Of a stretch of 64,000 bases of DNA, positions 1 through 64,000 are shown in pieces (the first letter of the stretch is position 1; every line of letters begins with the position of its first letter). The DNA lies in NCBI GenBank assembly GCA_026984735.1, contig JALSRN010000094.1, forward strand, positions 40,900-104,899, read 5' to 3'. The position numbers and the translations under genes are program-made. Below the pieces are notes generated by a model. It made no database searches. It was not told the DNA's origin and saw nothing but the letters and a program-made list of their open reading frames with translations. This stretch comes from Sedimenticola sp. (lineage in GTDB: Bacteria > Pseudomonadota > Gammaproteobacteria > Chromatiales > Chromatiaceae).

Positions 1-1241
1 CGGTGCTCTTCTGGTTGAACGCTTCCGACGCGGCGCTGGAAGGGGCGGCCTGGAGCGGTGCCGCGCTCTCCATCCTGCTCTTTTTCGGCCGCTGGGAACG
101 AGGAAATCTGATCCTGCTCTTTCTTCTCTATCTCTCCCTCTATCGGGCGGGGCAGGTCTTCATGAACTTCCAGTGGGACACCCTGCTGCTGGAAGCGGGG
201 CTGCTGGCGGTCTTCCTCCAGCGGGCTCCCACCCGACTGGCGCTTCTTCTCTACCACTGGCTGCTGTTCCGGCTGCGCTTCATGTCGGGCTTCTTCAAGC
301 TGGCCACGGGCGACCCGTCGTGGCGCCATTTCACCGCCCTGGACCACTATTTCGAGACCCAGCCCCTGCCCCACGCCGGCGCCTGGTTCGCCCATTGGCT
401 GCCCGAATGGCTGCACCGCGCGGGCGTGGGCTTCACCTTCTTCTCCGAGCTGGTGGTTCCCTTCTTCATCTTTCTGCCCCGCCCCTTCCGCCTCGCCGCG
501 GTGGCTGTCACTCTGGCGATGCAGGCGATGATCCTGGCCACTTCGAATCACAATTTCTTCAACCTGCTCACCATCGCGCTCTGCCTTCTCTTGCTCGACG
601 ACAAGGTGCTGGCGCGGTTGCTCCCGAAAGGCTTGCGCCGGCGCCTCCATCGCAAGTCGCCGCAGACGCCCCTTTTCGGCCATCGGGCGGCGCTGCTGGG
701 GGTGGCCGTGGTGCTGGTGCTCTCCAGCCTCTCGGGGTTCTACGCCTTCGCCACCGGCCGCCACCCGCCGGCGCCGCTGGAGGCGCTGCGCAAGGGCGCC
801 CAGAATTTCGGCGTGGGCGTGGTCTATCACGTCTTTCCGAACATGCAGACCGAACGCCAGGAGCTCATCGTCGAAGGGTCGAACGATGGCAAGAGCTGGA
901 AGCCCTACCGTTTCCGCTACAAGCCGCAGGCGCTGGACGAACGCCCCCCGTTCATCGTGCCCCACCAGCCGCGGCTCGATTGGCTGATGTGGTTTGTTCC
1001 CACTCAGCATCCGCTGCAGCTCTACTGGTTCGGGGAGTTCATGTATTCCTTGGAACGGGGGTCCAAGCCGGTGTTGAAGCTGCTCGCCCACAACCCCTTC
1101 CCGGATGGTCCGCCCAGATATCTGCGGGTGACCGCCTGGCGCTATCGCTTCACCACGCCGGAGGAGCGCCGGAAAACGGGCCGCTGGTGGCACCGGGAAT
1201 ACCTGGGGATCTTCCCCATGGTGCCGCCGCGAAAACCGTGA
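1..1241 (+). CDS. lipase maturation factor (LMF1-like) family membrane protein, 5' truncated by window edge
   Basis: ORF open to left edge; multiple TM segments and LMF-like motifs (RFMSGFFKLATGDPSW, ALDHYFETQPLPH). Confidence 0.8.
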   Translation, partial: VLFWLNASDAALEGAAWSGAALSILLFFGRWERGNLILLFLLYLSLYRAGQVFMNFQWDTLLLEAGLLAVFLQRAPTRLALLLYHWLLFRLRFMSGFFKLATGDPSWRHFTALDHYFETQPLPHAGAWFAHWLPEWLHRAGVGFTFFSELVVPFFIFLPRPFRLAAVAVTLAMQAMILATSNHNFFNLLTIALCLLLLDDKVLARLLPKGLRRRLHRKSPQTPLFGHRAALLGVAVVLVLSSLSGFYAFATGRHPPAPLEALRKGAQNFGVGVVYHVFPNMQTERQELIVEGSNDGKSWKPYRFRYKPQALDERPPFIVPHQPRLDWLMWFVPTQHPLQLYWFGEFMYSLERGSKPVLKLLAHNPFPDGPPRYLRVTAWRYRFTTPEERRKTGRWWHREYLGIFPMVPPRKP

Positions 1242-1293
1242 AAAAAAATCCGAGGGGCGGGCGGACCGGGAGAGCGGGAGCGCACCCGGCCCC

Positions 1294-3144
1294 TTATCGG
1301 CCGGCTCCCGCTCGACCCTCTCCTGCGGAACGGCCGAGGCGATGGAGCGCCGTCCGCCATCCGGCGCAGGCCTCGGGGTGACGGCGGATGGCGGCGACGA
1401 TGCGCTCCACCCAGGGCGACTCCGCACACGGAACCGGCGGAGAGGCGCCGCGGCCGAAATTGTCGTCCATGTTGTCGAGAAAGCGGCGGATCTCCTCCAC
1501 CGCCACGCCGGCGCCGGCGTGGCCGTGCCACCACCGATCCGGATCCTCCAGACACCGCCGGATGGCGGCCAGCCGGCCCACCACCTCCCGCCGCCGCTCG
1601 CCGTAGCGTCGCGCCAGCTCTTCGAACACCGCCTCCACCACCTCCCGCACCCGCGGCTCGCCGGGCACCTTCTCGGGATACCCCAGGTCGGTGAGCCGCT
1701 CCACGCTGAACAACATGAGATCGCCGTGAAACTGGCGCTCGATCTCTCCGGCGAGGTCCACCTTTCCGCGGCGCCGTTCCACTCCCGGCCGGAACTCGGA
1801 AGCGCCCCTCTCCTCCAGCGTGCGCTTGTGCATCAAGGGCAGATTGGCCGACAGGAAACCATCTCCCTCCTGGGTGCGCAGCAGTCTTCCCAATACCGGT
1901 CCCGCCATGCGCAAGCCCAGATCCGCGAAAGGGATGAAATGGAGCAACCCTTCGGCGGAGACCGCATAGTTGCCGGTGTAGACGGTACGGGCCGGCTGCA
2001 GGCTCTCCATCACCGGCCGGTGGCGATAACAGGTGAGACGCGTCGGATGCTCCCCATCGAAGAAACGGTCCAGGCGCCTGGCGAACTCCCGCAGCACCTC
2101 GAGCTGATCGTGCGCCCCCCGCAGAGGACAGGGAAAGGAGTGGGGGCGCGACGCCTGGCGAAAACCGAAAAGATCGGCCATGTCGTGGTAGGCGGCGCCC
2201 TCCGCGCCCGGGGAGACGTCGTGAAAGCCGCAAGGATCGTCGGCCGCCCCCTCGCCCACCCGTTGCAGAAAGGCGAGAAGATCTTCGAGCAGATTGCCGG
2301 CCATGACCGCAGGCGCCACCGGCGGATCGCCCACCACCTTGCCGGTGACCACCACCGGCCGGTGGAGGGAAAAGATGCGGTCCAGATGGTGGAAATAGTT
2401 CACCGCCATCCACCGCCGCGCCCCCGACGCGTCGCAATGGAGCACTTCGAAACTCTCGTCGCTGTCCACGAAAAGAAACAGCGACCGCGGCTCCGCCACC
2501 GCCATCCGGGCCAGATGGAGATAGACCAGATTGCGCATGCGCGAGGCGCCCTTGCGCCCCAGATCGGCGAGAGGGAGCGCGCCGAGGGCCGGCTCCAGCC
2601 GGGGGTCCTCCGGAAGCTCGTCGAGCAGCCGGCGCTGGGCGTGGGGATGGAAATGGATCACTTCCAGCCCTTGTTGGCCGAACCGCGCGGCCAGATCGGC
2701 GTGGCGCCGGATGGACGCGGAATCCCCGCTGTCGTCCGCCACCACCACCCTCACCGCCGGATAGCGACCCTGCCGGACGCCCCCGTATTCGAAAGCGCGA
2801 CACAAGGCCAGCAGACTTTGTAGGCAGGCTTCCAACTGGCGCGGCCGGTCGGCCACCGGAATCACCACCACGAAACGGTGGCGCCGCTCCTCGCCGGCCA
2901 GGACGATCAGATGCTCATGCTCGCGGTGGAGCGCTTGCAGCCGCTCCAGTTCCTCCTCCGTGGCGCCCTCTTCCCAGAAGAGCGCCTCGGCCAGATCGAG
3001 AAGCTCTCCATAGAGTTCCAGGGTGCCGGCGAGCCGGCACTGAGAAAGGCTGGCCGCCAGCCGCCGGCGCAGGTCGGCCACCCGCGGGTCATCGCCGCGA
3101 CGATCGAAGAAAGCCCTGGCCTGCGCGAAAAAGCTGAAGCCCAT
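1294..3144 (-). CDS. glycosyltransferase-like protein (GT2-type fold suspected), 616 aa
   Basis: Start MGFSFFAQARAFF overlaps the upstream stop (TGATG); contains FVVVIPVADRPRQLEACLQSL and FLFVDSDES. Confidence 0.65.
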   Translation of the reverse strand: MGFSFFAQARAFFDRRGDDPRVADLRRRLAASLSQCRLAGTLELYGELLDLAEALFWEEGATEEELERLQALHREHEHLIVLAGEERRHRFVVVIPVADRPRQLEACLQSLLALCRAFEYGGVRQGRYPAVRVVVADDSGDSASIRRHADLAARFGQQGLEVIHFHPHAQRRLLDELPEDPRLEPALGALPLADLGRKGASRMRNLVYLHLARMAVAEPRSLFLFVDSDESFEVLHCDASGARRWMAVNYFHHLDRIFSLHRPVVVTGKVVGDPPVAPAVMAGNLLEDLLAFLQRVGEGAADDPCGFHDVSPGAEGAAYHDMADLFGFRQASRPHSFPCPLRGAHDQLEVLREFARRLDRFFDGEHPTRLTCYRHRPVMESLQPARTVYTGNYAVSAEGLLHFIPFADLGLRMAGPVLGRLLRTQEGDGFLSANLPLMHKRTLEERGASEFRPGVERRRGKVDLAGEIERQFHGDLMLFSVERLTDLGYPEKVPGEPRVREVVEAVFEELARRYGERRREVVGRLAAIRRCLEDPDRWWHGHAGAGVAVEEIRRFLDNMDDNFGRGASPPVPCAESPWVERIVAAIRRHPEACAGWRTALHRLGRSAGEGRAGAGR

Positions 3145-4790
3145 CAGCGCCGGGTACGGTAGTCGGGAAAAGCGTCCTTGTCGATGACGATCTCGATGAG
3201 GTTGAGGCCCTCTTCCAGATCGAGCTCCTCGAAGAGCGCGTCCACCTCCTCCTCGCGTTCCACCCGGCGGTGTTCCATGCCAAAGGCTTCGGCCAGCAGC
3301 CGGAAATCGGGGTTGACGAAGTCGCAGTCGATGTACCGCCCGCCATATTGCTGGTACTGGTTCTTGCGGATCAATCCCATGGTGCCGTTGTTGAACAGCA
3401 CCACGTTGAGGGGAATGCGATAGTTGCGCGCCGTCATCAGCTCCATGGCGCACATCTGAAAACCGCCGTCGCCGACGATGGCGAAAGCGGGCGCCTCTTG
3501 GACGAAGCGGGCGCCGATGGCGGCTGGAATGGCGTGGCCGAGGGAAGAGATCCCCGAGTTGGGAAAGTAGCGGTTGCGGGAGGAGACCTGAAAGAGATTC
3601 TGGGCGAAGATGATGTTGTCGTCGAACACCATCAGCGGCCCGGGGAAGCGCTCTTCCAGCCGTTCGAAGAAGCGGGCCACCAGGCCGAAGCCGGAGAGGA
3701 AATCGCGTCCCGCCTGCCGTTTGCCCTCGCCCGCCGGGCTCGGCGCGGCCTCGGGCTCCGGCCGGTCGCCCAACCGCCGCAGCACGCCCTCCAGCACCTC
3801 GGCGACGTCGCCGGCCAGCGCCACATCGGCGTGGAACGCCTTTTCGAGCTGGCCGGGGTCGCGGTCCACCTGCAACAGGATGCGGCCGTTCAGCAGCGCC
3901 TGATCCCAGGTGTAGCTGGTCCGCTCGTTGAAGCCGGCGCCGAGAAAGAGCAGCAGGTCCGCCCGCTCCAGAATGTGGCGCCGCGCGTGCCCACCCGAGG
4001 TGACCCCGAGGCTGCCCAGCGCCAGCGGCGACTCCTCGTCGATCACCCCCTTGGCCTTGAGGCTGCTGGCCACGGGGGCGTTCAAGCGGCGGCTGAGCCG
4101 CTCCACCAGCTCCTGAGCGCCGGCGCGGATGCAGCCGTAGCCGGCCACGATCACCGGGTGGCGCGCCGCCAGCAGATGCTCGCACAACCTTTCCAGCCGA
4201 TCGCCGTCCAGGGCCCCTTTCGATTGGAGGGAGGGGACGGCGATCTCTTCGAGCCGCTGCTCTTCGATCCGCTCCCTCTGCACGTTGAAGGGAAAGCTGA
4301 GCAGCACCGGTCCGGGATCGCGGGAACGCAGGATGCGCGCCGCCTGCCCCAGCACGTTGGGCAGGTAGTCGGTGCGTTCCACCAGCCGGGCATAGCGGGT
4401 GATCCCTTGGAAGAGCGCCACTTGGTCGATGGCCCCGCCTTCGCCGGAACTCTCCTGCAACCCTCCCTTTCCGAAGATGTGGGTGGAGGTCTCGCCGGTG
4501 ACGGCGAGCACCGGCAGCCGGTCGGCGTAGGCGTTGGCGATGCCGGTGACCAGATTGGTGGCGCCCGGTCCCGCGGTGGCGATGCAGGCACCGATACGCT
4601 CCGAGGCGCGAGCGTAGCCGCCGGCCATGAAGGCGGCCCCCTGCTCGTGCTTGGCCAGCACCGTATGGATGGAAGCGTGGTGCAGCGCGTCGTACACCGG
4701 CAGGATGTGTGCGCCGGGCATGCCGAAGATGTGCCGGATTCCCAGCCGCTCCATGAAACGGACGACAAACTCGCTGACGGGGATCTCCAT
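3144..4790 (-). CDS. thiamine diphosphate-dependent enzyme, acetolactate synthase-like
   Basis: MEIPVSEFVVRFMERLGIRHIFGMPG..., KHEQGAAFMAGGYAR, ThDP motif GDGGFQMCAMELMTARNYRIPLNVVLFNN. Confidence 0.85.
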   Translation of the reverse strand: MEIPVSEFVVRFMERLGIRHIFGMPGAHILPVYDALHHASIHTVLAKHEQGAAFMAGGYARASERIGACIATAGPGATNLVTGIANAYADRLPVLAVTGETSTHIFGKGGLQESSGEGGAIDQVALFQGITRYARLVERTDYLPNVLGQAARILRSRDPGPVLLSFPFNVQRERIEEQRLEEIAVPSLQSKGALDGDRLERLCEHLLAARHPVIVAGYGCIRAGAQELVERLSRRLNAPVASSLKAKGVIDEESPLALGSLGVTSGGHARRHILERADLLLFLGAGFNERTSYTWDQALLNGRILLQVDRDPGQLEKAFHADVALAGDVAEVLEGVLRRLGDRPEPEAAPSPAGEGKRQAGRDFLSGFGLVARFFERLEERFPGPLMVFDDNIIFAQNLFQVSSRNRYFPNSGISSLGHAIPAAIGARFVQEAPAFAIVGDGGFQMCAMELMTARNYRIPLNVVLFNNGTMGLIRKNQYQQYGGRYIDCDFVNPDFRLLAEAFGMEHRRVEREEEVDALFEELDLEEGLNLIEIVIDKDAFPDYRTRR

Positions 4791-4824
4791 GGAGGCGGCC
4801 GGCGGGGGAACGGATTGGCAGAGG

Positions 4825-4830
4825 ATTATA
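4825..4830 (-). promoter_or_regulatory. candidate -10 (TATAAT on minus strand) for the ThDP enzyme/glycosyltransferase operon
   Basis: Perfect TATAAT 35 nt upstream of the start codon; -35 weak (GATTGG at 17 nt). Confidence 0.4.
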
Positions 4831-4902
4831 CCAAGAGAAAGCGATGGCCAATCGGCCGCCTTCACGGGGGCGGGAGAAACGGCCCTCGGGAGGGCGAAGG
4901 GC

Positions 4903-5808
4903 TCAAACCTTGGAGAAGAGCGGTCGGCGGCGGCGCCAGAACCGCCGGCGCATGGCCGGCCTCCATCGCCAGCGCCGGCCGTCGCACGGCTCCAACACCA
5001 GCTCTTCGCCCGCCTCCATGGCCGCCGCGATCCGCTTCTCGAGCCGCGCCAGAGCCCGCAGCCGGGCGTCGTCGTCGCCCCGGTCGCGCGCCCGTTCCAG
5101 CTGGCGGAAAAGAGCGAGCCGCACTCCCTGCGTCCGGGTCGTGGCCAGCCGTTCCAAGCCACGGGCCAGGCAGTCGCCATCGGCCTCCAGATCGGCGGGC
5201 CTGTGGCCCCGCGGTTCCGGCAAGCGGCCGCCTCCCTCGAACCAGAGGCCGTTCACCGGTGCTTCCAGGGAGTGGAACAGCATCTGGGTCTCGTTGAGCA
5301 GGCCGCGCCAGAATCGGGCCTGCTCCCCGCTGGGCATGGAGTCGTAGAGGTTCTTTCCCCGAGCTTCGCGCAGCGGGACGAAAACCGCCTCCACCGGCCG
5401 TGGGGTGAAAAGAAACCAGTGGCCCGGCGCCGGTATCTTCAGCTCCAGGCCTTCGCCAGCGAAGTGTTCGTTGAACCGCTGCCGACAGGACTCCGCCAGC
5501 GCGGCGGTGATGTCGCCTTCCTCCAGGGGGAAGAGCAGCAGCCGGTCGCGATCGGCGCGGTAGTGGACGGGGTGGACCCGAAGCACCCACCCTGGCGGGG
5601 CCTCGCCGGTGAGGCCCAACCAGCAGATGGGCGCCGCGGCCCGTTGGTCGGCGGGGATTCCAAAGAGGTCGAAAAGGGCTGCTTCCCTGTCGGCCGGCCC
5701 CTCCGTTTGGTCCCCCCGCGCCACGAGCCGTTCCAGCGCCGGCAGGGAAAGCGACGGCGAAGCGTCGGGCCAGGGGTCGAAGAGCGCGGGAACGATGAAA
5801 TGCTGCAT
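4903..5808 (-). CDS. RpfE-like / phosphoglycerate-mutase-like regulatory protein
   Basis: MQHFIVPALFDPWPD..., CWLGLTGEAPPGWVLRVHPVHYRADRDRLLLF...; resembles the family adjacent to recJ in other gammaproteobacteria. Confidence 0.55.
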   Translation of the reverse strand: MQHFIVPALFDPWPDASPSLSLPALERLVARGDQTEGPADREAALFDLFGIPADQRAAAPICWLGLTGEAPPGWVLRVHPVHYRADRDRLLLFPLEEGDITAALAESCRQRFNEHFAGEGLELKIPAPGHWFLFTPRPVEAVFVPLREARGKNLYDSMPSGEQARFWRGLLNETQMLFHSLEAPVNGLWFEGGGRLPEPRGHRPADLEADGDCLARGLERLATTRTQGVRLALFRQLERARDRGDDDARLRALARLEKRIAAAMEAGEELVLEPCDGRRWRWRPAMRRRFWRRRRPLFSKV

Positions 5809-5843
5809 GGCCCGCCCCGGCGGCCGATCCGGTGGACGCCGGC

Positions 5844-6920
5844 TCAGAGATTCCCCAGGATCGCCTCCTTCACCGCCGCCAGCTCCGCCTCGATGACGAT
5901 GGGTTCGCCGCTGCACTGCCGGATGGCGGTGTCGGGATCCTTGAGCCCGTTGCCGGTGAGCGTGCAGACCACCTTGCTCCCTTCGGGGATCTTCCCGGAG
6001 CGGATGTCGCGCATGGCGCCCGCCAGCGAGGTGGCCGAGGCGGGCTCGCAGAAGATCCCCTCCCGTTCCGCCAACAGCTTCTGGGCGGCGAGAATCTCTT
6101 CGTCGGTGCACTCGTCGAACCAGCCACCGGACTCCTTTTGGGCGTTCCAGGCCTTGTCCCACGACTGCGGATGGCCGATGCGGATGGCGGTGGCCACAGT
6201 CTCGGGGTTGTCCACCGGCCCGCCGCGCAGGAAGGGAGCGGAGCCCGCCGCCTGGTACCCCACCATCACCGGCGCCGAGTTGACGATGCCGTGGTCACGG
6301 TATTCGCTGTAGCCCTTCCAGTAAGCGGTGATGTTGCCCGCGTTGCCCACCGGCAGGCAGTGGTAGTCGGGGGCCGATTCCAGCTCCTCGACGATCTCGA
6401 AGGCGGCGGTCTTCTGCCCTTCGATACGGAAGGGGTTGATGGAGTTGACGATGGTCACCGGCGCCTCTTTGGCCACCTCTTTCACCAGGCGCATGCCGTC
6501 GTCGAAGTTGCCCTTGAGCTGAATGGTGACCGCGCCGTACATCATGGTCTGGGCCAGTTTGCCCATGGCGATCTTGCCCTCAGGAATGAGCACGAAGGCG
6601 GCGATGCCGGCACGCGCGGCGTAGGCCGCCGCCGAGGCGGAGGTGTTTCCCGTGGAGGCGCAGATCACCGCCTGGCTGCCCTCCTCCACCGCCTTGGTCA
6701 CCGCCATGGTCATGCCGCGATCCTTGAAGGAGCCGGTGGGGTTGAGCCCCTCGTATTTCACGTAGATGTCCACCTCGCGACCCAGCTCGCGGGGGATGTT
6801 GTTGAGGCGGATCAGGGGCGTGTTGCCCTCGCCCAGGCTGATGATGCGGGTGTCGTCGGAGACCGGCAGGCGGTCGCGGTATTTGTTGATGAGTCCGGTG
6901 TAACGGGGACGGAATGGCAT
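5844..6920 (-). CDS. thrC: threonine synthase
   Basis: [54 protein letters not shown] motif. Confidence 0.95.
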
Positions 6921-7060
6921 GATGATCGTCTCTGTGTTGCTTCCGATGAAATGGGGCGGGACGCCGCGCCTCCTCCCTAAGGAGGACCGCGCTTTTCCCG
7001 ACGCCCCGATTCTACTTCGCCACGATGGGCAAGGCGCGAGCCACCGTCAACGCCAATGGT

Positions 7061-8371
7061 TCAACCGAGCTGCTCCACCCGGATGCGCGCCACCGGCCCG
7101 GTGACCACCTCCAGCGCCTCCATCGCCTCGATGGCCCGGTTCATGCGCCCCTCCTCCACCGCATGGGTGAGCATCACCAAAGGCACCTGGGCCTCGCCCT
7201 CGGCGGGTTCCTGCTGTTTGATCGCCTCGATGCTGATGCCCGCGTCTCCAAGGATGCCGGTGAGCCGCGCCAACACTCCCGGCTTGTCTTTCACGGTGAG
7301 GCGCAGATAGTAGGCGGTGACCACCTGCTCCATCTCCAACACCGGCAGGTCGGAAAGCTCGTCGGGCTGGAAGGCGAGGTGCGGCACCCGGTTTCCGGGG
7401 TCGGTGGTGAGCGTGCGGGCGACGTCGATGATGTCCGCCACCACCGCCGACGCCGTGGGCAGGGAGCCGGCCCCCGCGCCATAATAGAGGGTGGGCCCCA
7501 CGGCGTCCCCCTGCACCAGCACGGCGTTCATCACGCCGTCCACATTGGCGATGAGCCGCCGCTCGGGAATCAGGGTGGGATGCACCCGCAGCTCGATGCC
7601 CCGGTCGGTCTTGCGCGTCACCCCCAGGTGCTTGATGCGGTAGCCGAACTCCTCGGCGTAGGCCACGTCCTGCGGCTCGATGCGGGAGATTCCTTCGGTG
7701 TAGCACTTGTCGAACTGCAGGGGGATGCCGAAGGCCAGAGAGGCGAGAATGGTGAGCTTGTGCGCGGCGTCGATCCCCTCCACGTCGAAGGTGGGATCCG
7801 CCTCGGCATAGCCCAGCGCCTGCGCCTCCTTGAGCACCTCCTCGAACTGACGCCCCTTGTCGCGCATCTCGGTGAGGATGAAATTGCCGGTGCCGTTGAT
7901 GATGCCGGCGATCCACTGGATGTGGTTGGCCGCCAGCCCTTCGCGCAGCGCCTTGATGATGGGAATGCCACCGGCCACCGCCGCCTCGAAGGCCACGGTG
8001 ACTCCTTGCCGCTGCGCGGCGGAAAAGATCTCGTTGCCGTGCAATGCGATGAGCGCCTTGTTGGCGGTGACCACCTGTTTGCCATTGTCGATGGCCTGCA
8101 GCACCAGCTCGCGGGCCGGCGAGTAGCCGCCGATCAGCTCCACCACGATCTCCACTTCGGGGTCGTTCACCACCTCGAAGGCGTCGTCGGTGAGTCGGAC
8201 CTCTTCCAATCCATCCAGGGCCTCGGGGTCGTAATGGCGCGCCGCGGCGTGCACCACGCGGATGTCGCGCCCGGCGCGACGGCTGATCTCGGCGGCGTTG
8301 CGGTGCAACACGTTGAGCGTGCCGCCTCCCACGGTTCCCAGGCCCAGCAATCCTACTTTCACCGGTTCCAA
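7061..8371 (-). CDS. hom: homoserine dehydrogenase (TTG start proposed)
   Basis: MEPVKVGLLGLGTVGGGTLNVL Rossmann motif, C-terminal ACT domain; AGGAG SD 8 nt before TTG at 8371. Confidence 0.95.
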   Translation of the reverse strand: MEPVKVGLLGLGTVGGGTLNVLHRNAAEISRRAGRDIRVVHAAARHYDPEALDGLEEVRLTDDAFEVVNDPEVEIVVELIGGYSPARELVLQAIDNGKQVVTANKALIALHGNEIFSAAQRQGVTVAFEAAVAGGIPIIKALREGLAANHIQWIAGIINGTGNFILTEMRDKGRQFEEVLKEAQALGYAEADPTFDVEGIDAAHKLTILASLAFGIPLQFDKCYTEGISRIEPQDVAYAEEFGYRIKHLGVTRKTDRGIELRVHPTLIPERRLIANVDGVMNAVLVQGDAVGPTLYYGAGAGSLPTASAVVADIIDVARTLTTDPGNRVPHLAFQPDELSDLPVLEMEQVVTAYYLRLTVKDKPGVLARLTGILGDAGISIEAIKQQEPAEGEAQVPLVMLTHAVEEGRMNRAIEAMEALEVVTGPVARIRVEQLG

Positions 8372-8420
8372 TTCTTTTTCTCCTGTGTTGCCGTTGAATG
8401 CCCCAAAGCCGAAGCCGAAC

Positions 8421-9605
8421 TCAGAGCAGTCCGTCCCGCCGGAACATTTCGCGGATGCCGCGGATCGCCTGGCGGGTGCGGTGCTCGTTTTCGATGAGCG
8501 CGAAGCGCACATGGGTGTCGCCATATTCTCCGAAGCCGATGCCGGGAGAGACCGCCACCTTGGCCTCCTTCAGCAGCTTCTTGGAAAACTCCAGCGACCC
8601 CATGCCCCGGTAAGGCTCTGGAATGGGCGCCCAGACGAACATGGTGGCCTTGGGGCGCCCCACCTTCCAGCCCACGTTGTTGAGGCCGTCGCACAAAGTG
8701 TTGCGGCGCGACTGGTACATGTCGCGGATCCGGGCCACGCACTCCTGCGGCCCCTCCAGCGCGGTGATGGCCGCCACCTGGATGGGGGTGAACATGCCGT
8801 AGTCGAGATAGGACTTGATTCTCGCCAACGCCGCCACCAGCGTTTCGTTGCCGCTCATGAAACCGACCCGCCAACCCGGCATGTTGTAACTCTTGGAGAG
8901 GGAGAAGAACTCCACGGCGATGTCCAGCGCCCCCGGCACCTGCAGGATGGAGGGCGCTTCGTAGCCGTCGAAGACGATGTCGGCGTAGGCCAGATCGTGA
9001 ATCACCCAGATGTTGTGCTCCTTGGCGATCTCCACCACCTTCTCGAAGAAATCGAGATTCACGCACTGGGTGGTGGGATTGCCGGGAAAGTTGAGCACCA
9101 GCATCTTGGGACGGGGCCAGGAGTCCTTGATCGCCTCCTCCAGCTTGCCGAAGAAATCCACCCCCTCCACCAGCGGCACATGGCGCACGTCGGCGCCGGC
9201 GATCACGAATCCCCATGGATGGATGGGATAGGCGGGGTTGGGCACCAGCACCGAATCGCCCGGCCCCAGGCAGGCGAGCGCGAGATGGGCCAGCCCCTCC
9301 TTGGAACCGATGGTGACGATGGACTGGGTCTCCGGATCCAGCTCCACGCCGTAGCGTTCCTCGTACCAGTTGCACATGGCCCGGCGCAGGCGGGGAATTC
9401 CCTTGGAGAGGGAATAGCGGTGGGTATCCTTGCGCTGGGCCGCTTCGCAAAGCTTCTCCACGATGTGCCGGGGCGTGGGCTGGTCGGGATTGCCCATGCC
9501 GAAATCGATGATGTCCTCACCGCGCGCCCGCGCCTTGGCTTTCAGTTCGTTGACGATGGCGAAGACATAGGGCGGCAGCCGCTTGATGCGGCGAAACTCT
9601 TCCAT
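8421..9605 (-). CDS. alaC: AlaC-type alanine/glutamate-pyruvate aminotransferase
   Basis: [59 protein letters not shown] lysine motif. Confidence 0.9.
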
Positions 9606-9695
9606 CTCTGTGGCGGGCACGGACGAACCTCGGATAGAGCGCGAATCGGGCAAAACGGGTAAAGTACAGGAGCCCTCTGTAAAATTCAATCCGCC

Positions 9696-10064
9696 ATGAA
9701 ATTCACCGCCGATCTCATCGACAGCCCCTGGCTCGTCCGGGCCTACGAGCCCGGCTGCATCCGCGTGGGGGAGACCGAATGGCGACAGAGCATTCTGCTG
9801 ATCCCCGGCCATCCGGTGCAGCCCTGGCCGGTCACCGATCTCGACGCGATGGAGCCCGGCCTTCTCCAAGGCATCCTCGACCACCGCCCCGACCTGGTGC
9901 TCTTCGGCACCGGCGAGCGGCAGCGCTTTCCCCGACCCGCGCGCCTGGCGCCCCTCGTCGAAGCGGGAATCGGTCACGAAGTGATGGACACCGCCGCCGC
10001 CTGCCGCACCTTCAACATCCTGCTGGGAGAGGAGCGCCCGCTGGTGGCGGCGTTGATTCCCTGA
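9696..10064 (+). CDS. Mth938-like domain (DUF498) protein
   Basis: MKFTADL...[18 protein letters not shown]...[15 protein letters not shown]...[34 protein letters not shown]. Confidence 0.85.
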
Positions 10065-10080
10065 TCCTGGGGGCGCGCAC

Positions 10081-10103
10081 AAAAAAGCCGGCTTCCAGCC
10101 GGC
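10081..10103 (-). terminator. intrinsic terminator of the small Gly-rich ORF
   Basis: Minus strand GCCGGCT-GGA-AGCCGGC (7-bp stem, 3-nt loop) followed by TTTTTTG. Confidence 0.75.
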
Positions 10104-10128
10104 AATGACGGTACGGTTCTACCGGAAC

Positions 10129-10275
10129 TCAGCCGGGGGAACCACCTCCCCCCGCGCCGCCTCCGGACATGACCGTAATCTCCTCCATTTCCATCCCTTG
10201 GTACAAACTTTTTTTCTTGCGGAAGCCTGACCGGCCTCTTCTGTGATTCTCGAGACACGCAACGAATGCGGTCAT
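10129..10275 (-). CDS. small 48-aa ORF with Gly-rich C-terminus: [48 protein letters not shown]
   Basis: Hand translation; AGGAGGAGGAG SD directly upstream; FNR box and -10 at correct spacing; terminator downstream. Confidence 0.6.
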   Translation of the reverse strand: MTAFVACLENHRRGRSGFRKKKSLYQGMEMEEITVMSGGGAGGGGSPG

Positions 10276-10364
10276 CACTCCTCCTCCTCTCGCTAAATGG
10301 TCACGCCGCCCCGAAAAACCTCCGTGAAATCGGGTAGGAACGACTTTTTGTGAGGTCGATTTCG

Positions 10365-10405
10365 ATTCTAGTGGGCGATCCCGAAATTTACTTGATCCAG
10401 ATCAA
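10365..10405 (-). promoter_or_regulatory. FNR/Anr-type class II promoter: TTGATCTGGATCAA, 21 nt, TAGAAT
   Basis: Perfect TTGAT-N4-ATCAA palindrome at 10392-10405; -10 TAGAAT at 10370-10365 places the box centre at about -40.5. Confidence 0.75.
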
Positions 10406-10504
10406 CATTGTTCAGCCCATTCATTGAGAATAGTCATTGACACCTCTACCGCAGCCGACCCACGATCGGCGCGAAGGCAGAGGAAACGACGAAGAAAAGG
10501 CGGC

Positions 10505-11905
10505 TCAGTGTCCGCCGCCCTTGAGAGCGGTCACCAGTCCTTCGCACACCTCTTTGGCGTCGCCGAAGATAAGGGAACAGTTGTCCTGGTAATAGAGGAG
10601 GTTCTCCACGCCCGAATAGCCGGGTCGCATGGAACGTTTGATCACATAGACGTGACGCGCCTTGCCCACTTCCAGAATGGGCATGCCGTAGATGGGACTG
10701 GAAGGATCGCTCTTGGCCGCGGGGTTGGTGACGTCGTTGGCGCCCACCACCAGGGCCACATCCGCGGTGGCGAACTCCGGATTGATCTCGTCCATCTCGA
10801 AGACGTGATCGTAGGGGATGTCCGCCTCGGCAAGCAGCACGTTCATGTGGCCGGGCATGCGCCCCGCCACCGGATGGATGGCGAATTTCACCTCCACCCC
10901 CTTCTCCTCGAGCAGTTCCATCAGCTCTTTCAGCGCATGCTGCGCTTGCGCCACCGCCATGCCGTAACCGGGAACGATGATCACCTTGTCGGCGTCCTCC
11001 ATCCAATAGATGGCATCTTCCACCGAAGCGGCCTTCACCCCCTTCTGAGCCGCGGCGGCCATGGCGCTGGGGGCTTCGCCCTCCTCGCCGCCAAAGCCCC
11101 CGAAGACCACGTGGAGGATGGAGCGGTTCATGGCGCGGCACATGATGTAAGAGAGGATGGCGCCGGAAAAACCCACCAGGGCGCCGACGATGATGAGCAG
11201 ATTGTTGCCCAAGGTGAAGCCGGTGGCCGCCGCCGCCCAACCCGAGTAGCTGTTGAGCATAGAGATGATCACCGGCATGTCGGCGCCGCCGATGGGAATG
11301 ATGAGGGTGAAGCCGAGCACGAAGGCCAGCGCCGTCATCACCACCAGTGCCCAAAGGCTCTGGTTCACGCCGAACCACACCGCCAGGCCCACCGTCACCA
11401 GCCCCAGCAGCGCGTTGAGAAGATGCTGCCCCGAGAAGACCACCGGCGCGCCGGAGAGGATCCCCTGCAGCTTGCCGAACGCGATCACCGACCCCGAGAA
11501 GGTGATGGCGCCGATGACGATGCCGGCGGAGAGCTCGCCCATGAGCACCGGCGTCAGCCCTCCGCTCTCCACCCTGTTGAGGTAGGTGCCGAGCGCCACC
11601 AGCACGGCGGCCAGACCGACGAAACTGTGCAACGCTGCCACCAGTTGGGGCATGGCGGTCATCTGCACGCGCGCCGCCAGCACCGCGCCGATGACGCCGC
11701 CGATGGCCACGCCGGCGACGATGAAGCCGTAGGAGTCCACCTCCTTGCCCGCCAGGGTGGCGCCGATGGCGATGAGCATGCCGAGCATGCCAAAGAGGTT
11801 TCCCCGCCGGGCGCTGGCCGGGTGGGTCAGCCCCTTGAGGCCGAGAATGAATAGAACCGCGGCGAGCAGATAGGCCAGCGCCTGGGTGTTTGCGGTGATT
11901 TCCAT
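10505..11905 (-). CDS. pntB: NAD(P) transhydrogenase subunit beta
   Basis: Multiple TM segments, GYGMAVAQAQHALKELMELLEEKGVEVKFAIHPVAGRMPGHMNVLLAEADIPYD. Confidence 0.95.
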   Translation of the reverse strand: MEITANTQALAYLLAAVLFILGLKGLTHPASARRGNLFGMLGMLIAIGATLAGKEVDSYGFIVAGVAIGGVIGAVLAARVQMTAMPQLVAALHSFVGLAAVLVALGTYLNRVESGGLTPVLMGELSAGIVIGAITFSGSVIAFGKLQGILSGAPVVFSGQHLLNALLGLVTVGLAVWFGVNQSLWALVVMTALAFVLGFTLIIPIGGADMPVIISMLNSYSGWAAAATGFTLGNNLLIIVGALVGFSGAILSYIMCRAMNRSILHVVFGGFGGEEGEAPSAMAAAAQKGVKAASVEDAIYWMEDADKVIIVPGYGMAVAQAQHALKELMELLEEKGVEVKFAIHPVAGRMPGHMNVLLAEADIPYDHVFEMDEINPEFATADVALVVGANDVTNPAAKSDPSSPIYGMPILEVGKARHVYVIKRSMRPGYSGVENLLYYQDNCSLIFGDAKEVCEGLVTALKGGGH

Positions 11906-11914
11906 GTCGCGCCC

Positions 11915-12205
11915 TTACTTCTTCTCTTTTTTCTTGAACATGGCGAGCATCCGGTTGGTGACCAGAAAGCCGCCGAAGACGTTGATGGAAGCGAGCAGCA
12001 CGGCGATGAAACCCAACGCCTTGGCGGTGGCGCCGGCCGAACCGGCTCCGGTCACCAGCAGGGCGCCGACGATGACGATGCCCGAGATGGCGTTGGTGAG
12101 CGCGACCAGGGGGGTGTGGAGGGCCGGCGTGACGCCCCAGACCACGAAATAGCCCACGAAGCAGGCCAGTACGAAAACATAAAGCGCAACCAGTGTGTCG
12201 GGCAT
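11915..12205 (-). CDS. pntAB: NAD(P) transhydrogenase subunit alpha part 2 (membrane part)
   Basis: [34 protein letters not shown]...[20 protein letters not shown]. Confidence 0.93.
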
Positions 12206-12226
12206 GACTCTTCCTCCGGCGTCGAT

Positions 12227-13327
12227 TCACTCGGGGGGCGCCACCAGCGCGGCGGCGGTGATCTCGTCTTCGGCCAGATCCTTCAAATGCGGGCCATCGT
12301 CGCTCTCTTCGAACATGATGCCCAGCAGATTGGCGACGTTGTTGGCGTAGAAAGTGCTGGCATCGCCGGCCATCATGGAGGGGTAGTTGGTGTGACCCAC
12401 CAGGACCACGCCGTGCTTGCGCACCACCTTGTCCGCCTCCGTGAGTGGGCAGTTGCCGCCGTTGGCCGCCGCCAGATCGACGATCACCGATCCCTCGCGC
12501 ATGCGTTTGACCACCGACTCGGTCACCAGAATCGGAGCCGGTCTGCAGGGAATGAGCGCCGTGGTGATGATGACGTGGGCTCTGGCCAACTCGTCCGCCA
12601 GCATCTCCTGCTGCCGGGCCCTGGCCTCTTCGGACAGCTCGCGCGCATAGCCGCCCGCGCCGCTCCCCTCTTCGCCGAGGTCGAGATCGATGGGCTTGGC
12701 TCCCAGCGATTCGATCTGTTCGCGGGTCTCCGGACGGATGTCGTAGGCGTACACCTCGGCGCCGAGGCGCCGGGCCGTGGCGATGGCCTGGAGGCCGGCC
12801 ACCCCAACGCCCAGCACCACCACCCGGGCGGGCTTGACCGACCCCGCGGAGGTCATCATCAAGGGAAAGAAGCGGCCGTACCGCGCCGCTGCTTCGATGA
12901 CCGCCCGGTAGCCGGCGATGTTGCTCTGCGAGGAGAGCGCATCCATGGATTGCGCCCGCGAGATGCGCGGAATGCGCTCCATGGCCAGCGGACGGATGCC
13001 CCGTTCGAACATCGCCAGGAGCACCTCGTCCTTCTCGTCGCAGGTCTCCAGGAAACCGATGTGGAGCGCGCCCTCCTTCATGCGCGCCACCTCCTCCAGC
13101 GAAGGCTTGCGCACCTTGACGACCAGGTCGGCGGCGAAGGCGGCCTCCCCATCGACGATCTCCACCCCGGCGGCCAGATAGTCGTCGTCGTGGTAGCCCG
13201 CCTCCAGCCCGGCCCCCTGCTGCAGGCGCAACTCGAACCCCTTGCCGCGGAGCCTCCTGGCCACGTCCGGCGACATGGCCACCCTCGCCTCTCCCGGGAA
13301 AGTCTCTTTGGGAATCCCGATAATCAT
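12227..13327 (-). CDS. pntAA: NAD(P) transhydrogenase subunit alpha part 1
   Basis: MIIGIPKETFPGEARVAMSPD, VLGVGVAGLQAIATARRLGAEVYAYDIRP. Confidence 0.95.
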   Translation of the reverse strand: MIIGIPKETFPGEARVAMSPDVARRLRGKGFELRLQQGAGLEAGYHDDDYLAAGVEIVDGEAAFAADLVVKVRKPSLEEVARMKEGALHIGFLETCDEKDEVLLAMFERGIRPLAMERIPRISRAQSMDALSSQSNIAGYRAVIEAAARYGRFFPLMMTSAGSVKPARVVVLGVGVAGLQAIATARRLGAEVYAYDIRPETREQIESLGAKPIDLDLGEEGSGAGGYARELSEEARARQQEMLADELARAHVIITTALIPCRPAPILVTESVVKRMREGSVIVDLAAANGGNCPLTEADKVVRKHGVVLVGHTNYPSMMAGDASTFYANNVANLLGIMFEESDDGPHLKDLAEDEITAAALVAPPE

Positions 13328-13418
13328 GTGGCAGTGCCTTGAACTCCGATGGACAGCCGAGAACGTGGCCGCGCATTATCCCACAAAACGGGTGATCGTG
13401 GACCACCCGCCACCGCCG

Positions 13419-14483
13419 TCACAATCGCCGCGCTCGCGAAAGCACGGCCATGGCGAGAAGGAAGGCCACGGGGGGGAAGAACACGATGCCGGCCGGCGGC
13501 AGATCGAAGACGATCACCGCGTAGTAGAACCCCTTGCTCGCCAGATAGAAGACGGCGCCCAGCACCGCGCCCAAGAAGACGTGCTCCCCCACGTTGGCCC
13601 GCCGGTGACGGCCGGTCACCAAGGGCACGGCCAGCAGCATCATCGCCAGCATGGTGAGCGGCGTGGCCAGTTTGTTCCAGAACGCCAGCGCCACCTCCAG
13701 CGCTCGCTGACCGGCCGCGCGCAGCGCCCGCAAGCGTCCGTAGAGCTGCCAGGCGGACTGCAACCGTGGCTGGATGAGCGCCACGCTGAGCATCTCCGGA
13801 TCCACCACCGAACGCCACTCCAGAGTGTCGAAGCGGCGCGTGGCGACGCGCCGGCCCAGCGTGCTCTGCCGGACCCGATGCAGCTTCCACCGCCCTTCCT
13901 CGAAAGCGCCGCTCGCGGCGTAGGTCATCGCCGTCACCCGCCGGAAGCCGTCGAGCCGATAGATGCGCACCTCCTGAAGACGACCCTCGGGAGTGGCGCG
14001 CCGGATATTGACGATGGCGTTGCGATCTTTGATCCAGAAGCCGTAGCGGGAGTGGAAGGCGACCTGCCGGTTCAGCTTCTGCAGCCGATACTCCTGCCCC
14101 CACAGTTCCAGGGGAGGCCCCACCACCTCGCCCACCAGCACCAGCAGCAGAAACAGCGCCAAAGCCGCCTTGAACACCGACCCCATCAATTGGAGGGGCG
14201 ACATGCCCGCCGCCTGCAGCGCCACCAGCTCCCGGTTCTTGTCCATGGAGCCGAGCACCAGCAGCGTGCCCACCAGGGCGGCGACCGGAAAGGATTCATA
14301 GAAGAAGCGGGGCAGCATGGTCGCCACCACCAGCAACACGTCCCCCAGCCGGTAGTCGCCCCGGCCGATTTCGCCGGACTCGTCCACCAGGGTGAGCACA
14401 TAGCTCAACACCGAAATGGCCAAGAGGGTGAGCAGCGTCGCCTTGGCCACACTGACCACGATGTAGCGGTCGATGCGCTTCAC
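13419..14483 (-). CDS. lptG: LPS export ABC transporter permease LptG
   Basis: MKRIDRYIVVSVAKATLLTLLAISVL; YjgP/YjgQ family; partner of lptF. Confidence 0.93.
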   Translation of the reverse strand: MKRIDRYIVVSVAKATLLTLLAISVLSYVLTLVDESGEIGRGDYRLGDVLLVVATMLPRFFYESFPVAALVGTLLVLGSMDKNRELVALQAAGMSPLQLMGSVFKAALALFLLLVLVGEVVGPPLELWGQEYRLQKLNRQVAFHSRYGFWIKDRNAIVNIRRATPEGRLQEVRIYRLDGFRRVTAMTYAASGAFEEGRWKLHRVRQSTLGRRVATRRFDTLEWRSVVDPEMLSVALIQPRLQSAWQLYGRLRALRAAGQRALEVALAFWNKLATPLTMLAMMLLAVPLVTGRHRRANVGEHVFLGAVLGAVFYLASKGFYYAVIVFDLPPAGIVFFPPVAFLLAMAVLSRARRL

Positions 14484-15583
14484 GGCCGCCTCGTCCCCCT
14501 TCTGCGCCAGCTCCCGAACCGATGGTCGTCAAGGTAGAGGAGCAGCAACCCGGCGGCGGCGGTGGCCGCCGGCACCCACCAGATTCCCAGCCACCGGGGC
14601 AGGGTGCCCGTGCCCATCCAATCCTCCGCCAGACGCAGCAGATTCACATAGAGCGCATAGAAGACCACGGCGACGACGAGGCGGCCATACACCCCCTGTC
14701 TCGGCAGGGAGCGGGCCAGAGGCACCGCGATCAACACCAGGGCGAACGCCGACAGCGGCGTCGCCAGCCGCCACTGCAACTCAGTTTTCATCTCCAAGGA
14801 GTCCCCCGCCAGCAGCAGCGGCAAGGGCATCAACTCCACGTCGGCGGTCTGCCATGAAACCCGGCTCTCGGGCAGGCGGATCCCGTAGCGCTCGAAACTC
14901 CCCTGGGAAAATCCCGCGGTCCCCGGCTCGCCGTCGTAGCGCCGCCCCTTCTCCAGCACCAGGAAACGCCCTCCCTCCCTCTCTTCGACGTGCGAGGAGG
15001 CGGCCAGAACCACGCCGCTGCGCCCGCCCCGTTCGTAGCGGACGAACAGATCGGCGAGCCGTTCGTTTCCTTCCAATCTGCCCGCGTAGACCAGGAAACG
15101 GCCGTTGTCGAACTCGTTGAATCCTCCCGGCTTGAGCCCGCCGATGCTCAGCTTCGACTGCTCCCGTTGCGCCATGCGATGGGCCTGGGCGTTGGCCAGA
15201 GGATAGAAATGAAGAGAGACAGCGCCCGCCACCAGCGCCACCATCGCCGCCACCGTCAGAAAGGGGCGGTAGAGCCGAAAAGGGCTGACGCCCGCCGCGC
15301 TGAGCGCGGCCATTTCGCTGTTTCGGTACATCTGGCCCAGCACCCACAGAATGGAGAAGAAGAGCGCCGGCGGCGTGATGAATCCCACCAGACGGATCGC
15401 CTGGCTGGCGAAATAGACCCCCATCAACGGCAGGCTGATGTCGCCGATCGCCACCTGCCCCAGCAACTTCACCAGCGCGTTGGCCAGAATCAAGGCGAGC
15501 AGCACCACCAGGATCACCAGCAAGGTCTTGAGCACCTCGCGGATCAGCAGGCGGTCGAGGATGGAAAAGAGGGGTCTGCCCAT
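14480..15583 (-). CDS. lptF: LPS export ABC transporter permease LptF
   Basis: MGRPLFSILDRLLIREVLKTLLVILVVLLALILANALVKLLGQ. Confidence 0.93.
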   Translation of the reverse strand: MGRPLFSILDRLLIREVLKTLLVILVVLLALILANALVKLLGQVAIGDISLPLMGVYFASQAIRLVGFITPPALFFSILWVLGQMYRNSEMAALSAAGVSPFRLYRPFLTVAAMVALVAGAVSLHFYPLANAQAHRMAQREQSKLSIGGLKPGGFNEFDNGRFLVYAGRLEGNERLADLFVRYERGGRSGVVLAASSHVEEREGGRFLVLEKGRRYDGEPGTAGFSQGSFERYGIRLPESRVSWQTADVELMPLPLLLAGDSLEMKTELQWRLATPLSAFALVLIAVPLARSLPRQGVYGRLVVAVVFYALYVNLLRLAEDWMGTGTLPRWLGIWWVPAATAAAGLLLLYLDDHRFGSWRRRGTRRP

Positions 15584-15697
15584 GGAATCAGGAGTGGAGA
15601 ACCGAAAAGGGATTCTACCCACCCGCGGTTCCCCGGGAAACCGGAATGAAGGTACACTTCCGGCACCGGAAAATCAGCCATCACGTCGAGGAGACCC

Positions 15698-17200
15698 ATG
15701 GAATACCGCAGCCGCGCCACCGCCGCCGAACGTCTCGCCACCGACTGCCTCATCGTCACCGTCTTCGCGAAGAAGAAACTGGACGACACCACCGCCGCCC
15801 TCGATGGAGTCGCGGGGGGCGCCGTCGCCGCCGCGCTGCGCAGCGGCGACTTCAGCGGCGAATCGGAAGAGATGCTGATGCTCTACGAAACGGCCGGCGT
15901 CAAGGCGAAACGCCTGCTGCTGCTCGGCCTGGGACCGCGCAAGGAGTTCGCTCCAGGGGCGCTGGGCGGGGCGCTGGCCAAGGCGGTGAAAAGGCTCGAC
16001 GAGAGCGGCAGCCGGGAGGCGGCGCTGCTGCTGCCCGCGGCGCTGGAAGAGGAGCGCCAACTCTACGAGGCCGCCAAAGCCTGCGTGATACGCGCCGAGG
16101 AAGCGCTCTACCGGTTCGATCGGTGCAAGAGCGAGAAACAGCGCCCGAGCCGGCCGCTTCGGCGGCTCACTTTCGTCGCCGCCGAACGCAAGGCCACCCC
16201 ACCGCTGGAACGCGGCATCGCTCACGGCAAGGCCGTCGCCGACGGCATGTCCCTGGCGCGCGACCTGGCCAACCTTCCCGGCAACGTCTGCACCCCCACC
16301 TACCTGGCCGAAGAGGCGAAAAAGCTGGGGCGCCGCTTCGACAAGCTCAAGGTGAGCGCGCTCACGGAAAAGCAGATGGAACGCCTCGGCATGGGCGCCC
16401 TGCTCTCGGTCTCGCGCGGCAGCCGCCAACCCGCGCGTCTCATCGTCGCCGAATACCGCGGGGGGCGCGCCAACGCCCGGCCCGTGGTGCTGGTGGGCAA
16501 GGGGCTCACCTTCGACGCCGGCGGCATCTCGCTCAAGCCCTCCGCCAACATGGACGAGATGAAGTACGACATGTGCGGCGGAGCCAGCGTGCTGGGTACC
16601 CTCCTCGCCTGCGCCGAGCTGGAGCTACCCATCAATCTGGTCGGGATCGTGCCCGCTTCCGAAAACCTCCCCGACGGCGACGCCAACAAACCGGGCGACA
16701 TCGTCACCAGCATGGCCGGCCTCACCATCGAAATCCTCAACACCGATGCGGAGGGGCGTCTCATCCTATGCGACGCCCTCACCTACGCCGGCCGCTACAA
16801 GCCCGCCGCCGTGATCGACATCGCCACCCTCACCGGCGCCTGCGTCGTCGCGCTCGGCCATCACCTCAGCGGATTGCTGGGCAACGACGACGACCTCATC
16901 GACGAGATCCTCGCCGCCGGCGAAGCCGCCGGCGACCGCGCCTGGCATCTGCCCATGGGCAAGGAGTACCAGAAACAGCTGGAGAGCCCTTTCGCCGACC
17001 TGGCCAACATCGGCGGCAAATGGGCCGGCACCATCACCGCCGCCTGTTTCCTGTCGCGCTTCACCGAGAAGTATCAATGGGCCCACCTCGATATCGCCGG
17101 CACCGCCTGGAAGAGCGGCGGCAAGGAGAAAGGCGCCACCGGACGGCCGGTTCCCCTGCTCACCGAGTTTCTCATCCGCAGGTGCAAACTGGCGCCATGA
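15698..17200 (+). CDS. pepA: leucyl aminopeptidase (cytosol aminopeptidase)
   Basis: [47 protein letters not shown]. Confidence 0.96.
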
Positions 17201-17622
17201 CGCGGGTGGACTTCTATGTGCTCAAAGCGGGCAGCCGCGGCAACCGCTACACTCTGGCCGCGCGGCTGGCGGAAAAGGCGTGGCGCAGCGGCCACCGGGT
17301 GCTGCTCAGCGTGGACGGAGCGGAAGAGCAGCGCCACATGGACCGGTTGCTCTGGACCTTTCGCGACATCAGCTTCGTCCCCCACGGCCTGGTGGGGCAG
17401 GCGGACCCGGCCCTCCATCCGGTTCTCATCACGCTGGACGACGCCGACGGCGAACACGAGGTGCTGATCAATCTGCGCCGCGACATTCCCCCCTACTTCA
17501 GCCGCTTCGAGCGCATGGCCGAGTGCATCGACCTAGAGCCCGAAACCCTGAAGCGGGGGCGCGAGCACTACCGCTTCTACCGCGAGCGGGGCTATCCGCT
17601 GCAGACCCACGAAGTCGCCTGA
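17197..17622 (+). CDS. holC: DNA polymerase III subunit chi
   Basis: MTRVDFYVL...[21 protein letters not shown]..., overlaps pepA stop. Confidence 0.9.
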
Positions 17623-17797
17623 CCCGAGGAAGGGGCGCCGGAGCGAGATCCACGGCCCGCCCCTCTCCGGACCACTTGAAATCGGACCCCGGTTTGGGTA
17701 GGGTTTCTTCTTTTCGCACAGCCACGAGGCGGAAAGCGCAGGTGGCCACCGGACGACGGGGCTGCCTTTTTTGTTTTCCGCCTCTCCACAAGGGACC

Positions 17798-18976
17798 ATG
17801 AAAGACGTTCTGATGAACACCTACCGCCGGCTTCCGGTCACTTTCAGCCACGGCGAAGGAAGCTGGCTCTTCGACGCCGAAGGCCGCAGGTACCTGGACG
17901 GCCTTTCCGGCATCGCCGTCTGCGCTCTGGGCCACGCCCATCCGGCGGTGGCTCGAGCGGTCTGCGAACAGGCCGGGCGGCTGGTACACACCTCCAACCT
18001 CTACGGAATCGAGCAGCAGCGGCGGCTGGGAGAGCGGCTCACCGCCCTGGCCGGCATGGAGCGGGCCTTCTTCGCCAACTCGGGCGCCGAGGCCAACGAG
18101 GCCGCCATCAAGCTGGCCCGCTTGTGGGGGCACCGAAAAGGCGTCGACAACCCCACCATCGTGGTGATGGAGAACAGTTTTCACGGCCGCACCATGGCCA
18201 CTCTCACGGCCACCGGCAACCGCAAGGTACAGGCCGGCTTCGAGCCCCTGGTCCAGGGCTTCGCCCGCGTGCCTTTCGGGGATCTGGCCGCCTTGCGAAC
18301 CGCCGCCCGCAACCTCAAGGAGATCGTGGCGGTGCTGGTGGAGCCCGTCCAGGGCGAGGGGGGCGTCCAGGTTCCACCCGACGACTACCTGCCGGGAGTG
18401 CGGGCCCTGTGCGACGAACAGGGATGGCTGCTGATGCTGGACGAAATCCAGACCGGCCTCGGCCGCACCGGCAAGCCGTTCGCTTTTCAACATTTCGAGG
18501 CGACCCCCGACGTGCTCACCCTGGCCAAGGCGCTGGGCAACGGCGTTCCCATCGGCGCCTGCCTGGCGCGGGGCGAGGCGGCGGAGCTGTTCGGCCCCGG
18601 CAGCCACGGCTCCACCTTCGGAGGCAATCCCCTCGCTTGCGCCGCCGCCCTGGCGGTTCTCGACGAGATGGAAAAGGGACGGCTGTGGGAACGCGCCGCC
18701 ACTCTCGGCGAGCGGCTGCTGACGGGTTTCCGCGAGCGCCTGGGTTCCCTGGAAGGGGTCAACGACATCCGCGGCCGCGGCCTGATGATCGGCATCGAGC
18801 TGGACCGCCCCTGCGGCGTCCTGGTGGAGCGCGCCCTGGAGGCGGGATTGCTGATCAACGTCACCGCCGAGACCGTGGTGCGCCTGCTGCCGCCACTGGT
18901 GTTGAGCGACGAGGAGGCCCGACAACTGCTGGAGGGCGTCTGCGAACTGGTGGAAACCTTCTTGAACGAGGAGTGA
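17798..18976 (+). CDS. argD: acetylornithine aminotransferase
   Basis: [57 protein letters not shown]. Confidence 0.95.
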
Positions 18977-18980
18977 AGCC

Positions 18981-19880
18981 GTGACCCGCCATTTCCTCAC
19001 CCTCCTGGACTTGACTCCCGAAGAGCTGCGCGGCCTGATCCGGCGCGCCCACGAACTCAAGCGCGCCCACCGCCGCGGCGAGATCAGCGAGGCGCTGCGC
19101 CACAAGGTTCTGGCCATGATCTTCGAAAAATCCTCCACCCGCACGCGGGTCTCCTTCGAAGCGGGCATGACCCAGCTGGGGGGCAGCGCCATGTTTCTCT
19201 CCCCGCGCGACACCCAGCTCGGGCGGGGAGAGCCCATCGAAGACACTGCTCGGGTGCTCTCGCGCATGGCGGACGCCGTGATGATCCGCACCTTCGAACA
19301 TGAAAAGGTGGAGACCTTCGCCGCCCACTCCGACGTTCCCGTGATCAACGGTCTCACTGATCGCTTTCACCCCTGCCAATTGCTGGCCGACATGCAGACC
19401 TTCTTCGAGCATCGGGGCGACATCGCCGGCCGCACCGTGGCCTGGGTGGGCGACGGCAACAACATGTGCCACTCCTACATCAACGCCGCGCGTCAGTTCG
19501 ATTTCCATCTGCGCATCGCCTGCCCCCAAGGTTTCGAGCCGGACGCCGAGATCCTCGCGGAAGCCGGAGAGCGGTGCGAACTGGTGCGGGATCCCCGGGC
19601 GGCCGTAGAGGGGGCCGCCCTGGTGGTGACCGACACCTGGGTGAGCATGGGCCAGGAAGAGGAGAAACAGCGTCGGCAAGTCGCCTTCGCTCCGTACAAG
19701 GTGACCCGGGAGCTCATGGGCCGGGCCGAGCCCGACGCCCTCTTCATGCACTGCCTGCCGGCCTACCGCGGCATGGAGGTGGAGGCCGAACTGCTCGACG
19801 GCCCCGATTCGGTGGTGTGGGACGAAGCCGAAAACCGGTTGCACGCCCAGAAGGCGCTCCTTGAGTTTCTCCTCGCATGA
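18981..19880 (+). CDS. argF: ornithine carbamoyltransferase
   Basis: [43 protein letters not shown]. Confidence 0.96.
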
Positions 19881-19942
19881 GCTTTTGGACTTTTGCAGAC
19901 CGATCTGAAAGAATTTCTCCTCCTCCGAAGGGAAGCCCGACC

Positions 19943-20608
19943 GTGAAAAGAGCCTCTTTCCTGCTGCTGTTGCTCCTCGCCGGCGTCGCGGGCGCCGAAA
20001 CCCGCTACGTCACCGACCAGCTCAAGATCACCATGCGCAGCGGCGAGAGCAACCGCCACCGCATCGTCAAGATGCTCCCTTCCGGCACGCCGGTCACGGT
20101 GCTCAACGACAACAAGGCCACCGGCTACTCGAAGATTCAACTCGCCAATGGCAAGACCGGCTATGTGCTCACCCGGCAGCTCCTCCGGCAACCGGTGGCG
20201 CGCGACCGCCTGGCCGCCATGGAGAAACGCATCCGCGAGCTGGAGGCCTCGCCCAACGAGCTGCGCAAGCGGCTGGCGGAGCTGAGCAAGGCGCACCAAG
20301 CGCTGCAACAGGAGCATGATCGCCTCCAGGCGGAGAAGGCGCGCATCCAGAAAGAGCTCGATACCCTGAAGCGCACCGCCGCCAACGCCGTGCAGATCGA
20401 CCAGGAACGCCGGAAGCTGCGCAAACAGGTGGTCACCATGAGTCGCGATCTGGCCGACCAGGAGCAGGAGATCCGCGAACTCAAGAACAGCGCCGCCCAG
20501 CGCTGGTTCCTGATCGGCGGCGGCGTTCTCTTCGGCGGCATCCTGCTGGGGTTGATCCTGCCCCACCTTCGGGTGCGGCGCCGCAAGGACTCCTGGGGTT
20601 CTCTCTGA
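19943..20608 (+). CDS. TIGR04211-type SH3 domain protein (signal peptide, SH3b, coiled coil, C-terminal TM)
   Basis: GTG start; LLLLAGVAGAETRYVTDQLKITMRSGESNRHRIVKMLPSGTPV, coiled coil, C-terminal TM and RRRK. Confidence 0.85.
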   Translation: MKRASFLLLLLLAGVAGAETRYVTDQLKITMRSGESNRHRIVKMLPSGTPVTVLNDNKATGYSKIQLANGKTGYVLTRQLLRQPVARDRLAAMEKRIRELEASPNELRKRLAELSKAHQALQQEHDRLQAEKARIQKELDTLKRTAANAVQIDQERRKLRKQVVTMSRDLADQEQEIRELKNSAAQRWFLIGGGVLFGGILLGLILPHLRVRRRKDSWGSL

Positions 20609-20623
20609 GAACGGCGGCCCCGG

Positions 20624-22063
20624 TCAGAAACCGATCTCCCGCGGCCATTCGATGAGGCGGTCCACCACCGCCCGCTGCTCTTCGTCCAGAGCCGGGTCCA
20701 CGCTCAGCTGCGCCAGCCGCTTGCGATACGCCTCCAGCGTGATGCTGGAGCCGCCTTCGGGATGGGTCAGGCGGTGGCGGCGGTACTCCTCCCAGCGAAG
20801 CCGCTCCTCCCGGCTCAGCGTGCGGGGCCAGTTGCGGGCGCGATAGCGGAACAACAGCTCCTGCAGCTTGGCCGCTTCGAAATCGAAGCGCCGGGTCCCC
20901 AGCTCGGCCGGCGGCGTGGCGCGCACTTTCTCGCAGAGCCGACGGTCATGATCGGAGAGGAAGCCGTCGTAAAGGTTCTGGTCCGGATCGGAAGAGGACT
21001 CGAACGCCGATTCGTGGAACACCTCGGCCACCTTCCGCTCCAGCAGCGCCGCATTTTCGCGAATGAGCTGCAGATGGCGCAGCTCGCGCCGCTCGTCCAG
21101 GTCCCACTTCTCCCGTGCCTCGCCGGTGAGGGTGTTCAGCGGCACCACCACCGGCGCGTGGTTGACGCTCACCATCTTCAACGGAACGCGCTCTTCGCCG
21201 CTCTCCAGGCGGGCCGTCGGCGTATAGAGGCGCCGCCGGATCTCCTCCACCGAAAGATCCAGCAACGGCTGCGGATCCATCCGCAGGTCGTGGACGATGA
21301 CGCCGTTGCGGTTGAGCGGGTGCCAGGCCAGGGGCGCCACCACCGCGATGCAGCCCAGCCGGGCCGGATACTTGTCCGAAACATGCACCACCGGCTGCCG
21401 TACCGGCACCGGAAACTGCCGCGCCAGCCACTCCTTGTCCCGGTGCCGAAAGACGAAGTCGAACAGGCGCGGCTGCTTCTCCCGCACCAGCTTCGCCAGC
21501 GCGATGGTGGCTTTCACGTCCACCAGCGCATCGTGCGCCCCCTGGTGTTCGATGCCGTTGGCCTCGGTGAGCTTCTCCAGCCGGAAACTGGTCACTCCCT
21601 TCTCGTTTTGCGGCCACTGGATGCCTTGGGGACGCAGAGCGTGGGCCAGGCGAACCACGTCGATGAGATCCCAGCGGGAATTGCCGTTGCGCCACTCGCG
21701 GGCGTAGGGGTCGAAGAAGTTGCGGTAGAGACCGAAGCGGGTGAATTCGTCGTCGAAGCGGATGCTGTTGTAGCCCAGGGCGCAGGTGCCGGGGCGGGAG
21801 AGCTCGTCATGGATGGCGGCGAAGAAGTCGGCTTCGCACACCCCTTCCGCCCGCGCCTGCTGGGGCGTGATGCCGGTGACCAGACAGGCGTCCGGCTGGG
21901 GCAGCAGATCGTCCGCCGGCGCGCAATAGGCCACCAGCGGACGGCCCACGGGGTTGAATTCCAGGTCGGTGCGCAGACCGGCGAACTGGGCGGCGCGGTC
22001 GCGGCGGGGATCGGTGCCCCAGGTCTCGTAGTCGTGCCAGTAGAAGCTGGTGGGCCGGTTCAT
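20624..22063 (-). CDS. sbcB: exodeoxyribonuclease I
   Basis: FYWHDYETWGTDPRRDRAAQFAGLRTDLEFNPVGRP DEDDh exonuclease motif. Confidence 0.95.
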   Translation of the reverse strand: MNRPTSFYWHDYETWGTDPRRDRAAQFAGLRTDLEFNPVGRPLVAYCAPADDLLPQPDACLVTGITPQQARAEGVCEADFFAAIHDELSRPGTCALGYNSIRFDDEFTRFGLYRNFFDPYAREWRNGNSRWDLIDVVRLAHALRPQGIQWPQNEKGVTSFRLEKLTEANGIEHQGAHDALVDVKATIALAKLVREKQPRLFDFVFRHRDKEWLARQFPVPVRQPVVHVSDKYPARLGCIAVVAPLAWHPLNRNGVIVHDLRMDPQPLLDLSVEEIRRRLYTPTARLESGEERVPLKMVSVNHAPVVVPLNTLTGEAREKWDLDERRELRHLQLIRENAALLERKVAEVFHESAFESSSDPDQNLYDGFLSDHDRRLCEKVRATPPAELGTRRFDFEAAKLQELLFRYRARNWPRTLSREERLRWEEYRRHRLTHPEGGSSITLEAYRKRLAQLSVDPALDEEQRAVVDRLIEWPREIGF

Positions 22064-22130
22064 GCGAAAAAGCCACCGGGGCGGAGTTCCCCGATAGCCC
22101 GATCAGCGTTCCGCCGGGTGGGAGACGGGC

Positions 22131-22475
22131 TCAGATCTTCTCCTTGATGCGGGCCGCCTTGCCGGTGCGTCCACGCAGGTAGTAGAGCTTGGCGCGACGC
22201 ACGTCGCCCCGGCGCTTCACTTCGATGCTGTCGATGAGCGGGCTGTGTGTCTGGAAAGTCCGCTCGACCCCTTCGCCGTGGGAGATCTTGCGCACGGTGA
22301 AGGCGGAGTTGAGGCCCCGGTTGCGCTTGGCGATGACCACCCCTTCGAAGGCCTGCAGGCGCTCGCGGTTGCCCTCTTTCACCTTCACCTTCACAACGAC
22401 GGTGTCGCCGGGCCCGAAGTCCGGGATCTCCTTGTTCATCTGTTCCGCTTCGAGTTCCTGGATGATGTCGCTCAT
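22131..22475 (-). CDS. rplS: 50S ribosomal protein L19
   Basis: [60 protein letters not shown]. Confidence 0.98.
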
Positions 22476-22531
22476 CGTTGCCGCTCCTCTGTTCGTGGCG
22501 CCTCACGGCGCGTCGGTTTCGTAAATCGATT

Positions 22532-23293
22532 CTACTCTTCCCGGGGCGTGGAGCCCGCCACGCCCTGATGGGTCTGTATGTACTCTTCCAGCAGCTCGCG
22601 CTCCTCTTCGGAGAGCCGCCTCCGGGCCAGCAGTTCCGGCCGCCTCAGCCAGGTGCGTCCCAACGCCTGTTGCAGCCGCCAGCGGCGGATCGCCTCATGG
22701 TCGCCGGAACGCAGCACCTCCGGCACCCGCCGTCCTTCCAGCTCCTCCGGCCTGGTGTACTGGGGAAAGTCCAGCAGGCCGTTCATGTAGGAGTCCTGCG
22801 CCGCCGACTCCTCGTGCCCCAGCGCTCCCGGCAACAACCGGATCACCGCGTCCAGGATCACCATGGCCGCCAGCTCGCCGCCGGAGAGGACGTAGTCCCC
22901 GATGGACCACTCCTCGTCCACGCAACACTCCACCAGCCGCTCGTCGATCCCTTCGTAGCGACCGGCGAGAAGGATCACCCCTTCCCGCTGCGCCATTTCA
23001 CGCGCGACACCCTGGTGGAAGCGCCGCCCCTGCGGGGTGAGATGGACCACCCGGCTGGCGGGAGCCGCGGCGCGGGCCCGCTCGAGGGCGCGCTTGAGCG
23101 GCTCCACCTTCATCACCATGCCGGGACCGCCGCCGTAGGGCCGATCGTCCACGGTGCGGTGGAGATCCTCGGTATAGTCCCGCGGATTCCACAGATGGAG
23201 CTCCGCCACTCCCTTACGCAACGCCCGACCGGTGACGCCCGATTCCATGGCCCGGAACATCTCCGGAAAGAGGGTGACGACATCGAAGCGCAT
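22532..23293 (-). CDS. trmD: tRNA (guanosine(37)-N1)-methyltransferase
   Basis: [53 protein letters not shown]. Confidence 0.97.
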
Positions 23294-23844
23294 CAGAAGT
23301 CCGGGTCCCAGTCCACCCGGATCCTGCCCCCGACCAGATCGACGTCGTGAACCACTTCGCCGGGGAGCCAGGGAATCAAGCGCTCCCTTTCGCCCTTCAC
23401 CACCAACACGTCGTTGGCGCCGGTCTCCATCAGGTGGTCCACGCGGCCCAGCGCCACCCCCTGCAGATCGACCACCTCCAGTCCCTCGAGGTCGGTCCAG
23501 TAGTAACCTTCTTCGCTCTCGCCCAGTTGCCACCGCCGCACGGCGATGGTGGCCCCCATGAGCCGCCTCGCCTGTTCACGATCGGTGCAGCCGCGCAGCT
23601 GCGCCACCAGGGTCTTTCCCTGCGGGCGGCCACGGACCACCTCCCACGGCTCCCACACCCCATGGCGCAACAGGTACCAGGGCGAGTAGTCCAGTATGTT
23701 CTCGCGGGGCCGGGTGTCGGAGTGGACCTTCACCCACCCCTGCACCCCGTGCAATCCCGAAACGCGGCCGAGGGCGACCAGCCGATCCGGCCCGTCGCCC
23801 TCGCGCATTCCGCTCAACTGGCGACCGCCCAGGTCCGGCGCCAC
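23293..23844 (-). CDS. rimM: ribosome maturation factor RimM (start uncertain)
   Basis: [35 protein letters not shown]; operon context. Confidence 0.95.
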
Positions 23845-23852
23845 CGACGGCC

Positions 23853-24116
23853 TCAGGCGGCTTCGCTCTGCGCCTGCCTGCGGTACTGCTTCACCAGCGC
23901 CTCGACCCGCTCGGTCATCTTGGCGCCCTGGCCCAGCCAGTGCTCCACCCGCTCCAGATCGATGCGCAGCGGCACCTCCTGCCCCCTGGCCACGGGGTTG
24001 AAGAAACCGAGGCGCTCGATGTAGCGGCCGTCACGGGGGCTGCGGGAGTCAGCCGCCACGATGTGGTAGAAGGGGCGCTTCTTGGCGCCGGTCCTGGCGA
24101 GACGAATCGTAACCAT
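23853..24116 (-). CDS. rpsP: 30S ribosomal protein S16
   Basis: [41 protein letters not shown]. Confidence 0.98.
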
Positions 24117-24303
24117 ACTGTTGTCGAAGTCCTGTTGTTTCCAATCTGGGCGAACCGGAATGGGCCGGTCCGGGAAAACAGCGTATTCTACCCTTTTTGC
24201 TGGGAAAGTGAAGCCTGAAAAAGGCTTTCATCGGCGGAAATCCCACCAAACTGGTGTATCATTTGCGCCATTTTCCCTCCCCGCCCACATTGCGCGGCAC
24301 GCC

Positions 24304-25728
24304 ATGAACGAAGCCACCCTCTTCCGGCAGCTGGCCGACCTGCTCGTGCGCCACCGTGCCCGCGAAAAGGCGGACCCGCTTTTGCGTCCGCACGAACCGG
24401 ATGCGCTGGCGCGCCTTCTCGAGCTGGAGCGCCCCGCCAAGGGCGACTGGCGGCAGATCCTGGCCTGGCTCGAAGCCTACCTGGAGCACTCGGTGAAGAC
24501 CGGACACCCGGGCTTTCTCAACCGCATGTGGTCGGGCGCCAACCTCCCCTCCATCCTCGCCGAAATGGTGGTGGCGGTCAGCAACACCTCGGCCTGCACC
24601 TACGAAGCCGCGCCGGTCTCCACCCTCATGGAGCGCTACATGCTCGAGACCATGCTGGAGCTGGTGGGTTTCGACGAGGGCGAGGGGCAGATGACCAGCG
24701 GCTCCAGCCAGGGCAACCTGGTGGCCATGCTGGCGGCGCGCAACGAACGGCTCCAGACCGCCAAGGAAGAGGGGCTGTGGCGGCAACCTCCTCTCTATGC
24801 CTTCGTCTCCGCCGAGGCCCACTATTCGCTGGACAAGGCGGCCAACGTGTTGGGGATCGGCACCGACCACCTGAGAAAGGTGGCCGTGGACCGGCGGGGC
24901 CGCATGGATCCCGACGCCCTGGCGGACGAACTGGAGCGGTGCCGCAGGGACGGCGGCCGCCCCTTCTTCGTCTGCGCCACTTTGGGCACCACGGTGCGGG
25001 GCGCCTACGACCCGCTCGAACCCCTGGCGGCCTTGCGCGAAGAGTACGGTTTCTGGCTGCACGGAGACGGCGCCTGGGGCGGCGCGGCGCTGCTCGACGA
25101 TCGACTGCGGCGACGCTTTCTCACGGGGGTGGAGCGGCTCGACTCCTTCACCTGGGACTTCCACAAGATGCCGGGCACCAACCTCACCTGCAACATGCTG
25201 CTCTTCAACGGTCGTCGGGACGGATTCCGCTGCGCGTGCAGCGCCGGGGAACACAGCTACCTGTTCCGCGAAGAGAGCGACACCCACCCCCTCGACCTGG
25301 GCGTGGGCTCGCTCCAGTGCGCCCGGCGGGTGGACAGCCTCAAATGGTTCCTCGACTGGAAGTATTTCGGCAAAAAAGGGCTGGCCCGACGGGTGCGGCG
25401 CTACCTGGAGCTGGCGGAATACGCCGAGCGCCGCGTCGGCGAGATGGCGGAGCTGGAGATGGTGGCGCCGCGCGAATCCTTCAACGTCTGCTTCCGTTAC
25501 CGCGCGGCCCGAAAGAACGACTGCAACGACCTCAACCTCCGCCTGCGCCATCGTCTCCTCCGGCAAGGCGCGGCGCTGGTGGGGGTGGGCTGGATCGGCG
25601 AGAAGCTGGCCTTGCGCCTGCTCATCACCCATCCTGATTTCGACGAGACGGCGGTGGACCGCTTTCTCGAGCAGGTGGCGGCGGCCGGGCGGGAACTGGA
25701 CAGGCTCAGCCCGGATAGAGAGGCTTGA
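24304..25728 (+). CDS. group II PLP-dependent amino-acid decarboxylase family protein (substrate unknown)
   Basis: GHPGFLNRMWSGANLPSILAEM, TSGSSQGNLVAMLAARN, WDFHKMPGTNLTCNMLLF PLP-lysine motif. Confidence 0.85.
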   Translation: MNEATLFRQLADLLVRHRAREKADPLLRPHEPDALARLLELERPAKGDWRQILAWLEAYLEHSVKTGHPGFLNRMWSGANLPSILAEMVVAVSNTSACTYEAAPVSTLMERYMLETMLELVGFDEGEGQMTSGSSQGNLVAMLAARNERLQTAKEEGLWRQPPLYAFVSAEAHYSLDKAANVLGIGTDHLRKVAVDRRGRMDPDALADELERCRRDGGRPFFVCATLGTTVRGAYDPLEPLAALREEYGFWLHGDGAWGGAALLDDRLRRRFLTGVERLDSFTWDFHKMPGTNLTCNMLLFNGRRDGFRCACSAGEHSYLFREESDTHPLDLGVGSLQCARRVDSLKWFLDWKYFGKKGLARRVRRYLELAEYAERRVGEMAELEMVAPRESFNVCFRYRAARKNDCNDLNLRLRHRLLRQGAALVGVGWIGEKLALRLLITHPDFDETAVDRFLEQVAAAGRELDRLSPDREA

Positions 25729-27490
25729 GCGCTCCAGCCGCCGGCCGGGCTTCGTCCTCTTTCCGGCGGGCGGCCAGCCGCTTCAAGCCGGCCTCGATCG
25801 CTTTGCCGTCCCAGGTGCCGCTCCCCTCTCCGTAAAGCTGACGGCTCAGCCCCAGAAGCATCGCCGCCAGCGGAGGATCGAGACGGCGCGCCATCGCCTC
25901 CAGAGAACGGGGCGGCGACTCGCGCCACAACAGGGGCGCCAGCTCCAGCAGCGCCTGGCGCATCGCCTTGGCGTCCTCTCCGGCGGCGGCCTGGCGCAGC
26001 CGTTTCCACGCCCGGCGCGGCGCATCCGTCCTCCGCTCCGTCTCTTCCCTTTTGGAGGAGGGACTGTCACCGCCCTTTCCGCGCGCCCGCAGCCAGGCGA
26101 CCAGAGTGACGAGCCAGAGCGCCAGCAGCGCCAGGTTGCTCGCCGCCAACCAAGGCACCCAGTTCCCCGCCGCGGGAGGGGCCGTCGATGCGATGGCCGC
26201 CGGAGCGGAGGACGCCGGTGCCGGCGCGGTGGCCGGCGCCGGCGGGGCGGAGGAGTCCACGCCCCCTCCCGCCGCGCCGGGGGCCACCCGCAACCGGCGC
26301 GCCGGCAGCCGGGCCACCGCCTCCGAATCGGTATCCAGGTTCCACCAGTGGAGCTCCACCGCCGGCAGCTCGTACTCGCCCTGCTTGACGGGGATGAGGG
26401 CGAACTTGCGCGTCTGCGAGGCGCGCACGCCCCCCGCCACCGCCCGTTCCTCGATCTTCGGATCGTCGGGATAGATGCGCACGCCCGCCACCGGCGGCAG
26501 CTCCAGGTCGGGCAGTTCGCCGCGGCTGACCCCGTCCGCCGTGAGCGTGAGGGTGCGGGTGACCGGCTCGCCGGCCTCGAGCCGGTCGGGGGACTTGGAC
26601 CACTGCTCTTGCAACCGCAGATGGCGGGCCGGAAGCCAGTGTTTGCCCTGGTAGGCGGGCGGAACCGGCTTCACCTCCAGCGCCAAAGGCCGGCTGCGCA
26701 CCACCCGGCGCACGGTGTTCTGACGCGAGAAAAAGTCGTCGAAGAAGGGATCGCCGAACGGCGGGCGGCGCAGCGCCGCCCGCCTGCCCGAAGGCACCCG
26801 CAGATCCAGCACCAGAGGGTCCATCTCCAGCTTGCCGCTGGCCTGGGGAAAGAGCGCGTAGCGGCGCTCGATCACCTGCCACTGGAGGCCGTCTCGAAGC
26901 GCCTGGTAGTTGCGGTCTTTTCCCAGCTGCTCCGCCAGCACCCCGCCCCCCTGAAAATGGGGCTCCGAAAGCGACGCCTGGCGCCACTGGATGCGGTGGA
27001 AGATGCGCACCGTCAGAATCACCTGCTGCTGCACGTAGGGGCGCTTTTCGTCGACGGCGACCTCGATGAAGAGATCGCCCTTCCCCTTGGCCGCCGCCGG
27101 CGCCCGGATCACTTCGACGGTGACCGGAGGACTCTTCTCCTTGCCGAAGGAAACCGGGGGAACGGTCAGCTTTCCCGCCCGCTTGGCCAGGGCGCTCACC
27201 AAATACTGGTCGGTTCGCTCCATCTTGCCGTTGACGAAGGTGGTGCGCAGCGAACGACTGGTGCCGAGCACCTGGAACTCCTTCTCCAGCACCGAAAAAT
27301 CGGGCGCCCCCTGCACCTCTCCGTGAACCGTGAAGGTGATCTGGAAGCTCTCGTTCAGATGCACCGGATTGGGTTCCACCGCCACCTCGACCGAGGCGGC
27401 CGCCGCCGCGCCCGCCGTCGCCAGCAGGAGGAACAGAAGGGCCGCCATCCGCAGGACACGTTCACCAGGGATTCTGTTCGGAGGCGTCAT
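25706..27490 (-). CDS. batD: BatD/oxygen tolerance family protein
   Basis: Signal peptide, VEVAVEPNPVHLNESFQITFTVHGEVQGAPDFSVLEKEFQVLGTSRS; C-terminal TM; bat operon context. Confidence 0.85.
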   Translation of the reverse strand: MTPPNRIPGERVLRMAALLFLLLATAGAAAAASVEVAVEPNPVHLNESFQITFTVHGEVQGAPDFSVLEKEFQVLGTSRSLRTTFVNGKMERTDQYLVSALAKRAGKLTVPPVSFGKEKSPPVTVEVIRAPAAAKGKGDLFIEVAVDEKRPYVQQQVILTVRIFHRIQWRQASLSEPHFQGGGVLAEQLGKDRNYQALRDGLQWQVIERRYALFPQASGKLEMDPLVLDLRVPSGRRAALRRPPFGDPFFDDFFSRQNTVRRVVRSRPLALEVKPVPPAYQGKHWLPARHLRLQEQWSKSPDRLEAGEPVTRTLTLTADGVSRGELPDLELPPVAGVRIYPDDPKIEERAVAGGVRASQTRKFALIPVKQGEYELPAVELHWWNLDTDSEAVARLPARRLRVAPGAAGGGVDSSAPPAPATAPAPASSAPAAIASTAPPAAGNWVPWLAASNLALLALWLVTLVAWLRARGKGGDSPSSKREETERRTDAPRRAWKRLRQAAAGEDAKAMRQALLELAPLLWRESPPRSLEAMARRLDPPLAAMLLGLSRQLYGEGSGTWDGKAIEAGLKRLAARRKEDEARPAAGALKPLYPG

Positions 27491-29378
27491 GACTCTCTCT
27501 CTGATAGTAGTAACGAAACTTGCGCCGCAGCAGGCCGCCGGGATCGTCGGGAATCCGCCGCAGCCACTGATCCCGCGCCAAGGCGCGCTCGTCGAAGGCG
27601 TGGCGTTCCCCTCCCCCCGCTTTTGCCGGAGGTCGCCGCCCCTCTTTTCGCGGCTTGCGGGTAGAGGCTCTCGTCTCCTTGCGGGCCTTGTCCATCTCGC
27701 GGGCGAAGCGCCGTTGCAGCGCCTCTTTCCGCCGGGGCGAAAGCGGTCGGTCCGCGCCGCTCTTTCGGGGTTCCCGGCCCTGTTCCCGCCGGGAAGATCC
27801 GGGGCCGCCGGCGTTCTTGCTCGACCGCCGGTCGCCCTTTCTCTTCCGCCGCCGCTCATTGCCTCCCTTGCCGTTGCGGCCTTTCTTCGCCTGCTGTTGC
27901 GCGCCCCCGCTGGAAGGGTTCTTCTTTCCCGCTCTGCCGGCCGACGTCTGCGACCGCTCATTCCGGTTCTGGTGTTGCTTTTGATTTCGGTTTCGGTTCT
28001 GCTTCCGCTGATGCCGCAGCAGCTTCTCCAGCAACGCTTTGTTGGCCCGCGCGTCGCGGTGCCCGGGATCCAACGCCAACGCCTGATCGTAGGCGGCGAC
28101 GGCCTCATGCAGCCGCCCCTGCCGCGCCAGCGCGTTTCCCAGGTTGTAGCGGTCTTCCGCGCTCCCTCCGCGCCGCCACAATTCGGCCGCTTCCCGGTAC
28201 TTTCCGGCGCGATAGAGGGCGGCGGCCCGCCAGCGGAAATCCCGGAAACGGGCGGCGGCCTGCTCGGGCTGGTGCTGCTCGAGCAGCGCCCGGCCCTGTT
28301 GGTCGGGCCGTTGCCACAGATCCTGCCACCAACCCGCCTGCGCGCGGGGCGCCGCCGGCAGAAGCAGGGCCGCCAGCAACAGGGACAGCAGGCCGCGCCG
28401 AAAGGCGAGAGCCGCCAGCGGAAGCACTCCCAACAGCAGCCAGGGTCCGCGGTCGCGCCAGCGAACCACGCGCTCTTCTTTCGTCGTGGCGAGATCGGCG
28501 CTCTCCGGTCGAAGCACGTCCAGGCGGCGCAGGTCGGCGTCGTCCAGGGCGATGCGGGCGTAGCCGCCTCCCCCAGCCCGGGCCACCGCCCGCAATCGCC
28601 GCTCGTCCAGACGCGCCACCACGATGTTGCCGGAGGCGTCTTCGAGCACCCCCTTGCCGGTGGGAATGGGAGCCCCTTCCGGGGTCCCCACGCCGATCAC
28701 CGAAAGCCGGTAGCCGGCCCGCCGGGCCTCCTCGGCGGCCCGCAGGGCGCGCGCGCCATCCCCATTGACGCCGTCGGTCAGCGCCAGCATGCGGCCGCGC
28801 GGATGGCCCGCCTGGCGCAGCAGCGCCATCCCCTTGCGAATGGCCGCGGCGAGATTGCTGCCCTGCGCCGGCGGCAGGTCGGTGCTCAACGCGGGAAGCT
28901 GGGCGCGGACGGTCTTGACGTCGTCGGTGAGGGGCACCACGGTGAAGGCGGCGCCGGCGAAGACCACCAGCGCCGTCTCCCCCTCCTGGCGCCGGGAGAG
29001 CAGATCCTCCACCTTGTAGCGCGCCCGCTCCAGGCGCGACGGCTTGAGGTCGCGGGCGTCCATGGAGCGCGACAGATCGAACAGGATCACCAGCGCCGAG
29101 CCGCTGCGCAAGAGCGGCTGGGGCAGCTTCTCCCACGCCGGGCCCGCCAGCGCCAGGATGGCCGCCGCGAAGGCCAGCGCCGTCACCAGCAGCGGAAAGG
29201 GGCCACGACGTCCCTGCCGCGGAACCAACAGATGGGGGAGCAGCTCGGGATCCACCACCTTGCTCCAGGCGCCGCCCCCTGCCCGCCCGCCGCGCCGGCC
29301 CCGCCAGAGGCTCCAAGCCAGAGGCAGAAAGAGGATCAGCCAACCTGGCCGAAGAAAATGGAAGCTCTCCCAGCTCAA
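27462..29378 (-). CDS. VWA domain plus TPR protein (BatB-BatC-type fusion), TTG start proposed
   Basis: LVILFDLSRSMDARDLKPSRLERARYKVEDLL; TPR YNLGNALARQGRLHEAVAAYDQALALDPGHRDA; basic low-complexity tail; SD GGAGG before TTG; overlaps batA stop. Confidence 0.85.
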   Translation of the reverse strand: MSWESFHFLRPGWLILFLPLAWSLWRGRRGGRAGGGAWSKVVDPELLPHLLVPRQGRRGPFPLLVTALAFAAAILALAGPAWEKLPQPLLRSGSALVILFDLSRSMDARDLKPSRLERARYKVEDLLSRRQEGETALVVFAGAAFTVVPLTDDVKTVRAQLPALSTDLPPAQGSNLAAAIRKGMALLRQAGHPRGRMLALTDGVNGDGARALRAAEEARRAGYRLSVIGVGTPEGAPIPTGKGVLEDASGNIVVARLDERRLRAVARAGGGGYARIALDDADLRRLDVLRPESADLATTKEERVVRWRDRGPWLLLGVLPLAALAFRRGLLSLLLAALLLPAAPRAQAGWWQDLWQRPDQQGRALLEQHQPEQAAARFRDFRWRAAALYRAGKYREAAELWRRGGSAEDRYNLGNALARQGRLHEAVAAYDQALALDPGHRDARANKALLEKLLRHQRKQNRNRNQKQHQNRNERSQTSAGRAGKKNPSSGGAQQQAKKGRNGKGGNERRRKRKGDRRSSKNAGGPGSSRREQGREPRKSGADRPLSPRRKEALQRRFAREMDKARKETRASTRKPRKEGRRPPAKAGGGERHAFDERALARDQWLRRIPDDPGGLLRRKFRYYYQRESHDASEQNPW

Positions 29379-30334
29379 ACGCCTTCCCTCCTCCACAACA
29401 AGCCGAGCGCCAACAGCAGGGCGGCCGCCAGCGGCCATGGGAACCACTCCTTCACCGGCCGAAAGAGGCGCTTCTCGCCCGCCACCGGTTCCAGCCGGTC
29501 GATGGTGTCGTAGATCTCCACCAGAGAAGCGGTGTCGCGGGCGCGGAAATAGCGGCCTCCCGTGATCCGGGCGATCGCCTTGAGGGTGCGCTCGTCCAAC
29601 GCGTTGCCGCCGAAACCGAAGGGGTCCAGCGACTCCTCGGAGCCGATGCCCACGGTGTAGATCCGCAGCCCCTCCTCCCCGGCCAGTTCCGCGGCCTTCA
29701 GCGGCTCCATCTCGCCCGCCGTGTTCTCTCCGTCGCTCACGAGGATGAGCACCTTCTCGCCGCGCTTGCCTCGGAGTCTCTTGATGGCCAGGCCGATGGC
29801 GTCACCGATGGCGGTCTTCTCACCGGCCATCTTGATGACCGCCTCGTCGAGAAGCTGCTTCACCGTCTTGCGGTCATGGGTGAGGGGCGCCTGCAGATAG
29901 GCGCGGGTGCCGAAGAGGATCAGTCCCACGCGGTCCCCCTTGCGCCGTTCGATGAAGTCGCCCACCACCACCTTGGTGGCGGTGAGCCGGTCCACCCAGC
30001 GGTTGCCCAAGGTGAAGTCGCGCTCGCCCATGGAGCCGGAGAGATCCACCGCCAACAGCAGATCCCGCCCCTCCTGGGGAAGGGGCACAGGCTCACCCTG
30101 CCATTGGGGGCGGGCCGCGGCCGCCACCAGCAGCAGCCAGGCGAGCCAGGCCGCCCAGAGGGCGCGACCCTTTCCGCCGGCGGCGGCGCCGCTCCCATTG
30201 GCCAGGTCTTCGAAATCGCCCAGAAAGGGGACCTTGAGGAGGGCGCTTCGGCGCCGCACCGGCGGCAGCAGGCGGCGCACCAGCCACGGCAGGGGCAATG
30301 CCAGAAAGACCCACGGCCAGGCGAACTCAAACAT
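29375..30334 (-). CDS. batA: VWA domain protein BatA
   Basis: MFEFAWPWVFLALPLPWLVRRLLPP, DLLLAVDLSGSMGERDF MIDAS motif. Confidence 0.9.
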   Translation of the reverse strand: MFEFAWPWVFLALPLPWLVRRLLPPVRRRSALLKVPFLGDFEDLANGSGAAAGGKGRALWAAWLAWLLLVAAAARPQWQGEPVPLPQEGRDLLLAVDLSGSMGERDFTLGNRWVDRLTATKVVVGDFIERRKGDRVGLILFGTRAYLQAPLTHDRKTVKQLLDEAVIKMAGEKTAIGDAIGLAIKRLRGKRGEKVLILVSDGENTAGEMEPLKAAELAGEEGLRIYTVGIGSEESLDPFGFGGNALDERTLKAIARITGGRYFRARDTASLVEIYDTIDRLEPVAGEKRLFRPVKEWFPWPLAAALLLALGLLWRREGV

Positions 30335-30821
30335 CGCAGCCATCCCCCGCAACCGCCTCGACCCAGCGCCGCGCAAGGGACAACAGCTCCCCGGCCTCCA
30401 CCGCGGCCTTGCGCCGGTAGGGCGCCTCGATCAAGGCGCGTCCGGCGCCCTGTTGAAACGGACGGGCCTCCTCTTGCAGCGCCCGGTCGAGAAAGGCCAG
30501 CCACCGCTCGCCGGTGAGGCCAGCCACCTCGGCCCGGGGAAAGCAGCGGAGCGCCACCTGCCGCAACAGACGGGAGATCTTCGCCGCCAGCGCCGGCGCA
30601 TCCTGATCGCCCTGGAACTCCCGTTCGATCTCCATCAGCCGGGCCAAGGCTTCGCGCGCCAGCCGCCCCCGCCGGCGGCGACGCATCCAGCCGCGCACCG
30701 ACAGCGCCGACAGAAGCAGCGCCAGCCCCGCCAGCAACCACCAACCGGGCGCCGGCGGCCACCAACCGGCGGCCGGCGGCAGATGGATGTCCCTGAGCGA
30801 AGCAAGCGCTTGCGGATTCAC
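30327..30821 (-). CDS. DUF4381 domain protein (GTG start)
   Basis: PALASLRDIHLP-type N-terminus, single TM, operon position between DUF58 and batA. Confidence 0.8.
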   Translation of the reverse strand: MNPQALASLRDIHLPPAAGWWPPAPGWWLLAGLALLLSALSVRGWMRRRRRGRLAREALARLMEIEREFQGDQDAPALAAKISRLLRQVALRCFPRAEVAGLTGERWLAFLDRALQEEARPFQQGAGRALIEAPYRRKAAVEAGELLSLARRWVEAVAGDGCDV

Positions 30822-31723
30822 CGCCGCCCCCTGCCGAACGCCCGGGTGATCCGCTCCACCGGCTCCTCGTCGGTGGCGCACTGAAGCCAGGTCATGCCGT
30901 GGCGTCGAACGAAATGTTCCAGCTCGGAAGAGCGCCGTTGCCAGGCGGCGCCGTAGCGTTCGCGGACGCGGGAGGCGGTCGTCTCCAGCACCAGTTGGCG
31001 CCGCCCGTCGCTCATGGCGTAGATTCCCGCCTCGGGAGCCTCCCTCTCCAGGCGGTCGTAGAACTGCAGCAGCAGCACGTCGTTGTGCCGCCCCAGCCGC
31101 GCCAGTTGCTGGCGGGCCGCCTCGTCGAGCCCCCGGAAGTCGCTCGCCAGCACCACTAGGCTGCCGGGATGGGCGGTGCGTCGCAGGCGACGCAGGGGGT
31201 CGGCCAGAGAGGCGGTTTCCCCCGGCGCTTCCGGCCCACGATCCGCCATCGCCTTCAAGAAGCGCAACAGCGACGCCCGGCCGCGTCGGGGGCGCAGTTC
31301 CAGATGATCCCGCCTGGCGAAGATCTCGCCTCCCACCCGATCGCCGCTTTGGAAAGCGGCCCAGGCCAGCAACGCGGCGGCCACCTGCGCCCGCGCCCAC
31401 TTGAAACGGCCCCGGGTAGCGAAGAACATCGGTGCCCGGGCATCCAGCCCGATGAGCACGGGACGCTCCCGCTCTTCTCGGAAGAGCTTGCTGTAGGGCT
31501 TGCCGATACGCGCCGTCACCCGCCAATCCATGTTGCGCGGATCGTCGCCCGGTTGGTAGGGGCGCGCCTCTTCGAACTCCATCCCCCGCCCCCGCAGGCG
31601 CGACAGATATTGTCCCGCCTGACGCGCGCGGGCCACCTGGGGCGCCAGATCCAGGCGACGGGCCGGATCGGCCAGCCGCACCAGCTCTTCCAGCGAAGCG
31701 GCGGTGACGGAAAGGGAGGGCAT
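30818..31723 (-). CDS. DUF58 domain protein
   Basis: GRGMEFEEARPYQPGDDPRNMDWRVTARIGKPYSKLFREERERPVLIGLD. Confidence 0.93.
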   Translation of the reverse strand: MPSLSVTAASLEELVRLADPARRLDLAPQVARARQAGQYLSRLRGRGMEFEEARPYQPGDDPRNMDWRVTARIGKPYSKLFREERERPVLIGLDARAPMFFATRGRFKWARAQVAAALLAWAAFQSGDRVGGEIFARRDHLELRPRRGRASLLRFLKAMADRGPEAPGETASLADPLRRLRRTAHPGSLVVLASDFRGLDEAARQQLARLGRHNDVLLLQFYDRLEREAPEAGIYAMSDGRRQLVLETTASRVRERYGAAWQRRSSELEHFVRRHGMTWLQCATDEEPVERITRAFGRGRR

Positions 31724-31725
31724 CT

Positions 31726-32712
31726 TCAAGGCACGGGCACCAGCGCCAACAGCTCCTCGATGAAACGATCCGGGGTGATCCCCTCCGCTTCCGCCTCGTA
31801 GTTGAGAATGATGCGGTGCCGCAGGATGTCGAACGCCATCTCCTGCACGTCTTCCGGCGCCACATAGTCGCGGCCGGCCAGCCACGCGTGAGCGCGCGCG
31901 GTGCGGTCCAACCCGATGGACGCCCGGGGACTGGCGCCGTACTCGATCCACTCCGCCAATTGCGGGCTGTACGGTTCCGGTCTGCGGGTGGCCAGCACCA
32001 GCTGCAGCAGATACTCCTCCACCGCTTCCGACAGATGCACTTCCAGCACTTCGCGCCGCGCCTGGAACAGCAACTCCTGACTCAACGGCGGCGACTGGGC
32101 GGCCGGCTCTTCGCCGAGGGCCTCCAGCGCCTCCTGCCGGGCCAGGCCGAGGATGCGGCGCTCGTACTCGAAATCGGGATAGTCGATCACCACATGGAGA
32201 AGAAAGCGGTCGAGCTGGGCTTCCGGCAAGGGATAAGTCCCTTCCTGCTCAATGGGATTCTGGGTGGCCATCACCAGAAAGAGCCGCGGCAACGGCCACG
32301 AACGGTTGCCCACGGTGATCTGACGCTCGGCCATGGCTTCGAGCAGCGCCGACTGCACCTTGGCCGGCGCGCGGTTGATCTCGTCCGCCAGCACCAGGTT
32401 GTTGAACAGCGGCCCCTGCTGGAAGACGAAGTTCCCCTCCTGGGGGCGGTAGATGTCGGTACCGGTGAGATCGGCGGGCAGCAGATCGGGAGTGAACTGG
32501 ATGCGGTGGAAGCTGCCCTCGATCCCTTCGCTGAGGCACTTCACGGCGCGCGTCTTGGCCAGCCCCGGCGCTCCCTCCACCAGCAGGTGGCCATCCGCCA
32601 GCAACGCCACCAACAGGCGGTCCACCAGCTTCTCCTGGCCCAGGATCTGTTTCTGCATCTGCTCCTGCAGGCGCGAAATGGCCTGACGCACACCGGCGGA
32701 GGTTTCCGTCAT
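31726..32712 (-). CDS. MoxR family AAA+ ATPase
   Basis: LADGHLLVEGAPGLAKTRAVK Walker A, LADEINRAPAKVQSALLEAMAERQITV Walker B. Confidence 0.96.
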   Translation of the reverse strand: MTETSAGVRQAISRLQEQMQKQILGQEKLVDRLLVALLADGHLLVEGAPGLAKTRAVKCLSEGIEGSFHRIQFTPDLLPADLTGTDIYRPQEGNFVFQQGPLFNNLVLADEINRAPAKVQSALLEAMAERQITVGNRSWPLPRLFLVMATQNPIEQEGTYPLPEAQLDRFLLHVVIDYPDFEYERRILGLARQEALEALGEEPAAQSPPLSQELLFQARREVLEVHLSEAVEEYLLQLVLATRRPEPYSPQLAEWIEYGASPRASIGLDRTARAHAWLAGRDYVAPEDVQEMAFDILRHRIILNYEAEAEGITPDRFIEELLALVPVP

Positions 32713-32902
32713 GTCTTGATTCTCCTTTGCAATTCCGGATCTTAGAGCCTGATTCCAAGATTTGGTTCCAACGCGCTGCCGCTCTGGGAAACGCGGACGG
32801 CGGAGCCCCGCTGTTTTGCCGGTAAGAGACTTGGGCGGTGGGAGCGATGACGCCCTCCCGCACGCCGGCTGAAAATAGCCGGGCAAAAAACCGCAGAAAG
32901 CC

Positions 32903-32908
32903 TATAAT
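32903..32908 (+). promoter_or_regulatory. candidate -10 (TATAAT) for the csp leader transcript
   Basis: Perfect TATAAT 108 nt upstream of the csp ATG; no good -35. Confidence 0.5.
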
Positions 32909-32942
32909 GGAGTCGTCGTTTCCAGAAAACGACGCGCACGGT

Positions 32943-32966
32943 ACCAGCCTGCCGGCTGGTTTTTTT
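32943..32966 (+). terminator. intrinsic-terminator-like hairpin in the csp 5' leader
   Basis: ACCAGCC-TGCC-GGCTGGT followed by a T-run (TTTTTTTG) between -10 and csp ORF. Confidence 0.7.
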
Positions 32967-33010
32967 GTTTCGTCCGGACGTTTCCGGATTGTTTTGAAAG
33001 AGTTAGCGAT

Positions 33011-33220
33011 ATGTCAAATCAAGTAGAAGGCACTGTAAAATGGTTCAACGATGAGAAAGGCTTCGGCTTCATCGAACAGGAAGGCGGCAAAGACGTCTTC
33101 GTCCACTTCAGTGCCATCAACGGCAGCGGTCGCCGCACCCTCTACGAGGGTCAGAAGGTGACCATGGACGTAACCATGGGTCAGAAGGGGCCGCAGGCGG
33201 AGAATGTAACCCCTCTGTAA
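33011..33220 (+). CDS. csp: cold-shock domain protein (CspA family)
   Basis: [30 protein letters not shown] (RNP1/RNP2). Confidence 0.98.
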
Positions 33221-33267
33221 ACTCGGAGCATCGAGCCCGGGCGGACTGCCGGTTCGGCCGGGCTTCG

Positions 33268-33305
33268 AAAAAAAGCGGGGCCGGTGAAGCCGGCCCCGCT
33301 TTTTT
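33268..33305. terminator. bidirectional intrinsic terminator between convergent csp and the CheX-like gene
   Basis: AAAAAAGCGGGGCCGG-TGAAG-CCGGCCCCGCTTTTTT. Confidence 0.85.
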
Positions 33306-33322
33306 CATTTCCTCTTCTTTAT

Positions 33323-33811
33323 TTAAGCGGCCAACGCCAGGAACGAAATCCCTCCCTCCCCATAATCGGGAAAGCTGACGTTGAAATCGGCGCCCTGCGG
33401 AGCTTTGTCGATGAGCGTCTGAACCTCTTCGGGAAGCTCTTCCGGCGCCTTGTACAGCGTCTGCAGGCGCAGGTGAGGACTTTCGGAGTTCATCAACAGG
33501 CGCGAACAGATGTTCATGATCTCATGGACATTGCCCAGCATGATCTCCGAGAACTCGCCCGTGTCGGCGCACTCTTTCGCGGTTCCCAAAGGAATGCGGG
33601 TGAGGGACGCGCCGGCGTAGGCGGTGAACGGATAGTCCACGGCGCACGCGGCAATCGGTTGATCCTCGTCGTCCACATAGAGAGCGACCAGGGACTTGGA
33701 GCCGGGCTGCGCCGGAACGGGATCTCCTTCCTGCGCTTTCAGGCCGTTGCCGTACATCATGGAAAGGATCTGTTGCAGTTCGATGGACTTGGGCAATGGA
33801 ATCTTCGACAT
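33323..33811 (-). CDS. CheX/CheC-like chemotaxis-associated protein (tentative)
   Basis: Last gene of the che cluster; GEFSEIMLGNVHEIMNICSRLL keeps an ExxN element similar to CheC/CheX phosphatases. Confidence 0.45.
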   Translation of the reverse strand: MSKIPLPKSIELQQILSMMYGNGLKAQEGDPVPAQPGSKSLVALYVDDEDQPIAACAVDYPFTAYAGASLTRIPLGTAKECADTGEFSEIMLGNVHEIMNICSRLLMNSESPHLRLQTLYKAPEELPEEVQTLIDKAPQGADFNVSFPDYGEGGISFLALAA

Positions 33812-33823
33812 GGCTACAGCCTC

Positions 33824-34186
33824 CTAGTTGAGGTAAGGACCCAGCTTCTCCTGGAAGGTCTCCGGCGTGAACGGCTTCGCGATGAGAAAACGGGCGCCCA
33901 GCTCCGACGCTTTCGCGCGCATCTCTTCCGAGGCTTCCGTGGTCACGAAGCCGAATTTCACGTTGATGCCCTCTTCATTGAGCGCTTGCAAAAGCTCTGG
34001 GCCCGTCATGTTGGGCATGTTCCAGTCGCACAGCACCAGATCGGGCTCGTCGCTCTTGATCGCCTCCAGCGCCTTGGCGCCGTCTTCCGCCTGAACGATG
34101 TCGTGTCCATCGAAGCCGGCTTCCCGCAGGGTTTTCATGACGATCAGGCGCATCGCCAGGCTGTCGTCCACCACCATGATGTTCAT
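33824..34186 (-). CDS. cheY: CheY-like single-domain response regulator
   Basis: MNIMVVDDSLAMRLIVMKTL, VLCDWNMPNMTGPELL, K in LIAKPF. Confidence 0.93.
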   Translation of the reverse strand: MNIMVVDDSLAMRLIVMKTLREAGFDGHDIVQAEDGAKALEAIKSDEPDLVLCDWNMPNMTGPELLQALNEEGINVKFGFVTTEASEEMRAKASELGARFLIAKPFTPETFQEKLGPYLN

Positions 34187-34230
34187 GTCACTTCTCCTCT
34201 TTTCATTGATTGACGAATGGTTGCTGGGAA

Positions 34231-35361
34231 TCAAAGTTTTCCAGCCATGGAACGAAAACTGCGACCGCCGCTTGCAGCGACGCGTCCGCTCGTTTTCCTG
34301 AAATGTTGCACGAGCGCTTCCGGGATCTCTTGCAACGGCAGCACCTTTTCCGCGGCGCCCCTTTTTACCGCCGCTCCCGGCATGCCCCAGACGACGCTGC
34401 TCTCCTCATCCTGACAAAGGGTGAAGGCGCCGGCGTCGCGCATCTCTTGCAGACAGCGGGCTCCATCGTCGCCCATGCCGGTGAGCAGAACGCCGACGGC
34501 ACCGGCGCCGACGCACTGGGCCACGGAACGGAAAAGAACGTCCACCGAAGGCTTGTGCCGGTTCACCCGCGGCCCGTCGTGCAAGCGGCAGACATAGCCG
34601 TCGCTGTTGCAACTCACCAGCAGGTGATGGCTCCCCGGGGCGATGTAGACATGGCCCGGAAGGATCGGTTGCCCATCCTCGGCCTCGCACACTTCCAGCG
34701 CAGAGAGCCGGTTCATGCGTTTGGCGAAGGGCGCGCTGAAAGCGGCGGGAATGTGCTGGGTGATGACCATGCCGGGGAGGTTCGGCGGCAGCGGCCGCAA
34801 CAGCTCCTTGATCGCTTCCGTCCCGCCGGTGGAAGCGCCCACGGCAATGAGCGGAGCCCGCCTGCCACGGGGCGGCGACCGCCGGGGAATCACCACGTCG
34901 GCACTCTGCCGCTCTTCCACTTTCATTTCTGCCTGGGGAAAACGGCGTCTGGAGCCGGGAATGTTGGCGCCGGCGGCCACTTTCACCTTGGCGACGATCT
35001 CTTCGGCGAGCCGTTCCAACGCGACGGTCGGTTCGCCTTTGGGCTTGCTCACGTAATCCACTGCGCCCAGCTCCAGCGCCTTGAGCGTGGCCTCGGCGCC
35101 CTCTTCGGTGAGGGACGAGACCATGACCACCGGCATGGGGCGGAGCCGCATCAGGTTTTTCAGAAAAGTGATGCCGTCCATTCGGGGCATCTCCACGTCC
35201 AGGGTGAGCACGTCCGGATTCAGTTTTTTGATCTTTTCCCGAGCGTCGTAGGGGTCGGAGGCGCTGCCCACCACGCGGATGTCCGGCTCCTTCTCCAGGA
35301 TTCGGGTGAGCAGATTGCGAACCAGCGCGGAATCGTCGATGACCAGTACCTTGATCTCCAT
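34231..35361 (-). CDS. cheB: protein-glutamate methylesterase CheB
   Basis: REC domain plus [42 protein letters not shown]. Confidence 0.95.
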
Positions 35362-35388
35362 GCGAACACCTCTTTTCTTTTCTCTTTT

Positions 35389-36246
35389 CTACTTCACCCG
35401 GCGGTAGATCGACTGACCGATGAGCTCGAAGCGGTCGGTGAGATCCATGGGACTCTCGGAATGGCCGATGAAAAGATGGCCCTGCAACGGCAAAAAGGAA
35501 GCGAAGCGGTCGAACAGCTTTTGTTGAGTGGGCTTGTCGAAATAGATGAGCACGTTTCGGCAAAAGATCGCATCGAAAGGTTCTTTCCAGGGCCAAGGTT
35601 CCATTAGATTCATCTTCTGAAAATCGATTAGCTCCCGAAGTTCCTTTTTGACGCGCGCTTTTCCCTTGAAAGGGCCGGTACCCCGCAAAAACCAGCGCTT
35701 GAGGCGCGGACCGAGCGCCCGCTGAATGGCCTGAATGTCGTAGACCCCCTCCCGCGCCTTTTGCAAAATGGCCGAATCGAGATCCGTGGCGAGAATGCGC
35801 GCGTCCCATCCATGGACGTCCGGAAGGGCCTCGTGCAGTACCATGGCAATGGTGTAGGGCTCTTCGCCGCTGGAGCAGCCGGCCGACCAGATGCGCAGTC
35901 TGCGTTCCACCCTTTTCTGCCTGCTCAACTGCGGAAGCAGCTCGTTCGCCAGATAGTCGAAATGGTGGCTCTCGCGAAAGAAGGCGGTGAGATTGGTGGT
36001 GACGGCGTTACGGAACGCCTCCAGCTCCTCTGGATCGTCGCCCTCTTCGATGTAGCGGCAATAGTCGCTGAAACTGGTCAGGCCCAGCGCCCGCAGCCGT
36101 CGGGACAAACGACCGTAAATCAGGTCGCGCCGGTTGTCGGCCATGCGGATGCCCGTATGCCGGTAGACCAGCTCCCTGAGCTGCTCGAAATCCTTCTCGC
36201 TGAAGTTGAACTCTCTCGCTTTTCTCGCGGTGGCCGTCGCCATCAC
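35389..36246 (-). CDS. cheR: protein-glutamate O-methyltransferase CheR
   Basis: TNLTAFFRESHHFDYL, RIWSAGCSSGEEPYTIAM, FDAIFCRNVLIYFDKPTQQ. Confidence 0.95.
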   Translation of the reverse strand: MMATATARKAREFNFSEKDFEQLRELVYRHTGIRMADNRRDLIYGRLSRRLRALGLTSFSDYCRYIEEGDDPEELEAFRNAVTTNLTAFFRESHHFDYLANELLPQLSRQKRVERRLRIWSAGCSSGEEPYTIAMVLHEALPDVHGWDARILATDLDSAILQKAREGVYDIQAIQRALGPRLKRWFLRGTGPFKGKARVKKELRELIDFQKMNLMEPWPWKEPFDAIFCRNVLIYFDKPTQQKLFDRFASFLPLQGHLFIGHSESPMDLTDRFELIGQSIYRRVK

Positions 36247-36539
36247 TTCTCCTCCTTGAAATTGAGTTTAGACTCCAATCCGAACAGGGAAACCGCCTCT
36301 TTCAGAACGTCGGATGCCTGCTTCCAGGTCACCTCCTTACCTTGATCGCGGGCCGTCTTCGCCATAGCCAACAGCAGTTGCAGACCGGAACCGTCGATGC
36401 GGGCGACCTCTCCTCCGTCCAGAAGAAGGGCGGGGACTTCCGCCAACGCCTGGGAGATCCGTCGCGCCTCCTCCTGGACGGTTCCGAGCTCGAGGCGCTT
36501 TTCGAGCACGAAGGGGTTAGAGTCTGCTGCCATGGACAT
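36243..36539 (-). CDS. STAS domain protein
   Basis: ALLLDGGEVARIDGSGLQLLLAMAKTARDQGK. Confidence 0.85.
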   Translation of the reverse strand: MSMAADSNPFVLEKRLELGTVQEEARRISQALAEVPALLLDGGEVARIDGSGLQLLLAMAKTARDQGKEVTWKQASDVLKEAVSLFGLESKLNFKEEK

Positions 36540-39253
36540 TAGAACTCCTCCCACATCTCCTCGGCGCCGACAGCCTGCAGGCGAGGCGCGGAAGAGTGCC
36601 CGGCGGAAGCACCGGAACCGGCGTCTCCACCACCGTTCATCTTTCTTTCCAGTCGATCGAGCAGGCCCACGATCTCATCCGAGAAGCGCTCCACCCGGGT
36701 GAAAGCATTTTCCGCCTTGCGCTTGTCTCCCGCCTGCGAGGCGCGAACCACCTGCTTGATGAGCGTGTGCATCTCGGCATGAACCTTCTCCAGCTGTTTC
36801 ATCTCGGGAAGGTCGCCATAGCGCGAGAGGCCGGTACTGTAGAGCCACTTGCCGAGGTCGCAGTCGTGATGAGATACGACCTCTTCCTCTTTCATGCTCT
36901 GCTCGCCGTCGAGAAAGGCGCGCAGGCGCGTCTTCCACAACTTGTGCTTGGTGCGGGCGGTGGCGAAGTCCAGCTCCGAGGCGCCATGCGACTGGCGCCC
37001 GGCCCAGGGACGGTCGGCGGAGCGTCGCTCCGTGCCGTCCCATTCTCCGCTCTCCTGTCCGGTTTTGAAGAAAGCCATCAGCTCGCCCAGCTCCTTGGCC
37101 TGTTCGTCCATCATCTGGCTGGTCTGCGCGGCCTCTTCCACCAGGGCGGCGTTCTGCTGGGTCACCTCGTCCATCTGGGAGACGGCCTGGTTCACCTGAT
37201 CGATGCCGGCATACTGTTCGGAGCTGGCTGCGGCGATCTCGGCGATGAAATCGTTCACCTTCTTCACCGAATCGACGATCTCGCGCAGCGTCTTTCCGGA
37301 CTGGTCCACCAGGTCGGAACCCTGTTCCACCTTGTTGACGCTGTCTTCGATGAGCTCCTTGATCTCCTTGGCGGCGGTTGCGCTGCGTTGGGCAAGATTG
37401 CGCACCTCGGTGGCCACCACGGCGAAGCCACGTCCCTGCTCGCCGGCACGGGCCGCTTCCACCGCCGCGTTGAGCGCCAGGAGGTTGGTCTGGAAGGCGA
37501 TGTCGTCGATGACGCCGATGATGGCCGCGATCTTCTTGCTGGAATCGGTGATCTTCTCCATCGCCTCGATGGTTTCGGTGATGACGGTTCCGCCATCTTG
37601 CGCGCGCTCCAACGTCTCCTGAGACAACTCGCTGGCCTTGCGCGAATTGTCGGCGTTCTGGCGCACGGTGGAGGTGATCTCCTCCATGCTGGACGCGGTC
37701 TCTTCGAGGTTGGAGGCCTGCATCTCGGTGCGCCGCGCAAGATCCATGTTGCCCTCGGCGATCTCCCGCGAAGCCTCTCCCACCGCGTCGGCGGTGGTGC
37801 GAATGCTACCGATGACCCGTTGGAGGTTCGCCACCGTGGCGTTCACGTCCTCTTTCAGACGGGCGAAGGAGCCTTCATATTCGGCTTCGATGGTGCGGCT
37901 GAGGTCTCCCCTTGCCAACGCCCCGATGACGGCGGACGTGTCGTCGACCACCCTTTCGAGCACCGCCATGAGCTCGTTCACGCTGCGGCTGAGGGTGGCG
38001 AAGAAGCCCTCTTTTCCGGCCAGCTCCAGCCGTTCGCTGAGATTGCCCATGAGGGCAGAATCCACGATGGACTGGATCTCGCGCTCCACCGCCACTTCGT
38101 TGGTGCGGTCCAGCCACTCCACCACGGTGCCCAAACGATTGCCCTCTTCGTCGATGATGGGGTTGGCCGTCACCTGCAAGGAGCGCCCTCCGATCTCGAA
38201 TTTGCCGACGTGGGTCGTTTCCAAACGGGCGAGCAGCTCACGCTGATGGCCTGGATTCTTGTGGAAGCGGTCGATGTTCTGTCCCAGAAGCGCATCGGCC
38301 TCGAAATCGGGCAGCTCGGAACGGATATCGGCCTCCGCCGCTTTCATCATCTTTTGCACGGCCTTGTTCAGATAGATGATGTTGAGATCCTGATCCGCGA
38401 TCATCACATTGGCGCTGACGCTGTCCAGAGCATCTTTGACGCGGTTCAACTCGTTGGCCTGCACCTGGATCTCGTTCACTTCGTAACCAAGACGGATCTG
38501 TGCCGACTGCAGGTTCTGCAGCAGCCGGCCGAGCCCGTCGCTGCGACGACATTCCACCCAATGCAGGTAATCCCCTTGTGCGATGCGCTGCAATGCTCCG
38601 ATGGCGGTCTCCACCGGTCGATTGACGTAACGCGCGAGCCCCCACGACGCCGCTCCGAAAAGCAGGGTGGCGACGCCGACCGCCGAGCCGACCGCCGGCA
38701 AAGAAGCCCCGGAGGCCGCCAGCCAGGCGACGCCACCGGTGACGGGCAGCGATCCCACAGTGAGCGCTGCCAAATAGCGGCCCAATCCCTGGTCGGCGAG
38801 CGCCTGCTTCCAACGCCCCACCAATCCCGGCTTGAAAGAGGCCTTGCCCGCCCGGATGTCCCGATAGAAAGATTCGGCCTGCTCGATCTCCTGGCGCGTG
38901 GGCTTGGTGCGCACCGACATGTAACCGACGGTTTGTCCTTGCTCGCGCACCGGCGTGACGTTGGCTTTCACCCAGTAGAAATCGCCGTTCTTGCAGCGGT
39001 TCTTCACCAAGCCGCTCCAGGGGCGATCGGCCTTGATCGTCTCCCACAAGTCCTGAAACGCTTCCGGCGGCATGTCGGGATGACGCACGATGTTGTGACT
39101 CTGGCCGATGAGCTCCGCCTCGGTGAAGCCACTGATCTCCACGAAAGCGCGGTTCACCGAAGTGATCCTGCCTTTCAGATCGGTCGTGGAAACGAGGAAC
39201 TGATCCTTCTTCATCACCACTTCGTTGTTGGTCACGGGTTCGTTGATCTTCAT
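36539..39253 (-). CDS. methyl-accepting chemotaxis protein with Aer-type PAS domain and C-terminal CZB domain
   Basis: [36 protein letters not shown] domain [25 protein letters not shown]-like [15 protein letters not shown]...[14 protein letters not shown]...HAEMHTLIK. Confidence 0.93.
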
Positions 39254-39293
39254 GATTTTTCTCCAGACGAATAAAACGTTTTATTTGGATGAA

Positions 39294-39818
39294 TCACACG
39301 TCCGTGTCTTCTTCTTTCAGCAGGCCGAGGACGCCGTTGTTCATCAGGTCGTCGATGTCGAGCAGAATGATCATGCGTTCTTCCATCGTCGCCAGGCCGG
39401 CCACGGAACGTTTTTCGCTCCCTTCGCCGATGGGAGGGGGCGGCTGAATCTCGCTGGCGGCGATGTTGTGCACCTCGGAAACGGCGTCCACCACCATGCC
39501 CATGGTGCGCACATTGCCCTTGCCGTCGCTGGCCTTCACCACGATGATGACCGTGGTGGGTCCCGGCTCGGCGGAAGGCAGGCCGAAATGGCGGCGCAAC
39601 TCCACGATGGGCACCACGGTGCCGCGCAGATTGATGACGCCGAGAACGGCTTCGGGCGTGTTGGGCATGGGCGTCACTTCGCTCCATCCCTTGATCTCCT
39701 GCACCTTGAGGATGTTGACGCCGTATTCCTCTCCCGCCAGGCAAAAGGTGAGATACTGGTCCACTCCATGTTCCGGCTGAAGGTCGTTGTCGATCTTCTG
39801 TGCGCTGCTGCTGTTCAT
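39294..39818 (-). CDS. cheW: chemotaxis adaptor CheW
   Basis: YLTFCLAGEEYGVNILKVQEIKGWSEVTPMPNTPEAVLGVINLRGTVVPIVELRRHFGL. Confidence 0.95.
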   Translation of the reverse strand: MNSSSAQKIDNDLQPEHGVDQYLTFCLAGEEYGVNILKVQEIKGWSEVTPMPNTPEAVLGVINLRGTVVPIVELRRHFGLPSAEPGPTTVIIVVKASDGKGNVRTMGMVVDAVSEVHNIAASEIQPPPPIGEGSEKRSVAGLATMEERMIILLDIDDLMNNGVLGLLKEEDTDV

Positions 39819-39836
39819 GGTCGTTACAAGCTCCTC

Positions 39837-41927
39837 TCAGGAGTTGGCGGCCAGAGCCGCCGGGGAATTCAAGGTTCGATAGTAGAGGTCCACCAACCCT
39901 GGTATGTCGAGGATCAGCGCCACCTGGCCGTCGCCGAGGATGGTGGCCCCCGAGATTCCGTCCAACTGGTGGAAGTTGGTTTCCAGGCTCTTGATCACCA
40001 CCTGCTGCTGACCCAGCAGACGATCCACGAAGAGCCCCACGTGGCGCCCTTCGGCCTCCACCACCACCAGCAGTCCTTGGAGCAGGTCGTCGGTGCCGTC
40101 GGCCACGCCGAAGAGGCGGTTGAGGCGCACGATGGGAATGTATTCGTCCCGAAAGCGATAGAGTTCCGTGGAGCCGGCCACGCTCTTGAGGTGTTCGGCC
40201 TGGACCTGCAGCGACTCCACGATGGAGATGAGCGGCAGGATGTAGGTCTCTTGCCCCACGCTGGCCAATTGCCCGTCGAGAATGGCCAGGGTGAGCGGCA
40301 GACGGATCACCACGGTGCTCCCTTTTCCCGGTTCCGAATGGATGCTCACGGTTCCGCCAAGATCGTTGATGTTGCGCTTCACCACGTCCATCCCCACGCC
40401 CCGGCCGGAGAGGTCGCTCACCTTGTCGGCGGTGGAGAAACCAGGCTGAAAGATGAGGTTGTCGATCCGTTCGTCGGAGAGCTCCTCCTTCTCGTCCACC
40501 AACCCCTTTTCGATGGCCTTGCGCAGGATCTTCTCCCGATTCAGGCCGGCGCCGTCGTCGCTGATGCGGATGACGATGTTGCCGCTCTCGTGTTGGGCGC
40601 TCAGCTCCAGCCGTCCCTGCTCGGGCTTGCCGGCGGCCTTGCGCACCTCGGGCATCTCCAACCCGTGGTCCAGTGAATTCCGCACCAGATGCACCAGCGG
40701 ATCGCCGATCTTCTCCAACACCGTCTTGTCCACTTCGGTCTGCTCGCCGGTGAGCACCAGCTCCACCTGCTTGCCCATCTTGTGGCTCAGATCGCGCACC
40801 AGGCGCGGAAAGCGGTTGAACGCGAAGCTGATGGGAAGCATGCGAATCTGCAAAACGTTTTCCTGCAGTTCGCGGGTGTTGCGCTCCAATTGCGCCAGTC
40901 CGTTGAGCAGCGCCTCCGCCTCGGGACCGCCCTGATGCATGAGGGCCGTTCCCACCTGGTTGAGCATGGACTGGGTGATCACCAGTTCGCCGACCAGATT
41001 GATCAGCAGGTCCACCTTTTCGATGGAGACGCGGATGGAGCTCGACTCGCGACCGGCGGAACTCTTCACGAGGGTGGGGCCTTTGGAAGGCGATTTCTTT
41101 TCCTCGGCCTTGGGCGCCGACTTTCCGGAGGCGGCCTTTTCCTCGCCGGCGTGAGCGGCCTCCGGCTTGCGATCCGCCTCTTTGGAACCGGTGGGCTCGC
41201 TCTTCTCCGCGGGGGCGATCTCCACCCTGCACTCGTCGCCCAGCCAGCTGAAGATCTCGTTGAGCTCGTCGTCCGTGGCCGAGGTGGTCAGACGGGCGCT
41301 CCATTCCAGATAGCACCGGGTGGGATCGAGGTCGTCCAGAACGGGCAGATTCGACGCTCGGGTCTCCACTTCGAGCTCGCCCAGTTTCGCCAGCTCGGCG
41401 AAGATTCGCAGGGGATCGTTGCCCTGCTGAAACATCGCCTGCCCTGGACGAATCTCTATCCGCAAGCTCCGCGGTTCTCCGGCGGCTTCCGGCTTTTCGT
41501 CCGGCGCGTGCTCTTCCAAACCCTGGTCGCTCTTCCCGCCGTCTCCGTTCACCGCCGCTTCCAGCTGCTGCTTGAGCTCGGCCACCCGGCTCTCGTCCGG
41601 CGCTTCGTCGGTCTTGAGCCCTTCCACCATCTCCCGCAGCACGTCCACCGAAGCGAGCAGCAGGTCCACCGTGGCCTGGTCCACCTGCCGCTTGCCGCTG
41701 CGCAGCTGATCGAGCAGCGTCTCCATCACGTGGGTGAACTCGGAGATGTGGTTGAAGCCGAACGCGGCGCTGCCGCCCTTGATGGAGTGGGCGGCGCGGA
41801 AGATGGTGTTGATCTCCTCGAGGTCGGTGCCCTCGTCGAGATGGAGCAGACCCGACTCCATGACCTCCAAGCCCTCGAAACACTCTTCGAGGAAAACGTC
41901 CAAAAATTCGGAAAGATCCATCGACAT
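39837..41927 (-). CDS. cheA: chemotaxis histidine kinase CheA
   Basis: HPt RAAHSIKGGSAAFGF; LVHLVRNSLDHGLE; DDGAGLNREKIL; C-terminal CheW-like domain. Confidence 0.96.
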   Translation of the reverse strand: MSMDLSEFLDVFLEECFEGLEVMESGLLHLDEGTDLEEINTIFRAAHSIKGGSAAFGFNHISEFTHVMETLLDQLRSGKRQVDQATVDLLLASVDVLREMVEGLKTDEAPDESRVAELKQQLEAAVNGDGGKSDQGLEEHAPDEKPEAAGEPRSLRIEIRPGQAMFQQGNDPLRIFAELAKLGELEVETRASNLPVLDDLDPTRCYLEWSARLTTSATDDELNEIFSWLGDECRVEIAPAEKSEPTGSKEADRKPEAAHAGEEKAASGKSAPKAEEKKSPSKGPTLVKSSAGRESSSIRVSIEKVDLLINLVGELVITQSMLNQVGTALMHQGGPEAEALLNGLAQLERNTRELQENVLQIRMLPISFAFNRFPRLVRDLSHKMGKQVELVLTGEQTEVDKTVLEKIGDPLVHLVRNSLDHGLEMPEVRKAAGKPEQGRLELSAQHESGNIVIRISDDGAGLNREKILRKAIEKGLVDEKEELSDERIDNLIFQPGFSTADKVSDLSGRGVGMDVVKRNINDLGGTVSIHSEPGKGSTVVIRLPLTLAILDGQLASVGQETYILPLISIVESLQVQAEHLKSVAGSTELYRFRDEYIPIVRLNRLFGVADGTDDLLQGLLVVVEAEGRHVGLFVDRLLGQQQVVIKSLETNFHQLDGISGATILGDGQVALILDIPGLVDLYYRTLNSPAALAANS

Positions 41928-42112
41928 CTGAATGTCCCGTGGATGTTGGTTTCAGACCTTTGCTCTGTTCTGCCACTGCTTTCGGCAATCCGCCGGTTTT
42001 CTTAACGCGGTTCTTGAAGGCTCTGCCGACGCCTCTTTCCCGCCGGATCTCCCTGGAGAGTCGCCCTCCTCGGCCATTTCCAAGTGGTTGGGAATGGTGT
42101 ACAAAGAAAAAC

Positions 42113-43627
42113 ATGAGCAAGCCGATCGCCGCAGCCGTTCACCCCATCGAGGTCGAACTGAAGGCTGGACAGACCTACTACTGGTGCACCTGCGGCCGCT
42201 CGGCCACCCAGCCCTTTTGCGACGGCTCGCACGCCGGCACCGGCTTCATCCCTCTCGCCTTCACGGCGGAGAAGAGCGAACGACGTTGGCTCTGCCAGTG
42301 CAAACGAACGGGCACTCCGCCCGATTGCGACGGCAGCCACGAACGGCTCTTTTCCGAAACCGTGGAGAAGACCTTCCCCGAGACCCCCCACGCCGTGGCC
42401 ACCGCGGAGGAACCCACGCTGCCACGCATCCACCGGTTGGCCCTCCATGGATTGGATGGGGGCGGCCAGGGAGAGCCGGCCGCCATGGGCGTGCCCCGCA
42501 CGCGGCTTCCCGCTTGGGACGATCTGCAGATCCTCGCCGCTCAGCTCGCGCGCCGTCCCTTGGAAGAGAACGCCCCCGTGACCACCCGGCTGGTCATCGG
42601 CCCCGGCGCCGAAAAACCGCTGGAGCTGGAGATTCCTCTGCTGGTCTCCGACATGAGCTTCGGGGCCCTATCGAGGGAGGCGAAGATCGCCTTGGCGCGC
42701 GGCGCCGAGTGGGCGGGCACCGGCATCGGCTCGGGGGAAGGGGGGCTGTTGCCCGAAGAGCTGGAGGCCAACCGCCGCTGCCTCTTCGAGCTGGGACCGG
42801 CCGGGTACGGCTATGACGAAGCGTTGCTGGAACGGGTGGGCGCTTTCCATTTCAAGCTGGGCCAGGCCGCCAAGACCGGCCTGGGCGGCCGCCTGCCGGG
42901 CGGCAAGGTGACCGAGGAGATCGCCCGGCTGCGCGGCATCGAGGCGGGCAAGCCCGCGGTCTCCCCCGCGGCCTTCCCGGAACTGCGCACGCCCGCCGAC
43001 TTCCGCCGCTTCGCCGACCGGGTTCGGGAGAGAAGCGGCGGCATACCGGTGGGCATGAAACTGTCGGCCCAGCGCATCGAGGCGGATCTCGATTTCGCCC
43101 TGGAGGCGGGGGTGGACTATCTCATCCTCGACGGCCGGGGCGGCGGCACGGGCGCCTCGCCGCGCATTCTGCGAGACCACATCGGGGTGCCCACCATACC
43201 GGCGCTGGCGCGCGCCCGGCGGCATCTGCAGCGCCGGCGGGCGGAGGAAGTGACCCTCATCGTCACCGGAGGGCTGCGCCTGCCCGAAGACTTCTTCAAG
43301 GCACTGGCGCTGGGCGCCGACGGCGTGGCGCTGGGCAGCGCCGCCCTCCAGGCCATCGGCTGCGTGGCGGCGCGCATCTGCCACACCAACCGTTGTCCGG
43401 CCGGCATCGCCACCCAGGACCCGCGGTTGCGGGCGCGGCTCGAAGTGGATCAGGCCGCCGAGCGGCTGGCCCGCTTTCTGCGCGCGTCGGTGGAGCTGAT
43501 GAAACTGTTGGCGCGCGCCTGCGGCCACGACGATCTCGGCGGCCTGAAACCGGAGTTGCTCACCAGTTGGAAGAGAGAGATGGCGGAGCTGGCCGGAGTC
43601 GCTTTCGCCGGGATCGGCGGCTCTTAA
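42113..43627 (+). CDS. CDGSH iron-sulfur (two motifs) fused to FMN-binding glutamate synthase-like domain
   Basis: CTCGRSATQPFCDGSH and CQCKRTGTPPDCDGSH at the N-terminus; GltB-like DMSFGALSREAKIALARGA, GRGGGTGASP, CHTNRCPAGIATQDP. Confidence 0.88.
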   Translation: MSKPIAAAVHPIEVELKAGQTYYWCTCGRSATQPFCDGSHAGTGFIPLAFTAEKSERRWLCQCKRTGTPPDCDGSHERLFSETVEKTFPETPHAVATAEEPTLPRIHRLALHGLDGGGQGEPAAMGVPRTRLPAWDDLQILAAQLARRPLEENAPVTTRLVIGPGAEKPLELEIPLLVSDMSFGALSREAKIALARGAEWAGTGIGSGEGGLLPEELEANRRCLFELGPAGYGYDEALLERVGAFHFKLGQAAKTGLGGRLPGGKVTEEIARLRGIEAGKPAVSPAAFPELRTPADFRRFADRVRERSGGIPVGMKLSAQRIEADLDFALEAGVDYLILDGRGGGTGASPRILRDHIGVPTIPALARARRHLQRRRAEEVTLIVTGGLRLPEDFFKALALGADGVALGSAALQAIGCVAARICHTNRCPAGIATQDPRLRARLEVDQAAERLARFLRASVELMKLLARACGHDDLGGLKPELLTSWKREMAELAGVAFAGIGGS

Positions 43628-43632
43628 TCCTC

Positions 43633-44985
43633 TCAGCCGGAGACCGCCCGGCCCACCGCCTCGGCGATGGCCGCGGCGATTTCGCCAATGCGCGAAGCCT
43701 CGGTGCCCTCCACCATCACCCGGATCAGCGGTTCGGTGCCCGAGGGACGCAGCAGCACCCGGCCGCTCTCTCCCAGCAGGGATTCCGCCTCGGCGAGCGC
43801 CTCGCGCACGCGGTCATCCTCCATCACCACGGCTGGAGCCACCCCGTTCAGTTCGACGTTGACCAGGGACTGCGGAAGCCTGGGCATGCCGCTGCTCAGA
43901 TCGCGAAGGGTGGCGTCGCCGAACACCATGGCAGCAAGCACCTGGAGCGCGGCCACGATGCCGTCCCCCGTGGTAGTGCGATCCAGGCAGATGACGTGTC
44001 CCGAAGGCTCGCCACCGAGCACCCAATCGTTGCGCTTGAGCTTTTCCAGAATGTAGCGGTCCCCCACCTGCGTGCGCTCGAGCTCCACGCCCAGCTCGCG
44101 CAGCGCCATTTCGAGCCCCAGGTTGGTCATGAGCGTGCCCACCACCTTGCCGCGCAATCCTTCGGAGGATTCGAGACGGGAACGGGCGATGACATAGAGA
44201 ATGCCGTCGCCATCCACGATGGTGCCTTCATGATCCACCATGATGAGCCGGTCGCCGTCGCCGTCGAAGGCGACGCCGAGATCGGCTCCGCTCTCCAGCA
44301 CCGCCTTCTGCAGGGTCCTGGGATGAGTGGAACCGATCTCCCGGTTGATGTTGAATCCGTCGGGCTCGGCGCCGATCACCTCCACCTCCGCGCCTAGCTC
44401 TTCGAAGACGTGGGGAGCGATGTGATAGGTGGCGCCGTTGGCGCAGTCCACCACCATCCTCAGCCCTCTCAGGCGCATGGTGGAAGGCACGGTGCTCTTG
44501 CAGAATTCGATGTAGCGGCCGGCGGCGTCGTCCACCCGCTCGGCCTTGCCGAGCCGGTCGGAGGGGACGGTGGCCAGCGGCTTCTCCATCTCCGCCTCAA
44601 TGGCCTCCTCCAGCGAATCGGGCAGCTTGCAGCCGTCGGCGGAGAAGAACTTGATGCCGTTGTCGAAATAGGGGTTGTGCGAGGCGCTGATGACGATGCC
44701 CGCGGCGGCGCGCAGCGTGCGGGTGAGATAGGCGATGCCCGGGGTGGGCATGGGGCCCAACAAGCGGATGTCCATGCCCGCCGCCACCAGCCCCGCCTCC
44801 AGGGCCGACTCGAACAGATAGCCGGAGATGCGCGTGTCCTTGCCGATGAGCACCTTGCCGCCATGGCCGTTGCCCAGAACGCGGCCGGCGGCCCAGCCGA
44901 GTTTGAGCACCACCTCCGGGTTGATCTTGGCGTCGCCCACCCTGCCGCGCACGCCGTCGGTGCCGAAAAATCTCCGTTCCGTCAT
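43633..44985 (-). CDS. glmM: phosphoglucosamine mutase
   Basis: [46 protein letters not shown]. Confidence 0.97.
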
Positions 44986-45818
44986 CTTTCCTCCCCTTTC
45001 GTCACAGCCATGGCCACCCTCAAGGCGTCCACCGTCTCGGCCACGTCGTGCACCCGCACCAGAAGCGCCCCCCGCTCCACCGCCAGAACCGCGGCGGCGA
45101 GGCTTGCCGCGAGCCGCCCGCCCGTCTCCCGGCCGGTGATCGCTCCCAGCATCGATTTGCGCGACAGGCCCACCAGCAAAGGACGGCCCAATAGCGTAAA
45201 AGCGCCCAGGTTCCGCAGCAAAGCCAGATTGTGCTCCAACGTCTTGCCGAAGCCGAAGCCCGGATCGAGCAACAGCCGTTCCCTGGGAATGCCGGCCTCC
45301 GCGCACGCCCTCATCCGCTCTTCGAAAAAGGACTTCACCTCGGCCACCACGTCCTCGTAGGCGGGCGCCTGCTGCATGGTGCGTGGCGTACCCTGCATGT
45401 GCATCAGACAGACCGGCACGCCCAGCTCGGCGGCCGTTTCCACGGCCCCTTCGGCGCGCAGGGCATTGACGTCGTTGATGAGGCCGGCTCCCGCCGCCAC
45501 CGCCTCGCGCATCACTTCCGGCTTGGAGGTGTCCACCGAGATCGGCACCTTCAGCACTTTCTGAAGGGCCTCGATCACGGGAATCACCCGCTCGAGCTCC
45601 TCCTCCAATCCCACCTCGGGCGCGCCCGGCCGGGTGGATTCGCCCCCCACGTCGATGACGGCGGCGCCCTGCGCCTCCATGGCCAACGCCCGGCGGACGG
45701 CATCTTCCAGACGCAAAAAACGCCCGCCGTCCGAGAAGGAGTCGGGCGTCACGTTGAGAATCCCCATCACGCGGGGCCGATGGAGATCGAGAAGGCGTCC
45801 GTTGCAGTCGATTCTCAT
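44982..45818 (-). CDS. folP: dihydropteroate synthase
   Basis: [28 protein letters not shown]. Confidence 0.97.
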
Positions 45819-45861
45819 GCAAAGAGAGCGGGCCGGTGATTCCGGCCCGCCGATTCATCGC

Positions 45862-47805
<1,944 letters not shown>

Positions 47806-48028
47806 AACAGGATACCTCTCGAAATCGCTCTCTCTTTGACTATATCAGACCCGCGGAAGATCGAATCATTTGCAGGCTCCCCGAAAAGCACGAGCGTTCG
47901 CGGGGAACGGCGGCTTCCCGCCTGCTTCGTAAGTTCAACTTGTTGAAAATACGGAAAAATAAAACCCAACCGTCCCTTTTCGCCAGGAAATTCTCCATCG
48001 AGGGACTTCTCCTCGGATTCCCTGGAAA

Positions 48029-48655
48029 CTATCCGGATTTAAAGCCGCTCGCCACCAGATAGAGCTCCCGGCTGCGGGGGCGGGAGGCCCTGGGCTTGCG
48101 CGCCGCCACGCGGTCGAAGGCGGCGCGCACGGCGCGCAGATAGTCGTCGAATCCCTCACCTTGGAATACCTTGGTAACCAAAATGCCGCCGGGACGCAAC
48201 ACCTCTGCGGCGAAATCCAGGGCCAGTTCACACAGATACATGGCTCTCGGCTGGTCCACCGCCGCCACCCCGCTGATGTTGGGGGCCATGTCGGAAATTA
48301 CAAGGTCCACCGCCCGCCCCGCCAGAAGATCCATCAATCGGCCGAGCACCGCCTCCTCGCGGAAATCTCCCTGGAGAAAAGTGACGCCGGCAAGGGGGGC
48401 CATCTCCAGGATGTCGAGGGCGAACACCTCGCCGCGCTTGCCGACGAGCTGCGCGGCCACCTGGCTCCAGCCCCCGGGTGCGGCGCCGAGGTCCACCACC
48501 ACCTGGCCGGACCGGAGGATGCGGTCTTTCTCTTGAATCTCCAGCAACTTGTAGGCGGCGCGGGAGCGATAACCCTCGCGCTGGGCGCGCTGGACGTATT
48601 CGTCGTGGAGATGCCGCTGCATCCAGCGGTGGCTGCTCTTGGAACGTCGTGCCAT
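48029..48655 (-). CDS. rlmE: 23S rRNA (uridine(2552)-2'-O)-methyltransferase
   Basis: [51 protein letters not shown]. Confidence 0.96.
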
Positions 48656-48712
48656 GAATCCCGCCCGCCTCTGCTAGAATGCGCGGCCTCCCCGAAACGA
48701 TCGGAAACGCCG

Positions 48713-49009
48713 TTGAAACTGAACAAATCCCAGATCCGCCACCTGCGTGGCCTGGCCCATGGCCTGAAACCCGTGGTGATGATCGGCCAGCACGGCCTGC
48801 GCGAATCGGTGCTGGAGGAGCTCGGCATCGCCCTGGACCATCACGAGCTGGTCAAGGTGAAGGTGAGCGTGGGCGACCGCGGCGAACGGGACGCGGTGAT
48901 CGAAACGCTCCTGGCCCGCACCGGGGCCGATCTGGTGCAGCGCATCGGCAACATGGCGGTGCTGTTCCGACGCAACCCCGAAAAGCCGGGAATCGAGCTG
49001 CCGCGCTGA
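48713..49009 (+). CDS. yhbY: YhbY family RNA-binding protein (TTG start)
   Basis: KLNKSQIRHLRGLAHGLKPVVMIGQHGLRESVLEELGIALDHHELVKVKV. Confidence 0.92.
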   Translation: MKLNKSQIRHLRGLAHGLKPVVMIGQHGLRESVLEELGIALDHHELVKVKVSVGDRGERDAVIETLLARTGADLVQRIGNMAVLFRRNPEKPGIELPR

Positions 49010-49085
49010 CTCCCTTTCGCGCCGCCACCTGGCCGAAAACCGTTTACCCCGGCCTTTCGGAAAAGAGCGTTTCTTCGACCCCCGC

Positions 49086-49562
49086 TCAGACGTACCTCAC
49101 CTCCAGGATCTCGAACTCCCGTTTACCGCCGGGCACCTCGATCTCCACCTCGTCCCCCTCGCGCTTGCCGATGAGGGCGCGGGCGATGGGAGAGGTGATG
49201 GAGATCTTGCCGTGGCGAATGTCCGCCTCGTCCTCGCCGACGATCTTGTAGCTGTGCTCTTCGTCGGTCTCCAGGTCGAGGACGTCCACGGTGGCGCCGA
49301 AGACCACCTTGCCGCCGGCGTTGAGGGTGGTGACGTCGATGATCTGGGCGTTGGAGAGCTTGGCTTCGATCTCCTTGATGCGCCCTTCGATGAAGCTCTG
49401 CTGTTCGCGCGCCGCGTGATACTCGGCGTTCTCTTTCAGATCGCCGTGGGCCCGCGCCTCGGCGATGGCGGCGATCACCTTGGGTCGCGCCACCGTCTTC
49501 AGTTCGTTCAACTCCCGGCGCAACGCTTCCGCGCCCTCCACGGTCATGGGTGTCTTGTTCAT
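49086..49562 (-). CDS. greA: transcription elongation factor GreA
   Basis: [50 protein letters not shown]. Confidence 0.97.
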
Positions 49563-52500
49563 CTGCCGTGCAACTCCTGCAGGCTGAAGACCCGCGGCTC
49601 CCCCTGGTGTTGCAAGGCCATGACGATGGCCTCGCCGCCCGACATGGTGGTGGTGTAGGCCACTTTGTGTTGCAGTGCCGAGCGCCGGATGGAGGCCGAG
49701 TCGATGATCGCCTGCTTGCCTTCGGTGGTGTTGATGATGAGTGAAAATTCGTCGTTCTTGATCATGTCCACGACATGGGGGCGCCCCTCCATCACCTTGT
49801 TGACGCGGGTGCAGGGCACGCCCGCCTCCAGGATGGCCTGGCAGGTACCTCCGGTGGCGTAGAGCTCGAAACCGAGCGCCACCAGATCCCGCGCCACCAG
49901 CTTGATGCGCTGTTTGTCGGCATCGCGCACCGAAAGAAACGCCTTGCCGCCGGTGGGCAGGGGTTCGGCGCTGCCGCCCTCGATGGCTTTGCCATACGCC
50001 TCGCCGAAGCTCTCCCCCACCCCCATCACTTCGCCGGTGGACTTCATCTCCGGCCCCAGGACGGTGTCCACCCCGGGGAATTTGACGAAGGGGAAGACCG
50101 CCTCCTTGACGAAATAGTGGTCGGGGACGATCTCGCCCACCACCCCCTGCTCTTCCAGGCTGCGCCCCACCATGCAGAGCGCGGCGATCTTGGCCAGGGG
50201 GCGTCCGGTGGCCTTGGAGACGAAAGGCACGGTGCGCGAGGCGCGGGGATTCACTTCGAGAATGTAGATCTCCTCGCCCTTGACGGCGAACTGGGTGTTC
50301 ATCAGCCCCACCACTCCCAGTTCCAGAGCCATGTCTTCGATGTGGCGGCGCATGCGGTCCTGGATCTCGCGGCTGAGCGTGTAGGGCGGCAGGGAGCAGG
50401 CCGAATCGCCGGAGTGGACCCCCGCCTCCTCGATGTGCTCCATGATGCCGCCGATGACCACCTCGCGGCCGTCGCTCACCGCGTCCACGTCCACCTCGAT
50501 GGCGTCGTTCAGGAAGCGGTCGAGAAGCACCGGAGAGTCGTTGGAGACGCTCACCGCCTCGCGCATGTAGCGGCGCAGGTCGTCTTCGTTGTAGACGATC
50601 TCCATGGCTCGTCCGCCGAGCACATAGCTGGGCCGCACCACCAGCGGATACCCGATCTCTCCAGCCAGCCGCACCGCCTCTTCGGCGTCGGTGGCGGTCC
50701 GGTTCGGCGGCTGCAGGATGCCGAGCTTCCGGATCATCTGCTGGAAACGCTCACGGTCCTCGGCGGCGTCGATGGAGTCGGGCGAAGTGCCGATGATGGG
50801 CGCGCCGGCCTTCTCCAGCGCCCTCGCCAGCTTGAGCGGCGTCTGCCCACCGTACTGGACGATCACCCCGTCGGGTTTTTCCACCCGAATGATCTCCAGC
50901 ACGTCCTCCAGGGTGAGGGGCTCGAAATAGAGCCGGTCGGAGGTGTCGTAGTCGGTGGAGACGGTCTCGGGGTTGCAGTTGACCATGATGGTCTCGTAGC
51001 CGTCGTCGCGCAAGGCGAAGGCGGCGTGGACGCAGCAGTAGTCGAACTCGATGCCCTGACCGATGCGGTTGGGGCCGCCTCCCAGGATCATGATTTTCTT
51101 CCGCTGCGTCGGCTCGGACTCGCACTCCTCTTCGTAGGTGGAGTACATGTAGGCGGTGGCGGCGGCGAACTCGGCGGCGCAGCTGTCCACCCGCTTGTAG
51201 ACCGGATGGATCTTGTGCGCCCAGCGCCGCTTGCGGATCTTCTTCTCTTTCTTGCCCACGAGGGCGGCGATGCGCCGGTCGGAGAAACCCTTGCGCTTGA
51301 GGGCGCGCAGGCGGGCGGCGTCGAGAGCGTCGAACCCTTCGGCGGCGATACGCGCCTCTTCCCGCACCAGATCCTCGATCTGCGCCAGGAACCAGGGATC
51401 GATGCCGGTGGCCTCGCGTACTTCCTCCAGGCCCATTCCCAGCCGGAAGGCGTCGGCCAGGTACCAGAGCCGCTCGGCGCGCGGCTGGCGGATTTCGGAG
51501 CGCACCCGCTCCCGCGCTTCGGGATCCTTCGGATCCACCATGGGGTCGAGCCCGTATTTGCCCGTCTCCAGCCCCCGCAGCGCCTTCTGCAGCGACTCCT
51601 GGAAGGTGCGGCCCATGGCCATCACCTCCCCCACCGACTTCATCTGCGTGGTGAGCCGGTCGTCCGCCTCGGGAAACTTCTCGAAGGCGAAGCGCGGCAC
51701 CTTGGTGACCACGTAGTCGATGGTGGGTTCGAAGGAGGCGGGGGTGACGCCGCCGGTGATCTCGTTGCGCAGCTCGTCGAGGGTGTAGCCCACCGCCAGC
51801 TTGGCCGCCACCTTGGCGATGGGAAAGCCGGTGGCCTTGGAGGCCAGGGCCGAGGAGCGCGACACCCGGGGATTCATCTCGATGATGATCATGCGGCCGC
51901 TCTCGGGGTCGATGGCGAACTGCACGTTGGAGCCGCCGGTGTCCACCCCGATCTCGCGCAGCACCGCCAGCGAGGCGTCGCGCATGATCTGATACTCCTT
52001 GTCGGTGAGCGTCTGGGCGGGCGCCACGGTGATGGAGTCGCCGGTGTGCACGCCCATGGGATCCAGGTTCTCGATGGAACAGACGATGATGCAGTTGTCC
52101 TTGCGGTCACGCACCACCTCCATCTCATACTCCTTCCAACCGAGGATCGACTCCTCGATGAGCAGCTCGTTGGTGGGCGACAGGTCCAGCCCCCGCTGGC
52201 AGATCTGCTCGAACTCCTCGCGGTTGTACGCGACCCCCCCACCGGAACCGCCCAGGGTGAAGGAGGGACGGATGATGGCCGGAAAGCCGATCTGCGCCTG
52301 CACCTGGAGCGCCTCTTCCAGGCTGTGGGCGATGGCGGAACGCGGCATCTCCAAGCCGATCTTCTTCATCGCCTGGCGGAAGAGATCGCGATCCTCGGCC
52401 TTGTCGATGGCCTCCCGGCTGGCGCCGATCATCTCCACCCCGTACTGCTCCAGCACCCCTTCGCGAGCCAGATCGAGGGCGCAGTTGAGCGCCGTCTGCC

Positions 52501-52774
52501 CGCCCATGGTGGGCAGCAGGGCGTCGGGCCGTTCCTTGTCGATGATGCGCGCCACCGTCTGCCAGTTGATCGGCTCGATGTAGACCACGTCCGCCGTGTC
52601 GGGATCGGTCATGATGGTGGCGGGGTTGGAGTTGACCAGAATGACCTTGTAACCCTCTTCACGCAGCGCTTTGCAGGCCTGGGCGCCGGAGTAGTCGAAC
52701 TCGCACGCCTGGCCGATGACGATGGGGCCGGCGCCGATGATGAGGATGGATTGGATGTCGGTTCGCTTGGGCAT
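49559..52774 (-). CDS. carB: carbamoyl-phosphate synthase large subunit
   Basis: [58 protein letters not shown]. Confidence 0.98.
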
Positions 52775-52804
52775 CTGTGGTTTCGCGTTGGGGGCCGGCG
52801 GCGT

Positions 52805-53953
52805 TCAGGCTTCGCGGTGCCGCTGCATCAGTTCGATGAAATGGTCGAAGACCGGCGCCACGTCATGGGGGCCGGGGCTCGCTTCCGGATGTCCCTGAAA
52901 GCCGAAAGCGGGCCGGTCGGTGCGATGTATCCCCTGAAGGGAGCCGTCGAAGAGCGATTTGTGGGTGGCCTTCAGGTTCTGCGGCAGACTCTCCTCGTCC
53001 ACCGCGAAACCGTGGTTCTGGCTGGAGATCATCACCCGACCGGTCCGCAGATCCTGCACCGGATGGTTGGCGCCGTGGTGGCCGAACTTCATCTTGACGG
53101 TGCGCGCCCCGCTGGCCAACCCCAACAACTGGTGTCCCAGGCAGATGCCGAAGGTGGGCACGCCCGCCTCCACCACCTGGCGGATCGCCTCGATGGCATA
53201 GTCGCAGGGTTCGGGGTCCCCGGGGCCGTTGGAGAGAAAGACGCCGTCCGGTTCCATCGCCAGCACCTCCGCGGCCGGCGTCTGCGCCGGCACCACGGTG
53301 ATCCGGCACCCGCGGTCGCGCAGCATGCGCAGAATGTTGGTCTTGATGCCGTAGTCGTAGGCCACCACGTGGAAATCGTCCTCGGCGTCGGCGCGCTTTC
53401 GATGGCCCTCGGCCCGCTCCCAGGTTCCCTCCTCCCAGCGGTAGCGCTCGGCGGTGGTCACCTCCCTGGCCAGATCCAGCCCTTTCAACCCCGGAAAGGT
53501 CTCGGCCGCCGCCTGCGCCACCTGGACGTCCAGGTGGGAACCCGCCTGGATGCAGCCGGCCTGGGCCCCCTTCTCGCGCAGGATGCGGGTGAGCTTGCGT
53601 GTGTCGATGCCGGCGATGGCCACCAGGCCGTGCGCCTCGAGGTACTCGTCCAGCGGTTGCCGGCTGCGCCAGCTGCTCGCCAGCAGCGGCAGATCGCGAA
53701 TCACCAGGCCGGCGGCATGCACCCGGTGTTCCCTCCCCGACTCCACGTCCTCGTCGTTGGTACCGGTATTGCCGATGTGAGGATAGGTGAGGGTGACGAT
53801 CTGGCGGCGGTAGGAGGGATCGGTGAGAATCTCCTGATACCCGGTCATGGCGGTGTTGAACACCACCTCCCCCACCGTCTGCCCTTCGGCGCCAATGGAG
53901 CGGCCGCGGAACACCGTGCCGTCCTCGAGAACCAGAATCGCTTTTTTCGTCAT
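52805..53953 (-). CDS. carA: carbamoyl-phosphate synthase small subunit
   Basis: [60 protein letters not shown]. Confidence 0.97.
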
Positions 53954-54047
53954 CTGCGCGCACACGAAAGAGGCTGACCCGGCATCGGGCCATCCGTGAA
54001 AAGACAGAATGATCGGGGCGTTGGGGACTGAACCCGTCGGGAGGAGG

Positions 54048-54076
54048 ATTTTACGGCAGGCTCCGCTGGGTGTCCA
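54048..54076 (-). promoter_or_regulatory. candidate sigma70 promoter for carAB: TGGACA-N17-TAAAAT
   Basis: -35 TGGACA (54076-54071), 17-nt spacer, -10 TAAAAT (54053-54048). Confidence 0.55.
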
Positions 54077-54201
54077 TGAAATTCCAGCGGAGTCCCTCCG
54101 TTACCGCGAACGGCCCGCACCGCCCAGCCCAGTCCTCAGGAACCCTTGGGGTCGATGGAAACCCGCCACCAGCCCAAAGTTTTATCAGGTTAGCGCCGCT
54201 C

Positions 54202-55092
54202 TTATCGCAGAATCTCGAAACGAGGGCATTTCTGCGGGTCGAAACGGACCCTTGCAGCGTTGGAGATGGCAAACCATCCCTCCTGCTGGCCATCAAAGCA
54301 GCGCAAGGATCGATAATAGACGATCTTGCCCCCTTTGGCGTTTTGGGCGATGGCAGCGATGTCGCGTTTGCTCAGTCCTTTCAGAAACCCGGACTCTACG
54401 AGGTCAAGGAGGATCCGCCTCACTGCTTTTCCGAAATCGCTCTGAAGCCGTACCCTGTGGAGGGAAAAAACTTCGTGCTCACTTCTTCCCTCCCCGAAAT
54501 TCTCGGGAAAGCGGGCGCCGTAGAGCGTTTTCTTGAGCAATGAATTGATGACGTGCAAGCTCTTTCTTGCCGCCCGCAAAGAACGAAATCCTCCTTTGCC
54601 GACATCGGCTTCAAGCCGAATACTCGCGGGCGTGGGCCACTGCAACCGCCAGAGCCGAAAGGTTGCATCAGGACACTTCTGGCCTGTTCCGCAGGCTATC
54701 CTGGAGACGAATTTCCTCTCTATTGTCCGATAGAGTTCTTCATCCGCTGCGCTGCGTTTTTCGTTCAGGCAGCGATGAAATACATCCCAGTTCACAAGGC
54801 ACGATTTTTCGGAGAACCAGGGCCCAAGATCGACGCTAGTGGTGAGGCGGGAAACTTTCTCGATCGAACTTGCAACGATGGTCAGAAGAGGAATGTCAAA
54901 AGAGCCTGTATCAATGCGGATTTCCCGAGCTCCAAGGGCTTTTCGCCATCGTTCCTGCCATGAAAAAGGAACGACCTTGAAGCCGATTCCCGGTTTGTCG
55001 ACGATCACCGTCACTCTGTCGGTCAGCGCGACCATCGCCCATGAGCCGCTCGTGCCCAGCACTAGCAACAAGAGGATGACAAGCCTTTTCAC
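54202..55092 (-). CDS. hypothetical exported protein
   Basis: Signal-peptide-like MKRLVILLLLVLGTSGSWAM; no family recognised; RBS and adjacency to the upstream OmpA-family gene (7 nt). Confidence 0.6.
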   Translation of the reverse strand: MKRLVILLLLVLGTSGSWAMVALTDRVTVIVDKPGIGFKVVPFSWQERWRKALGAREIRIDTGSFDIPLLTIVASSIEKVSRLTTSVDLGPWFSEKSCLVNWDVFHRCLNEKRSAADEELYRTIERKFVSRIACGTGQKCPDATFRLWRLQWPTPASIRLEADVGKGGFRSLRAARKSLHVINSLLKKTLYGARFPENFGEGRSEHEVFSLHRVRLQSDFGKAVRRILLDLVESGFLKGLSKRDIAAIAQNAKGGKIVYYRSLRCFDGQQEGWFAISNAARVRFDPQKCPRFEILR

Positions 55093-55099
55093 TCTCCAC

Positions 55100-56182
55100 T
55101 CATCTGCTGATCAACCGGATCTCAACCCGGCGGTTTTTCGCCCTGCCTTCTTCGGTGGCGTTGGAAGCAACGGGCTCAGCCTTCCCTTTTCCCTCGATTC
55201 TGAAGATTTCGGACTCGACCTTTCCACAGTAGATGAGATAGTCGGCCACCGACTGGGCCCGTTGCAGCGAGAGTTTGAGATTATATTCGTCCGACCCAAT
55301 GTTGTCGGTGTAGCCGGTGACGACGATCTGTCGGGCCGGGTGTGCGCGGATGATGTCAGCCACCACGCTCAACGCTTCTTTCGCTTCCGACTTGAGGACA
55401 AATTTGTTGAAATCGAACAGCACCTTTTCGGGCACCGTGAGCTTCATCCCTTCTTTGGTTTTCGTGATACCGATACCCAGCTTTTCGGGGGTGGGCTTGG
55501 CCTCTTTTTTCGTGTACCGGGTCACCAGGATGTCGGATATCAGCACGCCGTAGGCAGGACTCTCCCAGACCGCGAATTCAAAGCCATGGGCCTTGCCCTT
55601 GAAAGGAATGGAGACAAGCCGTTTCCCTTCCATGAATACCCGGAACTGATGACGCCTGACTTCTAGGTCGAAATGAAGTTTCTTGGCTGCAAGATGCCCC
55701 GTGTTTTTGACCCGGCCGATTTGACCGACTTCGACCCTGTCCCCATAAAAAGTCACATCGTAAGGCATGCCGACCGCCGGATGGGCCTCTTTGTCCCACT
55801 CCTTTTCGCTCTTACCCTCCGTGAGTACACGCAGCTTCATTTTCGGCCACGTACCTTTTTTCTTCTCTGGATTGATGAGCAGGTCGTAACTAATTGAAAA
55901 ATCGTCGTCACCCAACTCCATCTTCTTCCAAAGGCGCATGCCGTTGTCTGTGCTGGGTGCTATCCAGATATGCTCATCGTACTTGACGCACTCCATCGCC
56001 TTTTCGAATTTGTCGAAGCCTTCGGGAAACTCTCCCACTGGACAATCCCTAAAATCGGTGGAAAAAAGCACCTTGTCGCCAGGCTCGAACCTCATCCTGG
56101 ACTTGCCCGTCACCAATCCACCGGCATAAAGGGTAGCCGGGAGCATCAGCCACAACAGTATCAATAAGATTTTCTTGGCCAT
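55100..56182 (-). CDS. OmpA-family peptidoglycan-binding protein with unassigned N-terminal domain
   Basis: Signal peptide; KVLFDFNKFVLKSEAKEALSVVADIIRAHPARQIVVTGYTDNIGSDEYNLKLSLQRAQSVADYL...GKGKAEPVASNATEEGRAKNRRVEI. Confidence 0.9.
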   Translation of the reverse strand: MAKKILLILLWLMLPATLYAGGLVTGKSRMRFEPGDKVLFSTDFRDCPVGEFPEGFDKFEKAMECVKYDEHIWIAPSTDNGMRLWKKMELGDDDFSISYDLLINPEKKKGTWPKMKLRVLTEGKSEKEWDKEAHPAVGMPYDVTFYGDRVEVGQIGRVKNTGHLAAKKLHFDLEVRRHQFRVFMEGKRLVSIPFKGKAHGFEFAVWESPAYGVLISDILVTRYTKKEAKPTPEKLGIGITKTKEGMKLTVPEKVLFDFNKFVLKSEAKEALSVVADIIRAHPARQIVVTGYTDNIGSDEYNLKLSLQRAQSVADYLIYCGKVESEIFRIEGKGKAEPVASNATEEGRAKNRRVEIRLISR

Positions 56183-56252
56183 TTGTTCCTCCTTTTTTTC
56201 CCTTTTGGAAAGGCTCCTATCCGTTGCATGCGCTTCTCGCTTTCCGGAACCT

Positions 56253-56687
56253 TCATAGATGCCGTTGCGCCCAGGAAACGATGCCCCCGGCGTCCAGCGC
56301 CCCCGACATGCGGTCCACCTCCCGACCGCCTCGAAACAGGATCATGGTGGGAATGCTGCGGATGCCGAGCTGACCCGCGAGCAGCTGGTGCTGCTCGGTG
56401 TTGAGCTTGAGCAGCCGGACATTGGGCTCGAGCCGCTGCGCCGCCTGCTCGAAAGCCGGCGCCATCATGCGACAGGGGCCGCACCAGGGCGCCCAGAAAT
56501 CGACCAGCACGGGAATGTCGCTGCGCTGGATCTGTTTCTGCAACATGGCGTCGTCCACCTCCGCCGGCTTGCCCTGGAAGAGGGGCTGTTTGCACTTGCC
56601 GCATTTGGGGTGCTGGCCGAGGCGGGCGCGGGGAATCCGGTTCACGCCGCCGCAATGGGTGCAGACCACATGCAGGTTGTCGCTCAT
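56253..56687 (-). CDS. trxC: thioredoxin 2 (zinc-ribbon thioredoxin TrxC)
   Basis: CTHCGGVNRIPRARLGQHPKCGKCKQPLF; FWAPWCGPCRMMAP. Confidence 0.95.
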   Translation of the reverse strand: MSDNLHVVCTHCGGVNRIPRARLGQHPKCGKCKQPLFQGKPAEVDDAMLQKQIQRSDIPVLVDFWAPWCGPCRMMAPAFEQAAQRLEPNVRLLKLNTEQHQLLAGQLGIRSIPTMILFRGGREVDRMSGALDAGGIVSWAQRHL

Positions 56688-56821
56688 GCGAAGAGTCCTC
56701 CAAAAACCGTTTCGAACGCAGGTGGGGCCTTTTGCGCCGCTTTCAAGCACCGCTTGTAATTCCGTCGCGGCGCCCCAAAATATCGGCCACCCTCAGCCGG
56801 ACAATATTCGTGAGAAGAACC

Positions 56822-57682
56822 GTGAGCAACTCACCCTACATCATCGAAATCAATGAAGAAAACTGGCAAAGCGCCGTACTGGAACAATCCCGCCGGGTGC
56901 CGGTGCTGGTGGACTTCTGGGCCAGCTGGTGCCAGCCCTGTCAGATGCTCATGCCCATCCTGGCGAAACTGGCCGAGGAGTACCAGGGCAAATTCGTGCT
57001 GGCGAAAGTGAACACCGAGGAGCAGCAGAACCTGGCGGCGCAGTTCGGCATCCGCTCCATCCCCACGGTGAAGCTGTTCAAGGAGGGCCGGCCGGTGGAC
57101 GAGTTCGCAGGCGCCCTGCCCGAATCCGAGATCCGGCGCTTTCTCGACCGCCACATTCCACGCGAATCGGATGCCCAGGTGGAGCGGGCGCGCTCGCTGC
57201 TGTTGCAGGGCGACGCCGAGGGCGCGTTGAAGATCCTGGAAGCCGCCAAGGCCGCGGACCCCACCAACGTCAACATCGACATCGCGACGGCCCAGGCCAA
57301 AGCGGCTGTCGGCGACGCCTCCGCAGCGCTGGGGATCATCGAGAAGCTGCCGCTGGAGGCGCAACAGAAGCCTGAAGTACAGCGCCTGAAAGGGCTGCTC
57401 CATTTCGAGGCGATCGCTTCCGGGAACGCCGATCCCGCCGAACTGGCCGCCCGTCTGGAGAAAAATTCGGACGACCACGAGGCGCGCCGCCGGCTGGCGG
57501 CACGAAAGGTGCTGGAAGAGGACTACGAAGCGGCGCTGGAACTGCTGTTGGAGCTCATGCGGCGCGACCGGAAATTCGGCGACGACGCCGCCCGTAGGGA
57601 CATGGTGGCCATCTTCGACCTGCTCGGCGAGGATCCGCTGGTGAGCCGCTACCGCAGCCGCATGATGAACCTGCTCTACTGA
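56822..57682 (+). CDS. thioredoxin-TPR co-chaperone (CnoX/YbbN-like)
   Basis: GTG start; FWASWCQPCQMLMPILAKLAEEYQGKFVLAKVNTEEQQNLAAQFGIRSIPTVK then TPR region. Confidence 0.92.
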   Translation: MSNSPYIIEINEENWQSAVLEQSRRVPVLVDFWASWCQPCQMLMPILAKLAEEYQGKFVLAKVNTEEQQNLAAQFGIRSIPTVKLFKEGRPVDEFAGALPESEIRRFLDRHIPRESDAQVERARSLLLQGDAEGALKILEAAKAADPTNVNIDIATAQAKAAVGDASAALGIIEKLPLEAQQKPEVQRLKGLLHFEAIASGNADPAELAARLEKNSDDHEARRRLAARKVLEEDYEAALELLLELMRRDRKFGDDAARRDMVAIFDLLGEDPLVSRYRSRMMNLLY

Positions 57683-58434
57683 GGCCTCTTCGCCACACCG
57701 CGCGACCGGGGGACGGCTGCATCCCGGGACTCCATCCCGAACACCACCGCTCTTTTGCCGCCATCCTCCACCCGCCAGCGGAAGTCCCAGCGGTAGAGCG
57801 CCATGCCGTGGATCCTTCCCTGGCCCGACCCCGCCGCATAGGCGGGCCTCGGATCGAGGCCGATCAGCGCACGGACGGCGCCGGCCAGCTCCTCTCCCTC
57901 GGGCAGGGCGCGCAAACGGCTCTCCAATTCGGCGGTGAAACCCACCTGCAGCCGAGGTTCCGGCGCCGAGTCGGCGAAACCGCCCCGCGCGCCGGCCACG
58001 GCGTCGGCGTAGGGAAGGTAGGGCTTGATGTCCACCACGGGGCTGCCGTCGAGCATGTCCACTCCCGAGATCCGCAACTTCACGCTCCGTCCTTTCCGGC
58101 TTTCGATGGCGCGAAGGCGCACCGCCGACAGACCCAGGTGGTTGGGGCGGTAGGGCGAGCGGGTGGCGAAGACGCCCAGCCTGCGGTTGCCCCCCAGGCG
58201 GGGCGGACGCACCCGCCCTTTCCACCTTTGCTCCAGGTTGCGGTGAAAGAGAAAGGTGACCCACAGGTGGGAAACCTCTTCGAGCCCTTCGAAGAAGTCC
58301 AGCTCGTCGTAGGGAGGTGCCATCTCGATGACGCCGGGAAGATCCACCAACCCCGCCTGGCGCGGAATGCCGAACTTGTCGGGGAATGGGGTGCGCAGGC
58401 GGCCGATGGCCTCGAGCCGAAAAAGGTCCCGCAT
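57676..58434 (-). CDS. trmO: tRNA (N6-threonylcarbamoyladenosine(37)-N6)-methyltransferase TrmO (TsaA)
   Basis: RTPFPDKFGIPRQAGLV, LWVTFLFHRN, VFATRSPYRPNHLGLSAVRL, GVDMLDGSPVVDIKPYLPYAD. Confidence 0.93.
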   Translation of the reverse strand: MRDLFRLEAIGRLRTPFPDKFGIPRQAGLVDLPGVIEMAPPYDELDFFEGLEEVSHLWVTFLFHRNLEQRWKGRVRPPRLGGNRRLGVFATRSPYRPNHLGLSAVRLRAIESRKGRSVKLRISGVDMLDGSPVVDIKPYLPYADAVAGARGGFADSAPEPRLQVGFTAELESRLRALPEGEELAGAVRALIGLDPRPAYAAGSGQGRIHGMALYRWDFRWRVEDGGKRAVVFGMESRDAAVPRSRGVAKRPQ

Positions 58435-58445
58435 GCTCTCGTTTC

Positions 58446-58496
58446 AGAAAAAGGACGACGGCGGCATTGTAGCAGCGCCACCATGCCGCCGTCGTC
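58446..58496 (-). terminator. intrinsic terminator / leader hairpin between the small Cys protein gene and trmO
   Basis: Perfect 14-bp inverted repeat GACGACGGCGGCAT...ATGCCGCCGTCGTC followed on the minus strand by CCTTTTTCTG. Confidence 0.7.
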
Positions 58497-58541
58497 GGCC
58501 CCGCCGCCCCCGGCAGGAGCCCGGAGTTCAACGGAGGAGAC

Positions 58542-58793
58542 TCACCCCCGCTCCGACTTGTCCGCCCGGGACTCTTTCACCACCCGCTTGGCGGGCACCT
58601 TCCGGCAATAGGGCGCCACTTTGCGCCCGTCGGAGCGCTGGTAGCCCTTGATCCAGCGGCAGGCAGTGGATGCCGCGCAGGCCTGTCGATCCAGGCCGCG
58701 GCACCCCTCCCCCGCGATTGCGCTGCCCGAGGTGAGCGCCAGGATCATAGAGAGGGCGGATACGAACGAAATGGCCATGATGCGTTCCTTCAT
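58542..58793 (-). CDS. small secreted Cys-containing protein
   Basis: Signal peptide MKERIMAISFVSALSMILALTSGSAIAG; mature C-x7-C-x5-C-RWIKGYQRSDGRKVAPY-C; GGAG SD. Confidence 0.7.
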   Translation of the reverse strand: MKERIMAISFVSALSMILALTSGSAIAGEGCRGLDRQACAASTACRWIKGYQRSDGRKVAPYCRKVPAKRVVKESRADKSERG

Positions 58794-58855
58794 GGTTGAA
58801 CACTCCTTTGTCTGTTTCCGTTTTCTTCGGCCGGGCGATCCGGCCCGGCAAAAAA

Positions 58856-58900
58856 ACTATAGGAAGGATCCCGGCCTCTGTCTGTAGGACGATTCCTACA
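58856..58900 (-). promoter_or_regulatory. promoter with dyad TGTAGGAATCGTCCTACA upstream of TATAGT (-10)
   Basis: 7-bp perfect arms, 4-nt spacer at 58883-58900; 21 nt to TATAGT; dyad centre at about -42.5. Confidence 0.5.
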
Positions 58901-59969
58901 TGGCTATCGGCAAACGCCGCGCCCCCCAGTTGCCGGGCCGGGCTTCGAAGACGCCTGGAATCTTCTCCCCGCAGTTGGCGCAGCAGCCCTGCTCGTCCAA
59001 CCCCCATTTGCCCAGCACGTACCAGTCGCGTTCGATGAGCAGCTTGCCGCAGCGGGGACACCAGGTGCTGCCCCCTTCGCGGTCGTGGACGTTGCCGGTG
59101 TAGACATAGTGCAGCCCCTGCTTCCTGGCCAGCGCGCGGGCGCGGTCGAGGGTGGCGGGGGGCGTCGGCGGAACGTCGAGCATTTTGTAGTCGGGGTGGA
59201 AGGCGGTGAAATGGAGCGGCACCTCCGGTCCCAGCGTCTCGGCGATCCATTCGGTCATTCGCTTGATCTCGTCGTCGGAGTCGTTGTGGCCGGGAATCAA
59301 AAGCGTGGTGATCTCCAGCCAGACGTCGGTCTCCTTCTTCACATATTCCAGCGTGTCCAACACCGGCTGCAGGTGCCCGCCGGTGAGCTTGTGGTAGAAC
59401 TCCTCGGTGAACCCTTTGAGATCAATGTTGGCCGCGTCCATGTGGGAGAAGAACTCCTTGCGCGCCTCGGGCGAGATGTAGCCTGCGGTCACCGCCACGC
59501 TGCGGATGCCCCGTTCGTGACACGCCTTGGCGGTATCCACCGCGTACTCGAGAAAGATCACCGGATCGTTGTAGGTGTAGGCCACGCTGCGGCAACCCAG
59601 CTCCTCGGCCACGCGGGCGATCTTCTCGGGGCCGGCCTCGGCGGCCAGTTTGTCCATCTCCCGGGACTTGCTCATGTCCCAGTTCTGGCAATACTTGCAG
59701 GCCAGATTGCAGCCGGCGGTGCCGAAAGAGAGCACCGGGGTGCCGGGGAGGAAGTGGTTGAGCGGCTTCTTCTCGATGGGATCCACGCAAAAGCCGCTGG
59801 AACGGCCGTAGGTGGTGAGCACGATCTGATCGTTCTGGCGCGCGCGCACGAAACAGAGCGCCTGCTGTCCCTCCTTCAACTTGCAGTGACGGGGACAGAG
59901 GTCGCACTGGATCCGGCCATCTTCCAGCTTGTGCCAGTAACGGCCGGGAAAGGCTTGGGGGGCGTTCAT
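58896..59969 (-). CDS. amrS: AmmeMemoRadiSam system radical SAM enzyme
   Basis: GTAGCNLACKYCQNWDMSK radical SAM CxxxCxxC; CDLCPRHCKLKEGQQALCFVRA; zinc-ribbon-like C-terminus. Confidence 0.93.
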   Translation of the reverse strand: MNAPQAFPGRYWHKLEDGRIQCDLCPRHCKLKEGQQALCFVRARQNDQIVLTTYGRSSGFCVDPIEKKPLNHFLPGTPVLSFGTAGCNLACKYCQNWDMSKSREMDKLAAEAGPEKIARVAEELGCRSVAYTYNDPVIFLEYAVDTAKACHERGIRSVAVTAGYISPEARKEFFSHMDAANIDLKGFTEEFYHKLTGGHLQPVLDTLEYVKKETDVWLEITTLLIPGHNDSDDEIKRMTEWIAETLGPEVPLHFTAFHPDYKMLDVPPTPPATLDRARALARKQGLHYVYTGNVHDREGGSTWCPRCGKLLIERDWYVLGKWGLDEQGCCANCGEKIPGVFEARPGNWGARRLPIAM

Positions 59970-60037
59970 CTTGCATTTTCTCCGGGTGTACCCATTTGAT
60001 ACCCCATAGATCAGGCTGAAAAACGGGATTTCAAGTG

Positions 60038-60826
60038 ATGGCCACAGTCAAGCCGCCCGCCGTGGCGGGCATGTTCTACCCAGCGGACGCAGCCACCCTG
60101 GCCGCCGAGATCGACGCCTTCCTGGCCCAGGCTGAGCCGCCGCCGGGGCCGCCGCCCAAGGCGCTCATCGCACCCCACGCCGGCTATGTCTATTCCGGCC
60201 CGGTAGCGGCCAGCGCCTATGCCCGGCTGCTGCCGGCCGCCGACCGGATTCGCCGGGTGGTGATCCTGGCCCCCTCCCACCGGGTGCCTTTCCGCGGCAT
60301 CGCCGCCTCCTCCGCCGACTGGTTTCGCACCCCCCTGGGCGACGTGCCGGTGGACCGTGCCGCGGTGGAGGCCGTCCTGGAACTGCCGGGGGTGGCGTTG
60401 TTCGACGCCGCCTTCGCCGAAGAGCACGCCCTGGAAGTGCATCTACCCTTCCTGCAGCGGGTGCTGAACCGGTTTTCCATCGTCCCCTTCGTCGTGGGCG
60501 ACGCCGAGCCCGAAACGGTGCGGGCGCTGCTCGACCGGCTGTGGGACGGCGACGAGACTCTCATCGTGGTCAGCTCCGACCTCAGCCACTATCTGGACTA
60601 CGCCAGCGCCCGCCAGCGGGACGCCCGCACCACCGAAGCCATCGAGGCCCTGGAACCGGAACGGATCGGCTTCCACGACGCCTGCGGGCGCATTCCGGTG
60701 AACGGCCTGCTGCTGGCGGCGCGGGAGCACGGGCTGCGGCCGCAGACGGTGGATCTGCGCAACTCGGGGGACACCGCCGGCGACAAGAGCCGGGTGGTGG
60801 GGTATGGCGCCTATGTATTCGCCTGA
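60038..60826 (+). CDS. amrB: AmmeMemoRadiSam system protein B (MEMO1 family)
   Basis: KPPAVAGMFYPADAATLAAEIDAFL, PKALIAPHAGYVYSGPVAASAY, VSSDLSHYLDYASA. Confidence 0.95.
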   Translation: MATVKPPAVAGMFYPADAATLAAEIDAFLAQAEPPPGPPPKALIAPHAGYVYSGPVAASAYARLLPAADRIRRVVILAPSHRVPFRGIAASSADWFRTPLGDVPVDRAAVEAVLELPGVALFDAAFAEEHALEVHLPFLQRVLNRFSIVPFVVGDAEPETVRALLDRLWDGDETLIVVSSDLSHYLDYASARQRDARTTEAIEALEPERIGFHDACGRIPVNGLLLAAREHGLRPQTVDLRNSGDTAGDKSRVVGYGAYVFA

Positions 60827-61370
60827 ACAACGCCGCACCCTTCTGCGGGTGGCCCGGACCTCCATCGCCCATGGCCTGGAGCAGGGGCGTCCCCTGCCGG
60901 TGGACCCCTTGGAGTACGATGCCGAGCTTCGCGAAGAGCGCGCGAGTTTCGTCACGCTGAACGAAAGAGGCCGGCTGCGCGGCTGCATCGGCCATCTGCA
61001 AGCGATCCAGCCGCTGGTGGCCGACGTGGCGGAAAACGCCTTCAACGCCGCCTTCCGCGATCCTCGCTTTCCCCCGGTGAACGCCGCCGAATTCGACGCG
61101 CTGGAGATCCACATCTCTATCCTCAGCCCTCCCGAACCCATGACCTTCGACTCCGAGGAGGAGCTGTTGCGCCAGATCCGCCCTGGAGTGGACGGCCTCA
61201 TCCTGGAAGAGGGCCCCTACAAAGGCACTTTCCTTCCGTCGGTGTGGGAGCAGCTACCCGATCCGCGCCGGTTCCTGGCGGAACTGAAGTTGAAGGCGGG
61301 GTTGCCGCCCGACTACTGGTCGGAGGGCATTCGGGTTTCCCGGTACACTACGGAATCCTTTTCAGAATAA
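60804..61370 (+). CDS. amrA: AmmeMemoRadiSam system protein A (AMMECR1 domain)
   Basis: SFVTLNERGRLRGCIGHLQAIQPLVADVAENAFNAAFRDPRFPPV. Confidence 0.95.
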   Translation: MAPMYSPEQRRTLLRVARTSIAHGLEQGRPLPVDPLEYDAELREERASFVTLNERGRLRGCIGHLQAIQPLVADVAENAFNAAFRDPRFPPVNAAEFDALEIHISILSPPEPMTFDSEEELLRQIRPGVDGLILEEGPYKGTFLPSVWEQLPDPRRFLAELKLKAGLPPDYWSEGIRVSRYTTESFSE

Positions 61371-61383
61371 GAGTGAAAGTTCC

Positions 61384-62073
61384 ATGGCCGGTGAACCCAT
61401 CCGCCACATCGCCGTCTGGCCTAAAGTTTTGAGAATCTGCCATTGGAGCCTGGCGTCGGCCACGCTGGTGTTGCTGCTCACCGGCTGGCTGGCGACCTGG
61501 GCGCCGGAACGGGCGGAGTCGGTGGACGAGATCCATTTCGTCGCGGCGGCCGTGTTGCTGGCGGCGCTGGCGGTGCGGATCGGACTGCTGACGGCGGGAA
61601 AAGGCGTCGCTTCGTGGCGGGTGCTCAAACCCACCCGCCACTTGCTGAGTCAAGGTCTGCAGGTGCTGCGCAGCTACGTCACTCTGGGCAAGCTTCCCCT
61701 GCCCCGCTGGCATGCGCACAATCCTTTGTGGGCGCTGCTCTATCCTCTCCTTTTCCTGGCGCTCCTTCTCCAGGTGGCCACCGGGCTCTTGCTGCTCAAC
61801 GACATCACCCTGCTAGGCGCTCTGAGCCTGCGCTCGCTGCACCACTGGGGTTGGGAGTTCCTGCTGCTCTTCTCCACCCTCCACATCGCGGCGGTCTTCT
61901 TCCACGACGCTCAAAGTTCCACGGCGGAGATCTCGGGCATGGTCAACGGCTACCGCTGCGTCACCCTGGCTCCGCTCGACCTCGGCGGCGAAAGCGACGG
62001 AACCAAGGTGGTGCCGCTGGACGCTCTGGCTCGGGAGCTGAAAAAGAGCGGCGGAAAACCGGATTCCGACTGA
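61384..62073 (+). CDS. cytochrome b561-type membrane protein
   Basis: VWPKVLRICHWSLASATLVLLLTGWL; four TM helices with His; HHWGWEFLLLFSTLHIAAVFFHD. Confidence 0.85.
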   Translation: MAGEPIRHIAVWPKVLRICHWSLASATLVLLLTGWLATWAPERAESVDEIHFVAAAVLLAALAVRIGLLTAGKGVASWRVLKPTRHLLSQGLQVLRSYVTLGKLPLPRWHAHNPLWALLYPLLFLALLLQVATGLLLLNDITLLGALSLRSLHHWGWEFLLLFSTLHIAAVFFHDAQSSTAEISGMVNGYRCVTLAPLDLGGESDGTKVVPLDALARELKKSGGKPDSD

Positions 62074-62107
62074 GACCGCTCGACTTTGCTTTCTCCTGGC
62101 AGCCGCC

Positions 62108-63298
62108 TCAACGGCGCGCCAGGAAGGCCTCCAGCCGTTCCACCCCCTGCTGCAGCCGCTCCATGGAGGTGGTGTAGGCGAAGCGGACGAAGCGCTCGGC
62201 CCGGTAGCTGCCGAAGTCCCGGCCGGGCGTCACCGCCACCCCCGCCTCTTCCAGCAAGCGCCGGCAGAAGTCGAAACTGTCGTCGGTGAAAGCGCTCACG
62301 TCGGCGTAGAGATAGAAGGCCCCTTCGGGCCGGCCGTGAAGCCTGAAGCCCAGCTCGTCGAGCGCCTGATGGAGAAAGTCGCGCCGGCGGTGGAAGCGCT
62401 GGCGCCGCTGTTCCAGGATCTCCAGCGTTTCCGGCAGAAAAGCGGCCAGGGCAGCATGCTGAGAGAGGGTGGGCGCCGCCAGAAAGAGGTTCTGGGAAAG
62501 CCGGTCGAGCGCCGGCACCCAGGCTTCGGGAGCCACCAGCCACCCCAGGCGCCAGCCGGTCATGCCGAAGAACTTGGAGAAGCTGTTGATGACGAACAGC
62601 TCCTCTCCGCCCAGGGCCAACGCGGTGACCTCGGGAAGATCGTACACCAGCCCCTGGTAGATCTCGTCCACGATGAGGGCGCCACCGGGCGCGCGCACCG
62701 CTTCGTGGAGAAACCGCAGCTGCTCCAAGCTCAACACCCGCCCGGTGGGGTTGGAGGGAGTGGCCACCATCAGCGCGCGGGTCCGAGCGTCCCAGTGGCG
62801 GATCACCTGATCGTTGGCCAGGGCGAAATCCTGCGAAGCCTTCACCCCCAGCGACACCGCCTTCCCCTCGAAGAGCCGCACCATGTGGCGGTTGCAGGGG
62901 TAGCCTGGATCGGGCATCAGCACCTTGTCGCCGGGATCCACCATGGCCGCCAGCACCAGTTGCAACGCGCCGGAAGCCCCGGGGGTGACCACCACTCGTT
63001 CCGGCGCCACCTCCACCGAAAAGCGCTGCCGGTACCAGTGGGCGATGGCCTCGCGCAGCGCCGGCAGCCCCAGCGCCGGCGTATAGTGCGTCCGGCCCTC
63101 CCGCAGCGCCCGCTCGCCCGCGGCGACGATGGGCTCCGGCGTGGGAAAGTCGGGCTCGCCCACCTCCATGTGCACCACATCGCGCCCCTGCGCCTCCAGC
63201 TCGCGGGCGCGGGCGAGGATGGCCATGACGTGGAAGGGTTCGATGCCCGCCATGCGGCGGGCCAGGCGAGGCGGGTTGTTATCGCCAGGCGTGTTCAT
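62108..63298 (-). CDS. class I/II PLP-dependent aminotransferase
   Basis: HMEVGEPDFPTPEPI, LMVATPSNPTGRVLS, VINSFSKFFGMTGWRLGWL. Confidence 0.95.
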   Translation of the reverse strand: MNTPGDNNPPRLARRMAGIEPFHVMAILARARELEAQGRDVVHMEVGEPDFPTPEPIVAAGERALREGRTHYTPALGLPALREAIAHWYRQRFSVEVAPERVVVTPGASGALQLVLAAMVDPGDKVLMPDPGYPCNRHMVRLFEGKAVSLGVKASQDFALANDQVIRHWDARTRALMVATPSNPTGRVLSLEQLRFLHEAVRAPGGALIVDEIYQGLVYDLPEVTALALGGEELFVINSFSKFFGMTGWRLGWLVAPEAWVPALDRLSQNLFLAAPTLSQHAALAAFLPETLEILEQRRQRFHRRRDFLHQALDELGFRLHGRPEGAFYLYADVSAFTDDSFDFCRRLLEEAGVAVTPGRDFGSYRAERFVRFAYTTSMERLQQGVERLEAFLARR

Positions 63299-64000
63299 GG
63301 ATGGCGCGCAGGCTGGGAACGTCCACCTGCCCTTTCACCAGCTCCGGACCGGCGAGCACCCGGGCCGGCCGCTCCGGGGCGCCCAGGTGATCCAGCACGA
63401 GGGCGGCACCGGAGAAGTCGTGGTCCCTGGTGTAGTCGTTGACGGTCACCAGCACGCTCTTGAGTCCCGCCTCCCGGGCGGAGATCAGTCCGTTCCCCGA
63501 GTCCTCGAAGGCCAGGCACCGTTCCGGTGACAGGCCCATCTGCTCCATGGCCCAGAGGTAGATGTCGGGCGCCGGTTTCTTGGCCGGCACGATGTCGCCG
63601 GCGGCGATCACTTCGAACCAGCCTTCGGCTTCGGGATCCAGGCTGTTGCGCAGCAGCGCCGTGACGTTGTCCGGGGTGGTGGTGGTGGCGATGGCCAGCC
63701 GCAGGCCCGCATCGCGCGCCTCGCGGAGGAGCCGCTCCACCCCGGAACGCAGCGGCAGGCCGGGGTCTTCCATCAGCCGTTTGTAGTGCTCCGTCTTTGC
63801 CGCGTGCAGAGCGGCGATGAAGCCATCCAGATCGGCGGGAGCCTCGAACTCCGGGCGGTGCTGGTCGAGGAAGTGGCGGATGCGCTCCTTGCCGCCGGTC
63901 ACCTCCAACAGCTCGCCATAGAGTTCGGGCGTCCATTCCCAGTCCAGCCCCGCGTCGGCGAAAGCGCGGTTGAACGCCACGCGGTGGCCGTCGCGCTCGG
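63279..64000 (-). CDS. HAD-superfamily hydrolase, CbbY/beta-phosphoglucomutase-like (N-terminus beyond window)
   Basis: Frame open to right edge (ERDGHRVAFNRAFADAGL); CLAFEDSGNGLISAREAGLKSVLVTVNDYT. Confidence 0.88.
   Translation of the reverse strand, partial: ERDGHRVAFNRAFADAGLDWEWTPELYGELLEVTGGKERIRHFLDQHRPEFEAPADLDGFIAALHAAKTEHYKRLMEDPGLPLRSGVERLLREARDAGLRLAIATTTTPDNVTALLRNSLDPEAEGWFEVIAAGDIVPAKKPAPDIYLWAMEQMGLSPERCLAFEDSGNGLISAREAGLKSVLVTVNDYTRDHDFSGAALVLDHLGAPERPARVLAGPELVKGQVDVPSLRAIHEHAWR

What the first reader, a model, noticed from the sequence alone, without database searches (positions are those of the whole stretch)
10081..10405. Self-contained FNR-box transcription unit encoding a 48-aa Gly-tailed peptide
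Minus strand, seen directly in order: perfect FNR palindrome TTGATCTGGATCAA, 21 nt, TAGAAT -10, an ~83-nt leader, AGGAGGAGGAG Shine-Dalgarno, then ATG. The ORF reads [48 protein letters not shown] and is followed by a 7-bp hairpin and U6 tract. The box centre (about -40.5) matches a class II FNR-activated promoter. The ORF is below the supplied track's size cutoff and is not listed. A basic N-terminal part followed by an acidic EMEEITV and a Gly-rich tail is reminiscent of small regulatory proteins or RiPP-type leader/core architecture. I recognise no family and see no modification gene next to it. Inference: an oxygen-limitation-induced small protein or peptide encoded downstream of pntB.
Basis: partly seen in the sequence, partly recalled or inferred. 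Interest (0 to 1): 0.78.

Follow-up and report, generated by a model that had tools for sequence, protein, structure and literature searches.

The report
Gutted hemerythrin gene keeping its FNR promoter
The 48-residue "peptide gene" is what is left of a 145-residue hemerythrin-like (four-helix, PF01814) gene after an internal deletion: the oxygen-controlled promoter, ribosome site, gene ends and terminator survive, but the Gly-rich tail that drew attention is found in this genome only and evolves without constraint.

Summary
In detail: FNR palindrome, -10, Shine-Dalgarno, 48-codon ORF and terminator are all there in order. The interpretation needs revision. In the same genus the same slot (downstream of pntB, behind the same FNR-type promoter, before the same terminator) holds an intact 145-aa hemerythrin-like protein (PF01814). 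Its last 27 codons line up with the last 27 of the 48-aa ORF, stop codon included (KSLRQRMELEENTVIPKLERAEILVTA* against [27 protein letters not shown]). The ORF is therefore an internally deleted remnant, lacking about 97 codons. Two relatives keep a 48/49-codon version with frame, start and Shine-Dalgarno, but not the Gly tail. Four other species hold an independently deleted version with no conserved frame. Expression signals are strongly conserved (3/62 sites differ, against 82/190 in the rest). The N-half and Gly tail evolve like neutral DNA; only the last-helix segment is constrained. In the four frame-less species the body is more conserved than synonymous sites, which suggests a regulatory RNA. 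So this is not a de novo Gly-tailed peptide or RiPP. It is a decayed gene whose oxygen-responsive transcription unit has been kept, in two lineages independently. Whether the retained product acts as peptide, RNA or nothing is open.

The parts
10392..10405 (-). FNR-type palindrome TTGATCTGGATCAA, centre about -40.5
   Evidence: both half-sites kept in all 7 remnant genomes and in most intact genomes
10365..10370 (-). -10 hexamer TAGAAT
   Evidence: 0 of 6 differ among G000, G012, G008
10276..10358 (-). untranslated leader (predicted start about 10358)
   Evidence: sequence; 34/69 positions differ between G000 and G012, i.e. unconstrained
10278..10288 (-). Shine-Dalgarno AGGAGGAGGAG
   Evidence: AGGAGGAGGAGTGATG 16/16 identical in G000, G012, G008
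10210..10275 (-). codons 1-22: remains of the hemerythrin N-terminus (start of helix 1), unconstrained
   Evidence: G012's first 30 nt after ATG match the intact gene 20/30, 0 of 1000 shuffles as good; G000 itself too diverged alone (p about 0.1-0.3) but aligns with G012 without gaps; 25/63 differ
10165..10209 (-). codons 23-37 SLYQGMEMEEITVMS: remains of the last hemerythrin helix (tail core), constrained
10132..10164 (-). codons 38-48 [11 protein letters not shown]: Gly-rich C-terminus, specific to this genome, neutral
   Evidence: pN/pS 1.33, 0.92, 0.86 in the three comparisons; absent in G012 and G008
10129..10131 (-). stop codon, at the same distance from KSL as in the intact gene
10081..10103 (-). 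intrinsic terminator, 7-bp stem and T6
   Evidence: 24-26 of 26 positions kept within the clade
10505..11905 (-). pntB (transhydrogenase beta subunit), the syntenic anchor
   Evidence: found in all 15 genomes of the genus

Best explanation
The unit is a former gene for a small hemerythrin-like (HHE, PF01814) protein, made under oxygen limitation through FNR, that lost its core by an internal deletion of about 97 codons. What remains is the start of helix 1 joined to the end of helix 4, still behind an intact FNR promoter and ribosome site and ahead of an intact terminator. Shown by comparison: the homology, the deletion, and the conservation of the expression signals. Inferred: FNR still switches the transcript on at low oxygen and the 48-aa fragment is still translated; it can no longer form the four-helix bundle. 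Because the promoter, ribosome site and terminator are kept while most of the payload drifts, I infer that the short transcript or its helix-4 fragment is still of some use. The Gly tail is not.
For: Intact 145-aa genes sit in the same slot in G007, G004, G009, G003, G014, and one interrupted after about codon 108 in G013. The family matches PF01814 above its cut-off (19 of 19 members match) and is predicted as a confident four-helix bundle. Both the tail and the stop line up to the codon, and the C-terminal DNA is shared by intact and remnant genes. G012's remnant also matches the intact N-terminus. No close intact copy is left in the window's genome. The pntB tree puts the deletion in the ancestor of G000, G012, G008 after G013 split, and a second one in G011, G005, G010, G006; one clade of all remnants is rejected (p-AU 1.7e-50). 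Signals differ at 3/62 sites against 82/190 elsewhere (p = 1e-9; the other two pairs 2e-13 and 8e-14).
Against: G000's own N-terminal half is too diverged to prove homology by itself. That G000, G012 and G008 form one clade is not certain (G002 falls inside; p-AU 0.054 against them as one clade), so more than two deletions are possible. Most genomes are metagenome assemblies. No expression data.
Confidence: 0.85

Rival explanations
1. Pure decay: the remnant is a pseudogene with no present function, and promoter, ribosome site and terminator have simply not yet been lost.
For: N-half and Gly tail evolve at or above the neutral rate (40-56% and 42-56% different against 32-44% at pntB fourfold sites). 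The hemerythrin gene is damaged or lost from this slot several times in the genus: internal deletion twice, a repeat insertion in G013, absent in G002, relocated in G001. An open frame between G000 and G012 has a chance of about 0.29 under neutral change, stops only.
Against: Signals differ at 3-6% of sites against 43-56% in the rest of the unit; the ribosome site plus start is 16/16 identical in three diverged genomes; the tail core is also slower (p 0.007 to 2e-5).
Confidence: 0.3
2. FNR-activated regulatory RNA: the deletion turned the mRNA into a short stable RNA, and translation is incidental.
For: In the other remnant group G011, G005, G010, G006 there is no conserved frame (1-nt indels, start ATA in G006, a stop before the tail in all; sequences), yet the body differs at only 15-17% against 36-38% at fourfold sites (p about 1e-6 for G005-G010, 3e-6 for G011-G005). 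It holds a hairpin whose stem is kept while its loop changes in sequence and length. FNR boxes and terminator are kept.
Against: In the window's own group the body is not more conserved than neutral except the tail core, the fold is only mildly better than shuffles (z -1.8), the model of the other group barely touches the window, and start codon and frame are kept, which an RNA does not need. GGA (CsrA-type) motifs are not enriched in G000 (z 0.8). No Rfam family matches.
Confidence: 0.3
3. Functional microprotein: the 48-49 aa fragment is kept for its helix-4 segment (L-R-Q-x-M-E-x-E-E).
For: Frame, start, ribosome site and stop kept in G000, G012, G008; only one 3-nt indel in 147 nt; tail core pN/pS 0.31 for G000-G012 and 0.47 for G000-G008, with synonymous sites changing freely.
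Against: Very few sites: synonymous against nonsynonymous p = 0.06 and 0.14. The rest of the peptide is unconstrained.
Confidence: 0.3
4. One reading: a new FNR-induced small protein or RiPP-type precursor with a functional Gly-rich core.
For: Anatomy only; a sub-threshold RamS match (E 0.43).
Against: Homology to the ends of the hemerythrin gene; Gly tail absent in both homologues and neutral; no homologue in 84,980 genomes by the peptide patterns.
Confidence: 0.04

Closest known systems
Hemerythrin HHE family (PF01814), in particular low-oxygen hemerythrins under FNR-type control such as P. aeruginosa Mhr (Anr-regulated, binds O2; described in PMC12403760)
   Same: The intact gene of the relatives matches PF01814 and sits behind an FNR-type promoter.
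   Different: The window's ORF keeps only the two ends and cannot fold as HHE. Even the intact family keeps only part of the usual His ligands (H53, H68, E128 invariant in 19 members), so oxygen binding is untested. Relation to Mhr itself was not tested.
FNR-activated small RNAs such as FnrS of E. coli (named in PMC8595263; its FNR activation is from my own knowledge)
   Same: Short, self-contained, FNR-type promoter and intrinsic terminator.
   Different: No Rfam match; about 280 nt; carries a ribosome site and ORF in the window's group; derived from a gutted protein gene.
Transcribed bacterial pseudogenes (for example M. leprae, PMC2753549)
   Same: A damaged gene with its promoter left.
   Different: Here regulatory signals are far better conserved than the body, and the same gene was gutted twice with both ends and signals kept.

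Membership tests
Hemerythrin HHE (PF01814) | Profile match over the domain | tested here: not met
   48-aa ORF: no PF01814 match. Intact relatives: met, 26.8 bits against 25.3, 19 of 19 match at E 0.01.
Hemerythrin HHE (PF01814) | Four-helix bundle | tested here: not met
   Intact protein: predicted bundle, pLDDT 89.7, closest solved structure 3cax, E 0.008. The 48-aa ORF lacks helices 2 and 3 and most of 1 by alignment; it was not folded itself.
Hemerythrin HHE (PF01814) | Descent from the family | tested here: met
   Shared slot, promoter, C-terminal codons and stop.
FNR regulon member | FNR palindrome near -41.5 of a -10 element | tested here: met
   kept in relatives
FNR regulon member | FNR-dependent transcription at low oxygen | not testable with these tools
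   An FNR with the 4Fe-4S cysteine spacing is encoded; no expression data.
RiPP precursor | Conserved core peptide and a neighbouring modification enzyme | tested here: not met
Core (Gly tail) not conserved. The wider window was not scanned for one.
Known RNA families (Rfam 15) | Covariance-model match | tested here: not met

The most novel reading that the evidence does not exclude
In one bacterial genus an FNR-controlled hemerythrin-like gene was converted twice, independently, by gutting its core into a short low-oxygen-induced regulator: a small RNA in one lineage (frame lost, body conserved) and a translated fragment or dual-function RNA in the lineage of the window.
Probability: 0.3. Interest if true: 0.72.

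Novelty: new variant of a known kind. Interest (0 to 1): 0.42.

Why it matters
It corrects a tempting misreading (a new Gly-tailed peptide) and shows how a gutted gene can look like a new small gene. If the retained transcript is functional, it would be a repeated, traceable case of a protein gene turning into an oxygen-controlled small RNA or microprotein, with intact, gutted and lost states side by side in one genus. Origins of bacterial small RNAs are rarely this visible.

Tried and rejected
RiPP precursor: only a chance-level RamS match (E 0.43) and no conserved core. NCBIfam and Rfam: nothing. Peptide-pattern scan of 84,980 genomes: no relative; a DNA pattern for the tail found only genomes already in hand plus apparently unrelated hits, judged by organism and contig length and not inspected one by one. 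Nucleotide search of the whole unit in the family gave only short chance matches. CsrA-titrating RNA: GGA motifs not enriched in G000 (z 0.8; 1.5-2.7 in the other six remnants). Frame retention as proof of coding: the chance of no stop is about 0.29 for G000-G012, so weak. A single deletion shared by all remnants: rejected. The covariance model of the noncoding group (R1) is confined to this genus and barely touches the window (E 0.38). Looking for FNR boxes upstream of more distant hemerythrin-like homologues: my script recognised only 4 of 23 genes (no box in those 4), so it says nothing.

Full report
What is there. The minus strand carries, in order, TTGATCTGGATCAA (10405-10392), TAGAAT (10370-10365), AGGAGGAGGAG (10288-10278), ATG (10275), a 48-codon ORF ending at 10129, and a 7-bp hairpin with T6 (10103-10081). 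The FNR palindrome is expected 0.01 times in the window and occurs twice; the second copy (47483) lies inside a coding sequence I read as ftsH. The genome encodes an FNR-like protein with the 3-6-93 cysteine spacing of the E. coli protein.

What it is. A protein search in 55 related genomes gave one credible homologue, in G012, at the same place downstream of pntB: 48 codons, MTAVDARHGCCRRSHPGSREDKSLRQRMELEENTVMPGLEPGNPVSSG, without the Gly tail. Fetching the region downstream of pntB in all genomes of the genus showed the answer. In G007, G004, G009, G003, G014 (and up to about codon 108 in G013) the same FNR-type promoter and terminator enclose a 145-aa gene, MTTIADLHRRRRDI...KSLRQRMELEENTVIPKLERAEILVTA, a PF01814 hemerythrin-like protein predicted as a four-helix bundle. 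After KSL there are 24 residues to the stop in the intact protein and 24 in the window's ORF. The DNA of the tail is shared, and G012's first 30 bases after ATG match intact genes 20/30 (0 of 1000 shuffles). The 48-aa ORF is the two ends of this gene with about 97 codons gone. The window's genome keeps no close copy; it has four other, distant PF01814 genes.

Names. Contigs of identical length in a named collection carry the titles Sedimenticola sp. (3,766 bases, as G012 contig 178) and Thiolapillus brandeum (7,231 bases, as G014 contig 431), so the genus is in the Thiolapillus/Sedimenticola group of Gammaproteobacteria. The genus assignment is inference.

History. On a pntB tree the gutted genes fall in two groups: G000, G012, G008 (with G002, which has no gene here, among them and G013, which carries the long gene but interrupted, at the base) and G011, G005, G010, G006, nested among intact carriers. 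One clade of all remnants is rejected (p-AU 1.7e-50). G013's hemerythrin gene is about as diverged from the others as its pntB (fourfold sites 0.44-0.67 against 0.42-0.52), so it does not look like a recent import. Hence at least two independent internal deletions, both leaving promoter, first codons, last helix and terminator. G013's copy is broken by a repeat with at least 40 copies, and G001's copy has moved, with its promoter, to another place. The gene is repeatedly lost in this genus. Remnants without a promoter or ends would not have been recognised, so the similarity of the two outcomes is partly a matter of what can be seen.

What is under constraint. In the window's group, expression signals (box, -10, ribosome site plus ATG, terminator) differ at 3/62, 4/62 and 2/62 sites in the three comparisons, against 82/190, 107/190 and 96/185 in leader, N-half, C-tail and spacer (p 1e-9 to 8e-14). 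N-half and Gly tail change about as fast as the leader. The tail core is slower (p 0.007, 0.004, 2e-5 against that background; only G012-G008 is significant against fourfold sites, p 0.003). pN/pS is 0.31-0.73 in the tail core and 0.86-1.33 in the Gly tail. The three comparisons share branches and are not independent. The Gly tail is therefore not a functional element shared by relatives. In the other group no reading frame is kept, but the body differs at 15-17% against 36-38% at fourfold sites (p about 1e-6), with a hairpin whose stem survives loop changes. With four sequences this is suggestive of RNA function, not proof.

How it most likely works. Shown: origin, deletion, conserved signals. 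Inferred: FNR still drives the short transcript at low oxygen, and in the window's group the fragment is still translated. Whether the product matters as peptide, as RNA, or is on its way out, cannot be decided with three sequences; I give these about equal weight. The three readings are sub-cases of the best explanation, so their probabilities divide it and do not compete with it.

Comparison. The intact gene is of the kind known from low-oxygen hemerythrins under FNR-type regulators (P. aeruginosa Mhr under Anr, PMC12403760), though its metal ligands are only partly those of the family. The remnant itself fails membership (no profile match, no bundle). FNR-activated small RNAs are known (FnrS, PMC8595263); this unit matches none in Rfam.

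Verdict. Observation confirmed, interpretation partly supported. An instructive gene remnant with a conserved oxygen-responsive expression unit; of more interest if the retained transcript proves functional.

Noticed in passing
L075 (G011), L076 (G005), L077 (G010), L078 (G006), region downstream of pntB: An FNR-boxed unit with no conserved ORF but a body more conserved than synonymous sites and a kept hairpin; candidate small RNA, confined to four species.
   Followed up: partly
L068 (G013 contig 184, bases 1-140): The hemerythrin-like gene is interrupted after about codon 108 by a repeat present in at least 40 places, often at contig ends: a high-copy mobile element.
   Followed up: partly
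L082 (G001 contig 243): An intact hemerythrin-like gene with its FNR-type promoter lies away from pntB, next to what looks like rsgA: the gene moved with its promoter.
   Followed up: partly
window 47483-47496: A second perfect TTGATNNNNATCAA, inside a coding sequence that reads as ftsH; probably not regulatory.
   Followed up: partly
L075-L078, about 30 nt upstream of the promoter-proximal box: A second palindrome TTGACATATGTCAA or near copy lies upstream of the FNR box in several relatives; in the window the corresponding stretch is degenerate.
   Followed up: no
A4 (19 homologues of the intact protein): The hemerythrin-like family keeps only some of the usual His ligands (H53, H68, E128 invariant) plus invariant C44, C102, W78, W98; metal binding may differ from classical hemerythrins.
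   Followed up: no
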